Shown in pieces: positions 1 through 64,000 of a stretch of DNA of 64,000 nt. The notes under the pieces are model-generated. The model ran no database searches, was not told the DNA's origin, and saw only the letters and a list, made by a program, of their open reading frames with translations. This DNA is from Phalacrocorax aristotelis (Eukaryota; Chordata; Aves; Suliformes; Phalacrocoracidae). The stretch is taken from contig NW_027441295.1 in the NCBI RefSeq assembly GCF_949628215.1, forward strand, positions 62,001 to 126,000. The letters are read 5' to 3'. The stretch's first letter is position 1. Every line of letters starts with the position of its first letter. The translations under genes and the position numbers were made by a program.

Positions 1-50
1 CGGGGCTCTCGGGGGCACCGGCTCCGCAGACGCCCAGCGCCGGGCTCAGC

Positions 51-272
51 TCAGCGGCAGCGCCTGCATGTGCCACGCAGCCACCGGCGCCCTCCAGAGC
101 GGCAGCTGCGTGCCCCAGCCCGGCGCCGGCTACCCCTGGAAGGGCATCTGCGAGCCCCAGGCCGGCGCCGCCTCTTCCCATCCCGGCGGGCAGGCCGGCT
201 CTGGCAGCGGCGCAGGGTGCTGCGTCGTTGCTGGCGCTGGGTACGGGTCCTGCTTCGCCGGGGACGGGCCAT
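51..272 (-). CDS. Protamine-like small arginine-rich protein (73 aa)
   Basis: The reading frame encodes 73 residues, of which I count 31 arginines and 5 cysteines (residues 23, 43, 57, 69, 72). It begins MARPRRSRTR, closely resembling the start of chicken protamine (galline), and ends in CRRCR. Protamines replace histones and compact sperm DNA in the spermatid nucleus, and the length and composition fit that family. The start is the ATG about 50 bases downstream of a clear TATA box; an in-frame ATG further upstream would lie before the TATA box. No intron is needed. Galline, as I recall it, has no cysteine, so these cysteines, which could form disulphides as in mammalian protamine 1, are unusual. 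The 3' end and polyadenylation signal lie outside the window. An alternative is a chance Arg-rich frame in GC-rich DNA, but the promoter and the N-terminal match argue against that. Confidence 0.72.
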   Translation of the reverse strand: MARPRRSRTRTQRQQRRSTLRRCQSRPARRDGKRRRRPGARRCPSRGSRRRAGARSCRSGGRRWLRGTCRRCR

Positions 273-320
273 GCTGGCCACCCTGTCCTGCCGAGGACTG
301 TGCCTCCGTGCCCCTGTCCC

Positions 321-416
321 GCTTTTATAGAGGTGCCGGGGCGAGGCCCTTTGTGACATGGACACATTACAGGGCCAACATCAGCGCTGGCATCACAATG
401 TCCCCACGATGACGCC
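321..416 (-). promoter_or_regulatory. TATA box and CRE half-site upstream of the protamine-like gene
   Basis: On the minus strand CTATAAAAGC occupies 321-330, about 50 bases upstream of the chosen ATG, a normal spacing for a short leader. A CRE half-site (TGACG on the plus strand at 410-414) lies about 85 bases further upstream. Spermatid genes, protamines included, are typically driven by CREM through CRE-like sites plus a TATA box. The TATA box is seen directly; a role for the CRE half-site is inferred. Confidence 0.55.
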
Positions 417-519
417 CTACCACACACGGGCTCCGTGGCTACTGGCCGGCCGCAGCCCGCGGGAGGGGGGCGCCTGCCCCGCACCGGCACCAGCCCCGCG
501 TCAACACCTCTGAAGCCAG

Positions 520-1000
520 GCAAAATCGCAGAGTAACTCAAGAGTCAATTTGTCCGAGTACTGAGGAGGTATTCTTTATTGCAGCACTGTGTGCTTAGGG
601 GATCGCTCCTCCCAAGGCACACCAAGCGGTGAGTGCAGCCTGCCTATACACAAGCATGGGATACACATTTCACATATTTCTGGGAGATCTAGTACATGGT
701 TGTGACTCTTGCGGGAATTGAGGGTTCCACCTTCTTCTCTTCCTTTTATGGTATTTCTGCCCTCCTGCTAATTTGGTTCGATGGGATTTTTTCCTCATCA
801 TTGTCTTCCCCAAGGGTCGTAGCTTCATCCCATCACACTCTTGCATTTACTCAAATTTCATAGCATCCAATACAACCTTACCAACCACCACCCCTCCCCT
901 TCCCATCCTTTGACAAGATACACAAATATCATTCCCTTAGTCTATGGACCTTCCCTGTAAAATGTCCGTTAAAACGTCCATTGAGTTCACCTAATCCATG
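520..1000 (-). mobile_element. ERV LTR (R/U5 part), minus orientation
   Basis: Read on the minus strand, an AATAAA signal lies near 570-577 and is followed by a segment typical of retroviral R/U5. It sits on the 3' side of the minus-strand pol remains at 1223-3000, so it is the 3' LTR of that provirus. The outer edges are approximate because no clean TG...CA ends or target-site duplication could be fixed by eye. The protamine-like gene starts within about 250 bases downstream in the same orientation. Confidence 0.5.
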
Positions 1001-1222
1001 TCTCTGGGCTCCATCTGTTGTATCAGTCTTTCAGGGTGGGAGAGATGGTGTGTGTGGCGTTGGGTTACTGCGTACCAAGTCAGTCATCGTCCCATCACTG
1101 CTGCACTTTACTTGTTTCACAGTTTATCTTCCATGGCTTGGGAGGCTCGTACTCTGATATCATTGCTACAACACAGAGGTGACACACAATATTATATAGC
1201 AGTTCGCATTGCCCCATTCAGT

Positions 1223-3000
1223 TCATTGCCTGTTTTCGCCCAAAATCAAATCCCCTTGAGGCACACATCGGATTTCTCCGTCCTCCCGCATCACCCACCA
1301 AGTGCACCCAGGTCCTCGAGCAAAAGCAATCCCAGGAATGGCTTTGCCTTTGCCGGAGGCAGGAAGGACCCAGACTGTGTTGCCCAGCGTACTTTTTGCG
1401 TGCGCTACAGGGCCTCCATCCCCTCCCACAGGATGTAGGATTTCTGACTGGGCAGGGCCAGCTCGCCTGGCAGATCCCCTCGTGTTGACTAACCACGTGG
1501 CTTTTGCCAAATGTGCACCCCAGGGCCTGAATGTCCCACCCCTCATTGCTCTCAGCGTAGTTTTTAACAGTCCATTGTGCCGCTCCATTTTCCCAGAGGC
1601 TGGTGCGTGACAGGGGGTGTGATACACCCACTCAATGCCGCGCTCTTTGGCCCAGCTGTCTATGAGGTTATTTCGGAAACGAGTCCCGTTGTCTGACTCA
1701 GTTCTCTCTGGGGTGCCATGTCGCCTCAGGACTTGTTTTTCCAGACCCAGGATGGTGTCTGGGCAGTGGCGTGGGGGATGGGAGATGTTTCCAGCCAGCC
1801 GGTCGTTGCATCCACCATTGTAAGCACATGGCACTTGCCTTGGCGGGTCTGTGGGAGTGTGATATAGTCAATGTGCCAGGCCTCCCCATATTTGTATTTC
1901 AGCCATCGTCCCCCACACCACAGAGGCTTTACCCGCTTTGCTTGCTTGACTGCAGCGCACCTTTCACATTCGTGGATAGCCTGTGCAATAATATCCATGG
2001 TCAAGTCCACCCCTCGATCACGAGCCCACTGTATGTTGCATCTCTCCCTTGATGGCCTGAGGTGTCATGGGCCCACCGAGCTAGAAGTAGTTCACCCTTT
2101 TGCTGCCAGTCCAGATCCACCTCAGCCGCTTCAATCTTGGCAGCCTGATCCACCTGCTGGTTGTTTCGATGCTCTTCAGTGGCCCGACTCTTGGGGACGT
2201 GAGCATCCACATGCCGTACCTTTACAACCAGGTTCTCTTCCTGGGCACCAATATCTTGCCCCAGTGCGGCAGCCCAGATGGGTTTGCCTCTGCGCTGCCA
2301 GTTCTGCTTCCACTGCTGCAGCCAGCCCCACAGGGCATTTGCCACCATCCAGGAGTCAGTAGAGAGATAGAGCACTGGCCACTTTTCCCATTCAGCGATG
2401 TCTAAGGCCAGCTGGATGGCCTTTACCTCTGCAAAGTGGCTCCGTTCACCTTCTCCTTCAGCAGGTTCTGCGACTTGTCGTGTAGGACTCCATACAGCAG
2501 CCTTCCGTCTCCGGTGCTTCCCCACAAGGCGACAGGACCCATCAGTGAGCAGGGCGTATTGCTTCTCATTTTCTGTCAGTTTGTTATAGAGTGGGGCTTC
2601 TTCAGCACATGTCACCCCCTCCTCTGGTGATATTCCAAAGTCTTTGCCTTCTGGCCAGCCCATGGTCACTTCCAAGATTCCTGGGCCACTGGGGTTCCCT
2701 ACTCGAGCCTGCTGGGTGATCAGTGTGACCCATTTACTCCATGTAGCATCACTTTGTGCTAATCCCACCTGGCACTGCTTGTGGTTCTCCCGAGTGCGGG
2801 GGGCTTTGAAGAGCTCTTGGCGCACAACGGGCACCCAGCCTCTGTTCGCACCATACCCGATCGTCGCTCATGGGCTCTTCCTTGACCGTACGCCGGCAGA
2901 GTGGCGTTATAACCTTGCCAGGTGCTCTCCAGCACTCCCTGACCATGATCACCAAAGATCTCTCTCTAACAAACCATCAAGCGCCTCCTCTTCATAAGCG
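1223..3000 (-). pseudogene. Decayed ERV pol: RNase H and integrase
   Basis: A retroviral pol remnant. At 2001-2834 the frame carries an RNase H domain with its acidic residues (TDGS, an E in FAEVKA, TDSW) and an HVDAH motif. It then enters the HHCC zinc-binding part of integrase. The frame breaks near 2010, is picked up at 1726-2010 with the first catalytic Asp (HIDY), and breaks again near 1770-1830. It continues to 1223 with the second Asp (SDNG) and the Glu (MERHNG). At least two frameshifts therefore make integrase non-functional. Sequence at 2834-3000 looks like the connection region after reverse transcriptase; the polymerase itself, gag and env are not seen here. The class resembles common avian ERVs. 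Confidence 0.85.
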
Positions 3001-4648
3001 AGCAGGCAAATGCACACACAAGCACTGCTCTCTGGCAGGAGAGCCCTCACTAACAGTTTAGATTAGCAATCAAGACCGGCAAGCACACTTGACAGTAGCA
3101 CTCAGTTCCAGGAGGACAGAAACACAGATAAAATCTAGCCACTGCTTCACACCAGGAAAGTGATAAATGCTGGTCTTTTGCGTTACGCTGACATGAGTGT
3201 TAGTAACGGGAGATAAAGGAACTGACCGGCCTCCAGCTGCGTATTAGTGACAGCTGCTTCCAGTTGGTTCTTTGACTCAAGGCTTACCTGGCCCACAGAA
3301 CTGCTGGATCCTGCGGAGATGAGCATGCCGTTCTCGTCCTTTAGGAAGCTCCTCTGAGACCAATAGGCTGGATCAGAAGCAAAGGCTTTGCTGTGCCCTG
3401 GATTCCTAGGGTCACACACGCTTGTGCTGTCGGTGTTCACAGAAGTCACACACCTCCTTCCTGCATCCTTCTCTCTGTCTGTATTCAAATTACAGCCATA
3501 GTATCAAACTACCAGCAATCAGGCTTTCACTAATAATTCATCGTCTGGTCTGCGTTTAAACCCAGTTCAAGAGCAAGGCACACCACACCGATGGCTGCTG
3601 TGGGATAAGCCTGCTCTTGAACCACGTCGGGTGATGCACAGCCCAGGAGTGGGTGACCTGAACCAACAGGCACATCAGGAACCGTCACCTGCATTTTTCC
3701 CTCTGCCTCACGTATGGGTCACCCACACAGCACAGTGCATTGGAAAACGCTTTTTATTTGAGGAACAGATGTCATTCAGAAGGAACCGCAGAACATTTCT
3801 CTCCGAGCAGCCAAAGGCACTCATTATCGTGACTGCTTTGGTGAGAACAGCATTCCTGCGATGGAAACCTGCAAGTTTTGCACAGAAGACAAAAGTACCA
3901 ACAACATAAGAAACAAATGCTACCTTACTATGTGAAATTCTATTATTTCATAGCATTTTCCGACTGGCCTAGACTAAGAGGTTACAAGCATTGCCTAACA
4001 ACTCACAAGAGACTATGGACTGGCTTCTGCCTGGAGCTTGCTTCTTCCCCACCACAAGCTAGTTATGGTTGGTTACATGGGAAGGGATGAATTGCAGCAA
4101 ATAAATGGAGTGCGCTGACAACCTTGAGAGTCATCTTCCATGAGAAGGGGTTCTGATGGGGGATTAAACTACTTAGTTATCTGCGGCCTTATTTGCACGC
4201 TGGGCATGTCCTTGTAGTACAATCTGCCCAAGGTCTTGGTCTTTTCTCATGACAAAAGGACAGCAGAGAAGGGCAGTAACTGACCTTCATTGCCCTCAAG
4301 TCCAAATATACCAGAACTGAGGTTGATTTGGCCCTACCACCTGTAGGAAACTCATCTGACAGCTACTGGCCTCTTTCCTGCTCTTTATCGTTCTGCCTAT
4401 TTTTAAGTGAAAGAGGCAGAAACAAAGCAGAAAGATGTCAGCAAGTGGGAAGAGATTACTGTTTGATCACACAATCAAGTCTATCAAGATGTGTACACCA
4501 ATAGCTTGATGCTAATCATTGTTTTAGTTTCAGCTCTCTTAAATTCTCTAAACATATTTACCATAACGTAAATATATGAATTTTGCATAACAAACATTAT
4601 CATAACAGAAAAAACTCGCTCTCAACTGGGTTTCTGCTCGTTTCCTAC
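3000..4648. other. Unassigned interval between ERV and last visible ELYS-like exon
   Basis: I see no convincing exon here. An open minus frame at 3183-3488 ends in a good donor (CAG|GTAAGC near 3287), but its possible acceptors are out of phase with the preceding ELYS-like exon and its protein matches nothing I know. The long disordered C-terminal half of ELYS must be encoded further left, outside the window, or is missing. Confidence 0.4.
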
Positions 4649-7600
4649 CCATAACTCTCTAACTTTGGCCAATACACGACTGCTGAAAGGTTCTCTTGGA
4701 TCCACATTTCCTGCATTAGCTGGTTTTGTTACTGATGAGAATGGCTTTGGTCTTGCGGCTGTAAAGCACGAGGGAAAAACGATCAGCCTTGTGCAATCAA
4801 AGCGATGGTTAGTTGTGCGTTATGTTCCCCCCTGAAAAATTACCTCCTCTTGGTCCGGATGAAGGCAGACGGGAAGGCTTGGCTCTCCCTGCAGCCAGCT
4901 GCCTCGGACCTCTAGGAAGGGTCTTGCCGTGTTGGCCTGAGAGAGAATTTCTGGCAACTGCTCTCTGTCTCCAGCGAGGAGCACGATCGTTCTGATGAAC
5001 AAAAAGCGTAAAGCAAGAAGTTTCACCCGGTATTTTTAGCCAAGCCGAAGGAAGACTGGAATAACAACAGAACCTACAGCTATTACTTAAAATCATTCCC
5101 GCACTCTGCAGAACCTGATTCTGACACGCTCGTCAGCACCCACAAGTTTCACGTGGCTGACAAAACAGCAGCCTTTCCCTTGTTTTTCCTGAAACGCCGC
5201 TGTCCCAGGTGACTGAATCTCCAGGGCAACGGCGGGTTACTTTGGACAAAAGGAAGTGAGGATTAAAACGAGGAAGAGAAAGCTACCTACACTCCCCATC
5301 CCCCTGGATGGAAGCTTTCAAATGCAGGACCTAAACCTTCCAAAGCCACCTGGGTAAGTTTGCTTCCCTGGAGAACTATGGTTCCAGAAAACAGCACATG
5401 GATCACAGAACCACAACAGAAGTTCCCATAACACAAAATTTGACCTGCCTATTTTGAGATACAGAAGTTAGGTAAGAATTTTGGTCCTAAAAGTGGTAAA
5501 ATGAAAGCTGTGGAATTGCAGACCTCACGCTATAACTTGAGGAAATAATAAAAAGAACAACCCGTAATGTAAATGTTGCCTGTGGGTTGGCACCCAGAGC
5601 TGCGTGCAAGATACCAGAGATGACACACAACACACTCTTCATTCCACAGTGACCCAAACAACTTCCAATCATCCGAACCCTACATAACGTACGTCGCTGA
5701 ATATCTGAATGGTAGGAGTGGCTGACAGGAAAGATACTTATTTAATCCTCGGACGCAAACTGTTTGAAGTGGAGTCAACAACAGCCTGGAACACGGAATT
5801 TCCAACTGCACGGGGCAGCTTTGGAGTAGTGACACATTTTGTTCAGCTTTTAGGTTCAGCTGTAATGTAAGGTGCAGAGGCTTACTACAAGTATTTCAAA
5901 GAAGGGTGTGATAAAGAAAGCAGGATTCTTACTGAGCGCTGTTAAACCGGTTAGTAACCCCTGAGAGAAACTGGCACACTTGGCAGGACTTTTACGCTTA
6001 CCATGAGATGAACGTTCATCGCCTGGTTCAGCCGTGCTGCTGCCGTACAGTTGGCACGCTGCAGGTGCTGGACTAAAAGAATTTCATGACTCTCTAAAAA
6101 TTTCTCCAAACACTTCTACGAGAAATAACACATTTTAAAACATATATGATGATCCTGCCTCTTCTCTTGGCAAAGAAGGGATTCAGATTTTCCTCTTGCC
6201 CACACTTACTTGTTCAGAGTCTGTGAAAGGCAGCTTCAGGAAGTCTTCCACTAGTCCCATCTCCCGACAGATGTCATACATATCTTTTAATAGCTCTTCC
6301 TCCTTTAACTGAGCGGCGTCTTCCTGCAGCAGACCCCAAGCCTCTGCCATGCACCTGTAGTTAATTTTTTGAGATGTAAAGGTGTATTAATAGTATAACT
6401 AAAAAGATGCACCACAATTATTGTGCTCAAAGTTTAAAGGAAATTTAGGGGATTGTGATTTCTAGTGTTTGTTCTCCACCTTTCACAGGATTTCAATGCC
6501 AAAATGGTGGCATATATTTCTTTACCTGTTGGACAACAGCACAGTGAGGAAAAGCCGCTCTTCACAACTGCTTGAGAACGGTGGCTTCATCACCTGCATG
6601 TATCTGAGGGCTCGCCTATGCTGTCCTTGGCACATGAGGGACCCAAGAATTCTCATGTGTTGCCACGACACAGGTTTGGTTGTAGCTGGGTGAAAGAGTA
6701 GGGCCAGGGAATTCTGCAGAAGGGGGAGATCAGGTTTACTAAGATCACAGAATCCCAGGTTGGAAGGGACCTCAGCGATCATCTAGCCCAACCTTTCTGG
6801 GAAGAGCCCAGTCTAGACAAGATGGCCCAGCACCCTGTCCAGGCGACTCTTGACGGTGTCCAACGTGGCCGAGTCAACCACCTCCCTGGGGAGATTATTC
6901 CAATGGTGACTGTCCTCAGTGTGAAAAATTTCCCTCTGGTGGCCAATCGGAATGTCCCTAAGAGCAACTTGTGTCCATTCCCCCTTGTCCTCTCCATGGG
7001 ACTCTGTGTAAAAAGGGAGTCTCCACCTTCTTTGTAGCTGCCCCTGAAGTCCTGGTACACGGTGATGAGATCCCCTGAGCCTCCTTTTCTCAAGGCTGAA
7101 CAAACCCAGCTCTCCCAGCCCATCCTCGTATGGCAGCTTCCCAGTCCTCTGATCATCCTGGTGGCCCCTCTCTGGACCCCTTCCAGCCTGGCCACATCCT
7201 CTTTGTATAGCGGGGACCGGAACTGGACACACAAGCACACAACAAAACTGTTCAAAAGTTTCTTCAGTAAGGGTGAATGTCCTTGATACCGGACAGGTAA
7301 ATATAAATTCTTTACTATTTGCAGAAAAAAAAAATCAGTTAGCCATACAGAAAAAAACCAGAGTTTTTTAAAAGGAGTGATTCACACTCGGCTAGGGTAA
7401 CCAAATCCCCATAGGCAAACATCACTTCTTATAAATACAAGTTATTCTCCCAGACAGGTTGTATTAAAATTGTGACAGGCAAAGAGCAACCCTCAGCATC
7501 AGAAGGAACATGAATTAGATTGAAGAGTCACTTTGGCGGTCTTCTGTCTCAAATCTTGCTGCTAGGATGGTCGTTTGACTATTTAAAGTACCCAAACCAC

Positions 7601-10600
7601 TGCTTTTGAGAAAGTGCTCGACTGCTCTGCTGAGAACAACCTGAACAGATGGCTTTGGCAAGTCACACGTCAAGCATTAACGTTGACTTCTTCATTCTCT
7701 TAATCCATTTCCTGTCAATGTAATTAAAACCAAACTGCAGATCATCACGTATTCCTGAAGGTGCTGCTGGAGCAGGATTACAAAAAAAGCTTCCCATGTT
7801 TTATCACCTGTTATTAGCTAAGCACCAGGTTTTTAAAGTCATTTGCTAGATCATAGCCTTGTACCACAACGTATGCCTAACTAAACTGTCACATGCTTAC
7901 TTCATAGTCCTTGTGGTCTAGAAGCCAAAATCCTTGAATAAGCTTAACAAGGCCCGAAGGGATGGCAAAGGCAGCTGCGAAGGAGTCGACGGAAGCTTCT
8001 GTTTTGTTCGGAAAGGAATGTATGATGTCTAGCAGCAAGTAAATTGTCTGATATCAAGTATCTAATTAAGGCTAATAAATTTGCAAGACCAACAATTTAT
8101 CACAGGAAATAATATTATTCCTATGATTAATATAATAGGAATAAATAATAAAAGGAAATAAGAATATCATAGTGGTAGGACACAGAAAATACTCATGTAT
8201 TAGTCCTGCCGTTTTACGCTGTTGCAACCTGAAGATAGTCAGGCCCTAACAACAAAATTGCATTCCGAATAAATAACCAGAAAGACAGACTCTCTGATTT
8301 CTCTAAGGCATTCAGAAAGGTTGCCTTTTGATATTTAAACAGTTCCATTGGAAACTCAGGCTCCCTCTTTAGTCACTGGAGCCACCAGCTGGACATTCAA
8401 AACACGTGAACGGCCAATGCTTGATTATTAAAGCAAACAAATTCTACAGTTGGTTTCTTCCCTCCTTTCCAGCGTATATGAAACAACTGAAATTAGGGTG
8501 TCCTTACAGCACAGCTTAGCTCTGAATGATTAAAACTGGATTTGAACCAGTACCTGGATCATTCATCGGCAGTGTCCTTTTCTCTTTCTGACAGCTGTTT
8601 TGGGGGGTCTATTCTCATCAGAGAGCTCCGGGGTGCAACAGCTTTTAAAGCCCCTGCTCTCTAGGCTCCCCCCTCGGGTCAGGCAACAAACAACCAAAGC
8701 AACGCAGCGCATTTTGGCAGCTTAAAACTTCAGTTTCTGCCCAATGGCTTTTCTCTTCTCTCTCTCTTTATTATTCTGTGTGCCCGCACTTGTAACAGCA
8801 CAAAAGCAAGCCCTCTTAGCTGTGCTGGAAAATGGATGATTTCAGCAAAATCAGGTCCTGGTAAACCGCTGTCAGAAATCCTTTTGCTCTGAAGCAGCAC
8901 ATTCTAGTGCATCGCTCGAGGAAGCAGCCGTTTGCTACAGGTATGGGTGCTTCAAAAATGAAAAACAGTTTACATTTTGAGAAAATCTAAGGGAGCTTTC
9001 TACTTTTAACATTGCTTAGTAAACCTGTTTTCTGATATCAGAAAAGACTTTGCAACAAAACATTTTAAAAATTCCTAAAAAATCCACAGTACAAACAAAT
9101 AATCAGTGCTTCCTTCCGTGCCTTCATTCTAAACTACATGTTTTCCCTTGCACTGTGTTTGAAGCATAAATTAGAAAATGCATCGAACGCGTAGGTGACA
9201 GACATTTCAGACCCCTGATGCACGTATACTGGAGGTGTGACAGAAATAACTCCAAGGGATACGATTGCATGTTTGTGGCTTTCCTCAACGCCTTCTAGCA
9301 AATAGAGCTCCAGCAGTGCCTGGAATGAAAAGGGAAAAGGTTTTTAAAAACTCCTCTCTTTGAGAAATCATTGGCTTTGGGGGAGGGCTGGGCTGGGGCT
9401 GGGGTTTGTGGTGGTGGTGGTTGTTTTCAGGGAACACAACACTCACCCGTAAACTAGGAGGTGGGTATTTCCCAGCTCCTCCTTCCTCTCTCCGCCACAT
9501 CTCCTCAACTTGGTCTCCCAACTGGGAAACCATCCCATCGACCGTCAGGCAGTCAGAGTCCCATTTGCCTCTGGAACAAAACGTAGCAAGGATTTGACAG
9601 AGGAAAACACTAATTCCAGCCTCGCGGTGTCACAGATTTCCTCCAGCCAAAACAAAACCAGCAAAAGCTCCCACGAGCCCAAGAAAGGAACAAACAGACA
9701 CAGGCATGATCGTGACTTGAAATAGACTGGAAAGAAATTTCTGAGTCAGATGAAAGGTGTTCATTAGATCATAGTGAGCTATTAAAGGAGTTCCAAATAG
9801 GAATCCTAGAAGCTCCCTTATTAAGGGGAAAGTTGCAGTTTTCAGTTTTTCTTTTTTGTCGCATTACTTGTAATACAAAGGCAGTGTGAGCAAAGCTACC
9901 CCAAATCTCACGCCTCCAGCGGGACTGTTCCCACACACAGCGGTGAGACCACAGCACGGAAATGTCCGGCTTTGTTCTCAGCACCTCGCTTCTGTTACTG
10001 AAAAACAGTCACGGTCACAAAGCTGAGCCCACAGCTGAATTCTGGTATCGCCTTAAGCAGCACGTTTGTGCCTCTGCACATGCCATCACAGTGACGGAGG
10101 GCTGGCCTGTTAAACACTGCATTCCTCAGAAGCCCATCGCAGGCTCCTGCGGGCTGCGACGCCAGCCTTTCATTTCCCGAGGAGGACGAGCAGAAGCAGC
10201 ACGCTGGAGGTGGTGCTTCTAAGGAGCCCGTGAGCCTGTACGAGAGTTACCTCAGAAGGAACCTCAGGAAGAGGAGCTTGAAAGCCAACGCCTGACATAG
10301 AGCAGCTTCCACCTGGACTCCTCCTGCAGCACCTTGTTCACGGTGCCACAGCCTGAGCTTCTTTAGGACTTGCTTTAGTTACAGTACAGGTGCCAAATTA
10401 AAATCTGCTCTCACCTAACCCAAGGCACATCACCTGTATGCCAGGGAGCCAGTCCAGGAAAGGGAGTTCCCGTGAGGAAGGCACTTTTATCCAGTCGCCA
10501 GGAGAGCGCTGGCTGTGCCAGCTGCGTGGACCTCTGCCCATCTCCTTAAATGACACGAGGAGCTTGGGAGTAGGAGATTTGGGCCAATCCCCTTATTGCC

Positions 10601-13600
10601 ATCTACTACTCATCAAGGAGAGAGATTATTTTTGGTTTTTAAAACATGCTTTCTTCTGTGTCCAGAACAATTGCTCTGCAAAGGCCGTGCCTTGCTGACC
10701 TGGCCATGACTGACCCTGTCCTCATCACATGCCCTTTTCCAGTAGTCACAAATCACACAGAATAGCCAGTGAATTACGTGCGCTTCAAAGAAACGATGAT
10801 ACCAACAAAGGGCACTAAGCAGAGGTATATATCAACGTTTTAACCCAGGAAAGTAACCTCTGTGTTCTGCAGAACACGCGCATCACTGAAGTCAAGGCTG
10901 TTGCCGGCAAATGCATGAAGCGTAGCAAATGCAGCTGTTGATGGAAAAGCCACTCGCTGCCGCTTCTGAATTTGCAGTGGAACTGTTGTAGAGCTTTCCT
11001 GCACGTCTTACCTTGATAAACGCTCCAGTTTCTGTCGATGACCCGCGTAGTAGCTCTGAATCAGAGGATAATAGTAGAAAGGTCTAGAGAAACTCATATC
11101 ATCACCTACAGGCAATAAATAAGATGTAAGTTAAAGAAGTCATATCATATTTTCAACCTACAGTTTTTGACTAAAAAAGACACAACACAGAAGCTGAGCA
11201 TCAAAATCACAGGCCAGCCTCCGACTTTGAAAGAAGCCAATCCTCCTTCTGCCTTTGCTAAAAGAGACCGAAGACACAGGAGTCAATTCCTTCTTGTCCC
11301 AAGCGCCATTTCAAGTTTACAGCTGAGGTCGCATCCAGAACATGTAGTGTCAGCTGAGGTTCACTATAAAGAAAAACCCCAATTCTCAAAGGGAATGGGT
11401 GTTTAAACATGTCACGTGAGCATGCGTAAGGCAATTAAGGCTGACAATAGAATTTATAACCCATCCAAATGATGACCTATTTCCAAGGTGTATTTTTTCC
11501 ACAAACAATCAGTAAAAAGATCAAAACATGCAGGCCATGCTTTTACTGTAAAATCAAGCATTCCAGTGTCGGTGCTTTAAGAGTTACTTGTTTAAAATCT
11601 CAAGTATTTCAAGCTGTGGGCACGAGCAACTCCTTCACTCAGAGGCTTAGTGCTGTTTCTGAGAAACATCCCGGAAAGAAACTTGGCATCATTCTACACG
11701 ACGTAGTTGAAAAAAACCCAGTAAAACCTCCATTTCAGCAGCATAACTTCAGCATCTGCTGTCACTGAACCGGCACGGCTTGGTATTGATGAAGCACTGA
11801 CAGAACCACGGCTAAGCAGGTGTTCATAGGAGCCACTTACTGCTACAAATGCAGGACAGTTTATGCTTACCTGAGCCCTCGGGCAGGAGACGGGACCAAC
11901 AGAACCAGAGGACCACTCGTGCATACAAAGCTGTGAGGCTGGTTTCTGCCAGCTTCTTTGTCAAGTCTGCAAAACAGGTAAAAAAAGCTCAAGAGGACTG
12001 TTGGTATGCAATTTCTTTTGTTTTGTTTTGTTTTGTTTTTTAATAAAACTCCCCTCATTGCACTAAAGCGAAAGTAGAAAAATAACAGGCTAGAAATCTT
12101 TGCCTTTGCATTTTTTTCACTCCGTAACACGTCCTTCTCTGAAGAAAAAACCCACAATCACAAGCAACCCCTACAGAGACGCAGATTCACTAAAGGTTAC
12201 ATAAAAAAAAGTAGTCTGAACAGTTAAATCCACTCATGGATAAGACATCTGTTTTTCACAGAGCAGAGATTTTTCCTCTAGCAAAGGGATATTCTCTTTT
12301 CTCCTCAATATGCCAGGAACAATTGGTAATAGAAACAGCTACAGAAATTCATGCAACTCACTTCACACGTCACTCATTCGTGCTTCCTTTCCTTTTTTAG
12401 TAATTTCCAATCCAATATTTGCATGCAATTACGCACTGCTAGCTGACAATCAAAGGGAGTATTTGTCACAGTGCCACATCCCGCTGCTGTAATTTCAAGC
12501 CGGGTGCTTGCACAGCTCCTTGCTGAACGCAGCCTCCCCACCCACTCGCACCAGCCCCACAACAAACTCTTGCCCTGAACTCAACGCGCGTTAAGTGGCA
12601 GCCCCAACCCCTCCCATTTAAGCCCCTTCTCCCCGCTACATCTGACTTGCTGCCCATCAGCAAAACCAACAGCAGCTCCTCTTTCCACAATTACAGCCCC
12701 AGCATCATCCCAAATCTTAATAAAACATACCACCGAGTTAGAAATACTGTGACAAACCTTCTCCAGCCAGCTCGTGGGCTGCTGTTAGAAAGCAGTTTAA
12801 GACTCTGCTAAGGTTGCTCAAGACCAACTGGCAGCGCTGAAGAGCCTGTAACCTCTGCGGGTCAGTGGAGCTGCAGGAGCTGTCAAACAGCACAACACCT
12901 TTTCAAGAGCAAGTATGAAAGCGTTAGCCTGCAGAGCAAGTTCAGAGTCACAAAGCGCACTTCCAGATCTGCGGGCAAGACCATCTACCAGCAGATCACT
13001 GAATGAGCTCAGCTGGAAAGAATGACTCTAGGTTTGCAGCATGGCTGCACTAGTACTCACAGATTTGGTCAAATGCGCCTTTTGTATAGATCACTTTGCT
13101 CCATGTCCAGTCAAGGGCAAACTCTACATTAGCAGCAGAACTTGGCTGCTCTCTAAAAAGAGAGAACAACAAAGAAATGAATCAAGAATTCCAGACTAAA
13201 AAAATATGCAACACAAAAACCACATAAGAAGTGTTACCTTTAGATGTCCAAAGCTTAATGCAGCCGCTCAGAAGCCCTACAGAACCTGTCTGGGCAGCAG
13301 CTGACAAGACCGCCTCTAACTGCTCCTCCTAAACGTAGCAGACAAAAGAAAAGGAGAATCCCACCTGCTTTCAACATCCCAACCACCAACAATAAGTGCT
13401 TGTTTCTAACTGTGCCCTCACTCGGGCATCACAGGCTGGGCTGCTTGTTGCTGGGAGGAGCACAGGAAACTTTCCCTCTGACATGACAACTTACCAAAGG
13501 CTAATTCTAACCTCCTGCACAGAACCTAATGCTTTGAGGAACTGACGGGGGGAAGGTTGTTCTGAGGGAACGATGCTTCCTTTTCTCCAGTCTGCCCTCC

Positions 13601-16600
13601 TTTTCCCAGCTCATCAGGGATCAAAACCCAAACTCAGGACCATGCAGGCAGTTGCACTCATTGATGAGAGAGAAGGAACAGCTTTCCCCGACTTTCTCTT
13701 CCTGCTCCTAGAGCAGCGCTGTCTTCCTTTCTAGACATTCAGGCCCTGATCGTGCTTCAACGGGAGGCAACGGTGGGTTTACACGCCCAAGAGGGGACCT
13801 CAGACATCACCATTTGCATAAAACTGGCAGGGTACAATTGCAGTTACGCGTGTGGATGGGCAGGAGGAGCATAAAATGGCCTCTGACACTGAAAGCAGTG
13901 CCATGGAAAGCTTAGGAAAGGTCCATCTCTTGACATTCTCAATAAAGACACAGTAAAAGCTCACCTCCTTCTGGAAGCCGCTGCACGTCATATGAACAAC
14001 TCCAGAGCTCAGCAAGCACCTGCCATCTGCAGAGACAACGAACGCTGGTCAACATTCCATACTCTCACCGTGATGGAAGCACCAGTTTACATTTTTGTCA
14101 TAGCAGCCCCTGGAAAGGTACAACTGAGTACCCGTTCTCCTCCTCAGAGCACTTAAAACCTTTTTTTAGAAAAATAATGGCTGAGTGTAGAAATTTTACC
14201 TCCGGGGCTATCGAGGTGCTGCGCTTTGAGCTTCAGCCCAGAGTCATTTCATGTGATCACCAGCACCACGTCATGGGCTGCGTTACAGAAGCACCCAGCC
14301 CCCAGACTCAGCCGACTGTCAGAATGGTGTCACAATAGCACACGCTTTGTCAGTACAATGTGATCAGAGTTGGGCGGGGGGGTGAGCTGGGGTGTTTTGG
14401 TTTGGTTGGGTTTGGGTTTTGCGTGACAGCCAATGAACAGGGGAACCAATAATGGCATCTGAGCTCGGTTTAAGCTTATCACTATTCCAAGCAGTGAAAT
14501 ACCTACCAAAATTATAGGTGCTTGGGTGAAAACACAGCTCAGGGTGTGGATAAGAAGGAGGAACTCTCCAGCTTAGGCTGCGCTCCTGCACCACAACATC
14601 CAGAAGGAGGTTTGGAGCAGTCGTGCTTGTCACAGCGTCCAGTGACCACAGTGCAAAATAGGGGCATCCCTGAAGGGATTCTTCTGGCCTGAAAGAAAAC
14701 AAGTGCAGAAGCTAAACGCCGACTTTCCAATGAATTATGGGGAGGGGTACTGAAAACAACTCCATCAAAATCTACCTTAGTGAGCGTGGCATTTGAGCCT
14801 GATACCAGCAAGTAATGTCAAATACACCCAAATAAGTAGATGGTTTTCCCTGGCTGCGTGTATTCACTTGCCAGCTGAAGACTGAGACACTGGCGTCAGG
14901 AGATATGACTGTAAAAGACAAGACATTGTGTCTTATTGGGAGAAAATACAATATACCTGACATTTTCAAAACACCCCTTTCTATTTTAGCTTCATTCTGC
15001 TACATCACTCATGAAACGCAACACTTCAGTAAGAATAATTTTAAACATTTACACCGTAGCAAACACCTCTGTGATAGGTTTCAGTCATACTGCCCCCCTT
15101 TTCGAGTTCCAATTGTCTCCATCCTAAGCCAAATCAAATACACAATTATCAGCTAATCAGGTTTTCCATACAGTAAGAGTGGATCAAGATGGTTAGCAAA
15201 AAAACCCCCACAAGAATCCCAAAACAAAAAAAGACCCTAGGAAAACATACCTCGCTACTTTTAGAAAGCATACAAATACTTGTCGTATACACTTGATCAC
15301 TCAGCTGGCATTATTAATTTCCAGATTTGACTTAATTACAAGTTTTTCGAATAGCTCCTTTCCAGCACAGTCAGAATGAAAGAACACAATTATCAGACAA
15401 AACAAATACAAAACCCCAAACCCAACAAACAGGAAATTGGAACAAAGAGTTTAACATCAAACATTGACCATGTTACACTCGGGTTCTCTCAAGAAGTGGG
15501 ACGGTCTGTCTCCTCTGGGGAAGGCATGCTCTAGATGTGAGCAAAGTGGGTGGTGCATCCTTTACCCTGACAGAGCAGGGAACCAGGAGACAGGTCGTTT
15601 GGCAAAATGGGTCTCTGTTCTCTGCTGAATTCATCAGTGCTGCTTAGGGAGCCTCCCACGCTTTACTGTGTTTCATCGTGAACTTCTGTGCCCTTTCGCT
15701 TGTGTGAGCCGCTGAAACTGCCTTTGAAGATATCAATTAGTTCCATAAATCAGAAGCCAGCTGCATTTCTAACCTCAATCCACATCCAACGGTAGCTCAT
15801 GTGGGCCTACAACCTGAATAGTTTCTGGACAAAAGCTAATTAGGGTCCATCAGAAAAATTACAAGTATTTTTCCATGCCTCACACTTCATAAAAAGGGGC
15901 TTTTTTGTTGGTTTTGTTGGGTTTGGTTTGGTTTTTTTTGGGGGGTGCGTGTGTTGTTTGGTTTTGACAAGTTTTTAGAAGGCCCTCTCCCCAGAATCAT
16001 GACACAAGTGGAGAAAATCCAAAGGTGTTTTTATTAGGTTTTGACACCCTGTTGTTAGAGGGTGGCACCACAAAAGAGGTGGAAGCTGCCTCTTCAGGAC
16101 TAAGTCAAAGCTAATAAACACAACTAGCCTAGAAAGTCATGCCAGTGCCTCCTTTGTGACCTCAGGCATAAGTTAAGGCCAGTAAGAAGAGAGGGAAGGG
16201 CATTCACACACCCAGACAAAAGGCTGTGGCAGTTATCTTTCTGTATATCAGTATCTTTCTGTATATCAGTATCTTTCTCGTAGTGAGGGGCCCAAAACTG
16301 AACACAGGATTCGAGGTGCAGCCTCACCACCGCCGAGTAGAGGGGGACGATCACTGCCCTACTCCTGCTGGCCACACTATCTCTCATACAAGCCAGGATG
16401 CTGTTGGCCTTCCTGGCCACCCAGGCACACTGCCGGCACATCCAGATGGTTGGGGAAGGTATCAAACAGATCTGGCCCCAGGACCGAGCCGTGGGGAACA
16501 CCACTTGTGACCGGCCGCCAGCTGGAGGCAGATGCAGGCATAGGTTTGAAGAGGGGAAAAAAGAAAGTTCAGGGAACATTCCTAAGCAATGGAGGGGATG

Positions 16601-19600
16601 ATCTTGCTGTTCAAAGACGAGAGCTGGAGGAATAAAATCACTGACAAGTGTTATAGAGGTGACCCCACCATACATCGCTACAGCATGTCAGCAAGCATTG
16701 AAGGAAAAAATAGGGTTTATCTTAGCAAGTCCCACAGAACCCAAGCACCCAGTTTTTCCTTTGAAATAAGCCCAAGAAGTTAGTCTATATAGATTTTTAA
16801 GACCTTCAGACTGTGGGTATAGAACAGCATTCATTGCTTGGACTCCAAAACCATTTCGTTTAGAATCACCAAACAGGGACATCAGGAACAAACCTTCATC
16901 AACGCTGCCTTCTCTGGCTGCGTGGGTGGGAAAGGTTTCTACAGCCCGACAGCTGAGTAACTTGGCCTTGCTGCCCTGCCCTCTCAAGGGAAAGGCTCCA
17001 CCCGTCAGATCCAAACTGTACTTTTCAACACAGGATGCCAAACGCTGTGGAAAAAATCACAGGTGAGAGAAAGGTCATTTTCAGATAAAAGCAGACATTA
17101 TACCTAAGGATGAAAGAATGTCTATATCTAATATAACCTGCATATTGTACTGTATCACTCCCAGGCGCTTAATCTGATGGCAAAGAGAAACTACACCTGA
17201 CACGCAAGAGAACTAAGTGTCAAACCGTAATGGGTAAGTTTGGCCGTAAAAGCTTTGCACATTTTCAGAACTGAGCATTTCCCTCGCATTATTGGTTCTG
17301 AATGTGTTTTGCAGAATTCCTTGCAACATCCAGATCTCTTCACAAACCTACATATTTATCTAGAAAGAGAGATCTGAAATAATGCAATACATAGGCATGC
17401 AAAGCGCTTTGCTCCGTGACTTGATTACGGAACTGATGAAGTTAGAGAAGTCACGGCATTCCAGCAGCCAAAGCTCTCTTGCGAGGCATTATCTATAGGC
17501 ACACACCGCTAGAGTGAAAGCACATCCCTCGGGAGCAGCCATGAGAACGTCTTACTGATTCACAGCCTTCTCTCAAACCACATAAGCTCCTGCCAGCTCC
17601 TCCTCTCACCTCGTCAGAGATAATGGGTGAACTATCCCTCCATCTTCCATTAACTACACCACAGCTTTCTCAGGCCACAAACACAACAGCCTTATTTTAT
17701 CACTTTGTGTCCCTTTTTTAAAGACTGTCAGCTGGAGGTTCTAGTAGAGCCATATTTAAAAGCTGCTGAAACACTTCAGCCTTCTGAGCTGAAAACTGAC
17801 ACTCCTCACATCGTATTCAGGAAAATAAGATGACCGAGGCAAGGAATCACCAAAGAGTAAAAGGTCCCGCAGTGTAACATTGAAGTATGGAGACAGAACA
17901 AAGTAGCCACCAGAGGAAGGGCTACAGACAACTGGGGTTTTTTACCAAAGAAGGACACAGGACAAGGTCTTGTCTTTGCCACAGCTAAGGCTGTAGCTAC
18001 AAACAGTTTTTAAGAGAGGGTAAAAGAAAGCAGAAGTTCAAAACTGAAACTGGGGAAAAATTAACGAAACTGTCTCCTATCAACTTGCCACAGCGCTTAG
18101 AGCACCACAAGAGATGCACAAGTGAACTGCAATGAAAGCCCTTTTGTACGTGAACAACCCCATCAGGGTGCTCTGTTCCTCCACAGCACTGGATATTTAT
18201 GTCATTAAAAACTGCACATCAACAAAGAGGAAGAGAAGACATCCATGTTTAGAACACACTGAATCACCTGAAGGTACTTATACTTTGGCATCGTGAGAGA
18301 GAATGTGTTTTAAAGAAACACCACCTTTCCCCAACTCCTCACCTTTACCTGGTCAAAAGCAATATTTACCGATGAGGAAGGAGCTCTCCTCTACATAAGG
18401 AAAAAAGTCAAAATGTAAGGTCATTCAAAAAATCAAAATGCACAGTCCCTATCAAAACAGAGCACCACGATACAAGAACCACCCGTTTCATTCCGGACCT
18501 AGTGAGCATACGCAAGAGAAAGTAACAAAATCAGAGGAAAGAATTGCTCTGAATTAAGGTTACTTTCCCCTCAAAGAGATTTTGCCAGGGTTTCAAGCAT
18601 ATAAATATTACCCCTGCCAACTGCACTGATACTCCCTTAGAGAAAAGGACTCTTTCCATCTGTTCACGGATGTGCAAGTCTTACCTCATACAGGACTTGT
18701 CCCGATGGCAAGCGTCTTCTGGCAGCAAACACTAACTGCAACAGGTGTAAACTCAGAGCATCGCCTTCACTGAAAAGGTATAAATTATGACATTTGGTTA
18801 CAAAGCTGCTTTATAGTCCTCATTATCCTTTCCTTGGATCTAGGCTGAGGTTTCCTGAAGAGCACTGTCTCGCTGAAAAGAAAAACAGCCCTTCCCAAAG
18901 CATGACAATTGGTCACATTTAGCCGCTAAAACACAACGGAGGACATTTGGACACTAACAGCTTCTGGGGCAAAGGCTAACCACACAGTCTGAAAGCTTTA
19001 ACATGTTATGTGGACTAAAAATGGTTGGGAATAGCTCTTCACAGTGAAGAGTTCTCAAGCAAAACTGCTTTACAGTCAAAGTGAAAAAGATTGCCGCTCT
19101 ACGAGCAGCCGAGCTGAGTAAATAGCTTGCTGATGCTGAGAGGGGCAGATCTTTCCACCCTTCCCTTCCCACCAGAGCTCCAGTCCCTCTCCTGCACACA
19201 CGGCACCTTCCACACCCTCGTTTCAGTCATTAGCCCAGCAGGAAACCACCGACTTGGCTGCTGAACACCTTCCCTGCCAGGCGAGCTGAGCTGGCTCACC
19301 AAGGCTCAAGCTGGCACCCGGGAACCGGCCATGCTGTCACCTCCTCCTTTAGGGGCAGCAGGCTGGTGGATCGGCACCGTTAGTGCTCTGGAGCTGCAGC
19401 CTCCACTGCTTTTCATGGTATTTTTTTAATACCATGGTATTGAAAGAATAAGGAATAAAGAATTAAGAGAATGTTTCTTGTGTCATCAAGAAACAAAGGC
19501 AGCCATTTAAGAATGCAAACACAAAAATACAGCCACTGTCACTTTGCCACCTTGCAGCAGGGAGGAACTAGTAGGTCCCTCTTCATCTCTGCTAAATCCT

Positions 19601-22070
19601 GTAAAATTGCACCGTAAGCTCAACACCTTCCACACCTGAGAGAATCTCCTGCACAGCTAAATAATCACAACAAATATACGTGTGTCAACTGTATGTGAAC
19701 AGATAGATATAAAAAGTTAATTCAATGGCTTAGAGTAAGTTTTTATTCACCTTTCTTGTGTCGACTGAACAGCCCACAAGTAGCAACAATTGCGAGGGTC
19801 ATTCTCAGGCTCTTGAATAATGGCGTAGACAGGAATCCTTCCTCCTTCAAGCTGACAGTGGTGCCTAGAGGGTTAAAAAAAAAAAAGACAGAAAAAGAAA
19901 CAAGATGAGCCTAGTGGCCCCGACTGCTTGTTAGGGTGGAAGCATCTTCCGAGCAAAGAGCACCCGACATGCTTCTCCTCCCATTCCACCCCTGAAAAAG
20001 GTCACTTTGAAGTAACAGACTTCCTCCTCGAGCAAAGCCTTGAGAGCCCTGCACCTCCAGGCGTGACCAAGTGCAAAGGCCGACTTACTCCCGCTGCAGA
20101 GTTTTCACATCCCACAGTGACAGGCAGCCGTCGGAAAAACCCACGGCGAGCTGGTTGCTTCTGCTGATGTAGCGCAGGGTCGATATTGCTGTTCCTGAAG
20201 GGCTTTGCAGTTGAAAGCAGAGATGTCTCCCTTCTCTGGTCACCATTTCTCTTCTTAGTGGAACTCCAGCAGCAATTCTGGTGACAACTACTAGAGCTAC
20301 ACGCACAAAACCACACAATAAAGGAATGCATTATGCCATTCAGGTTGCATTTGAAACACTGACGTGACAACATGTATAAACTAATTCTACCGTCCCAGGC
20401 AAAATACCCATTGATGCAACACTTAGTTTGCTCTTTCCATTTTGTACATATTCGGAGAACATAAGAACTCTCTGTCTGGACAGGTATTCTCAGTCGTATT
20501 TCAAAACCAGGTAAAAGTGTAGCCTTCATAGACAAATTCTTCCTGGACTCTGCACATCAGGAGTTTGGGCCTCATGATGAAGCTCCTTGAAGTGACATCA
20601 ACTCTTGAAGCCACTGGTGTAAGAGCCAAAACAGAGTATGCACTCCAAATACACAAATTAGAGGTTTCTTTCATCCAAATGGATGGGGTTTGATAAGTTG
20701 GATTTAGATTAAAAAAAAAAAACAAACAAAACTAAAATTTGCCCCAAGCCAATGAACAGAAGCAGAAGAACATTCCCAAGAAATAGGGCACGTCCGATAC
20801 ACCTTCCTATCCGGCAGCTGCACCGACTCGGATGGTCAGATTCCTACTCCTCACTGGCAAGAATCACAGTGACAGAGGGACCCTGGTGGGAGGGGGTATT
20901 TGTAACCTTAGAAGGAGTACGAAGCCACTCCCATTTTTAATCCATTCAGGACCAGACAGTGTCAAACTGCTACCTGTAATCAGCAGTCATAAATGTCTGC
21001 ACAGCAGAATCTTCAAAGTGGGATGCATGTTGTTGATTTAAAAGACACAAGTTTTCTTACTTTTCAATTCAAGTTTAGAAACTGCAGCTTACCCGATGGC
21101 TCATTTTCCCTCTGGCTGCAAGATGGATCATCCAAACCAAGGTCCACCACAAGTAGATGACCAACATCTGTTGCCACCGCTGCCGCTCCACAGAACCGCT
21201 GCAGAGCCCGGTGTAGGTGCCAAGGCCTCACGCTGGCTCCTCCGGGACTAGTTATGGGCTCTATAGCAGTTACCTACAGGAAAACTACAAGTTAATATTT
21301 AAGCTGTTTGACAAGCTAAATAGAAATCACTGAAAATTGAAGCCAGAATTAGGAATATAAGACTTAAAAACACAGCATTGTTTCCAATTATATCAAGAAG
21401 AAAGAAAGGAAAAAAAAAGCCCTCTACAAACATCCGTTACTGCCTTGCGTTTACTAGAATTCCTGCAGTTATTTCACTGAGTTCACATCGACTGCAATGG
21501 CGCACTCTATTATTACAGCTTACCAATTTCCATTTCCTGCAGTTTTCAAAGCCTTTTTGTGCAAGTGGAGAATTAGGTAACTACGTGCTCTACCATAAAA
21601 CCAGAAAACTTGTTTTACTATCAGTAAACTCAAAGGATAATGGTACTGTGAAGCCCACCATTTTACATCATGCCGCTCTCGACTGGACACTCTGCAGTGA
21701 CAGCATGATGACGCAATAGAGAAAACAGACTTCCTAACAAAGAGACGCTCCAAAGCTGCTCCTGAAACAGCGTTATGCAGCACCTGACAGCGTTTCCCCC
21801 ATTAAAAAGCACCTACCCTTCCTGGCAGAACAACTGCTGTAACCATGCTCGATGTCCCCGGGTCATACAGGCAGAGGACACTTCCCTCTGCTTCTCTCAA
21901 GCCAACCAGCAGCCCCGTTCCCGTCTGCCAGGAGACCTCCTTCACCACGCGGATGGTGGGAGGCTGCTCACGGGCTCCACTGAAACGGTGTGCAGAGAGC
22001 CGCTCCCCCGTCACAGCGCTCACGACCTCCAGCTGAGGGCCACACGCCAGCCAGGCCAGGCCACCTCTCC
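4649..22070 (-). CDS. AHCTF1: AHCTF1/ELYS-like nucleoporin, 22 exons (5' and 3' incomplete)
   Basis: ELYS seeds nuclear pore assembly on chromatin by recruiting the Nup107-160 complex. Exons in transcript order: 21817-22070, 21093-21273, 20089-20296, 19751-19864, 18685-18769, 16894-17044, 14776-14908, 14507-14688, 13965-14026, 13238-13328, 13061-13150, 12758-12898, 11871-11966, 11012-11105, 9447-9570, 9263-9319, 7901-8047, 6526-6713, 6210-6354, 6002-6115, 4844-4991, 4649-4758. All have AG/GT borders, successive phases match, and the 971 codons contain no stop. The first exons give the N-terminal beta-propeller ([36 protein letters not shown]). From about 13.3 kb leftward comes the alpha-helical region ([25 protein letters not shown]). 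About two thirds of residues seem identical to human by eye. An exon expected between 13328 and 13965 was not found, and the last exon ends at a plausible donor (TGG|GTAGGA). It could be the normal gene or a paralogue. Confidence 0.9.
6741..7250 (-). mobile_element. CR1 LINE 3' fragment, minus orientation, beside an ELYS-like exon
   Basis: The plus strand at 6743-6795 reads ATCACAGAATCCCAGGTTGG and continues through the block typical of the reversed CR1 tail. Sequence to about 7250 continues as reversed CR1 3' region, including the end of ORF2 ([15 protein letters not shown] on the minus strand). The element runs in the same direction as the ELYS-like gene. Its 3' end stops about 29 bases from the acceptor of the exon at 6526-6713, leaving a short pyrimidine tract. 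Confidence 0.9.
12016..12040. repeat. (TTTTG)n simple repeat
   Basis: About four to five copies of TTTTG followed by a T run, inside an ELYS-like intron. Confidence 0.8.
15897..15965. repeat. T/G-rich low-complexity tract
   Basis: Runs of T and G with GTTTTG and GGTTTGG motifs in the long intron between ELYS-like exons at 14908 and 16894. No gene is seen in it. Confidence 0.7.
16130..16485 (-). mobile_element. CR1 LINE fragment, minus orientation
   Basis: The minus-strand reading contains [20 protein letters not shown] and FWAPHYEKD, the hallmark C-terminal part of CR1 ORF2. It lies in an ELYS-like intron, shortly downstream of the exon at 16894-17044. An 18-bp unit is repeated inside it. 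Confidence 0.88.
16234..16280. repeat. 18-bp tandem repeat, 2.6 copies
   Basis: The unit TATCTTTCTGTATATCAG occurs at 16234-16251 and 16252-16269, followed by a partial copy. It lies within the CR1 fragment and repeats its DTDIQK-coding sequence. Confidence 0.85.
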
Positions 22071-25000
22071 CTGGAAGAGCAGGGAAAGCTGGCTAAAGCC
22101 AACTCCCAAGAGACGATTGAAAACAACTGGAAAATCACAGTCACTGCCCCTTTGCTTCAACAGAGGTGCCTCACAGAGGGAGACAGACTTACCGAATTCT
22201 GGTCAGTCATTGAAAATCACCCACTGAACCCTCAAGCAATACATCTTCAAATGAACCACCTTATGATTTTGCATTTGTACTTGTCATTCCTGCACTGAAG
22301 GGTTCTGCTTGTTTGGGATAAAGATTACAATATATTGATCTCTTGTCTTTATACCATATTCAGCTTGGTTTTGCCAGAATTCATCTAAACACCTATGGGA
22401 ATACAACTCCTAAAGCATACTTCAAATAGATCAAATCTCAGCCAATTCTTTTCTACTTTACTAACTTTCCTTGACACAAGCCTACTTTGGGCAGGGATTT
22501 GGACTTCAACAAGAAACTACCTCAAAATAGGCACTGAGGGAGCCAATTTCAACTTTCACACACGCTGATCACAGATAATTTAGCGCATTTAGTTTCACTG
22601 AACTACTTCCAACACAAAGGGAGTATTAACTCAGTTACTGCACTTACAGTCACGTAGAGGGATTCTACATGGTCTCAGCAGATGCCCGGACACCCAGGCA
22701 GGCCCCCGGCTCTACATTCAGATCACCTACAAAGTCAGCTACCTCATCTGCTCAGCCACTCTCAGCACCTCTCCCGGGACACTCCTCTGCATCCTATTAA
22801 ATGCTCTGCAAACCTGGCTGCAGCGCCTACCAGGGCTTTCCTCTTCCTCCTGTTTGTATTCAGGCTAGCAACAAAAAAGCAGGGCCCTTTGCTGCTGTAA
22901 CACTGGGGGGGAACTCTTTCTGCAGGCGATGTTATGATGGTACCAATAAATACAGCCCAAAACAACACTAGGACTTTTTTGAAAACTGCCCTTCATTCAA
23001 TTAGCAAGTGAGGAGGGCTCACTGACTTGCGCCTGTTATTTTAATGGCTCAAGATTGGCGCAGGCTGTTGTCATTTCAAAGTTTAACTCTGCTAATGTTT
23101 TAATGTTAACATTTGTCATCGTTTTTTTCATAGCTCATCCTTTCTGTTCTCTCAAAACCTGATGCACCTGAGCAGCACCAACCTGACACAGCTGATACTG
23201 TGACCCTGTGCTTCAGGTCACCTCCAATTTCAAGGCCCAGTTGCAAGGAAAACGCTCACCTCTGCAAAACTGCCCGCGCAGCACAGCACCTCGGGTGGTC
23301 TCATCTTCCCCAAGAGCCTGAATGGTCACCTCGGGAAACTGCAGCAGGCTGCTCGTTACCTGAGCTGCGAGGTCTCGTATTCTTCACTCTAAATAAAGAC
23401 AAAAATGCAAAAAGATACTTCTGACAGCCATAGACATTTTTGAGATTGACCGATGTTTCATCAGGTTGCCGTGAATAATCTCCCATCCACCTCCTGTAGC
23501 TCTTCTCCTGAACAAAATGGCACTGAGGGCAGATTTGGATCTCACAGCAGAGCAAAAGGAGAATCCTTTGCTTTTCTGATGCCTACGAGGTCACCAACAA
23601 AAAGGGACGCAGGGGTATTGACAAGATAAATAACAGGGAAAAAAGCCCAGGACACTGAAGTCAAGTCTACTCACACAGGTTAGTACGATGCGATCTGAGA
23701 AAAATCATCTTTTCAAAAGCTTCTCAGTAATAGGGAGAAGTTTCCATTTGTCCCTTTCCTTGATTTCATACTTTATTCTTAATGGTCCATTGACTTCTAG
23801 TAGATTTCATGCATCGTTTATGTCTTGTTCACTTTTGGCATGTGTATTTTGAACAACGTTCGTAAGGACCTTCATTCTCTAAACTCTTCCACAAAACGTA
23901 CTCTTGATATTTTCACGTTACAAGCAATACAGACTTTCATAGCTCATCAGTTACACAGCAGTTTTCCATACACTTATGATGGAACGTAACACAGCATGGA
24001 TTTTTTTTCTACACTTAAAGCCTCATATTCCTTATCCCAGTCCTTTCCTTCCTATTGCCTGCCCTCATCACACCTCTGCAGGATTTCACAAACATTTCTA
24101 GGCCTTTCAGACACTTCCCACACTTCTGGAGGTGCTCCACAAAGAGTTCATGGTTCTGTACATCAAGAGAGATTTTGTTGTGGAAAAACTGAAAAGCTGA
24201 AGGGATTTACAAGGTTAAACAGGTGCCTTAATAAGAGATACACTCTGGTTTCTCTTCAGGTCTTATCAATCTTTCTCTATTCCCGACACGTGGAAAGACA
24301 AACTCCTTCAGGTAACTGTGCTTTGCAAGGTCTGAAATGGTTCCTGAAAACGCCTCCCGAAGGCAAGGCAGATTTAATCACCCCGTTCAAATGGCACTGC
24401 TTTCTTCACGGCGTCTCAAAAGGGAGACATGAAACGCAGCTCGCTGTGCCTGGGTGTCCCACCTGCTGGCCAAGGCAGGCGTCAGCGCGAGCCCTTACCC
24501 CGTGCTACGGAGCAGTACAGCCAGCGCTTACACGGGCTCACACGGCGTGTTGCGGTGTCTGTGCCGTACGTGTTCTCCTGCAAACAAAGGGCTACGATCG
24601 CTCCTGCCAGCGCGCACTGGGAACCTGTGTCCCTCCCAGCACAGGAGGTCACAGCTCGCTCTGAAGCCCGGGCTCGGGGAGCAACACAAGGGCATTCAAG
24701 GGAAGCGCTGACAAGGAAATACAAGTTATACAGATGGGCCTGCTGTGGAGAGAGGTTATGCTCTGAAGGCCGGGCAGTGGAATCTGCTGCACTTCAAGCC
24801 ATAGGCACTGCAACTGCTTGGGAATATGTTCCAGTACCTTCTGCCAGCATGAAAAGCACGAGCGCGTGACACACGGGACGCGGCCGTCAGGGTCCTGCAC
24901 TAGGCACAGGGCAACATTTTGATGGAAGTGCTTCATGATCACTCATAGAATATATTCTACTAGTAGCAAGGTAGTTGTAAGAAAAAGAGTGAGCAAGTCT

Positions 25001-25832
25001 CTTCCAGCAGGGCAGGTAAGAGCAGTCAAGAAACCTTCTCACCTGCTGCTCTCCATGAGCCGCCCTGAGTCACCCTGCCTTTGCCGCTGCCTCCCGCGAC
25101 AGGCCAAGAGCACAGAACTTTGTGTAGACAAATTGGAAGTAAAATTTCAAGGATTTAAACTAACTGGGGAGATTGGAGCTTAAGAGCAAACCACTCACCT
25201 CCCCAAACTCCCCACCAAACCAGAAATAATTCTTCTCTGGTGGAAAGCTCAAGGCTTGACACAGTACCACTCGGTCATTTCTTTCCCACTCATAGCAAAA
25301 CACCTGCATTCAGTCCAAAACCAAAACCAAAAGTTTTCTTCTAAAAAGCCACTGCGTAACAGATATGGTCTGTATCAGAATTCTACAGTCAGTCAGGCTT
25401 ATTGCGCCGATGCTCCACAAGCTCCCCATGATGCACAGATCTACAGCAAAAGGTGAGAAGACACAATTTAAGCTCTCTATCCCAACAGCCCTGATCCCGC
25501 ATCTGATGCAGACCACAGATTTCATCCCTTTAAATGAGAAACAAACAAAGCCAAGACACATCAGCATTTGAAACTGGAGCCACTTTACCCAGCTGCCTCC
25601 TATGGTTATTCTCCAACACGACTACTCTTGCATGCAGGAGCTGCAGTCCCTCTCTAACGTGGCTAAGCTAGCAAAAGCTCCTCAAGTCACTCCTGAAAGT
25701 GTGCTCTGTTGCACGCTGCTTGGCGTACCTGGACAGACGGGCGCAGGCGCCGAGTGTCTCAGGGCAGAGCGCACACGCAGCCGTCCCGACAGAGGCAGAG
25801 CCCAGGGAAGACAACGTTCCCAGTGCTCCCAC
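22071..25832. other. Intron-like interval upstream of the first clear ELYS-like exon
   Basis: I recognise no exon, RNA gene or dated repeat here. A 222-codon plus-strand frame at 23996-24664 has no family resemblance and no supporting splice context, so it is not called. Confidence 0.4.
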
Positions 25833-25925
25833 AGCGCTGGCCCCTCGCAGCACCAGTTCCAGAGTCACGGAGTCACAAGGGAGAGAAAGGCCTTCCGGAA
25901 TCCCTGGGGGCAGCTGGTCCAGCCC
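25833..25925 (-). CDS. AHCTF1: Possible first coding exon of the ELYS-like gene, donor out of phase
   Basis: This 31-codon stretch ends in TLELVLRGASA, very like the N-terminal ELYS segment TLESVLRGKFAA that precedes the exon at 22070. An acceptor (GCGCAG|GGG) and a GT (GCT|GTGGGA) bound it. The exon at 22070 needs one leftover base, and this donor leaves none, so direct splicing would shift the frame and soon hit a stop. A single base lost at the donor would explain it. No start codon was assigned. The match is short, so this could be coincidence in a GC-rich frame. Confidence 0.4.
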
Positions 25926-27254
25926 CTGCGCAGGCAGGGTCACCCAGAGCAGGCTGCCCAGGGCCAGGGCCCGGCGCCTGCTGAACCCCCAGTGCTCAAA
26001 CACACCCCTTGCAAACAGCCGCCCGACGAGGGGAGCTGCGGAAACGTTGGCAGCACACGCGACAGGCCCAGGGGTTTGGGGACTCGCTCCGACCAACTGA
26101 AGTATTCTCTCCCCCACGCAAGTAAAACACCACCCCACCAGCAAAGGCTTGTCACCATTCTTCCTCCAAAGCTCCGTCCGACGGCTCACTAGGCAGAAGC
26201 CACAAAGTTAAGGGAAGCCTGATTAAGTTCGTTTCACTGCCTTAAACCAGCAAACCCCAGGCATGTGGATGCAGGAAAACGAGCTGAAGCAGGCAGGGAA
26301 TGAGGAGCCGCCCTCAGCAGAGCAGGACACGGCACCGTGTGCCCAAACGCAGGTGACAGCTGCCAGCCAAGGCTGACACAACCATCCCGACTAATGGGCA
26401 TAAGGTGGCACTTGAACCACCGCGCTCAGCCCCACACCCCAGACGGGGGGTCAGCGGTGCCGACAGGATTAAGTCCTGACTGACTCCCGACAACAGACGC
26501 TGACACTGACTGATGCCAGCCAGCTGAGTCCGGGCAGGTGATGCTGGCCGACTGACGCTGGCCGACTCACTCTGGCCAACTGACGCACGGCTCGGGTCCT
26601 CCTTCTGCCATCGCACCTGGGCATCACCCCTGATGGAGCTGGGCGGGCAGAGGGGTCCCTGGCGCTGCCACTCATACCTGTCGGGCAGAGCTCGGGAAGC
26701 TGGAGAGGCCCCTGACTAGTAGAGGCGCTACTTAGCGACACGGAGCCTCTACTTAACAGCAGCTGAAACATCAGTGTGCCCTCAGCACTATGCCAGCGAC
26801 ACTGAAGGACATTAACTCTATCCCAGCTACAACCAGCACAGCTCTGAAGTTTTTAACCACCTCTCCCATGGAGAAGAGTGTGGATGAAATGCCCAGCTCC
26901 CCGTTGGCTGCAGACCACAGGAAGGCACCAGAGATGGCTCTATAATTTTGTGTGAGGGAAAGGGCTGGGGACAAACCAAACGCGTTCGATATCTAATACT
27001 GTAATCACCTGCGCAGTTAGGCTCTCTTCCCAAACTCCTCCTTCCACCTGCCAAGAGGCTTTAACTACATATGTAAAAAGGGAAAAAAGCTTTCTGCCTT
27101 TTTTTCCCTTTCTGTGAGAAAAGTCCTTTCCTATTCAGGCTCTGCTTCAGTCTTAAATAGAACTGGTGACAAAGTAATTCCCTGATCTCCTCTTTCTGCT
27201 TTCAGAAGATCAGGTGTGATGTTTTGAATTAACAACCATGGGGGTCACACTTAC

Positions 27255-28508
27255 ATTCGTCACAAGGACTCTTTCCACAGCAGGCACTAACAGCGGCATT
27301 GGACATTGTATCTTCACAAATGAGACACAACAACTCATCTGGAATAGGATCATCAGAGGAGGATGAGGAGGAAGAAGAGGACGATGGCTCCCCTGGCAAA
27401 AAGGGAGGCTTTTCCTTCTTTCCTCGCACAGAAGCTTCCCTGGAGGGGGAGAGGGCCTGGTGGGAGAGAAAAGTTTAAAGATGGGTCAAAGAAAACTTTT
27501 CCAAGCTTTGGATTTTATCAAAGGAAGAGAATAGGTGGAATTCTTCTCACTCCACATTAGCCCTCTAACACACAGGCCTTTAGTTTAAACTACTCTTCTA
27601 GAGCCACAAAACCAGACGAGGGAGGGGGGAACAATTTTCCTTCTGCAGAACTCTCCCTTTCGTTTGATCAACCAAGAAATTAGATCAGACTAGAAAAATA
27701 ACTTTTTGACAGCTAGAAATCAGGTGAAATCAATCCCACCTCTCCTTTGCCAGACGGCAAATGTAACTTGCAGGCGCAGCACCAAGTTAGTCTCCGATCA
27801 AGTTAGTCTCTGAGTAATTGCATTTTAGAAATGGAAGGAGTCTGTGTTACAGCTTCTCCAGAAGGAGATCCATGGCAGGAGAACAGAAGTACTACCAAGT
27901 GCAGTTTAAAACAGCCGCTCCTCTCAGCACACAGGAGTGTTTTCTTAATTTACAGCAACAGGAAAACTTCCATCTGTTCCACACATGGGATTTCATAAAA
28001 GTCAGAGGGGGAGGACATCTCAGTCCAGCAGTAATTAGTTAAATTTTGCAAGGAGCCTTTGCAACATCAAACAGAACCAAAACGACCTCTCAAAGAGAAC
28101 AACTCCGCTACAAACACCACTGAAATGTTTTGCAGAAATACAGATTCTTAGCACAGCACAGATTTAACCAACTTCCAGGGGCATGAACACGGGGACCACC
28201 CTACTGCAACATTAGAAAGTGTCACAGATTTTAAGATTAAGACGCAATGACAATGCTTCCTCACTCGTAACTACAGACGCTGGCCAGTTCGGTTGCATTG
28301 CCGCTCACACTTCTGTGCATGGTTTCTCTTGTTCACTGCTTTATCAGTCCAATTCATTCCATCCTTACGCAGTAAGAGCTGCCATTGCATATTTCCCACT
28401 GCTTGTCAGCATGGCACCCTTTGGGTTGGGATCTTTCACCTCCACCATGAAACTCCACAGAATTCCTGTGCTCTTTTTAACTCTGGGAACAGGCTCAAAA
28501 GTTTTGTC
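27255..28508 (-). CDS. RBBP6: RBBP6-like RING protein, two exons of a diverged copy
   Basis: RBBP6 is a RING-type E3 ubiquitin ligase that also acts in mRNA 3'-end processing. Exon 28369-28508 encodes a segment containing KKSTGI, FMVEVKDP and KGAMLTSSGKYA. Exon 27255-27439 continues with GKKEKPPFLPGEPSSS, DDPIPDELLCLIC and CDEC, the first half of the RING with its CxxC and CC/CDEC zinc ligands. The two exons join in phase (GC+G) with good AG/GT borders. RBBP6 is extremely conserved in vertebrates as I know it, so the substitutions (for instance KDIMTDA to EDTMSNA) and the ten-serine run mark this as a diverged paralogue. The DWNN domain, zinc knuckle, the rest of the RING and the SR-rich tail were not found. 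The donor at 27255 leaves one base, which is compatible with the ELYS-like exon at 22070. Confidence 0.82.
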
Positions 28509-28509
28509 C

Positions 28510-30112
28510 TATTAAGAAAAGAAACACAGACTTATCTCATCTTAAGAACCACGTTTAAAATGACATTTCCATGATTATTTTAAGCAGCAAAAGCCTCTCA
28601 CCCTCTCATTTTACCCAGCATAAGTGTTGCTCAACTAAAATACTCCTTTGCCTCAGTGAATAGAGCCGGGATGTTCCAAAGGCTTGGGCAGGGTTTTGAA
28701 CTCACTCGACATTCTTTGGCTTAACTTCAGGTTCCCTAAGGGCGAAATACCCCTCAGCTCACCATCCACTCGGAGAAGGGGCACAAACCCGCTCCTCCTC
28801 CGAAGCGCAGTGCAGAGTGAGAGCTTAATTCCCTGCTCTGGATCCGTCCCTGGGGAAACTCCTATTCACCACCTGTGTACGAAGGTCTAATTCATACCTC
28901 ACGCACACACCTTCAGTGAGTAACGTTCAATGGCATGAATACTCAGCCAGAGGCTTGTGTCATTGAAACACGCAACTATTCAATAGGTGGGGTCAGCAGC
29001 AACGTCTTGGTTATATACGAAATACTAAAAACTGAACTGTCATTAAAGGAGTTGAAAACTGAAAAATTTCCAGTAATATTGAAATATATAAAAATACACA
29101 TGCAAGGTCACACGGAAAGATCGATGAACATATTTAATGTCTATGACCTGGAAAAAAGAACACTTCACATTTATAATTCCAGGTGTCCCTTGAATTTTGA
29201 AGGGCTTTGCAACATTGCCGTATAACCTCTCGATTTCAGTTTTCCTGAAACAAACTCTGCAGTGTTTATTGACAACTCAGGCTCAAGTGTAGTTTTACCA
29301 CAAGGAAAAAGGGTAACTGTCCTCTTTCTCCTTTTCCAGCCTATTGAATTATATTATGCCCCAAGCCCCAGTTAAGCTTACGCTGGGAAAACATTATCAA
29401 AGAGACACGTGACTCACTGCTTATTGTGTCTTCAGTTGTTCAAAAGCGTAGAATCAAACCTCACAATGTCAGCGGAACAGCTCTCCTCAAGGCGTCACTA
29501 AATCGCTCAGAAGAGAGATTAAAACCCTTCCTTGCAAAAAGCTCTTGTCCTTTACGCCCTAACATAGCGGGAGAATTCAAGGGAGCAGTTGTAGCAGGCA
29601 CTGGGGAAAAAACATCTACATGCAGAAGACGATTGCTCACGCCAGCGAATCGCTCCTGCTCTATATGTTTAGGGAAGCACATACAACATGACCGCATTAC
29701 TGACTCAAAAGCCCTTGAAAACGTGCCTTTGGAGAGGAACACCCAGAGCTGGAAAAAGAGACCTTCGTTCCATTGCAAGTCTTGCCAGAAGATTCAACTT
29801 CCCTTCTTTTCAGAACATTTTGTACCTAGTTCTGTTAGAAAGGAAGCCTGATCAAGTGTTTGGGAGCTTCGTGCTCCATATGCCACCCTTTCTGGCACAT
29901 GGAAGAACAGGCCTATGTCCTCTCACGGCAGGCACAGCCACTCTCAATTTTTGGTTATTTCAGAAGCAAACAGGAAACTGGGGAAGCTCCCTCTTGGAGT
30001 CTGGCATTGTACAGCCTGGCATTGACCAGTGCTGGGGCACAACAGTTCATAAACTGTTAATGAGTTCTTGCATTTTCTTAGGAAGCAGTTATGACATGGC
30101 CTGCAGGCACAG
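28510..30112. other. Unassigned interval upstream of the RBBP6-like exons
   Basis: The preceding RBBP6 exons (CCHC knuckle, DWNN domain) were looked for on the minus strand and not found. Open frames at 28935-29225 (plus) and 29461-29778 (minus) resemble nothing I know. Confidence 0.4.
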
Positions 30113-30601
30113 TGTGCTGGTTTTGGCTGAGAAGGGGTTAATTCTCCTCACCGTGGGGGGCGGCTGCCTTTCCGGCTTCCCGCGCTCTGCCGCGGGTGGG
30201 GGGGTGAGGGGGGGTGGTCTGGGAGGGGCGGGGCCGCGGTGGGGGCGGCTGACCCCGACTGGCCAATGGCAGGTTCACTCCATACCACGTGACACCACGA
30301 CCAGGATATTGAGGGGGGGCAGTGGCAGCGCGGAAGCGGCGCGGCGGCGGGTGGGCGGGCGGCTGCGGTTTGTTCCGGCGGTTCGTTCCCCCCTCCCCTC
30401 CCTTCCCACCTCCCCCCGGGGCTTTGCGCCTCTCGTTGTTCTCCTTTGCATTGCATTTCTATTGTTGTTTCTTTTAATTTTAATTATTAAACTGCTCTTA
30501 TCCCAACCCACGAGCGTTACCCTTCTGATTCTCTCCCCCATCTACCGGTGGGGAGTGAGCGAGCGACTGTGTGGGGCTGAGCTGCCGGCTAAACCACGAC
30601 A
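30113..30601 (+). mobile_element. Solo ERV LTR with GC-rich U3
   Basis: The element starts TGTGCTGGTTTTGGCTGAGA and ends ...CTAAACCACGACA, giving TG...CA termini. It contains an ATTAAA signal near 30486 followed by the R/U5-like ACTGCTCTTATCCCAACCCA. This matches the common avian ERVL-type LTR. It is 489 bases with a very GC-rich centre (30150-30430). No clear target-site duplication is visible. It lies about 1.6 kb upstream of the RBBP6-like exons, in opposite orientation. Confidence 0.8.
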
Positions 30602-33600
30602 CCATGTCGATCACTGCCTAGCTTGAATGCGACGTCTTCATCAGTAGCTGAAACGCAGGCCCAGTTGGTTTGCGAGCTGCCCGACAGGGGAAAGCAATCA
30701 CGGAACAAAAGCGTTCGGCTTCCGCTAGAATCCACTAAAGCCTAATGACAACGCGAAGAGGGACAGAGCAGCACCGAAGCGGTGCCCGTGAGCACTGAAC
30801 ACGTGTGTGTGTCGGCACAAACACAGGTAATGGTGCTCATGCAGATGCAACGCAGCAGAGGCGTTTCAGCTCTCATCTGAGAAGAAGCGGTCGGGGGTGG
30901 GCTGTGGCGATGCGCACTGCATACCTGTGAAGTGAGATCCTACCGACAGCAGCAGCAGTCGTACCGCCTGGTTGGTTTTCACACCAATTTAACCTTTTTT
31001 ATTTTTTTTTTTCCTTTTCTCTCCCCCTTGATGCTTGAAAGTGGGGAAGATGAAAGGACTGGTAGAACAGGACCTGGGCTGAGCCGCTCTGCATCAGCTG
31101 GGCCGTGGTAACAGCAGTAAGAAAGAGCTCAGTGCATCTCTCCAGAGCTTGTTACAGCCCTGCTTGCTCAGAGGAACTCGCTGTTTTGCCCAGGCTCTTT
31201 AGGTGTCTGAAAGTAGCTAAGAATAAAGCAGAAGCATTGGGTGTGAAGGGCATTGGGAAGCTTGGAAGAAGAGGCAGAGCCCTCTCGTTGGATCACAGGG
31301 CAGAAGCCGGGAGCAAATGCATCAGCCCAGCGAGGGTGTAAGTCTTCCCACCTCCCTCCTGTCTAGAGGCGAGAAGGTCCTGCTAAAAGGATGCCTTTTA
31401 TGGATATGATTTTTTTTCTTTACTAAGTGGTTGAGAACACTCTGAACTGGTAGAAGGAAAACGTTGCCAGTGAAACATTACGCTTGAGGAATCATGGTCT
31501 CTTATTTGGTAAGTGCGCCAGGTTAAGGCTGCTCGGTAATTCAGTGGGAGCTTCTCTCCTGTTCTCCCCCATTGGAGGCGCACGGTCTGGGAGACTTGAG
31601 CTTCCCTTCCTCCTGCTGCGTATCCCTTTATGGGCCGAAGCTGTCCTGCACCCCAGGATGCTGTTCTGCAGCAGTGTGGGCTTGGGCTTCTCCTCAGGCT
31701 AGCGGTCCTCAGCATTTCGGCAGCCAGCGCTCATTTCCAGGCTGCACTGCGGCTTGCAGTTACTGGTGGAAGTAGGGATTTCCTCCACGTTTGAAGTATT
31801 TATTACTTTAAATAGAAGAACAAGTCTTGACTTTGGCAGCAGCATTTTTATTTCTTGGATCCTTCTTCTTTTACTCAGCCCAGTCCTGCCTCATCTGGGT
31901 CTCCGATAGAAACTCCTTCTACCTTCCCAAATCTTTCCGTTCCCTGTTGTGCAGGCAACAGCAAAGCTCTGCTGCAAGAGGGTGTCCATGTGCTTGTGAT
32001 AACTGTGGCTTGTTGCATGACAAATAACCTTTCGATGTGGAAACAGTGCTCAGCCTTCAGTTGTCACATTAATGCTTCGTTTTGTGCTTTCTAGCCGTCT
32101 ATCCAGCCTTGGCTTTTGTCCGGTTCTGTCTGGTTTTTGTGTGTGGTAAGTACAAATCTTTTAACCCAGCGTTTTGGTTTGGTTTGGTCTGTTTTCTTCC
32201 TGTGGCTTTAATTGATTTGCTGTTCCTTAGAAGTGTCTTGGGGATTAGGGTGACTTAACACGAGTTAGATGTGGGTGGGCAGCATCCATTATTTGGTGCT
32301 TCCTGTGATGGGAATCGCTGCTGCAATTGCTCTCTCCAGCCCAGAGGTTGTCACCCTTTTATTGGTTCCTGTAACACCAGAGATCGCTCCTTGTCTTGGC
32401 TGTGGGGCTCCTGATGGGTCTCTATTGAGCAGGCTCAGAACATACCCCTGGGATAGGCACCTCTTCGGCAGCTCTACCCAAGTGGCTGCGACTGTGGCTC
32501 TAGGGAGCAGGCAACGTGTTGCCCAACAGGAATTGCCCGTACTGCACAACCCTGCTTCCACAGCTGCAGAAAAGCAACAAACCTTGTACGCTTGAATGCA
32601 GAGTACCAGCTTAAATAAACTCTTAAATAAAATTACAGGGAAGGGTCCTGTGTTGCTTCCCTCCTCTGATCGTGTTTTCTCACCCAGCCACACCACCTCA
32701 CCAAACTGATCTGAGCACGCCCTGAGCCTGTAACCCTGGCTGGAATTCATGCCCCCGCCCTCAAAGCAGGGAAACGGTCTGGAAATGCCATTGTACCTGC
32801 ACACGGGGCCATGAATTTGGGGTTCAGGTTCCAGTACGGAGCATGCTCATTGGTGCCCAGCATCCTCTCGCTGGGCCCATGTCACTTGCTGGCAGAGGGC
32901 TGGTGTTCTGGGTTTTTCTTTCACTCATTTTCTAGCTCGTCTTGTCTCTTCTCTCTGGCTCTGGTGACAGGCATGAATCGTAAGGCTCAGAGCCCTTGGA
33001 AACAGGACTCTCAGCATGATCTAGATGGGAGAAACCTCTAACCTCATTTATGTGGAAGGTAATCACAGCTCTAGCTACTTCACCCTTGACTTCCCCTGTG
33101 TATCAGCCTTGCTTTTCCAGGTGGGACTTCCATTAGCCTAGTGCTTGGTGGAGAGCATTGGATGGGTACAGCCATCCTTGGGGAACCAAGGAGATGCTGG
33201 ACAGCCAAGTTATTTGTCTGAATTTAGTGCCTGAATTTCAAAGTCTCCGTAAACGTGAGCACAGGTGGAGAGGGATGTTACCTTAAAGCAGCTGACCCAC
33301 CAAGGCCACCTGGCTAATGGAAGCTCCGCTCTGATGACATCTGCTCGTGGTGCCTCTGTTCTCTTTTTCTTTTTGCCCGGACTTTGAGACCTTCAGTTCC
33401 CTAGTGGCCTTTCCAAACCTGATGCTGAAGTGTCAGACCACAGCTAGCTTGGTGCATCGCGCCTGTCCGTCTCCCCTGTGGAGACCTATATAAATGGTTG
33501 TCGTCTTTATTCCGATCTCCTCTACTCCTAGAGGTCGTACCAGATATAGGAGAAGAGGTCACTTGCTTCACAGCCTCTGTAAGACCTTTCTGCCTACGGC

Positions 33601-34119
33601 TATGTGTGTAGATCTCTTCAGCACCTACACTGTAGTATACTAAATCCCAGATGGTGACTAGCGTCACTCATTTTGGGGAAAAAATTCTCGTGCTGAGCAG
33701 GAGATGGGCTTTGAGTTTGGATTTGTAATGGCTGTAGGTACAGTTTGGACTTCTGGTGCCTGCTGTCCCTTCAGAACCTATGGCAGGAGGTTCAAGGGAC
33801 TCCTGTGGCCCAGCAAATTACTTAACTCACACTTCTCATCCGGTTTCAAAGGGTTGCTACTGCTACATAGCCTAACAAAGGGATTTGGTCAGGTAGCGTT
33901 CCTGGGACTGTGTAGGGAAAAACATGTCCATCAGACCGAATAAGCCAAGCTTGAAGCGACTTCCAGCCGGTGTGAGCATGGATACGTGGAAACCATGCAT
34001 ATAAAGCGCTGCCAGCAAACTGGTCAGGAACAGGTTATGTTGGGGTGAGCTGTCCCTTGTTTTTCTTACTCCCAGAAATAGGTGGAGACGATTTAGGTGT
34101 TCAAATATATGATTTGAAG
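30602..34119. other. Interval without recognisable genes
   Basis: Both strands were read. There are short open frames only, with none matching a known family or showing coherent exon borders. No clear repeat was identified. Confidence 0.4.
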
Positions 34120-35110
34120 CAGGAAAAATGATCCAGAATTATTGATACCTCCCTCACTGATGGGAGCAGCCAGTCCTGGGGTAAAGATGAGTGGACCCGC
34201 CAATGTATGGTACAACGTTATGGACCCGTAACGCGGAACCCCAATGAATGGGTTAGTGGTGCTCGAGAAGCCATTTGCAGCCTAAATCGCATTATCTGGC
34301 TGCAAGCTGTATTAGAAATTGTCACCAGTCAAACAGCTGAGGCCCTTCACCCATTGGCAGATCAGGCAACCCAAATGCAAACCGCAAGTTATCAATAGCG
34401 CATGGTTCTCGACTACCTACCAGCCGAAGAAGGCAGGGTCTGTGGGAAATATGATTCTGATTGCTGTTTAAAAGTCAAGGACAACGGCAAGGTTGTTAAA
34501 CAAATTACTGCCAGAATACAGAAATTAGCCCATGTTCCCATCCAAACCTGGGAAGGCTGGAATGTTGATCTGTTCTCCTGGCTTCCAGGATGTCCTTGGA
34601 TTAAATGAATCTGATTTTACCTATTGGGAGGTCTAGCTACGTTACTGCTTTTGCCATGTGTCACCCCATGGTTCATTCAGTTAATCCAACGTGTTGTCTC
34701 AAATATGCAGTTTGCACCCACTGTGTCACCTGACGGAGTGAAACAAATCCGAGCTGTACGACAATTTGTGTCACCCACAGTCCAAACTGCACAAACTCTT
34801 TGTCTCCCCAACCTGTTTTTATTGGAAATTGAATTGTCATTGTTGTCAGGCATTGGCCCTGTTTAGAGCTGATATCGTTATAATGTTTTGGCTTTTATAG
34901 CTGGCATCCTTGTTATTGGTATAATCTTTCTGCCTTTGTTTCTATGCTTTCCACCAGATTCGAAGATACATCGGACTAACGGGACGCTGCAGAGCCGCGG
35001 TGGGAGCTATCGCAATGCTCTCTCTTTCCCTTTCTCACTTTTTTCTCTTTTTCTCTCCTTTTCCCTTGCATACTTGTTGTTGGCCAAATAAAGTGACTTG
35101 GCACTTGACT
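34120..35110 (+). pseudogene. ERV env (transmembrane subunit) and 3' end, decayed
   Basis: A plus-strand remnant of a retroviral envelope TM subunit. It holds a heptad-like region (34207-34398), then an in-frame stop. Next come the immunosuppressive-like segment and a CX6CC motif (CGKYDSDCC, near 34438-34464), a Trp-rich stretch, another stop, and a hydrophobic membrane span near 34624-34690. An AATAAA signal lies near 35089 and looks like LTR R sequence. At least two stops break the frame. The CX6CC motif is typical of gamma-type envelopes with covalently linked subunits. The surface subunit, pol and gag are not seen. Confidence 0.78.
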
Positions 35111-35219
35111 CCGGTTTGAGTCTTAATTCTGCTTCCGAGAACACAAAAGGAACCTAGTCACGATAAAATGTTTGAGTTAACCAGAAGTTAAGCCCAGCCG
35201 CCCCCAGCCACCCAGAATT

Positions 35220-36290
35220 AGCTGAGGTCGCTTGGAAAGCAAGGGGGTTTAACCTCTGCCAAATTATTCAACCCAACAGTGGATTGTGACCGTCTCCTTT
35301 TCTCCAGGCTGAAGAAACCAAGTGACTTTAGCTGCTCCTTGTGTGGTTTCTCCTCTAAACCCTTCACCAACTTGTGGCCCTCCTCTGGGCATTCTCTAGT
35401 AGCTTTGTATCTGTAATGTACTGTGGCACCCAAAACTGCCCACAGCACTTAAGGTGAGGCCGCCCCAGCGTGGAGCAGAGCGGGACAATCCCCTCCCTCG
35501 ACTGGCTGCCATGCAGGGCTCGATGCCCCCCAGGGCACGGCTGGGCCTCTGGGCTGCCAGGGCACGCTGCTGGCTCGTGTTCAACTTGCCGTCGACCAGA
35601 ACCCCCAGGTCCCTCTGCAGAGCTGCTCCCCAGCCCCTCGTTCCCCAGGCTGTCTGTATATCCCAGGTTGCCATGCCCCAGGGGCAAAATCAGGCACTTG
35701 CCCTCATTAAACTTTATACAGTCGGTGATTGCCCAGCTCTCCAGCCTGTCCAGGAGACATGGTAGTGTTAGGAGATATGGTAGTCTTGGGTTGACGGTTG
35801 GACTTGGTGATCTTAGAGGTCTTTTCCAACCCTAATGATTCTGTGATTCTATGGTCTCGCTACAGGGCCTCTCTGCCCTCGAGTGCCAACAGCTCCTCCC
35901 AGTTTTGTGTCGTCAGCAAGTTTAGTTAGTATTCCTTCAAGCCCTGCACCCAAGGCATTTACCAAGAGATTAAAGAGTACCAGAGCCAAGATGGAGCCCT
36001 GTGCAACCCCACTAGTGACTGGCCGCCAGCCCAATGTAAGCCATTGACTATGACCCTTTGAGCCCGACCCATCAGCCCATTGCTCACCCACTGCATGACG
36101 TGTTTATCCAGCTCTGTGCTGGACAGTTTGTCCAGGAGAAGACTGTGAGAGAGAGTAGCGAAAGCTTTACTGAAATCCAAAAAGATCACATTGGCCGACT
36201 TCCCTTGTTCAGCTAGGTGCGTGACCTCGTCATCGAAGGAACTCAGATTTGTCGTCGTTCCCCATTTGTCGCTCCAATTCATCCTCTCCC
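35220..36290 (-). mobile_element. CR1 LINE fragment including reverse transcriptase, minus orientation
   Basis: The minus-strand reading at 35959-36282 contains FLDFSKAFATLSHSLLLDKL and [10 protein letters not shown], a CR1 reverse transcriptase fragment. Sequence to 35849 continues with VTSGVAQGS, and 35220-35760 carries the downstream part of ORF2. Stops and shifts are frequent. It is interrupted by the opposite-strand CR1 tail at about 35765-35860. Confidence 0.9.
35765..35860 (+). mobile_element. CR1 3' tail, plus orientation, nested in an older CR1
   Basis: TTGGACTTGGTGATCTTAGA followed by GGTCTTTTCCAACCC and the ATTCTGTGATTCTATGG end is the canonical CR1 3' terminus. It sits inside the minus-oriented CR1 and splits it, so it inserted later. 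Confidence 0.88.
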
Positions 36291-36299
36291 CCCAAATCC

Positions 36300-37050
36300 A
36301 TACCCTGGCGGGCCTGCCTCAGGCCCTGGCAGGAGGGCTGGAGCAATGGCCTTGGGGGGCGACGGGGTGGTTTCCGTTTCTGCGAGGCCTGGAGGGTGCT
36401 GGGCCGTTCCTGCAACACCTTGCTGGCCGAGTTGGACAGCCACGCGGGCAGGGGCGGAGGCGGCGGGGGCGGAGGCAGGCAGGCCGGGCGGCTGTCCGGG
36501 CCAGTGGGGGCTGGTTCCCCCCTGGTGCCCCATGGCTGGCGGGCCGCTTTCCCAGGCACACGTGATGGCTGCTGGTATCGGGTCCAGCTCTCGGAGGGGC
36601 TGGGGGGGTCAGTCCAGCTGTCCGGGCGTGAGGGGCAGCTGCTGGTGTCGGGCCGGGCTCTCGAAGCTGCGGCGAGGCGCCTGCGGAGAGAGGAGGCTGC
36701 TGAGGCCCTGCCACGGCTGCGGTGCCCGGAGGGTGTGGGGCAGAGCTGCACGCCCCACAGGGTCTGGGAACCCGGCTGCATGTGGGAGCTGTGGGCACGG
36801 AGAGCTCTGTGCAGAAAATGGGGCGCCCCGCACCCCTCGGGTGGGGCTCTGCTCCCAGAAGCTGAGAGCTGGGAAGGTTTGTCACCACAGCCTGAGCTGC
36901 TGGGACACCTTGGCCAAGGGCAAGCTCTGGGATTTACAGCATCACCTAGCAGGGTGATTTCTGCCGCTAGGCTCACTGGCGGGGAGATGTCACTATTGCA
37001 ATTCTCTCTTTCTACGGCAACGTCATGCCTTGTTGTTACTTCCTGACCTT
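36300..37050. other. GC-rich block, no confirmed gene
   Basis: Overlapping open frames exist on both strands because stops are rare in this GC-rich DNA. None has recognisable domains or consistent borders. It may be a CpG-rich regulatory region or old coding sequence. Confidence 0.35.
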
Positions 37051-37262
37051 CCTCTGCCTATGTCGGTCACTGGCTCTGCTCTTGTCCAAGCAGGGTCCCT
37101 TTTAACCCACATTTGTCTCAGTAAGAAGGGGTTACAGAAAAGAATGCCCACGAATTGAGAGGCCAGTTAAAACTCAGCTCTCCAGAATACCCTGCCTCTA
37201 AATGAGTCTCAGCAAATAGCAGCCATCTCATGCAGAAGTTTGGCAAAAGACCTCCCAACGAC

Positions 37263-37538
37263 TCACCGTCTTCTCTTCCTCCACAGGTGGATCAGACAAC
37301 AAAAAAACATCCCAAGCAGTATGGACCCCAAGACCGCCACGGCACCTTCTATGCAGAACTTCTGGAAATCCTTAGGATCCGTGTCGCTTGAGCTTCTCTT
37401 GCCATCCACACCTGGAGGAACAGTTCTGCACGTTACTGTGTCCTGCGTGCTACTGGTAATCTCACAGGAGGCCTGACGTTGCCAGGAGATGTTTGTCCTC
37501 ACTTTGTTAGCTTCTCTGAACCAGTGAACATCCTGGGG
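37263..37538 (-). CDS. Possible C-terminal exon of a type I membrane protein
   Basis: After a plausible acceptor (GTTGCAG|CCCCAG), the frame encodes an extracellular-like part with two or three Cys and one NxS glycosylation site. A strong hydrophobic span (VAVLGSILLGMFFCCLIHLW) and a basic stop-transfer tail (RKRRR) then lead to a stop at 37263. This is the normal end of a single-pass membrane protein. I do not recognise the family. A candidate upstream exon lies at 38106-38168, and a signal-peptide exon further up at 40895-40985. Whether these belong together is unproven. Confidence 0.35.
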   Translation of the reverse strand, partial: PQDVHWFREANKVRTNISWQRQASCEITSSTQDTVTCRTVPPGVDGKRSSSDTDPKDFQKFCIEGAVAVLGSILLGMFFCCLIHLWRKRRR

Positions 37539-38105
37539 CTGCAACGTTTCCTTGGTTTCAGTAGAAACCAAGGAAAGTCCCAAAGCCCTTGCAAATCAAT
37601 GCACTCTGGAGCATCTCTTTCTCCTCTCACCTCTGCCTACACTCCGGGATGGCCATAACCCAGTTTTCCCCGTGCCATGGGTTTGCTCCCCCTTCTTGGC
37701 TACCCTTCCCATTTGCACACAATGTCTTTGGCGCTCGCCCACCCTCGCTCTCCGAGGCTTGCTGGTGCCGCTGCACGGAGACTCTCTCTGACCCGTTGGG
37801 ACAAGCTGTCCCACGGAACAGAACTCATGAGGCCAGATGGAGAGCACATGGGGGAGCGCAGCTCTTTGACCAACCGCCCCTTTGAGCAGCACGGACAAAA
37901 CCCATCCCTGCATCGGGGAGCGCCACCCCCAGCTCTCCCTCCCCAGCCCAGTGCCCACACCCCGAGGGCATGGAGTCAGGCCCTCTCAGGAGACACCTGA
38001 CCCTTGTTCTCCCCCTTTGCCTTTTCTCCAGCGTGGGCACGCTTGCACGCCTCCAGTTCTCAGGAGTTGTCTCCCACCTATGGCCCCTGCAAGACTGCTC
38101 AGTAC

Positions 38106-38168
38106 CTGCACTCTTCTGAAAAAATTCATACGTCCTGGTGCGGTGGGCTTCCCCGGGGTTGGACAGCA
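38106..38168 (-). CDS. Candidate small exon, unknown protein
   Basis: A 63-base open segment encoding VLSNPGEAHRTRTYEFFQKS is bounded by a good acceptor (TTCTTGGCAG) and a donor (GCAG|GTACTG). It lies upstream of the membrane-anchor frame at 37263-37538. There is no family match. Confidence 0.25.
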
Positions 38169-40894
38169 CTGCCAAGAAGGAGAGAAAGGTAAAGCCTCAG
38201 CATGGCTCAGGCCCACAGGATGCAGAAGGATGGTGCAGGATCCCTCTGCCCCAGCAGCGAATCCCTTTGGACCCCAGTTCACAGGAGGGATCCCCCTCTG
38301 TTGTGCCCAGGGCCTCTGGGGACTCACAGCAAGCTCGGGGTACTCAGGGAGGGACATTTGATTAAGAGTCGTCTTTCCCATCATCTACTGAACGTGGCTC
38401 AGGTGGCCTTGCTCCCAAAATGGCAGAGGTCTGAAAATCCTGTGAATGGGCTGCGGTGGGAGGTGAGCATTCCACCACATCCGCAGAGGGTTACCAGCAT
38501 CTCTCTGGCCCGCTGATGGCAATAACCACCGCAGCCCCGAGACGACCGTCATCCTCAGAGAGCCGCTCCTGGCTTCTTTGAGAACACTAGCTCTGTACTA
38601 AGGGTTTGGCTGCCGACCCAATGTGCAGTAGCGGCACCAGGGGAGGAGCCTGCAGACGCCCAGCGCTTTTGATATGTGACCCTGGATGACTGGGGGGCAG
38701 CAAGTACTTGGCATGCCTGTTGATTGAATTGCTGCTGTTTTTTCATCAGAGACTGGCACCGCGTGACTGCCTCCTTCCTGAAGCGCCTCCTTCCCCACAG
38801 TCTCACGGTCCATCTCTTTAGAAAGAGGGTCACTTTAATGAGAAGCAACCGTTCCTCATCAGGAGGGTGGTGTTTTCAGGAGGCAAAATACGTTAATAAC
38901 ACTTAGAAACAAAGCCTGGGCATTTGGGGGTGCACCTCGTCTCTAGTCCGAACTATGTGTCATTCGCAGAGAAAAATTTAAGCACTAGGCACTTTCCAGT
39001 TTACCAGTAGACAGCAAAAGCTGACCTACTGAGAGCCTAGGAGATTGCATGGCATCTTCTTGTTTGCACTTAGTTCATTTTCGGCAGACTTCAAGATGAT
39101 GGTAAATGACTTTGTTCAGAGAGGACAGGAAGATGCTGCACCCAGTTCCGCTGGGGAAAGAGCCCTTTGGAGAAGCACATCCCATCATGCCAACTCCATC
39201 ACACGGTAAGGGCAACAGACACAGACGGCGGGCTGAACCCCAAGCTCTTGCAACCATGTTCTGGGCACTTTCACAAGTGGCAGCAAAGAGCCCACGGTCC
39301 CCCAAAACAAGAGGAAAACCAGAGCCAAGTTTTCTAAAACACAGCTGGAAACAGACAGCTAAACCACCCAAGGCTGAAGTCACAGCCCCTCATTTTAGCT
39401 GCCTTCAAGTTAGCTGTCCGGCCTCAAGCTGGGTGTGCAGCTCTCAGCTGCCCCTGACCGTGAGGTGTCACCGAGAGACCTCAGACATCAAGGAGGACAA
39501 CGGAGCCGGCTGGAGCAGGCTCCCATCCTTGCCAGGCATTCCTGCAGCCCCGGCAGGGTCTGCCGGTCTCAGCGACCCCAAAATGCCTGCGCATCCTCAT
39601 GCACACCATGCATGGAGCTTTCGGGAGAAAGGATTCCTTGGAGCTCACACCAGCTCTGAACTCAAGCCCAGAGAGCCCGCGGGCTCTGCAGCAGCCACTG
39701 GGAGCAGCAGAGGCTCGGAGGGGCTGTCAAAGACACCTTCGCAAGGCAGAGTATCCCAGGGCACATCACCGAGCCCGAGCCGTGCCCTCTCTGCTCTTCT
39801 GCGTGTCTGAGCATTGGCCAAGAAATTGTTGAGTAAAATTTCACATGAACAGCATCTTCAACCCTAAATGCACATTCCTTGAAGTGACATACCTGTGGGA
39901 TCATCCTGAGGCTCCCAGAGAACATCTGCCTGAGGCGCCTGGAGACCATGGCCTGGAGGCACGGCTGTAATCAAGCACATTTCCATTAGCTGTTGTGATC
40001 GACTTCTTTCCCAGTGACCTGCAGTGACTGGAGGGGGGTCAGGTAATGACACGGGTGGAGATTTCCAAAGCCGCAGAGGGGCCTGAGTGGCCTGTTGGCT
40101 GGCACCTGGAAGCTCTCAAAATACTGTTTGCAGGCCGTGTGCCACACGCCTCAAGCACCGGATGGACATACGGCCCCTTGGGGATTTCGTACTGGGAGAT
40201 CTCTACTGTGCACAAAAAAGGCCCACGTGGAAGCACTGGAGGGAAAAAATGGTCATTCGCACATCTCGTGGAGAAGGGCCTGCTGGGCAGTGGGAGTGCC
40301 CCACCGCTGCCCCATCTGTTCCCCCGGGCTGAGGGCTGGGGCTGTGTGTCGGGGACCTGGGTTTGCCAAGGAGAGCACTGCAGGGCTAGAGCAGGAATGC
40401 TCCCGTCTTCCTGAGCGGACGTCTCCCCAGGACAGACATCCATGAGGCTGAAAGCTGGACCCAGCTGGGGAGCGGCAGAGCCACGGCCCCGGGCACAGCT
40501 GTCACCAGCCCGGCATAGAAGCGCTCCCGAAGGCTACTGCCTTGCTCTGCTGTGCAGCGCTGGCGCCGACGTGCAGGCTGCGGGAAGGCTGCAGCGGGAC
40601 TGGGTGGCACAGGGCCAGCTCTAGGGATGCTTTCTCACCCCACGGCACTGCTCCCGGCCCCACCATTCACCTGGAAAATCCCCCTGCAGTGGCCGCGGCC
40701 CCCTGCGCCTCCCCGCAGCACAACTGCCTCCCACTTGCCCCTGGAGCCGGCCATGGCTCCCCTGGCTCAGCCCAGCCCTGCTGCTCTCCCAGCCTTGCCC
40801 CACCATGGTCCCGGCCCCGCTACCACCCCAATGTGCGCTGGGCGCTGCTCCACGCTGCCCAGGGCTGCATGCCAGCCCTCGCCTGCCCACCTAC

Positions 40895-40985
40895 CTAATC
40901 CCCATGCTTGCCATGGAGCAGCCTGGCTGTCCCGGGCTTGCAGGGCCACCAATAGGAGAATAATAAGGAGGCACGTGGGGGCCAT
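40895..40985 (-). CDS. Candidate first exon with signal peptide
   Basis: The ATG at 40983-40985 opens MAPTCLLIILLLVALQARDS, a textbook signal peptide with an AXA-like cleavage region (SQAA). The frame then reaches a consensus donor (TTAG|GTAGGT). A CTG/CAG-type repeat lies just upstream, in what would be the 5' untranslated region. Downstream exons were not securely traced; the membrane-anchor frame at 37263-37538 is a possible partner. I cannot name the protein. Confidence 0.4.
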
Positions 40986-41007
40986 GGTCCCCCGTGCCTG
41001 CACCGTG

Positions 41008-41064
41008 CTGCTGCTGCTGCGGCTGCTGCTGCTACCGCTGCTGCTGCTGCTACTGCTGCTGCTG
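41008..41064. repeat. Interrupted (CTG)n repeat
   Basis: About 19 triplets, mostly CTG with a few CGG, CTA and CCG interruptions. Poly-Leu, poly-Ala or poly-Ser frames across it are by-products of the repeat. Confidence 0.85.
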
Positions 41065-41089
41065 CCGGCACTGGCCAAGCTGTACCCGC

Positions 41090-42880
41090 GGCACAGCACA
41101 ATATATCATGGCACGGCACAGCGGGGTCTGTGACCTCACAGTGCGCCCTCCCCACCCACCCAGCCACGCCCATGGGGTGCCACCCCGCCCCTAAGCACTG
41201 CTCCCCTGGAACACCCCACCCCACTTGTCACCTCGGGAGGGGGACTTTCACAGCCTGGCCAGCGCTGCCCCTCTGTCCACCCCTGTGATCTCTGCTGCAG
41301 AGTTTCTTTGCGTTTCCTTCCCCACTCTGTGATGGAGCAGCCAGATGCAGCAGACTTGTGAACACAAGGGATTTCTCCTTCCAGGTCTGCTAGAGCCCAA
41401 TCAGGTGGACTCTTGCACCCAGGAGGCTCGTCCTATCCCAGCCTGATGGATGTGGCCGCTGCTGTTGCCGTGTGTGTGTCCGAGAGACTTGCGCTGCTTT
41501 CCAAAGGGCCAGACACACCAACACACGCGCAGACTTACACAATTAATGTGACCGGCAAAAGAGATGGGCACAGTCAGAGCAATGCCTTTGCCAGCACCCA
41601 TGTATACACAACCACTGCTTAGATAAACACGAACACAGCCCGGTCCTTTTCTGCCTTTCCAGATGAGCAGGGCTGGATGTTTACTGGTGAAACATAAACA
41701 CACCTTCACTCCCTAGATTCATAAGCGCAGCGTGTTCATAGATTCCTCCAATAACAGCGTGGAAATCAAGTACCTGCAATATCTGTGGCTGGCTGTCAAG
41801 CTCCTCACCCAGTCATGGGTGCAAACCTTGGGCCTTTCTAGGTAGAACGTAGGACTTTGAAATATGGCACTCCTTGAAAACGTTGCTCGTTCAGTAGCAG
41901 GTTGACTTGTTCCTGGCTGGCAAACTGAAGAGCACCGTGAGGTCAGGCTGCCAAAAGCCGAGCTGGTGCTCTTGAGGAGAATGCCCATCGACTGTAAATA
42001 GGGAAATCTGGCATGCTTTCGAAAACCTGGTGCGCAACACAACACTGCTGTTTCAAAAGAGCATTAAAAGAGTATATTTAAAAGAGCATTAACAGCATCG
42101 TGAATATTTACACACAATCTCCAGGTGCAGACCGCCTTCCCTGGGGAGAAGGGACATGCTATTCACATAAACAGCCGATGTCTTTCCCTGTTTTCAACAT
42201 CCCTGGGCAGCTGAGACATTGCCTGGGGACGTAGATGAGAGCCCCCAGCCCCTGGAGGGGCGGCTGGAGGATGGGCACGTCAAAGGACCCTGATGGGAGC
42301 CCTGCAGGGCCTCATCCCTTGGACCAACGGGCACCTTCCCTTGTCACACAGAGCGTCTCATGGGCTGGAAAAGGGATGCTCTGCAGAGTTGCTGGCAGGT
42401 CTCTGGAGAAGAGCTTCCCCCTCCACCTCTCCCAAGGCCTCTCTCAGCTCCAGCGCCCTTCCCAAGGACAGCCGCAGCAGGTGGGTGCAGGCAGCACTGC
42501 AGGGAAGGACAGGCAGCGGCCACAAGAGTCGGCACTGCGGGAAAGGCGGCACCCCGGAGAGCCTGCCGGGGTCCCCAGTGTGTGCGAGACAGTGCCCAGG
42601 AGGGTGGTTTTAAATCTAGGCTACCCCCTGTCTAACCGTCTATGTGAGAGTACAACCTGACCCGGTGTGACACATAACACCAGCGCTGTGAAGAGATGTG
42701 ACGTTCAAATGAAAAATGAGACAGTTTGAACAGCTTTTAGTAGCCTGCAGGAAGCAAAAGGGGAAGCGCTGTATATAGAACAAAAAAATAGACTGAATAA
42801 ATTTCTGAACCTTCTGTGAGAAGTTATGCCATATCGAAGTGCACGTCTGCAAGCCCTGCGCTGCACTATGTGAGCCCTGC
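41090..42880. other. Interval without recognisable genes
   Basis: No domain, RNA gene or dated repeat was recognised on either strand. The GC content falls towards 41.7-42.1 kb. Confidence 0.35.
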
Positions 42881-42889
42881 TCACATGCA

Positions 42890-43345
42890 GTGATCTGGCT
42901 GATGGGGCAGAGTGTACCCTCGGACAGCTTGCAGGTGGCACAGAAGTGGGAGGAGAGGCTCATGCGCCGGCGGGTCGTGCTGCCGACCAGAGGGGCCCTG
43001 AGAGGCTGGAGAAAGGGGCTGACAGGACCCTCATGCAGCTCACCCCGGGGAAGGGCAAAGTCCCGCACCTGGGAAGGAACAAGCCCTTGCACCAGTACAC
43101 GCTGGGGGACACCCAGCTGGAAAGCAGCTGTGCAGACTCCTGGGGACATGGTGGACCCCCAGCTGACCAGTTTGGAGCCGGCAAAGTGCTCCTGGGGCAC
43201 AGGCGGCTAACTGAGTCCTGGGCTGCAGTAGGCAAGGCATCAGCAGGAGATGGAGGGAGGTGACCCTTCCCCTGTGCTGTGTCCAGCTCTGGGCTCCCCA
43301 GTGCAAGACTCACAGAGCCATACTGGAGAGACTCCCCGCCCAGTT
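42890..43345 (+). mobile_element. Old CR1 LINE fragment, plus orientation
   Basis: The segment follows the order of CR1 ORF2 near its 3' end: leader-type text around GAGAGGCTGGAGAAAGG, then AAAGTCCCGCACCTGGGAAG, then GTGTCCAGCTCTGGGCTCCC. It is strongly diverged and its frame is broken. Confidence 0.7.
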
Positions 43346-44308
43346 TCCGTTGGGGTCGGACCGTTGGAGCCAACCGCCACCAGTGCCGGCAGGACGGAGC
43401 TGTGCTGGCGTGGAGCAGCGCTGGGAGGAGGCAGAGTCTGGCGTCGGTCTCGGACTAGCAAGCCGGTGACTTTAGAGCAGAACACACTTTTCTCTGGACT
43501 TTGGGTAGGAAAAAACAGCCTTCACTGAGTGGTCTGGGAGGTGGTTAACAGATTGACTTTCAGCCTGAAGTCCTTCAATCTCTGCTAATTGAATATGGTG
43601 CCTGTGCAGATGGGATACACTGTGCAATGTCACTAATTTTTCCTGTCGTCTCTAACCCAAAACTCAAACAAAGTCCTGTCCCCTCGGCTCCTTATCTGAG
43701 TGTAGACAAGAGTCACCTTAACTTAATGGAACGTCAAGATTCACTCTATTTTTATCACCTTAGAATATGCAACAAATAAATACTTCCTTATTACTCAGCT
43801 TTCCAGAACGTGATTTGGTTTGACTTGCTAGAATCCAGGTGGGGATTTGCTTGTCTGTAGTGCTGCAGTGGGATTACTGGCAGCGAGCGTTTGTGTGGTG
43901 GTGATGCCTAAAGAGACGAGTTGGGTTGGTGCTCCACTGTGTTAGTTTGCCGATCAACCTGATAAATCTCAGAGTTTGAGGTGGAAAGGCAAGCTGTGTG
44001 CTGACGTAAGCGTATAGCCTGTGAGTTACTTATGTTTGTGAAAAAATGACATCGTTTTGTAAGTCTTATTTCTTAAATCTAAGTAAGCTGGGAACAGGGA
44101 AAGTAAAGGTTCAGAAGGATCACGTCACACCTTGAATCTGTCTGTGTCTACCAAAGTGATTTGCAATCGAATGTAGTTGTAACTCTCCGTTGCCTCAGGG
44201 AGTTTTTCTACACCACAAAGAAGTGGTTCACTTTTGAACGTGAAGAACATGAAGAACCTTTGGTGGGGAAATTTGGTTGTTGTGTGGTAAAGGTTATGAA
44301 GAGTCCTC
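43346..44308. other. Interval without recognisable genes
   Basis: Nothing recognised on either strand. Confidence 0.35.
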
Positions 44309-44541
44309 GTTCCTGTGGTGGCCACGGGAATTCTGTGCTCAGGATGTGCCAGGGGCAAAGCTGCATATGCAGAGCTCCTGCAGGTGACTGAAGCCCCTGC
44401 CATTCTGCAGTTCCCTAAGCGAGCTGCAATCCGCCAGCAAACTCCGGCCCATCTCAGTGAGCACACCTGTAGCCGTGCCCACAATTCTGAAGTCTGCCAC
44501 AAACCGAGAGGGGCCTCAGCGTGAAGCGCAGGGAACCTCCA
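44309..44541. repeat. 233-bp direct repeat, left copy
   Basis: Nearly identical to 61620-61851 in the same orientation. I count about four differences, including one G indel, so roughly 98% identity. The flanks do not match. It begins 208 bases downstream of the ADCY10 stop. Its nature (LTR piece, other dispersed repeat, or duplication border) is unknown. Confidence 0.9.
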
Positions 44542-44743
44542 GATGCAAACCCTTCTCACGCCAAAGCCATTGGCAGGCAGCCGGAGGGGACAAGCCAAAG
44601 GAATTCTGCCACTAGAAGGAGTGCTGCCAGCTGGAAGGGACGGCGGAGGGGACATATGACCTACCTGCATGCTATGTCCCCACATTTTTCCCCAGTGCCT
44701 AGGAAAGAAAGGCCCGACAGCAAAGGTCATGATAAAAGAGGTA

Positions 44744-44751
44744 TTTAATTA
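44744..44751 (-). promoter_or_regulatory. ADCY10: ADCY10 stop codon overlapping an ATTAAA poly(A) signal
   Basis: The last frame reads GAACTAATCTAA, and ATTAAA starts at the final A of the stop (749-744). There is no convincing donor before the stop. The transcript could therefore end within a few dozen bases of the coding region. A functional signal is inferred, not shown. Confidence 0.4.
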
Positions 44752-47700
44752 GATTAGTTCATCTCCACCCCTGCGGTGGGCATCTGCTGCCCGACAGGAG
44801 TCCGCTGCCCTGTCCGTGTTGGCCTTCATGCGCGCTGCCAGGCGGGAGAACGTCTGCCTGCTGGAAGTGCCCTCCAGGCTGAAGAGCTGCTCCAGTAAGG
44901 AAAGGCAGCAGCTCTGCTGCAGCAGCCAGGCTAGCCTCTTCCTCCTGCCACACAAGAGAAAGTGATGGGCCCAGAGGCTCTAGCTGTACAGTGCTAAAGC
45001 GACCAGGGCGGGGGGAGAGCAGGGCGGTGGACAAGCCGGTTACACCTCCTCGGAGGAAAGGGGGCTGATGGAAGGAGGGCTGCTGGAGCAGAAGGCAGCA
45101 AACAAAGATGTGCCGCCGGGGGAAGCTGACCGCTTGAGAGGGCGTGTTGGCACTACGGCCTCAGGTTAGGTGTGGCCTCAAGACTGGGCTCAAGCAGCTC
45201 TGGGCCTGGATGCTTGGGACCAGGTGGGAAATGGCTCTTCCTCCCCTGGCTTCTCACTTCTGCTTCTTACCGGGCCTCCTGCGGAAGGGAGGCTGCTCTT
45301 CTGGCAACGTAAGCGGCACACTGCAACTTTTCCACCTGAGACTTGACCAAGGCTCCAACGGTGGTCCGGGGGAACTTCCTTTTGAGCAGGCTCAAAGCCT
45401 CCAGGATCATTTTCTTTGCCAGCTCCATGCGTCCCATACGATAGCAGACCTGCAAGGGAAAAGGGAAACGTCCCGATGGGGACCAGTGGCCCAAGAGACT
45501 GCAGGAATCTGCCAGTGGCTGCAGATGCCCCAGGGACATCCCCTGCAACTGGGGAAGGCGTCCAGCTCTGTCCCCCCAGAGATCCCGCCAGACCTCTCCG
45601 TCTCTTTACCTCCCCTTTGAGGCTGAAGAAGGTGGCCTCTTCAAAGCGGGCTATCACATTCGCTTTCTTGTCTACGGAGTTCCTCAGGACCTCCGCTTCA
45701 TTCAGCTTCACGAGGGCCTTTGTGCAAGCACACAGAGAGCAGCAGGTGAGCGTGGGTGCAGAGCCCACAGCCAGCCTTGCCCTTCCCCCTTGCCTCTGGC
45801 GTCTGTCTTAAGAGGGCCTGTTCCTCCCCCTCGGTGATGCCCGCTCAAACACAGTCACACTGGCTCAGAGCGCAGGCACCACTGATCCTTCAGACCGCCT
45901 CCCTGCTAACGCCCCTTGTCCTAAGGGCACAGTGCCCTGTGCCTCTTGCCGCAGAAGAGGCAAAGCAGGGGAAGAAGTCAGGGTCTGAGCCCAGTGTTTC
46001 CCTTCTAAGGCCCCACAGAGGCATGCCCTGTTGCAACGGGGAAGTTGTCCTGCCCAGAGCCAGGCGACTGAGAGGACTCCGTGCACAGAGGGTGCTGGCA
46101 AGCAGGGCAACTCACCATGTCGCTGTTGGAGACATGCAGGTAGGCAGCCGCACACTCCAGAAGGTAGTAGAAGGCTCTGGCAGCATCGCCCATTGCCATG
46201 TAGTGGCGAGCCAAAGGCACCAGCACCGATTCCACGATGGCTTTGCACTCACAGGAGCATGCGCCGCTGTCCTTCCCATCGGCCTTGCTGGGCACCTCAG
46301 TTGTCTGTTCGCTCTTTGCCACAGGCCGCCCTGCCACACTAGTCAGAGGACGGTTCCCAGGGGAAGAAGAGAGCAAAGAATACACAGGCATCACTTAGAG
46401 TGGTCTTTCTCCCCACACAGACGACAGAAAAAGCCCTTTGTTCAAAGCAGAGCGTGAGGCCACGGGCAGGCGTGACTCATGCAGGTGCTCCTCCCCTGCA
46501 GATTTTGCCAGCGCTGCTCGGTAGGAACTGGAAAGCAAGGGCTGCTCCGGTGACGTGTGACCATTGCCCTGAGCCCATGGGCTTCCTCAAGCACTCTCTC
46601 ATCTCCATGGCCATCTCCTCCCAGCTCCCACCCCACAGACAGCCTCTTCCCTAAGCTACAGTCACAACCGGCAGCCAGATTCCCGAGTTTCCTTTGCCTC
46701 CTGTGGAGACCCTGTGCTCACTGGCTTCAAAAATAACCAAAACCTGGTCTGCTCACCCAAAATCCTCCCCCATGAAAGCCTGCTGCTGCCGCCGCAGTGC
46801 ATCTTCAGCATCTGGCGAGAACACAGGGGGTTAGACACCTCCTCGCGTACGCCGGGGTAGGAGCTGCTCTCCCTCTCCCAGCGGGGCTTGCAAGGATCCT
46901 TGCAAGGGTCCCAACACACTGAGGAAAGCCTGCAGTGGTCATCCTCACCTCCTGGGCTTGTCCCTAGCAGATCTACTCCCACCCGATCCCCAGCACACAC
47001 CCCTGGGCTCCTGGAGGGCCCGGGCTGTGGAGCACGGCGCACAGCATACCCTCAGTGGCGTGGGTCCTATCCCTCTTCAGCTGCTCTCCTGCAAGCACCA
47101 AGGTCTCCCAGCTGCGTGAGTCGCCCTGGTCAGCAGAGCCCTGGCACCTCCCTCCATCCTGGGTGCTGGTGACGGCGAAGCGGTGGAAGGCAACAAACTC
47201 TCCTTGGCCGCAGCTCTTGCATTTGTGCGCGTGCCGCTCCAGGAAGGCGGCACACGTGCGGTGCAAGGCGACCCGCTGTCTCTTGGGCCACAGCTGGTAG
47301 GCAGCCTCCTGCAGCAGCACGACACGGAAGGCCAGAGCGCCAGACTGCTGCACCACGGTCATCCTCAGAGCGGGCGTCTCCACATCTGCAAGGCAAAGGG
47401 CCTTTGCATCAGCCCCAGCTGGGGCCAAGGCTCAGGGCCATCCCAGCCGGGACACCAAAGTCACGCCTTGGGGCGCACCCTCGGCAGCAAACCTGCACTG
47501 CTGCACACCGAGCCTTGCAGCACGGGGTGGAAGGGCCCACCTTGCCTTGCTTGACGCTAGCACGGCCCTGGGGACACAGTGCTCAGCTGCGCTCCAGGCA
47601 GCAGCTGGGGATGTTGCTGCCAGCCAAAGCGAGCCCTGGCCCGCGCTTTCTCCCTGCTCTTGGCAAGGCAGTCCCCAGCCTCCTGAGCTTCCCGCCCTGC

Positions 47701-50700
47701 TCCACAGGGGAATCAAAGCTGAGTGAAAGCCTGTCAAAGGGCCCGGGGCTCTCTGGAGGCCATCTTTGGTCTGGACGCTGCAGGCGGCCCGCAGAGGATG
47801 TCAGGGGTTCCACAAGCCCTCCTATGCCTGCGCTATAAGCAGCGCCTGGAGGCCGCGGAGCAGAGGCACTTGGGACGGCTGGTGGGAACTCCCCTCCACC
47901 ACAAAGCTCGTGTGCTTTGAGATCGGCTCGTAAGATCTTTGCACAACCCCTCCTGAACAGCCATGCCTGCCTGAGCTCCACCCAGCCATCACCGGGGGCG
48001 GGGGCAGGGGGGGAGCGCACCATGCCCGGGGGAGCCCATCAGGACACAGCTGGGAGCTCCCTTGTCCACCTCACTGCTACCACTTACCGCTCTCCGCCTG
48101 CACAGAGGTGCCTGGCCTCTTGGTAGGATCTTGGACATCTTCTGGCACCTCTGTGTTTTTCAGCCACTTAAGGATGTTGTCCTTCACCAGCATGGTCAAC
48201 ACACAATTCACCTTGTGCCTCATGTCAGCCGGAAGGACGTGCAAGAGCAGCTGGGTGGTAAACACGGGCCCGATGACAGCCGCATACTTCAAAACGGTCT
48301 GCTTCAGCGGCTTTAGCTGGTCCAGCTGAGACAGCGCAATCTCTGCCAGAAAGAAGCAACACATCTCTCTCTCGCCTCTTCCCCATGCTCAGGCTGGAGA
48401 GTTTCAACACAGGAAACGGGGTAGATGTTGGCCTCCTCTCCTCGGGACTGCACCTGCTGGGCAATCGCAACCCAGGGCAGGCGTCTTCAAAATGGCTCCG
48501 CTCCTGCTGCAGCCACCGGCCACAAGGCCTGGGGAAAAGCGAGACGCTCAAACGCACGCTCCCCCACCAAGGGTGAGGAGGGCAGGACCCAGCAGGTCCA
48601 TGCAGCCCATGATGCGCCCTACCAGGTCTGGAGTAGGTTTTTGCCCTACAGTGCGCACAGAGAACAGAGAACTTTCCCCAGCCCAGAGGTGGACTCGGAG
48701 CTCCACACAACGATTGTCTGAACGTGGCCAGACGATACTACTCCTTTCTTTTCCATTTCTTCCTGTTCTTTTTGGACAAAACCGCTTTACAGCAGGAATG
48801 CTTTAGCGTGACATTTCTTCCAGGATCATACAAATGGGGGTGGCTAGAGAGGAGGGACACTCATCGACAGTTCCCAAGCTGAGAGGGTGACTCTGCAGCA
48901 CACAGATGCCTAGCCTCCCTCTAGCTGATGCCCCGCGAAGGGGCCCCAGCACAGCTGCGAGCCGCCAGAGCGGCGCTCGGACCCTCACCTTTCAAGGTGA
49001 CGGGCAGCACGGTGTTCTCCAGGTTCACGTCCGGTCTGATGGTGCAGACCCTGCCATCACTCCCTGCGCTGGAGCTCGACGTTGCTGCAAGACAGTTTCC
49101 ACTGCAAGCGCGTCTTTCGGGACATGGTTTAGGAGGTGTTGGGCTGACAGTTGGACTTGACGATCTTAGAGGTGTTTTTCAACCTTACTGATTCTATAAT
49201 GATTCTGTGAATGTAGAGCCCTCCCAAAGATGTTCTGCCTTCACACCAGCTTTCCCAAACAGTCTCCACAGCCAGGGAAATTGGGAAACTTCTATTACCA
49301 TCCTTTTCTTCTGTGACCGGCACCCTTGTGGGGATTTTATGGTTTTGGATTCAAGATTCCTGGGCCTGTCCCTCACCTCAAGCTGGGATTTGTTCTCAAG
49401 GGAGCTGCCCTATGGCCAAGGTAAATGACGGGCCCATTAGAATGCCTAAGAAACACCAGGATCAAATGTGCTCCGGAACAATTTCCCCCGCATTTTAGCA
49501 CCCAACTCCTGCCCCAGGAATTTAGGCCCCTCCAAGCCACCAGAAGTCGCTAGCCCCTGCTTTGGCTCACAACGGTAAGGCACGCAGGAGCCCACACCTC
49601 TGCGAGGCCAAGTTCTGCACTGCTGCAAGATGTGACTCTGCCCAGATCCACGGGGGAATGACGGGGCAAGACCGTGCCGCAGAGAATGCGCCACAGCAAC
49701 GCGCTAGTCGGCAGCAAAGGTGCTTACCGATCAGGCTCTCCCAGCTGCCCTCTGCTTTTTCACCCCGCCTCCGGGTGTGGAACAAGAGCATGTCGTTGCG
49801 ACGAAGGCAGCGCAGCAGCTCCTCGCAGTAATACGGGATCCCCAAGCTTCTTTGGATCAGGAACCTGGACAGGGGCAGACCCAGCAATGAGCAGCACAAG
49901 GAAAGTAAGGTGGAACACCGTTCAGGGGGGCCGCGACTCCCTCGGGCATAACAGAGTAGCCAGCATCTCCGTCACAGCCACACCTCACTTTCGAAAGGGG
50001 CGCTGGCTTGGCCTTTTGGGCCCCCCTGAACCTCCAGCCTTGGCTGAAGTCCACGCCAAAAGAGAGGCGGACAATGCCCAAAGCACGGAGCAGCGAGCCC
50101 TGCCTTTCCTCTCCTCGGGAGCCTAGATCCTCCCTGGCAGCAGGACGGACCTCTGCCCCAGGGAATCTCCCCCACAGCCCGGCCACCTAGACCAAGGCCG
50201 TTTCGCACCCCAGACACGCTTGGCCTCGGCACTCTTCCTCCCTTCCTCCCTGCGCAACAGCGAAGGGATGACACCTCCCACGCTCTGTGTCTGGGGAGTT
50301 GCCCGCTCTCAGCTCACACCTGCCAGGGCGAGGCATAACATGCAACCCCCGTGGGCCCAGTACTCACGGGAGCCAGTGATGCTTCTAGCCGCCCTGCGCT
50401 GCCTTTCCTGGGGCGTTGATGCCCTCCCATGCTCTGCATCGGTTCAAGCCCTCAGGAAGAGCTCCCCTGCCTCCCACTTACCTCGCTAGATCCCTGGAGA
50501 TGCTGACCACTCCGAGGTCCTGGCAGACTTTCTGCACCACAGCTGAAGATTTCAGCTTGTCCAGATGACAATAGGTGATGTTCTGGGACATTGCGCTGTC
50601 TCCTGCGGCTTTGCAGAAGGCCTCTGTTCTCACATAGCCCGGGGCTAAGCTCATGACCATGAAGCTGGAGACGTTTTGGAGCACGGGTGACATGATACTC

Positions 50701-53700
50701 CAGGAGGCAGGGTCGATGAAATGGGCATTGTCGATGACAAATATGCCAAATTCTCCTCCCATGACCTGAAAAAAAGCCAGGTTGTTCTGAGGGGAATCCG
50801 GTGCATTTTCAAGTGCCTTCCAGGGGAGGAGATTTACCCTCTGTCTCTTGAGAGGATTCTCGGAAGTCTCTCCCCAACCCGTTCCCTGCTCAGATGCTGA
50901 CTGGCTCGTAATTCCGTTGAGACTTTAAGGTCACGCCTAATGTCGCTTGCTCCGCAGAAGGAGGGAGCTTGGGCAAGGGAATGCGGAAGACGTCGTTCTT
51001 CCTCCAGGGCACATTGCTTTATGGGAGGGCGGGGTTGTTTTCCTTCTCTGACCAGGAGGACGGAAGGAGAAATGCTCACCTTCTCTAGCACTTTTGCCCA
51101 CGTCGAGTGCAATTCCATTAGCCTTTGAGGTTCACACATCTTGCGAACCTTGTCCGAAACGGGAAACTGGCCAGGAAAAGCAGAGTCAGGGAGAAAGGTC
51201 ACTCCGGGGCTAGGCACACCTCCCCACCAAGCAAGACCGCAGAGCAAACCACCTCTGCTGGCCTCAGCACCCTCCCTCTCCCCAGCACAGGGCCAAGAAG
51301 CCACAGTGGGGACTTCACCTGGAGCCTAAAGCAGAGGCCCTCTGCCCAGGGTCTCTGGCAGGCCTCTCGCTCTCACCTCGACAAAGAAAATGCCGTTGAG
51401 GAGGCAATAGCTGCTCTCTTCGATTATCCCTTCGAGCTTTGCCTGCAACACGCGCTCCTTGTCACTGCGCAGTTCACAGTCCTGGAGGCCCAGGGCTTTG
51501 GCCATCAGCTTACGGAGGGCAGAGAAGGACTGCCTCACGTTGACCTCTAGCAGTTCCATCGCAACTACCCTGCCGTGCAAAAGCAAAAGGGACTGAGATC
51601 CCCAACAGCCCGAGCCTTCTAAGACCAAAGGGGTGGAGATGCCCTTGCAGGGGGCTCTTCAGCCACCCATCTCAAAGTGCTTCCCAGAGAAGCCCGCGCT
51701 TTTCACTCCTCGTACGAGAAAGGGCACACAGGGGCAGCTGGTGCCAAGCCACTGGCAGAGCCAGGTCCGGACCCTGTGTCTCGGCAGCGCCAGCCCAGGT
51801 CTCGCTACTTCCCCCCTGCACAGGAACTCACAGGGCTCAGAGGCAAGGATGGAGCAAGTGGTGAGTTTGCCTTTGGGCTCCAGACCTTAGTACTCTGCCT
51901 CCCAGAGCACAGGAAGGCTTTTCTGCCCCAGTGCTCCTTCTGGGAAACAGGTAGAGGGCAAGCAGAGCTTCTGAGCTGGCCACCCTGCTGTCTGTTGCGT
52001 CTGGAGCCAGATGCAAAGCACTGAGCCTGGGCTCTTCCCGACTATCCGTGCCTGGCCCAGAGGTGAAGGAGGAAAGGCTGTGGCTCAAGAAGCCGCCTCC
52101 AACTCCCCAAAGAGGCAGAGGTGGGAGCAGGGCACGCAGGAGCTCCTAGGGAGTGTCTCCAGGAGGCTTTTTCAGGCCTCTGCAGTCCAAGAGCCAAACG
52201 CACTGGCAGAGGGGCTGGAGTGTTCCACGGTTGTCAGGGGATGGGCAGGGGCAGTGTCCCAAAGCTACAGGTCAAAAACCTGTACCTGTGGCCAGCAGCC
52301 TGGCCTAAAGAGGCCAGTTCAGCAAGTAAGTGGCTCTTTCCGGAGCCCATCGTGCCCTCAAATGCCAGGATGTGGCTTTGCCCAAAATCCTTATAGGCTT
52401 TCAAGCAGCTGACAAAAAGGTCAATCTCCTTCTCCCGACCTGTGAAGACACACAAGGAAACGAGCTGCTGGGGGTGCTGAAAAGCAAAGAGACGTCCCTT
52501 TTGCTGCCACCCTCCACCGCAGTTTCCCTCCCCACCACCACATATAACATGACAGCCTGCCTACACCCAGGCCTCCTTCCATCAAGGCACCAAGCGATTA
52601 AAGGCATCCCGAGCGTCCTGATGTTTCCGTATCTACACCCAGATGCTGCCAGGAAAGGAACTCTGAGGAGTACAAGGGCGAGAACCCACAAACACTCTCC
52701 GTCAGTCTGGCAGAAGGAAACCTCTCTCCTGAACCCAAAGACAAGGATCAGCTTAGCCCCCGGGCTTGAGCAGCTCCATAGTAGAAAGGAACCTTCCTAC
52801 CAGGTCTGGAGCACGGCGGGGAGCACCAGGCACCTCACCCTGCTTTCCACCCCAGAGATATCAAACAAATAGGGACGAACCAGGCAGCACTGCCTTAGGG
52901 TCGCTGCAGGCAGCACCGTCCCTGGCAAAAGCTTCTCCCTACCCAGCGTGGCACTAAGCGCTACCAAGGGGAAGAAAGTGGCGTTCAGAAGAGCACGGCG
53001 TTCTCCACCTACCCAGCAAGGGAGCGTACTCTGACCTCTCCTTGGTGAGACTCATGTCAAGTATGCTAGAAGCAGGGGAAAAGAAAACACAAGTCAATGA
53101 GGTGGGGAGAAGCCAGGGGACATAGAGAAGCAGCCTGGCGTGGAGGGGCAGGACGTGTTCCTCGGGTACCGGCTTTTCTTTTGAGCAGCGTGTCACCCCC
53201 TGCACGCTCCCCCAGCCAAAGTTCAAGCTGCACGCTAGGACAGCTTCAAGCATAAAGAAGCCCAACGACCGCAGCAGGGTGGGAGAACGTATCGAGAGTT
53301 CATCACCATGGGCCAAACCCAGAGAACTCGGAGACACGTGAAAGAAGCCAGGGTGTGCTGTTGCCTAGCAGACAGCTTTACCACGTTGGCCAAGAAAAAC
53401 AAGTGTCTTGGAAAGGAGGACTTGTGTCCCTGAACGGGTTGGGATGCCAAGTACCTGGCACCTTTGCCTCAAGTCTTCCTGTAGTTCAAAGAGATGGCAA
53501 TGTTAACATTCAAACCGTCACCCAAAGAGAAGGGCAAATCCTGGCCCAGAGGAAGAGCTGAGATTTCAGCAGGAAGACATGAGGAAGAGTGTCCCAATGG
53601 TCCACCTTTCCCCATGGGAACCAGACTGGCCCAAAGCTTCCTGCTCGGAAGCAGCTGGGACAAAAAACTCCTTGGGTCAGCATTACCAGGGCACATGGTG

Positions 53701-56700
53701 GAGCAAGCACAGCACGGAAAGCACAGTCGAAAGCCATTTGGGCAGAGCCTGCAAGGCCACCTTGCATCTACCCAGACAGAAGAATCTTCCCAATCCCTGT
53801 GGCTTCACTCCCGCTCTCTCAGCAGCAGGAGGCAGCACGGGAGAGGGGCAAAAAGCCTCCCACGCCAGGGCTTCTGACCATCTCAGCAACTGGGAAGGCA
53901 GACCAGCTTGGTCTCTCGCTGCACAACTCCTCTTTCTCGCCGAGGCTGCACCCTTGGTGCCACCGTCCCTTCATCCAGCCCTCTCAGAGGACACTCACCT
54001 CGCCTTGGTGACTCCCACATATTGATAGATAGTGCCAGGACGGATAATGCCTTTCATTTTTCTCTCTGGCAGCTCCTTGAAGTAGTAAGGGGGCAGCCGA
54101 GAGGCGGCATAAGTCGCTGCATCACAGGACACCAGCCCAGGGTAGCGCACCATCATCCGGGCTGCCAAATTCACCTTCTGGCCAAGGACTGCCAGGGAGA
54201 GAGACAGAGAGAGAGCACGCGTTGATGTACCTGTGCCACCAGCCCCGCGGCGCCCTGCCACGCCAAGGGCTGCCTCCCCTCTGGCACAGGCCAACGCCAC
54301 AGCGGGGTCAGCAGAACCCAGGGGAACAATCGGCCATGGAGCCCGTTCTCCCACCCCGGGCCAGGACCAGCACCGCCTGGGCCGTTCCTGAGTGGCTGCT
54401 GGGCAAGCCCTCTCCCAGCCCGCCTTCCTCTTCCAGACTGCTGTGCTTAAGCAGGCCCAGGCCAACCTTCCGCGCCTCAGGCACACGCCTCCTACCTGTG
54501 TATTCATTCCTCAGAGGGTGGCCGGTGATGCCGCAGAACACCATCCCGCTGGTAACGGCAACGGACACTGCCCTGGCACACAGGGAAACAGCGCAGCTTC
54601 AGCAGCGCCCCACGCACAGTCCTGCCCGCCCAGCTTCATCCCCTCCCGCACCTCCCCTCGGCCCTAGCCTGGGCCACCTGCCATCCTGCCCTGCCAGCGC
54701 GGGCCTTGGGGGCCTGGAGAGCTCAGGGACGCAATATACGTGCGTTGCAAGGGACAAGGGACATGGGCAGAGTTTTGGACACTTCCCCTGAGGCCTCTTT
54801 CCCTGAGATGCGACCGGCAGAAGGCCACGGCCCTCTCGTGAGCAAAGAGGGAGGGAAGAAGGCGCCCACAGCGTCACCACCTGCGGTGACAGAAACTTGA
54901 GATCAGGTGGTTGGGCCCCAGCCCTGTTCATGGGCCAGTTGCTCGGAAGGGCTTGTCTCTGGCACTGAAGAGCCTCTCGCCCTCGTGAGGGCTCGTTCCG
55001 GTGCGAGGGCTAGCACGGTGTGCTTGGAGGGGCTCTGCCTGGCTGCCATGGGCCTCAGCCATGGCTCGCCTGCCACCTCTCAGGGCACTGCTTCTTTCCT
55101 GCCAGGGACGAGGGAGGGCAAGCTAGAAGGCACGTCTCTTTCGGGTAAGCCCCCTTGCACTGTCCTAGGCACCCGGCACACCCACGCCCCCTGCCGCATG
55201 CTCACTTTTTTCCCCCAAACATCGTCGAGAAGGAGTTGAAGATCTGAACAGCGCTCTGCAAGGCGTGCAGGCTCTTGTAGGGCAGCTTTTCTCCAATGAG
55301 TCCAAACACACAGAGGAACGTGCAGCCCTGCCAAGGACAGAAGCGGCACATCTTGCTACAATGCCTCAGAGGGAATCACCCCCTCTTGCTCACCGACCAC
55401 CCTCTCGGGCTGCGGGGAGGCGATTGCTCACGCACACACTCACTTTATCGCACAGGAGGACTTTGTTGACTTCGCCCTTGTGAGGAGAGAGGATTTCTAG
55501 CAACATCCTGCTGGCACTGTGGAGGAACTCAAAGACTTCTGCTGTGCTGATGATATCTGCAGACAACTGCAGGTGGACAAAGAGGCTGGTGACTGGCCGT
55601 AGCTCAGAGAAGAGGTCCAGCGGCAGTCTGTCGTCAAGCTGGAAGACAAGAGCACACGGGCTTCACCAGCCTGCTCTCCCACGGGCTTACTGCCCACACC
55701 AGATGCCGAGGGAGAGCAGGCGTACCGGCAATAGCCTGCCGGTACTACTGGAGGAAGGGGGGAAATCCTCCTCTCCGTGCACATGGCGGGCAGGCTTCAC
55801 CAGCCTGCGGCAGGCAGGTACCGAACCATAACACAAATGACAAAGGAGGACAAGGCACACAAAGGAGGACAAGGCACGCACTGGTGCAGCCCGGGTGCCC
55901 CTTGGCTCAGTTTGCCCATGTTCTTGTCTCAGGGTGCATTTTCTTTGGTTTTCTCTTCTCCTGAGAACTCCATCTGTGCAATGCACCTCTTTTCTGCCCG
56001 CCAAAAATGCAGCCCCAGCAGTGGTGGCCTGGACGTACCTTCCTGAGAGCAGCTTCTGGTATGTACTTCCGAAACATCTCCACCAATTTAGGACGGTTGG
56101 ACAAGACACGAGTAGGCCTCATGGCACCTGAGGAGAGAAAACGCAGGTGGTCGCTCGAAGGATGGCACTAGGAGGTGTTGGAAAGCAGGGGCTGGCACTG
56201 GAAACGGGGGAGAAAGAGTCTTCTGCCTTTGCTCATGTTGCCACCTGCTGACACTCAGGGCAGAGCTGTCCCCTGGAAGGAGGAGGCGGCAGCGGCAGCA
56301 GTGACTGCCCCAGCTGATGCACAGGAGGGACAAAAGCAGGGGCGCTAACTGAAAGGGGGAAGAGGGCTGGGGTGGTTCCCCTCTGGCCCCTGAAGCAGCC
56401 AGGCCCCACCTTTGCAGGCAATCACAGAACAAGGTGAAGTTGGCACGCACCTTCCCCTTCCAAGCGGTGGCTCAATGGGTGTCGTACAAGCTTGCGCAAC
56501 GCTTCTTGGCGTTCTGACCGAGACATCTGATCCATGCCCGTAACCTGAAGACACACAGAATCAGAGAACTGCCACTGGCCGCCCCAGGACTCCAGGGGAC
56601 AGAGCCTGCCCTCACCGTCACTGCCCAGAAAAGGGGAGAACAAGCCCACCTGGCTGGATGGGACAGCAGTGCTTCCTCAGAAGCACCGGAGCCGGGCAGG

Positions 56701-59700
56701 CATCACCCAAGCATCCCCCAGCTGTCAGCAACAGCTCCGTGACCCACACAGGACATTGCTGGTGGGGCCAAAAGCCTGCCAGTGCCTCCCGACCCCTCAA
56801 ACCAAGCAAGCCCAGCACACAGTTACCCCTGAGATGGAGGGACAACACCTTCAGCTGCCTGCCCATGTTCACTGCTACTATTCTCCCCACGCTCGGCGCC
56901 TCAGCCTTCTGACACCTCCCTCCTTCATGTCCAGGCCCCAGGTCCTCACAATGGCTCGAGACGCCGTCCCATCCACCTACCTTCACAGCTCTTTTGCCTG
57001 CAAGATGCTTGGTCCTGAGCCGGTGCTGCTCACAGAGCTCCCAGGAGGTGGCCGAGAGGACAACATCACCTGGGTCTGCAAGCTCATGGGCCTCACAAAC
57101 TTCATGCAGGGCCTGGCCACAGATACAGAAGTACCGCCAATCCCTGTCTCCAAAAACCACAAGGCTCATGGGCGCTGCAGAGATCCCTGGGGAGAGAGAG
57201 CGGGAGAAGCAAACTGACACGGAGAACATTTTGAGCTCTGCGCTCCCCAGCATCTCAGCTGTTCAGAACCTAATCTGAAGCCCAGCGGGGAGGCGGCCAT
57301 TATGGAGGGGGAGGACATCCTCCGTCCTCCTCGGGGGATACTGACACGGCTCCATGAAACAGGTGTCCAGAAATAGACAAACAAATTTGGCATTGGCAAG
57401 GCGTTGAGAGTGCCGGGCATCTTACCCAGCTGCCTGCCTGCCCCAGAAGCCCAGCAAACCAGCGGGCTTGATCACCACCTGCTGCGTTTACACGCAGGTA
57501 GGTTGTAGCTGTCTGCTGGAGAAAACCTAACAGCCTGCAAAAGCCCTTCTCCCAGCCGTGAGCAAAGCAGTTCCCTTTTGCTCTTTGTGAAAGGCAGGGG
57601 AGAATCCAGCAGGGGAAAGGATGCAAAGCTGCCCCCGCCTGAAAAAAGGAAAGGGTAACTACCTCCCGCAGACACCCGCGCTAAAGCAGACATGCAAAGA
57701 CCCTAATACTTGATCTGACACCCGCTCTGCCTTAGGCTTAAGCTTCCTCTGCGTCTGGAAACGCATGCAAGACCAGCAGTCCTGGTCTCCCGTCCCTGCT
57801 CCGACTACCGCTGGCCCCTTGAATGCTCACAGGAGATGCTTTCCTTTGGCACTGGCCCCAGCAGGGATCCCCGCATTCCCTGCCCGGGAGAAGCACCCTG
57901 TGGCGCGTGAGAGTGCCACGCATCTGCGCCTGGCACAGCGCCCGTACCTATCTTCAGTCGGACCTTCTGACCCACGGGCGTGTCACGACTCCCATACTTC
58001 TTCTGGATCTGCCGGCTACATTGCAGCACCAGGCTGATGGTCTTAGCCAGCTCCCGGTGCGATGTTCTCCACAGCACCAGCACAGCATCCCCTGGGGAAA
58101 GCGAGGGGAAGTGAAGGCTCTGCCGAGACCTGCCTCTCCCCACACTCCACTCGGTGGCATAAGCGGGCCGACGTGCTGAGGAAGATGGGCTCGTGGCAGG
58201 GCGTTGCCCGGGAGGACCACACCCTGGGCACCGGGACACCTCTCCTCTCCCGGGCCAGCCACAGCAGCAGCCAGACGGCAGCAGCAGCACCCCCTGCCCC
58301 GAGCGCTCCTCTGCAGCTGCAGCACGTCAGGGACTCCTCCTCCCCTCGCAGCCCGGCAGCCCAAGCTCTGCCATCACCAGGGCCTCCCTGCCCCTCACCA
58401 GCACCCCGACACACACCTTTGGCTCTGCTTTATAGCTTTATATATGTGCTTTATATGTGCGTGCTTCCTTGCCCCCGCCCGCAGCACAGGGCCCCGCAAG
58501 AGGGGACCGAGTGAGGGGAGCCACAGCCCTTGGCCAAAGCCAAGGCAGCCCCGGGGGGAAAGAAAGAGGAGCCTGGAGAAAGGGCACTGCGGGGGGCGTG
58601 CGTGCATGGCCAGAAAGCTGGCTCAAGGTGCTGCACAGAGCCTCTTGCAAAGGAGAGCACGGCAAACGGCCGCCACAACAGCTAAATGCTGCAGACCCGT
58701 ACACGTGGGCATCGTTGTCCAAAGTACATACCGGCAAACTTCAAGATGTCTCCACCAAAAGTCAGCACCTCTGTGGACAGAGGGAAGGAAAGGAGGAGTC
58801 ATGTGGCCACCTTCTTGCAGAAGGCACAGAGCAAGCCCCTCTGCCGGGACAGGAGCACCTGGGCGCGGGCGCCCCGTGGGGCACAGCTCAGGAAAGCACC
58901 ACTCCGGCCTGCCTCCCCGCCTCACAGTGGCCACAGCCCTGGTACCCGCGCAGCACGCAGGGAGGCAGGGCCTCGGGACGCCTCCAAAGCTGGGAAGGCT
59001 GGAGGCCAGAAGGAGCCTCTGCGGTCCACCTGGTCCAACCCCGCTGCTCAAGCAGGGCTGCACAGAGCCAGCTGCCCAGGACAGCGGCTAGATCGCTTCT
59101 GAATAGCTCTGAGCAGGGAGACTCCACAACCTCCCTGGGCAACCTGTGCCAGCGCCCACTCATCCTCACAGTCAAAAAGTGTTTCCTGATGTACAGAGGG
59201 AAACCTCCTGTGTTTCAGGGCGTGCCCGTGGCGTGCCCTCTGGTCCTGACACTGGGCACCACTGGAAAGAGCCTGGCTCTGTCCTCTTTGCACCCTCCCT
59301 CAGGTTTTAGACACATTCCCAAGATCCCCCCCGAGCCTTCTCTTCTCTAGGCTAAACAGTCCCAGCTCTCTCAGCCCTTCCTTGTAGGAGAGATGCTCCA
59401 GAGCCTTCAGCATCTTTGACCACACTCTTGCTTTTACTCTACAAGTGCTGCCAAAGGGGTGGCCGCAATGTGCTCACAGTCAGCTCAGAAGGGTCAAGAT
59501 GTCCCCTGCGGAAAGGGGCTTGTGAGGGTCTCTCACACACCCCCACATGCTCGTGCGCGCACACGGACACGCGCACAAACGCGGACGCCAGTGCCAGCAT
59601 CCTCCAGTCGCTCGCACGCTGGCACTTGCTGGATGCCCTCAGCCTGCTCTGGGCCCTAACACGTCACTGAGCCAGGCGTTCACGCCACAGGCGCAGAGGG

Positions 59701-60484
59701 GGCTGCTGAGAAAGCAGGTGCCTCCTCGGCCACAGCGGGGAGCACAGAGGACCTGAGCTGCTCCTGACCCTCCACAAGACCCTGGCTGCTCTCACTGATC
59801 CTCTGGGCCACAGACAGCCCCGCGCCTTCCAAGGAGGCAGGACCCGGCTGCCCAGCCTGCCTGCCTCCACCCTCCGGCAGCGGCCTCATGACCCGATGCC
59901 AGGCAGTCCTGCAGCATGGCTCTTACCCTCCAAAATGTCACACAGGTAGCAGTTGAGGGTTTGCACCAGCTCATCAGTGCCCCTCTCCGTGCCGCTCCTC
60001 TGTATGAATTTCTCTGTCAACGTAGTGAAAGCTGCAACAGGAACACCCAGAAATCAGGAAACACCCTTGTGGGCCAAAGGACCTGCCAGCCAGTTCCACG
60101 CTGCCCGGCCTGAGAGCCTGTAGGTCACACCTTCCCATGCCCCAGCTCAGTGCTGCTGGCAGCAGTGGTTGACCACCCAAGATAAGGCATCCCGCTCTCT
60201 TTGGGCATCTCAGCAGAAGAGTGCAGCAGTGACAAGATGGCCCCTCTGTATGAGGGGCAGGGCAGGGCTCCAAAGGGCCTGCTGTGTCCCAAAAGGGCTC
60301 GCAGCCGTGGTTGCTCCTCCCTGCTCGCCCCACCTGATATATCCGCAAAGAGCAGCACTCCGTCGATAGGCTGAGAGTAACAGTTGCTCTGAAGGGAGTC
60401 CTCAGCAAGGAGACCGGGGAGGAAAGCTGCTGCTTTCTCCAGGTCTGAGTGGTGGTATTTCCTCTCCCAGGCAGAAGCCATCAT
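44749..60484 (-). CDS. ADCY10: ADCY10, soluble adenylyl cyclase, 25 exons, short C-terminus
   Basis: ADCY10 makes cAMP in response to bicarbonate and calcium and drives sperm motility and capacitation. Exons in transcript order: 60334-60484, 59927-60031, 58732-58770, 57948-58091, 56981-57186, 56451-56544, 56039-56127, 55444-55638, 55206-55327, 54496-54572, 53999-54188, 53013-53065, 52286-52439, 51377-51569, 51080-51166, 50482-50765, 49728-49864, 48989-49084, 48088-48342, 47050-47385, 46757-46811, 46116-46338, 45610-45717, 45271-45449, 44749-44944. All borders are AG/GT, all phases match, and the total is 3768 bases, i.e. 1255 codons plus stop. The start is the first ATG before SAWERKYHH. The order is C1 cyclase, C2 cyclase, P-loop NTPase, helical repeats. 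Human ADCY10 is about 1610 residues, so some 350-400 C-terminal residues are absent. Overall similarity to human is moderate, usual for this fast-evolving gene. Confidence 0.93.
48088..52439 (-). other. ADCY10: ADCY10 P-loop NTPase-like region
   Basis: Walker A is GTMGSGKS (exon 52286-52439) and the Walker B-like segment is [10 protein letters not shown] (exon 50482-50765), followed by IPYYCEELL. This STAND-like ATPase region follows the cyclase pair in all full-length soluble cyclases. Confidence 0.85.
49133..49212 (+). mobile_element. CR1 3' tail, plus orientation, in an ADCY10 intron
   Basis: TTGGACTTGACGATCTTAGA followed by GGTGTTTTTCAACCTTACTG and two ATTCT...-type end repeats is the CR1 terminus. 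It lies about 50 bases upstream of the acceptor of exon 48989-49084, opposite in orientation to the gene. Confidence 0.88.
53999..55638 (-). other. ADCY10: ADCY10 C2 catalytic module
   Basis: Runs from [14 protein letters not shown] through [23 protein letters not shown] and [11 protein letters not shown]. The substrate-contacting Asn and Arg in NLAAR (human Asn412 and Arg416) and the Lys in DKGC are kept, so the active site at the C1/C2 interface looks intact. Confidence 0.85.
56981..60484 (-). other. ADCY10: ADCY10 C1 catalytic module
   Basis: The two metal-binding aspartates are present: one in FADIS (exon 1) and one at the exon 3/4 junction in LKFAGD, which also keeps the bicarbonate-site lysine (human Lys95). 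The VKIG-type lysine is kept as LKIG. The segment matching human QAVDDVRLAQ reads [10 protein letters not shown], so bicarbonate-binding Arg176 is replaced by Cys (codon TGT, minus strand, 57097-57095). Confidence 0.85.
59020..59425 (-). mobile_element. CR1 3' fragment, minus orientation, in an ADCY10 intron
   Basis: Reverse-complemented, this reads as the CR1 region from the end of ORF2 (AAGGGCTGAGAGAGCTGGGA) through its 3' untranslated region towards the tail. It lies between exons 58732-58770 and 59927-60031. Confidence 0.9.
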
Positions 60485-61619
60485 CAGCACCCTGTGGCAC
60501 ACGGGGTACCTCAGGAGGATGAGGACCTCGCCGCTCAGTGCGAGTTGCACACTGAGCCTGGAGCCTCTGCGCGGGACGACTGACCCTCTGCACCCACAGC
60601 GGTGGTCACAATCGCCTGACAGTGACATCCTCCCTATGTCATCGCCTGCTGAGCCACAGTGACACACGCTGCCTCCCAGGCAGCCAGCGCCACCCCACTT
60701 CTCTGAGGACAGTGCCGAAGGGAGGCGCTTCAGCGACCTGTTGCTGAATTTGCAGCTGCTTCCCCCCTTCCCCAGGACCAGCTGCCTCCGCACGCACAGC
60801 TCGTTGCTAGCACTGGTCCTTTCCCCTGCAGCTACGCAGCCTGTCGCCATCTTCCCAGTAGGCTGGCTCCTTTCTTGCTCCCTTACTCCCTCCTCAAGCC
60901 CCGAGGTGTCCCACCTCGGACACGGGAGCCCTCCAGCTCTCCCTTCCCTCCATCCGCACAGCGCCTGCGACGGACAGCAGCCTGCCTCTGGCAGAGCCAG
61001 CAGCTCCTGAGCCGCCACGTTCCCTGGGCTGGGTGAGAGCTCCGGCACGTGAAGCCAGGCCCCTCACCCCTGACGGCAGCCAGGGTTTCCCAGCGGAAAG
61101 GGAGGCCGGGGCATACGCGCAGGCGGCCCCACAGCTGCCAGACGGCAGAGGGGAGGCCATCAGAGAGACCGTGGCGGAGCAGCAAGCAAGCCTCCCGCAG
61201 CTGCACGACCGCATTCTCGGCTGTGCCGAGGCGCTGTGCCCAGGTGCCACCACTCTCCCCGGATGATGCCAGAGGAGGGGGGCAGGGGCCATTCACAGCG
61301 AGTCAGCAGGAGATGCTGTGCCTCCTGGGACACTCGGCACCACCCGCGTGTCCTGCCTCCTTAGCTCCTGCCACGAGCTAAGCTACATGCGTGTATATAC
61401 ATATACATAGGCAATTGTTTGTGGCACAGCCACAGCCTCCTAGCTGAAGGCACGACTGGCCGCTGAAGGAGATGCCACACATACTGACGCTCCCAGCTGC
61501 CAGCAGGGAGGCCATTACGTACAACCAGAGGGACCCCAGTCCTGCCTAACGCCTGTGCGAAGAAACAGAAGCTTTTGGACCAAAGGGCGTGGCACGGCTG
61601 TGAGCTCAGCATGCCTGAT

Positions 61620-61851
61620 GTTCCTGCGGTGGCCACGGGAATTCTGTGCTCAGGATGTGCCAGGGCAAAGCTGCATATGCAGAGCTCCTGCAGGTGACTG
61701 AAGCCCCTGCCATTCTGCAGTTCCCTAAGCGAGCTGCAATCCGCCAGCAAACTCCGGCCCATCTCAGTGAGCACACCTGTAGCCGTGCCCACAATTCTGG
61801 AGTCTGCCACAAACTGAGAGGGGCCTCAGCGTGAAGCGCAGGGAACCTCCA
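61620..61851. repeat. 233-bp direct repeat, right copy
   Basis: Pairs with 44309-44541, same orientation, about 98% identical. It lies about 1.1 kb upstream of the ADCY10 start codon, so the two copies bracket the gene 17.3 kb apart. Confidence 0.9.
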
Positions 61852-61868
61852 CACGCCACAGACCTACA

Positions 61869-61973
61869 GAGGAATTCAAATTATTATCACAAGTGGTAAT
61901 ACAGGATCAATCACGCCTAGACCAACTTTTAGCAGCACAGGATACTGTGCACTGTATGTACATTATTGAATAA
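61869..61973 (+). pseudogene. Possible ERV envelope TM scrap
   Basis: A 34-codon stretch ending in a stop carries SRLDQLLAAQ followed by a cysteine, the layout of the conserved segment after the heptad repeat in retroviral TM proteins. It is short and isolated, directly after the direct repeat. The resemblance is suggestive only. Confidence 0.35.
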
Positions 61974-63322
61974 CAGCTGCTGGATTTTTATGTTTTATAG
62001 GGTTTTTATGTATATCAAGAGCAGAAGAAATTAAACTGCTAGAAACTAGATAAAGACTCATTTAAAATTTATTACATTGAAGAAGGCAATGTAATCGGAG
62101 TGGCTAACCTCTTGGCTCCCACGCTTAGGCAGAGGACTGTGAACTAAAAGGATCTGGGCTGTTGGATTCACTCTCGTGTGTTGCTTTTTAAGGACAGATG
62201 TGTTTTTACAGTGTTGCAGTACCTTACGAACTCGACTTACGACTTAAATAATGAAAAGCATTGTGTGACCCTGACAGTCAACTGAAAAGGATGGACTGCT
62301 TGGAAAATCTCATGCCCTAACTATTGCACCAGTTCCTCTGGAGGGCATGAAATTGAGGCAGACAGAGGTACATCTGGTTGACGCTGCCCAGCGCTGGCAG
62401 TGTCCAGTGAGCCTGCCCAGCTCCACACCATCACCCACCAGCTGGGACAGCCCACCGTCTGGGAGGGGGTGCCAGGGCCCATCGGGCCAGGCGCAGCTGG
62501 TGCAGCTCCACAGTGGGGTGCTGCTTCCCCCTGTGTTGCAGCTCCCTCACGGGGTGCAGCTCCCCACCATGGCTGCTCCCTGTCCCCCTGCCTATGGATG
62601 CGGACAGCAGGCGCTGACAGGGACGCTGGTGCCCCACCACCTGATGGGGCTGCGATGAGGGCATAGTCCAGCAGGAGTGCCCATATCCCACGGGCTCCTA
62701 TGTGCTGCACATCCCTACTCCACCCGGCCCCCCGCCACACGGGCAGCAGGCAGGCAGCAGCAGGCAACAAGTGGGCAGCAGCAAGCGCAGGGCATCTGAG
62801 GACACCAATGTGCCCACCTTGGTGCTTGAGTGACGCAGCAGCTCTGGGGATGCTGGGGGACAAAGTGCCCTGCACCCGCTGCCCTCCTGCCCACTCCGAC
62901 TGCTGCTGATCAAGAAGGCACAGAGCATGGATCCCCGTGACATGCTACCCCACGACAGGCTGATGCACCCTCCCGTCGATTCCCTGCTATCCCTCGGGCC
63001 CTTGGGGGGCTCATGGCTGCACCCACCCTGCTGGAGGAGCAGGAGCAGCCGGTGCCCATCACACCCGAGCAGCGGCCCCAGCAGGAGCGCGTGAAGACGC
63101 CGGCCCAGGAGCAGCAGGAGTGGGCGGCCCTGCAGGTGTCACTGGGCCACCTGCAGGTTTTTGTGCAGAGGGAGATCGACATGCAGATGGCCGACGAGCA
63201 CAGCTACCCATAACCCACCGGCCCAGCACCGACCCCCATAGCACCCATGCGCAGAGGAGATCCGGAGGCAGAAACCTGCACCCACCTGCTACAGCCCCAG
63301 CCTTCCCCCAGATGGGGGGTGT
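61974..63322. other. AT-rich then GC-rich interval with possible decayed coding sequence
   Basis: 61974-62300 is AT-rich and unassigned. From 62300 on, plus-strand frames rich in Gln, Pro and Leu (62347-62658, 63013-63213) look somewhat protein-like, the second ending after LGHLQVFVQREID. They lie in different frames with stops between, and no family was recognised, so no gene is called. Confidence 0.3.
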
Positions 63323-63349
63323 CATACATACATACATACATACATACAT
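63323..63349. repeat. (CATA)n microsatellite
   Basis: About six to seven copies of CATA. Confidence 0.9.
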
Positions 63350-63589
63350 CTCTATAGGTGCCTATGTATCCCCCCACAGAATACACAGAGGGAAAGGGGA
63401 CGGGGTGTCAAGGAGGGACTGGGATGCGGAGGAGGGGTGACATGACCCCAGGGGCCCAGGACTCACCGCAGTTCCTGCTCTCTGCACTGCCAGGCACATG
63501 GCACAGCTCAGGCACTTCTGTCTCTGTCTGTCGGTCTGTCCCTCCCTCCCTCTGCTGCAGCCCCGCTCACCCGACTGCCTTCCACCTCA

Positions 63590-64000
63590 GGGAACCCACG
63601 GGTGCCTCACAGCTCGCACCCCAGGAGGCCGCCCCGAGGCACAGCTCAGGGAGGCCGGAGCGGGGCCCAGGCCCAGCTGGCTGCTGCCAGGACAGGCCCG
63701 GGGGCGGCCTGGGGCTGCGGGACAGGCCTCGGGCCACGGGCTGGGGCCGGGGCAACATGGCCGCCCGGCAGCCCCTGCCCCAGGGCTCCAGCTCCCAGCA
63801 TGCCCCGGGGCGCGCCTTCCCGCCGCCCGACCCTGCGCGGGCACCGCCCCCCCAGCCCGAGCCCGCCGCCCCCCCGCAGGCCCCACGGCCGCCTCCCCGG
63901 GGCTGCCCAGGCCCTGCTCCGGGACACCCGCTGGGCGGGGAGGGGGCAGGGGGGAGACAGCAGCAGGCAGACACACAGAGGGAGCAGGAGAACAGGGCGC
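63590..64000. other. CpG-rich block at window edge
   Basis: Very GC- and CG-rich sequence with long open frames on both strands. It may be the promoter or first exon of a gene continuing to the right; nothing can be named. Confidence 0.35.

Follow-up and report, generated by a model that had tools for sequence, protein, structure and literature searches.

The window analyzed here, a 64-kb stretch of DNA (G000:C240:62001-126000, in a 1.279-Gb assembly of 352 contigs), carries at positions 51-272 of the minus strand an intronless coding sequence of 73 codons followed by TGA. The encoded product is MARPRRSRTRTQRQQRRSTLRRCQSRPARRDGKRRRRPGARRCPSRGSRRRAGARSCRSGGRRWLRGTCRRCR, which begins MARPRRSRTRT and ends TCRRCR, and the frame is open in four genomic copies. 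The initial annotation described a protein of 73 residues with 42% arginine and five cysteines, and the translation agrees, with 31 arginines (42.5%) and five cysteines. The product also has seven serines, seven glycines, four glutamines, one tryptophan and some proline, and it lacks histidine and tyrosine. In both size and composition it belongs with small, arginine-dominated proteins of about 55-75 residues. The reading frame stays open upstream to position 380 and includes an in-frame ATG at 359. The TATA box lies downstream of this ATG, which makes 272 the likely start.

When all six frames were scanned, 51-272 minus proved to be the most arginine-rich stop-free stretch of 73 residues in the window. 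The runner-up, with 27 arginines at 55-273, is the shadow of this frame on the plus strand, and further stretches reach 17. Given the 27 arginines in 73 residues of the shadow frame, part of the arginine richness follows from the CGC/CGG-rich DNA. In 2000 dinucleotide-preserving shuffles of positions 1-420, the best stretch had 13.5 arginines on average and 22 at most, and 31 was reached in none of them. No ATG-to-stop frame of 45-110 codons in these shuffled sequences exceeded 31.1% arginine. All six arginine codons are used in the gene (CGC 13, CGG 8, AGG 4, CGT 3, CGA 2 and AGA 1).

We identified TATAAAA at 323-329 on the minus strand, which bears out the earlier claim that the gene has a TATA promoter of its own. 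This is the sole TATAAA in positions 1-520 on both strands, and there are 21 in the whole 64 kb. The first T of the box lies 30 nt upstream of an initiator-like A (CA at 300-299, read from the sequence), which gives a predicted 5′ leader of 27 nt (273-299, minus). The ATG at 272 is flanked by A at -3 and G at +4; start context and initiator were judged by the usual consensus rules. Farther upstream is CGTCA (410-414, minus), a half-site of the CRE, an element with a role in spermatid promoters. On the other side of the gene, in sequence taken from C240:55001-64900, an AATAAA begins at the 99th base past the stop codon, beyond the window, and is followed by a GT-rich stretch. The predicted transcription unit is thus about 370 nt, without an intron. 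By this sequence anatomy, the gene resembles that of galline, the chicken protamine, in having a TATA box, no intron and a short 3′ end. GC content is 0.74 in positions 1-500, where the CpG observed/expected ratio is 0.77, compared with 0.44 for the whole window.

Upstream of the gene and in the same orientation is an endogenous retroviral remnant (511-2834, minus), with an LTR edge placed by eye at about 511. It includes matches to integrase (about 1514-1774, minus, in frames spanning 1223-2010) and RNase H (about 2292-2552, minus, in a frame at 2001-2834). A second LTR was not found within 480-20000. Only some 210 bp separate the end of the remnant from the predicted transcription start of the gene, which the LTR could influence. 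Beyond it, at 4634-17122 on the minus strand, are exons similar to ELYS (AHCTF1). Of the 2266 residues of ELYS chain 7r5j_T0, they match 297-374 and, one exon after another, 603-1071. The matches end at residue 1071, near 4,634, and the C-terminal half of ELYS was not detected before the retroviral remnant. This half is poorly conserved and may therefore have been missed. As the rest of ELYS was not detected, either the ELYS-like gene is truncated and the arginine-rich gene follows it, or the arginine-rich gene sits in one of its introns. ELYS-like exons recur at C240:16461-53052 in both orientations with 87-97% identity, and may represent a nucleoporin gene family that has been amplified and is possibly truncated.

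Mammalian protamine genes have SOCS1 and other characteristic genes as neighbors. Families of that cluster were not found when the six frames of the window and of C240:42201-62000 were searched against Pfam. The families detected there were ELYS, ELYS-bb, retroviral domains, a weak AAA_16 and a weak kinesin. The AAA_16 match (E-value 0.00044) probably stems from a Walker-A exon at about 52356 of the window, minus strand (GREKEIDLF...GTMGSGKS). The frame of this exon had no match in the PDB, and it is reminiscent of soluble adenylyl cyclase. Within C240:42201-62000, the kinesin-motor match (E-value 0.00045) has as neighbors another ELYS match and a reverse transcriptase that carries an integrase C-terminal domain. 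At about 35,790-35,855 of the window is what we take to be a CR1-like 3′ end, which fits a bird-type genome, as does the size of the assembly.

Searching the assembly with the protein returned four matches at E-values of 0.001 or below, all with open frames: C240:62054-62272 (the window copy), C240:229891-230109, C42:23197-23415 and C141:140134-140352. Relaxing the threshold to 10 added four weak matches, the best at 0.69. Both C240 copies have five cysteines, and those on C42 and C141 have four. Residue 14 is glutamine in the window copy and arginine in the other three. Among the four coding sequences there are three differences, two that change an amino acid and one synonymous. Over the region from -239 to +345 five sites vary, and four of these are, by eye, CpG-type transitions, including the Arg57/Cys57 and Arg14/Gln14 exchanges. 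A CpG change also turns the CRE half-site into CATCA in the C42 and C141 copies. The fifth variable site lies within the TATA box, which in the C141 copy is damaged and reads TGTAAAA.

The duplicated DNA extends well past the gene. The C42, C141 and second C240 copies are 98.95-99.84% alike over the 20-30 kb stretches compared, and they could in part be haplotypes. Relative to these, the window copy is 98.6-99.2% alike upstream, and downstream of the gene it is 3-7% divergent beyond 2 kb. Provided that the assembly is correct, the two C240 copies, 168 kb apart on one contig, represent separate loci. As the low-divergence stretch exceeds the gene on both sides, divergence among the copies is uninformative on selection. 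The three coding differences, two of them amino-acid changing, give no sign of purifying selection, and the copies are too young for selection to be tested. Within the part of C240 that was covered (1-242,800 of 349,000), several segments repeat the ELYS-like and right-hand segments of the window with 87-99.7% identity and in both orientations. Further copies of window positions 35-63 kb occur at C240:138366-166488 and C240:187769-196444 (99.0-99.7%), indicating that young duplications make the covered part of the contig a mosaic. The inverted ELYS-like unit at 16-53 kb of C240 has no ATG-to-stop frame of 40-130 codons with at least 25% arginine, so the gene is not a part of all units.

With the gene and its promoter as a DNA query (window 54-520), at least 15 matches were found in the assembly, four of which are the copies described above. 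One of the others is an old copy of the promoter region (275-508, minus), matched by query positions 13-246 with 79% identity at G000:C35:24686465-24686695. On the start-codon side of this relic, where 120 bases were read, ATGGCCCGTTCCTGGCGAA occurs some 22 nt beyond the expected place, and 17 of the first 19 coding bases are, by eye, as in the window gene. The relic then leaves homology and stops at codon 10 (MARSWRMPY), and the sequence after the break presumably belongs to a CR1-like element. Because the relic keeps both the promoter and the first codons, these two seem to have been together since long before the copies were amplified, a sign that the gene is old. Its broken frame indicates that at least one family member died.

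A 103-nt GC-rich module inside the promoter region (376-478, minus; query 43-145) has at least 10 further matches, with 82-84% identity. These sites are at C240:8526, C240:210337, C141:120579 and C42:3651, and on C63, C10, C16, C11 and C23 (two). Three of the sites were readable, and no protamine unit was present at any of them. The module may be either a dispersed element or a shared promoter module.

The N-terminus of the protein had been described as galline-like. Against a provisional galline sequence, residues 2-10 are identical at eight of nine positions, close to MARYRRSRTR, and drawing residues at random from the composition of the protein equalled this in 1 of 50,000 trials. The two other spans compared gave similar results: six of seven for residues 2-8 (9 of 50,000 draws) and eight of 11 for residues 2-12 (13 of 50,000). 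The full-length local alignment to this galline sequence had a score matched in 102 of 2000 composition shuffles, barely above composition, so the likeness is clearly specific at the N-terminus only. Similarity to a provisional human PRM1 sequence was not above composition, with 1161 of 2000 shuffles as good.

Neither the 73-residue protein nor its extended frame matched a Pfam family, and no homolog of the protein was found in a database of 5.8 billion proteins. As the provisional galline sequence was also unmatched in both resources, these negatives are blind and say little. The human PRM1 sequence matched PF00260 at 48.9 bits, showing that Pfam recognizes this protein and that the window protein fails the P1 model. 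A genome search with the PF00260 model returned no match, and 14 control genomes were equally silent. Nothing useful was found among solved structures in the PDB (two matches, at E-values of 0.36 and 0.87), a search of viral contigs gave no relative, and Rfam had nothing at curated thresholds. An iron-response-element match from Rfam (E-value 0.37) was dismissed as chance.

The five cysteines are residues 23, 43, 57, 69 and 72, and all are encoded by TGC, one CpG transition away from the arginine codon CGC. Four of them are common to all four genomic copies, and the fifth, residue 57, is arginine in two. The exchange at this residue is TGC versus CGC, a CpG transition. CpG transition of an arginine codon accounts for the gain or loss of at least one cysteine and suggests that acquiring cysteine in this gene is a one-step by-product of arginine richness. 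On the same CpG reasoning, the fifth cysteine is probably a derived state, and of the four copies the one in the window has probably changed most. Avian protamines are not known to contain cysteine. The portions of the literature that were searched contain no direct statement to this effect. In published work, cysteine is described as sporadic among sperm nuclear basic proteins, including those of vertebrates, and as ubiquitous in those of eutherians (PMC11607694), and galline in mouse sperm is reported to be able to disrupt disulfide bond formation (PMC10944935).

In combination, the evidence makes it probable that 51-272 minus is an intronless protamine-type gene, real or very recently so, that is related to galline and lies in recently duplicated (ampliconic) DNA. 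The promoter, start context, poly(A) signal, arginine content, galline-like start, four open copies and high local CpG ratio favor a real gene; the one damaged TATA box, the two changed CRE half-sites, the broken C35 relic, and the lower arginine content and missing tyrosine relative to galline count against it. A distinctly less probable reading, although one to be taken seriously, is that this is a recently pseudogenized or relaxed protamine copy and that the working protamine is encoded elsewhere. Ampliconic copies would then be decaying, with CpG deamination converting arginine codons to cysteine (TGC), glutamine (CAG, CAA) and tryptophan (TGG), and the cysteines as CpG decay of arginine codons are a live rival. 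All five cysteine codons have the expected form, and the window copy has three CAG, one CAA and one TGG codon, so that its four glutamines and its tryptophan could also be CpG-transition products. The predominance of CpG-type transitions among the variable sites (four of five between -239 and +345, by eye), the promoter changes in the C42 and C141 copies and the broken C35 copy point the same way. However, the window copy keeps its open frame, TATA box, start context and poly(A) signal, and four cysteines are common to all four copies. Decay should also yield histidine (CAC) as readily as cysteine, yet the protein has five cysteines and no histidine (one-sided p = 0.03 under blind CGC decay, a post hoc and weak result).

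Two further explanations are improbable. The product could be some basic protein of spermatids that is not the final protamine, such as a transition-protein-like or protamine-2-like auxiliary. This would fit an arginine content below that of galline, the presence of proline, glycine, glutamine and one tryptophan, and a likeness to galline that hardly exceeds composition past the N-terminus. Nevertheless, that N-terminus and the intronless TATA gene are nearer to galline than to a transition protein, and Pfam matched no family at all. Even more improbable is that a GC-rich CpG island holds this open frame by chance. Long open frames do occur here on both strands, and the arginine-rich shadow frame shows what CGC/CGG-rich DNA can contribute, but none of the shuffled sequences reached the arginine count and all six arginine codons are used. 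Chance would also need to have supplied the TATA box, initiator, start context, galline-like start and poly(A) signal.

Returning to the protamine-type gene that we favor, the initial annotation of a protamine-like gene is upheld by composition, N-terminus, promoter, start context and poly(A) signal, and its cysteines are real, four of the five being common to the copies. The disulfide-linked avian sperm chromatin that it went on to propose is a more doubtful matter, and one that we put forward tentatively. Transcription from the TATA box would take place in round spermatids, possibly aided by CREM via the CRE half-site, and the short mRNA would be translated late. The highly basic, disordered protein would then replace histones, its arginine clusters neutralizing the DNA backbone. 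The cysteines, if used, would oxidize during sperm maturation and cross-link neighboring protamines, and the egg would need to reduce these disulfides, as in eutherian mammals. It is conceivable, if rather speculative, that a bird lineage amplified a cysteine-bearing protamine whose disulfides lock sperm chromatin, that this evolved independently of eutherians through one-step CpG transitions in arginine codons, and that five- and four-cysteine copies now exist side by side. Such amplification may reflect male germ-line conflict or dosage selection.

What is new here is the occurrence of four intact gene copies in segmentally duplicated DNA, some of which are perhaps haplotypes. If used in sperm, the protein would give a bird an unusual counterpart of the disulfide-locked sperm packaging of mammals, and would break the working rule that bird protamines are free of cysteine. 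A bird case of disulfide-linked sperm chromatin would be notable rather than revolutionary. Near-identical copies that differ by an Arg/Cys CpG exchange would also provide a natural pair for the effect of one gained cysteine.

Among known systems, galline is likewise short, intronless and arginine-rich, and shares the start MAR-RRSRTR. It differs in that the window protein has four or five cysteines depending on the copy, no tyrosine and 42% arginine, compared by eye with about 58% in the provisional galline sequence, and in that the window gene is present in four copies within segmentally duplicated DNA. Because the galline type is not known to contain cysteine and all four copies have it, we label the gene protamine-type and do not file it as galline. 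Mammalian protamine genes have one intron. Eutherian protamine P1 (PF00260) shares the MAR start and arginine clusters with several cysteines, but the window protein has no Pfam match and no similarity to P1 beyond composition. The reported histidine-rich protamine of ostrich and tinamou is also avian and also departs from galline in composition, there through histidine and here through cysteine, without histidine. Finally, the Y-linked multicopy protamine-like genes of Drosophila, described in PMC10120018, are amplified protamine-type genes as in this study, but belong to an unrelated family.
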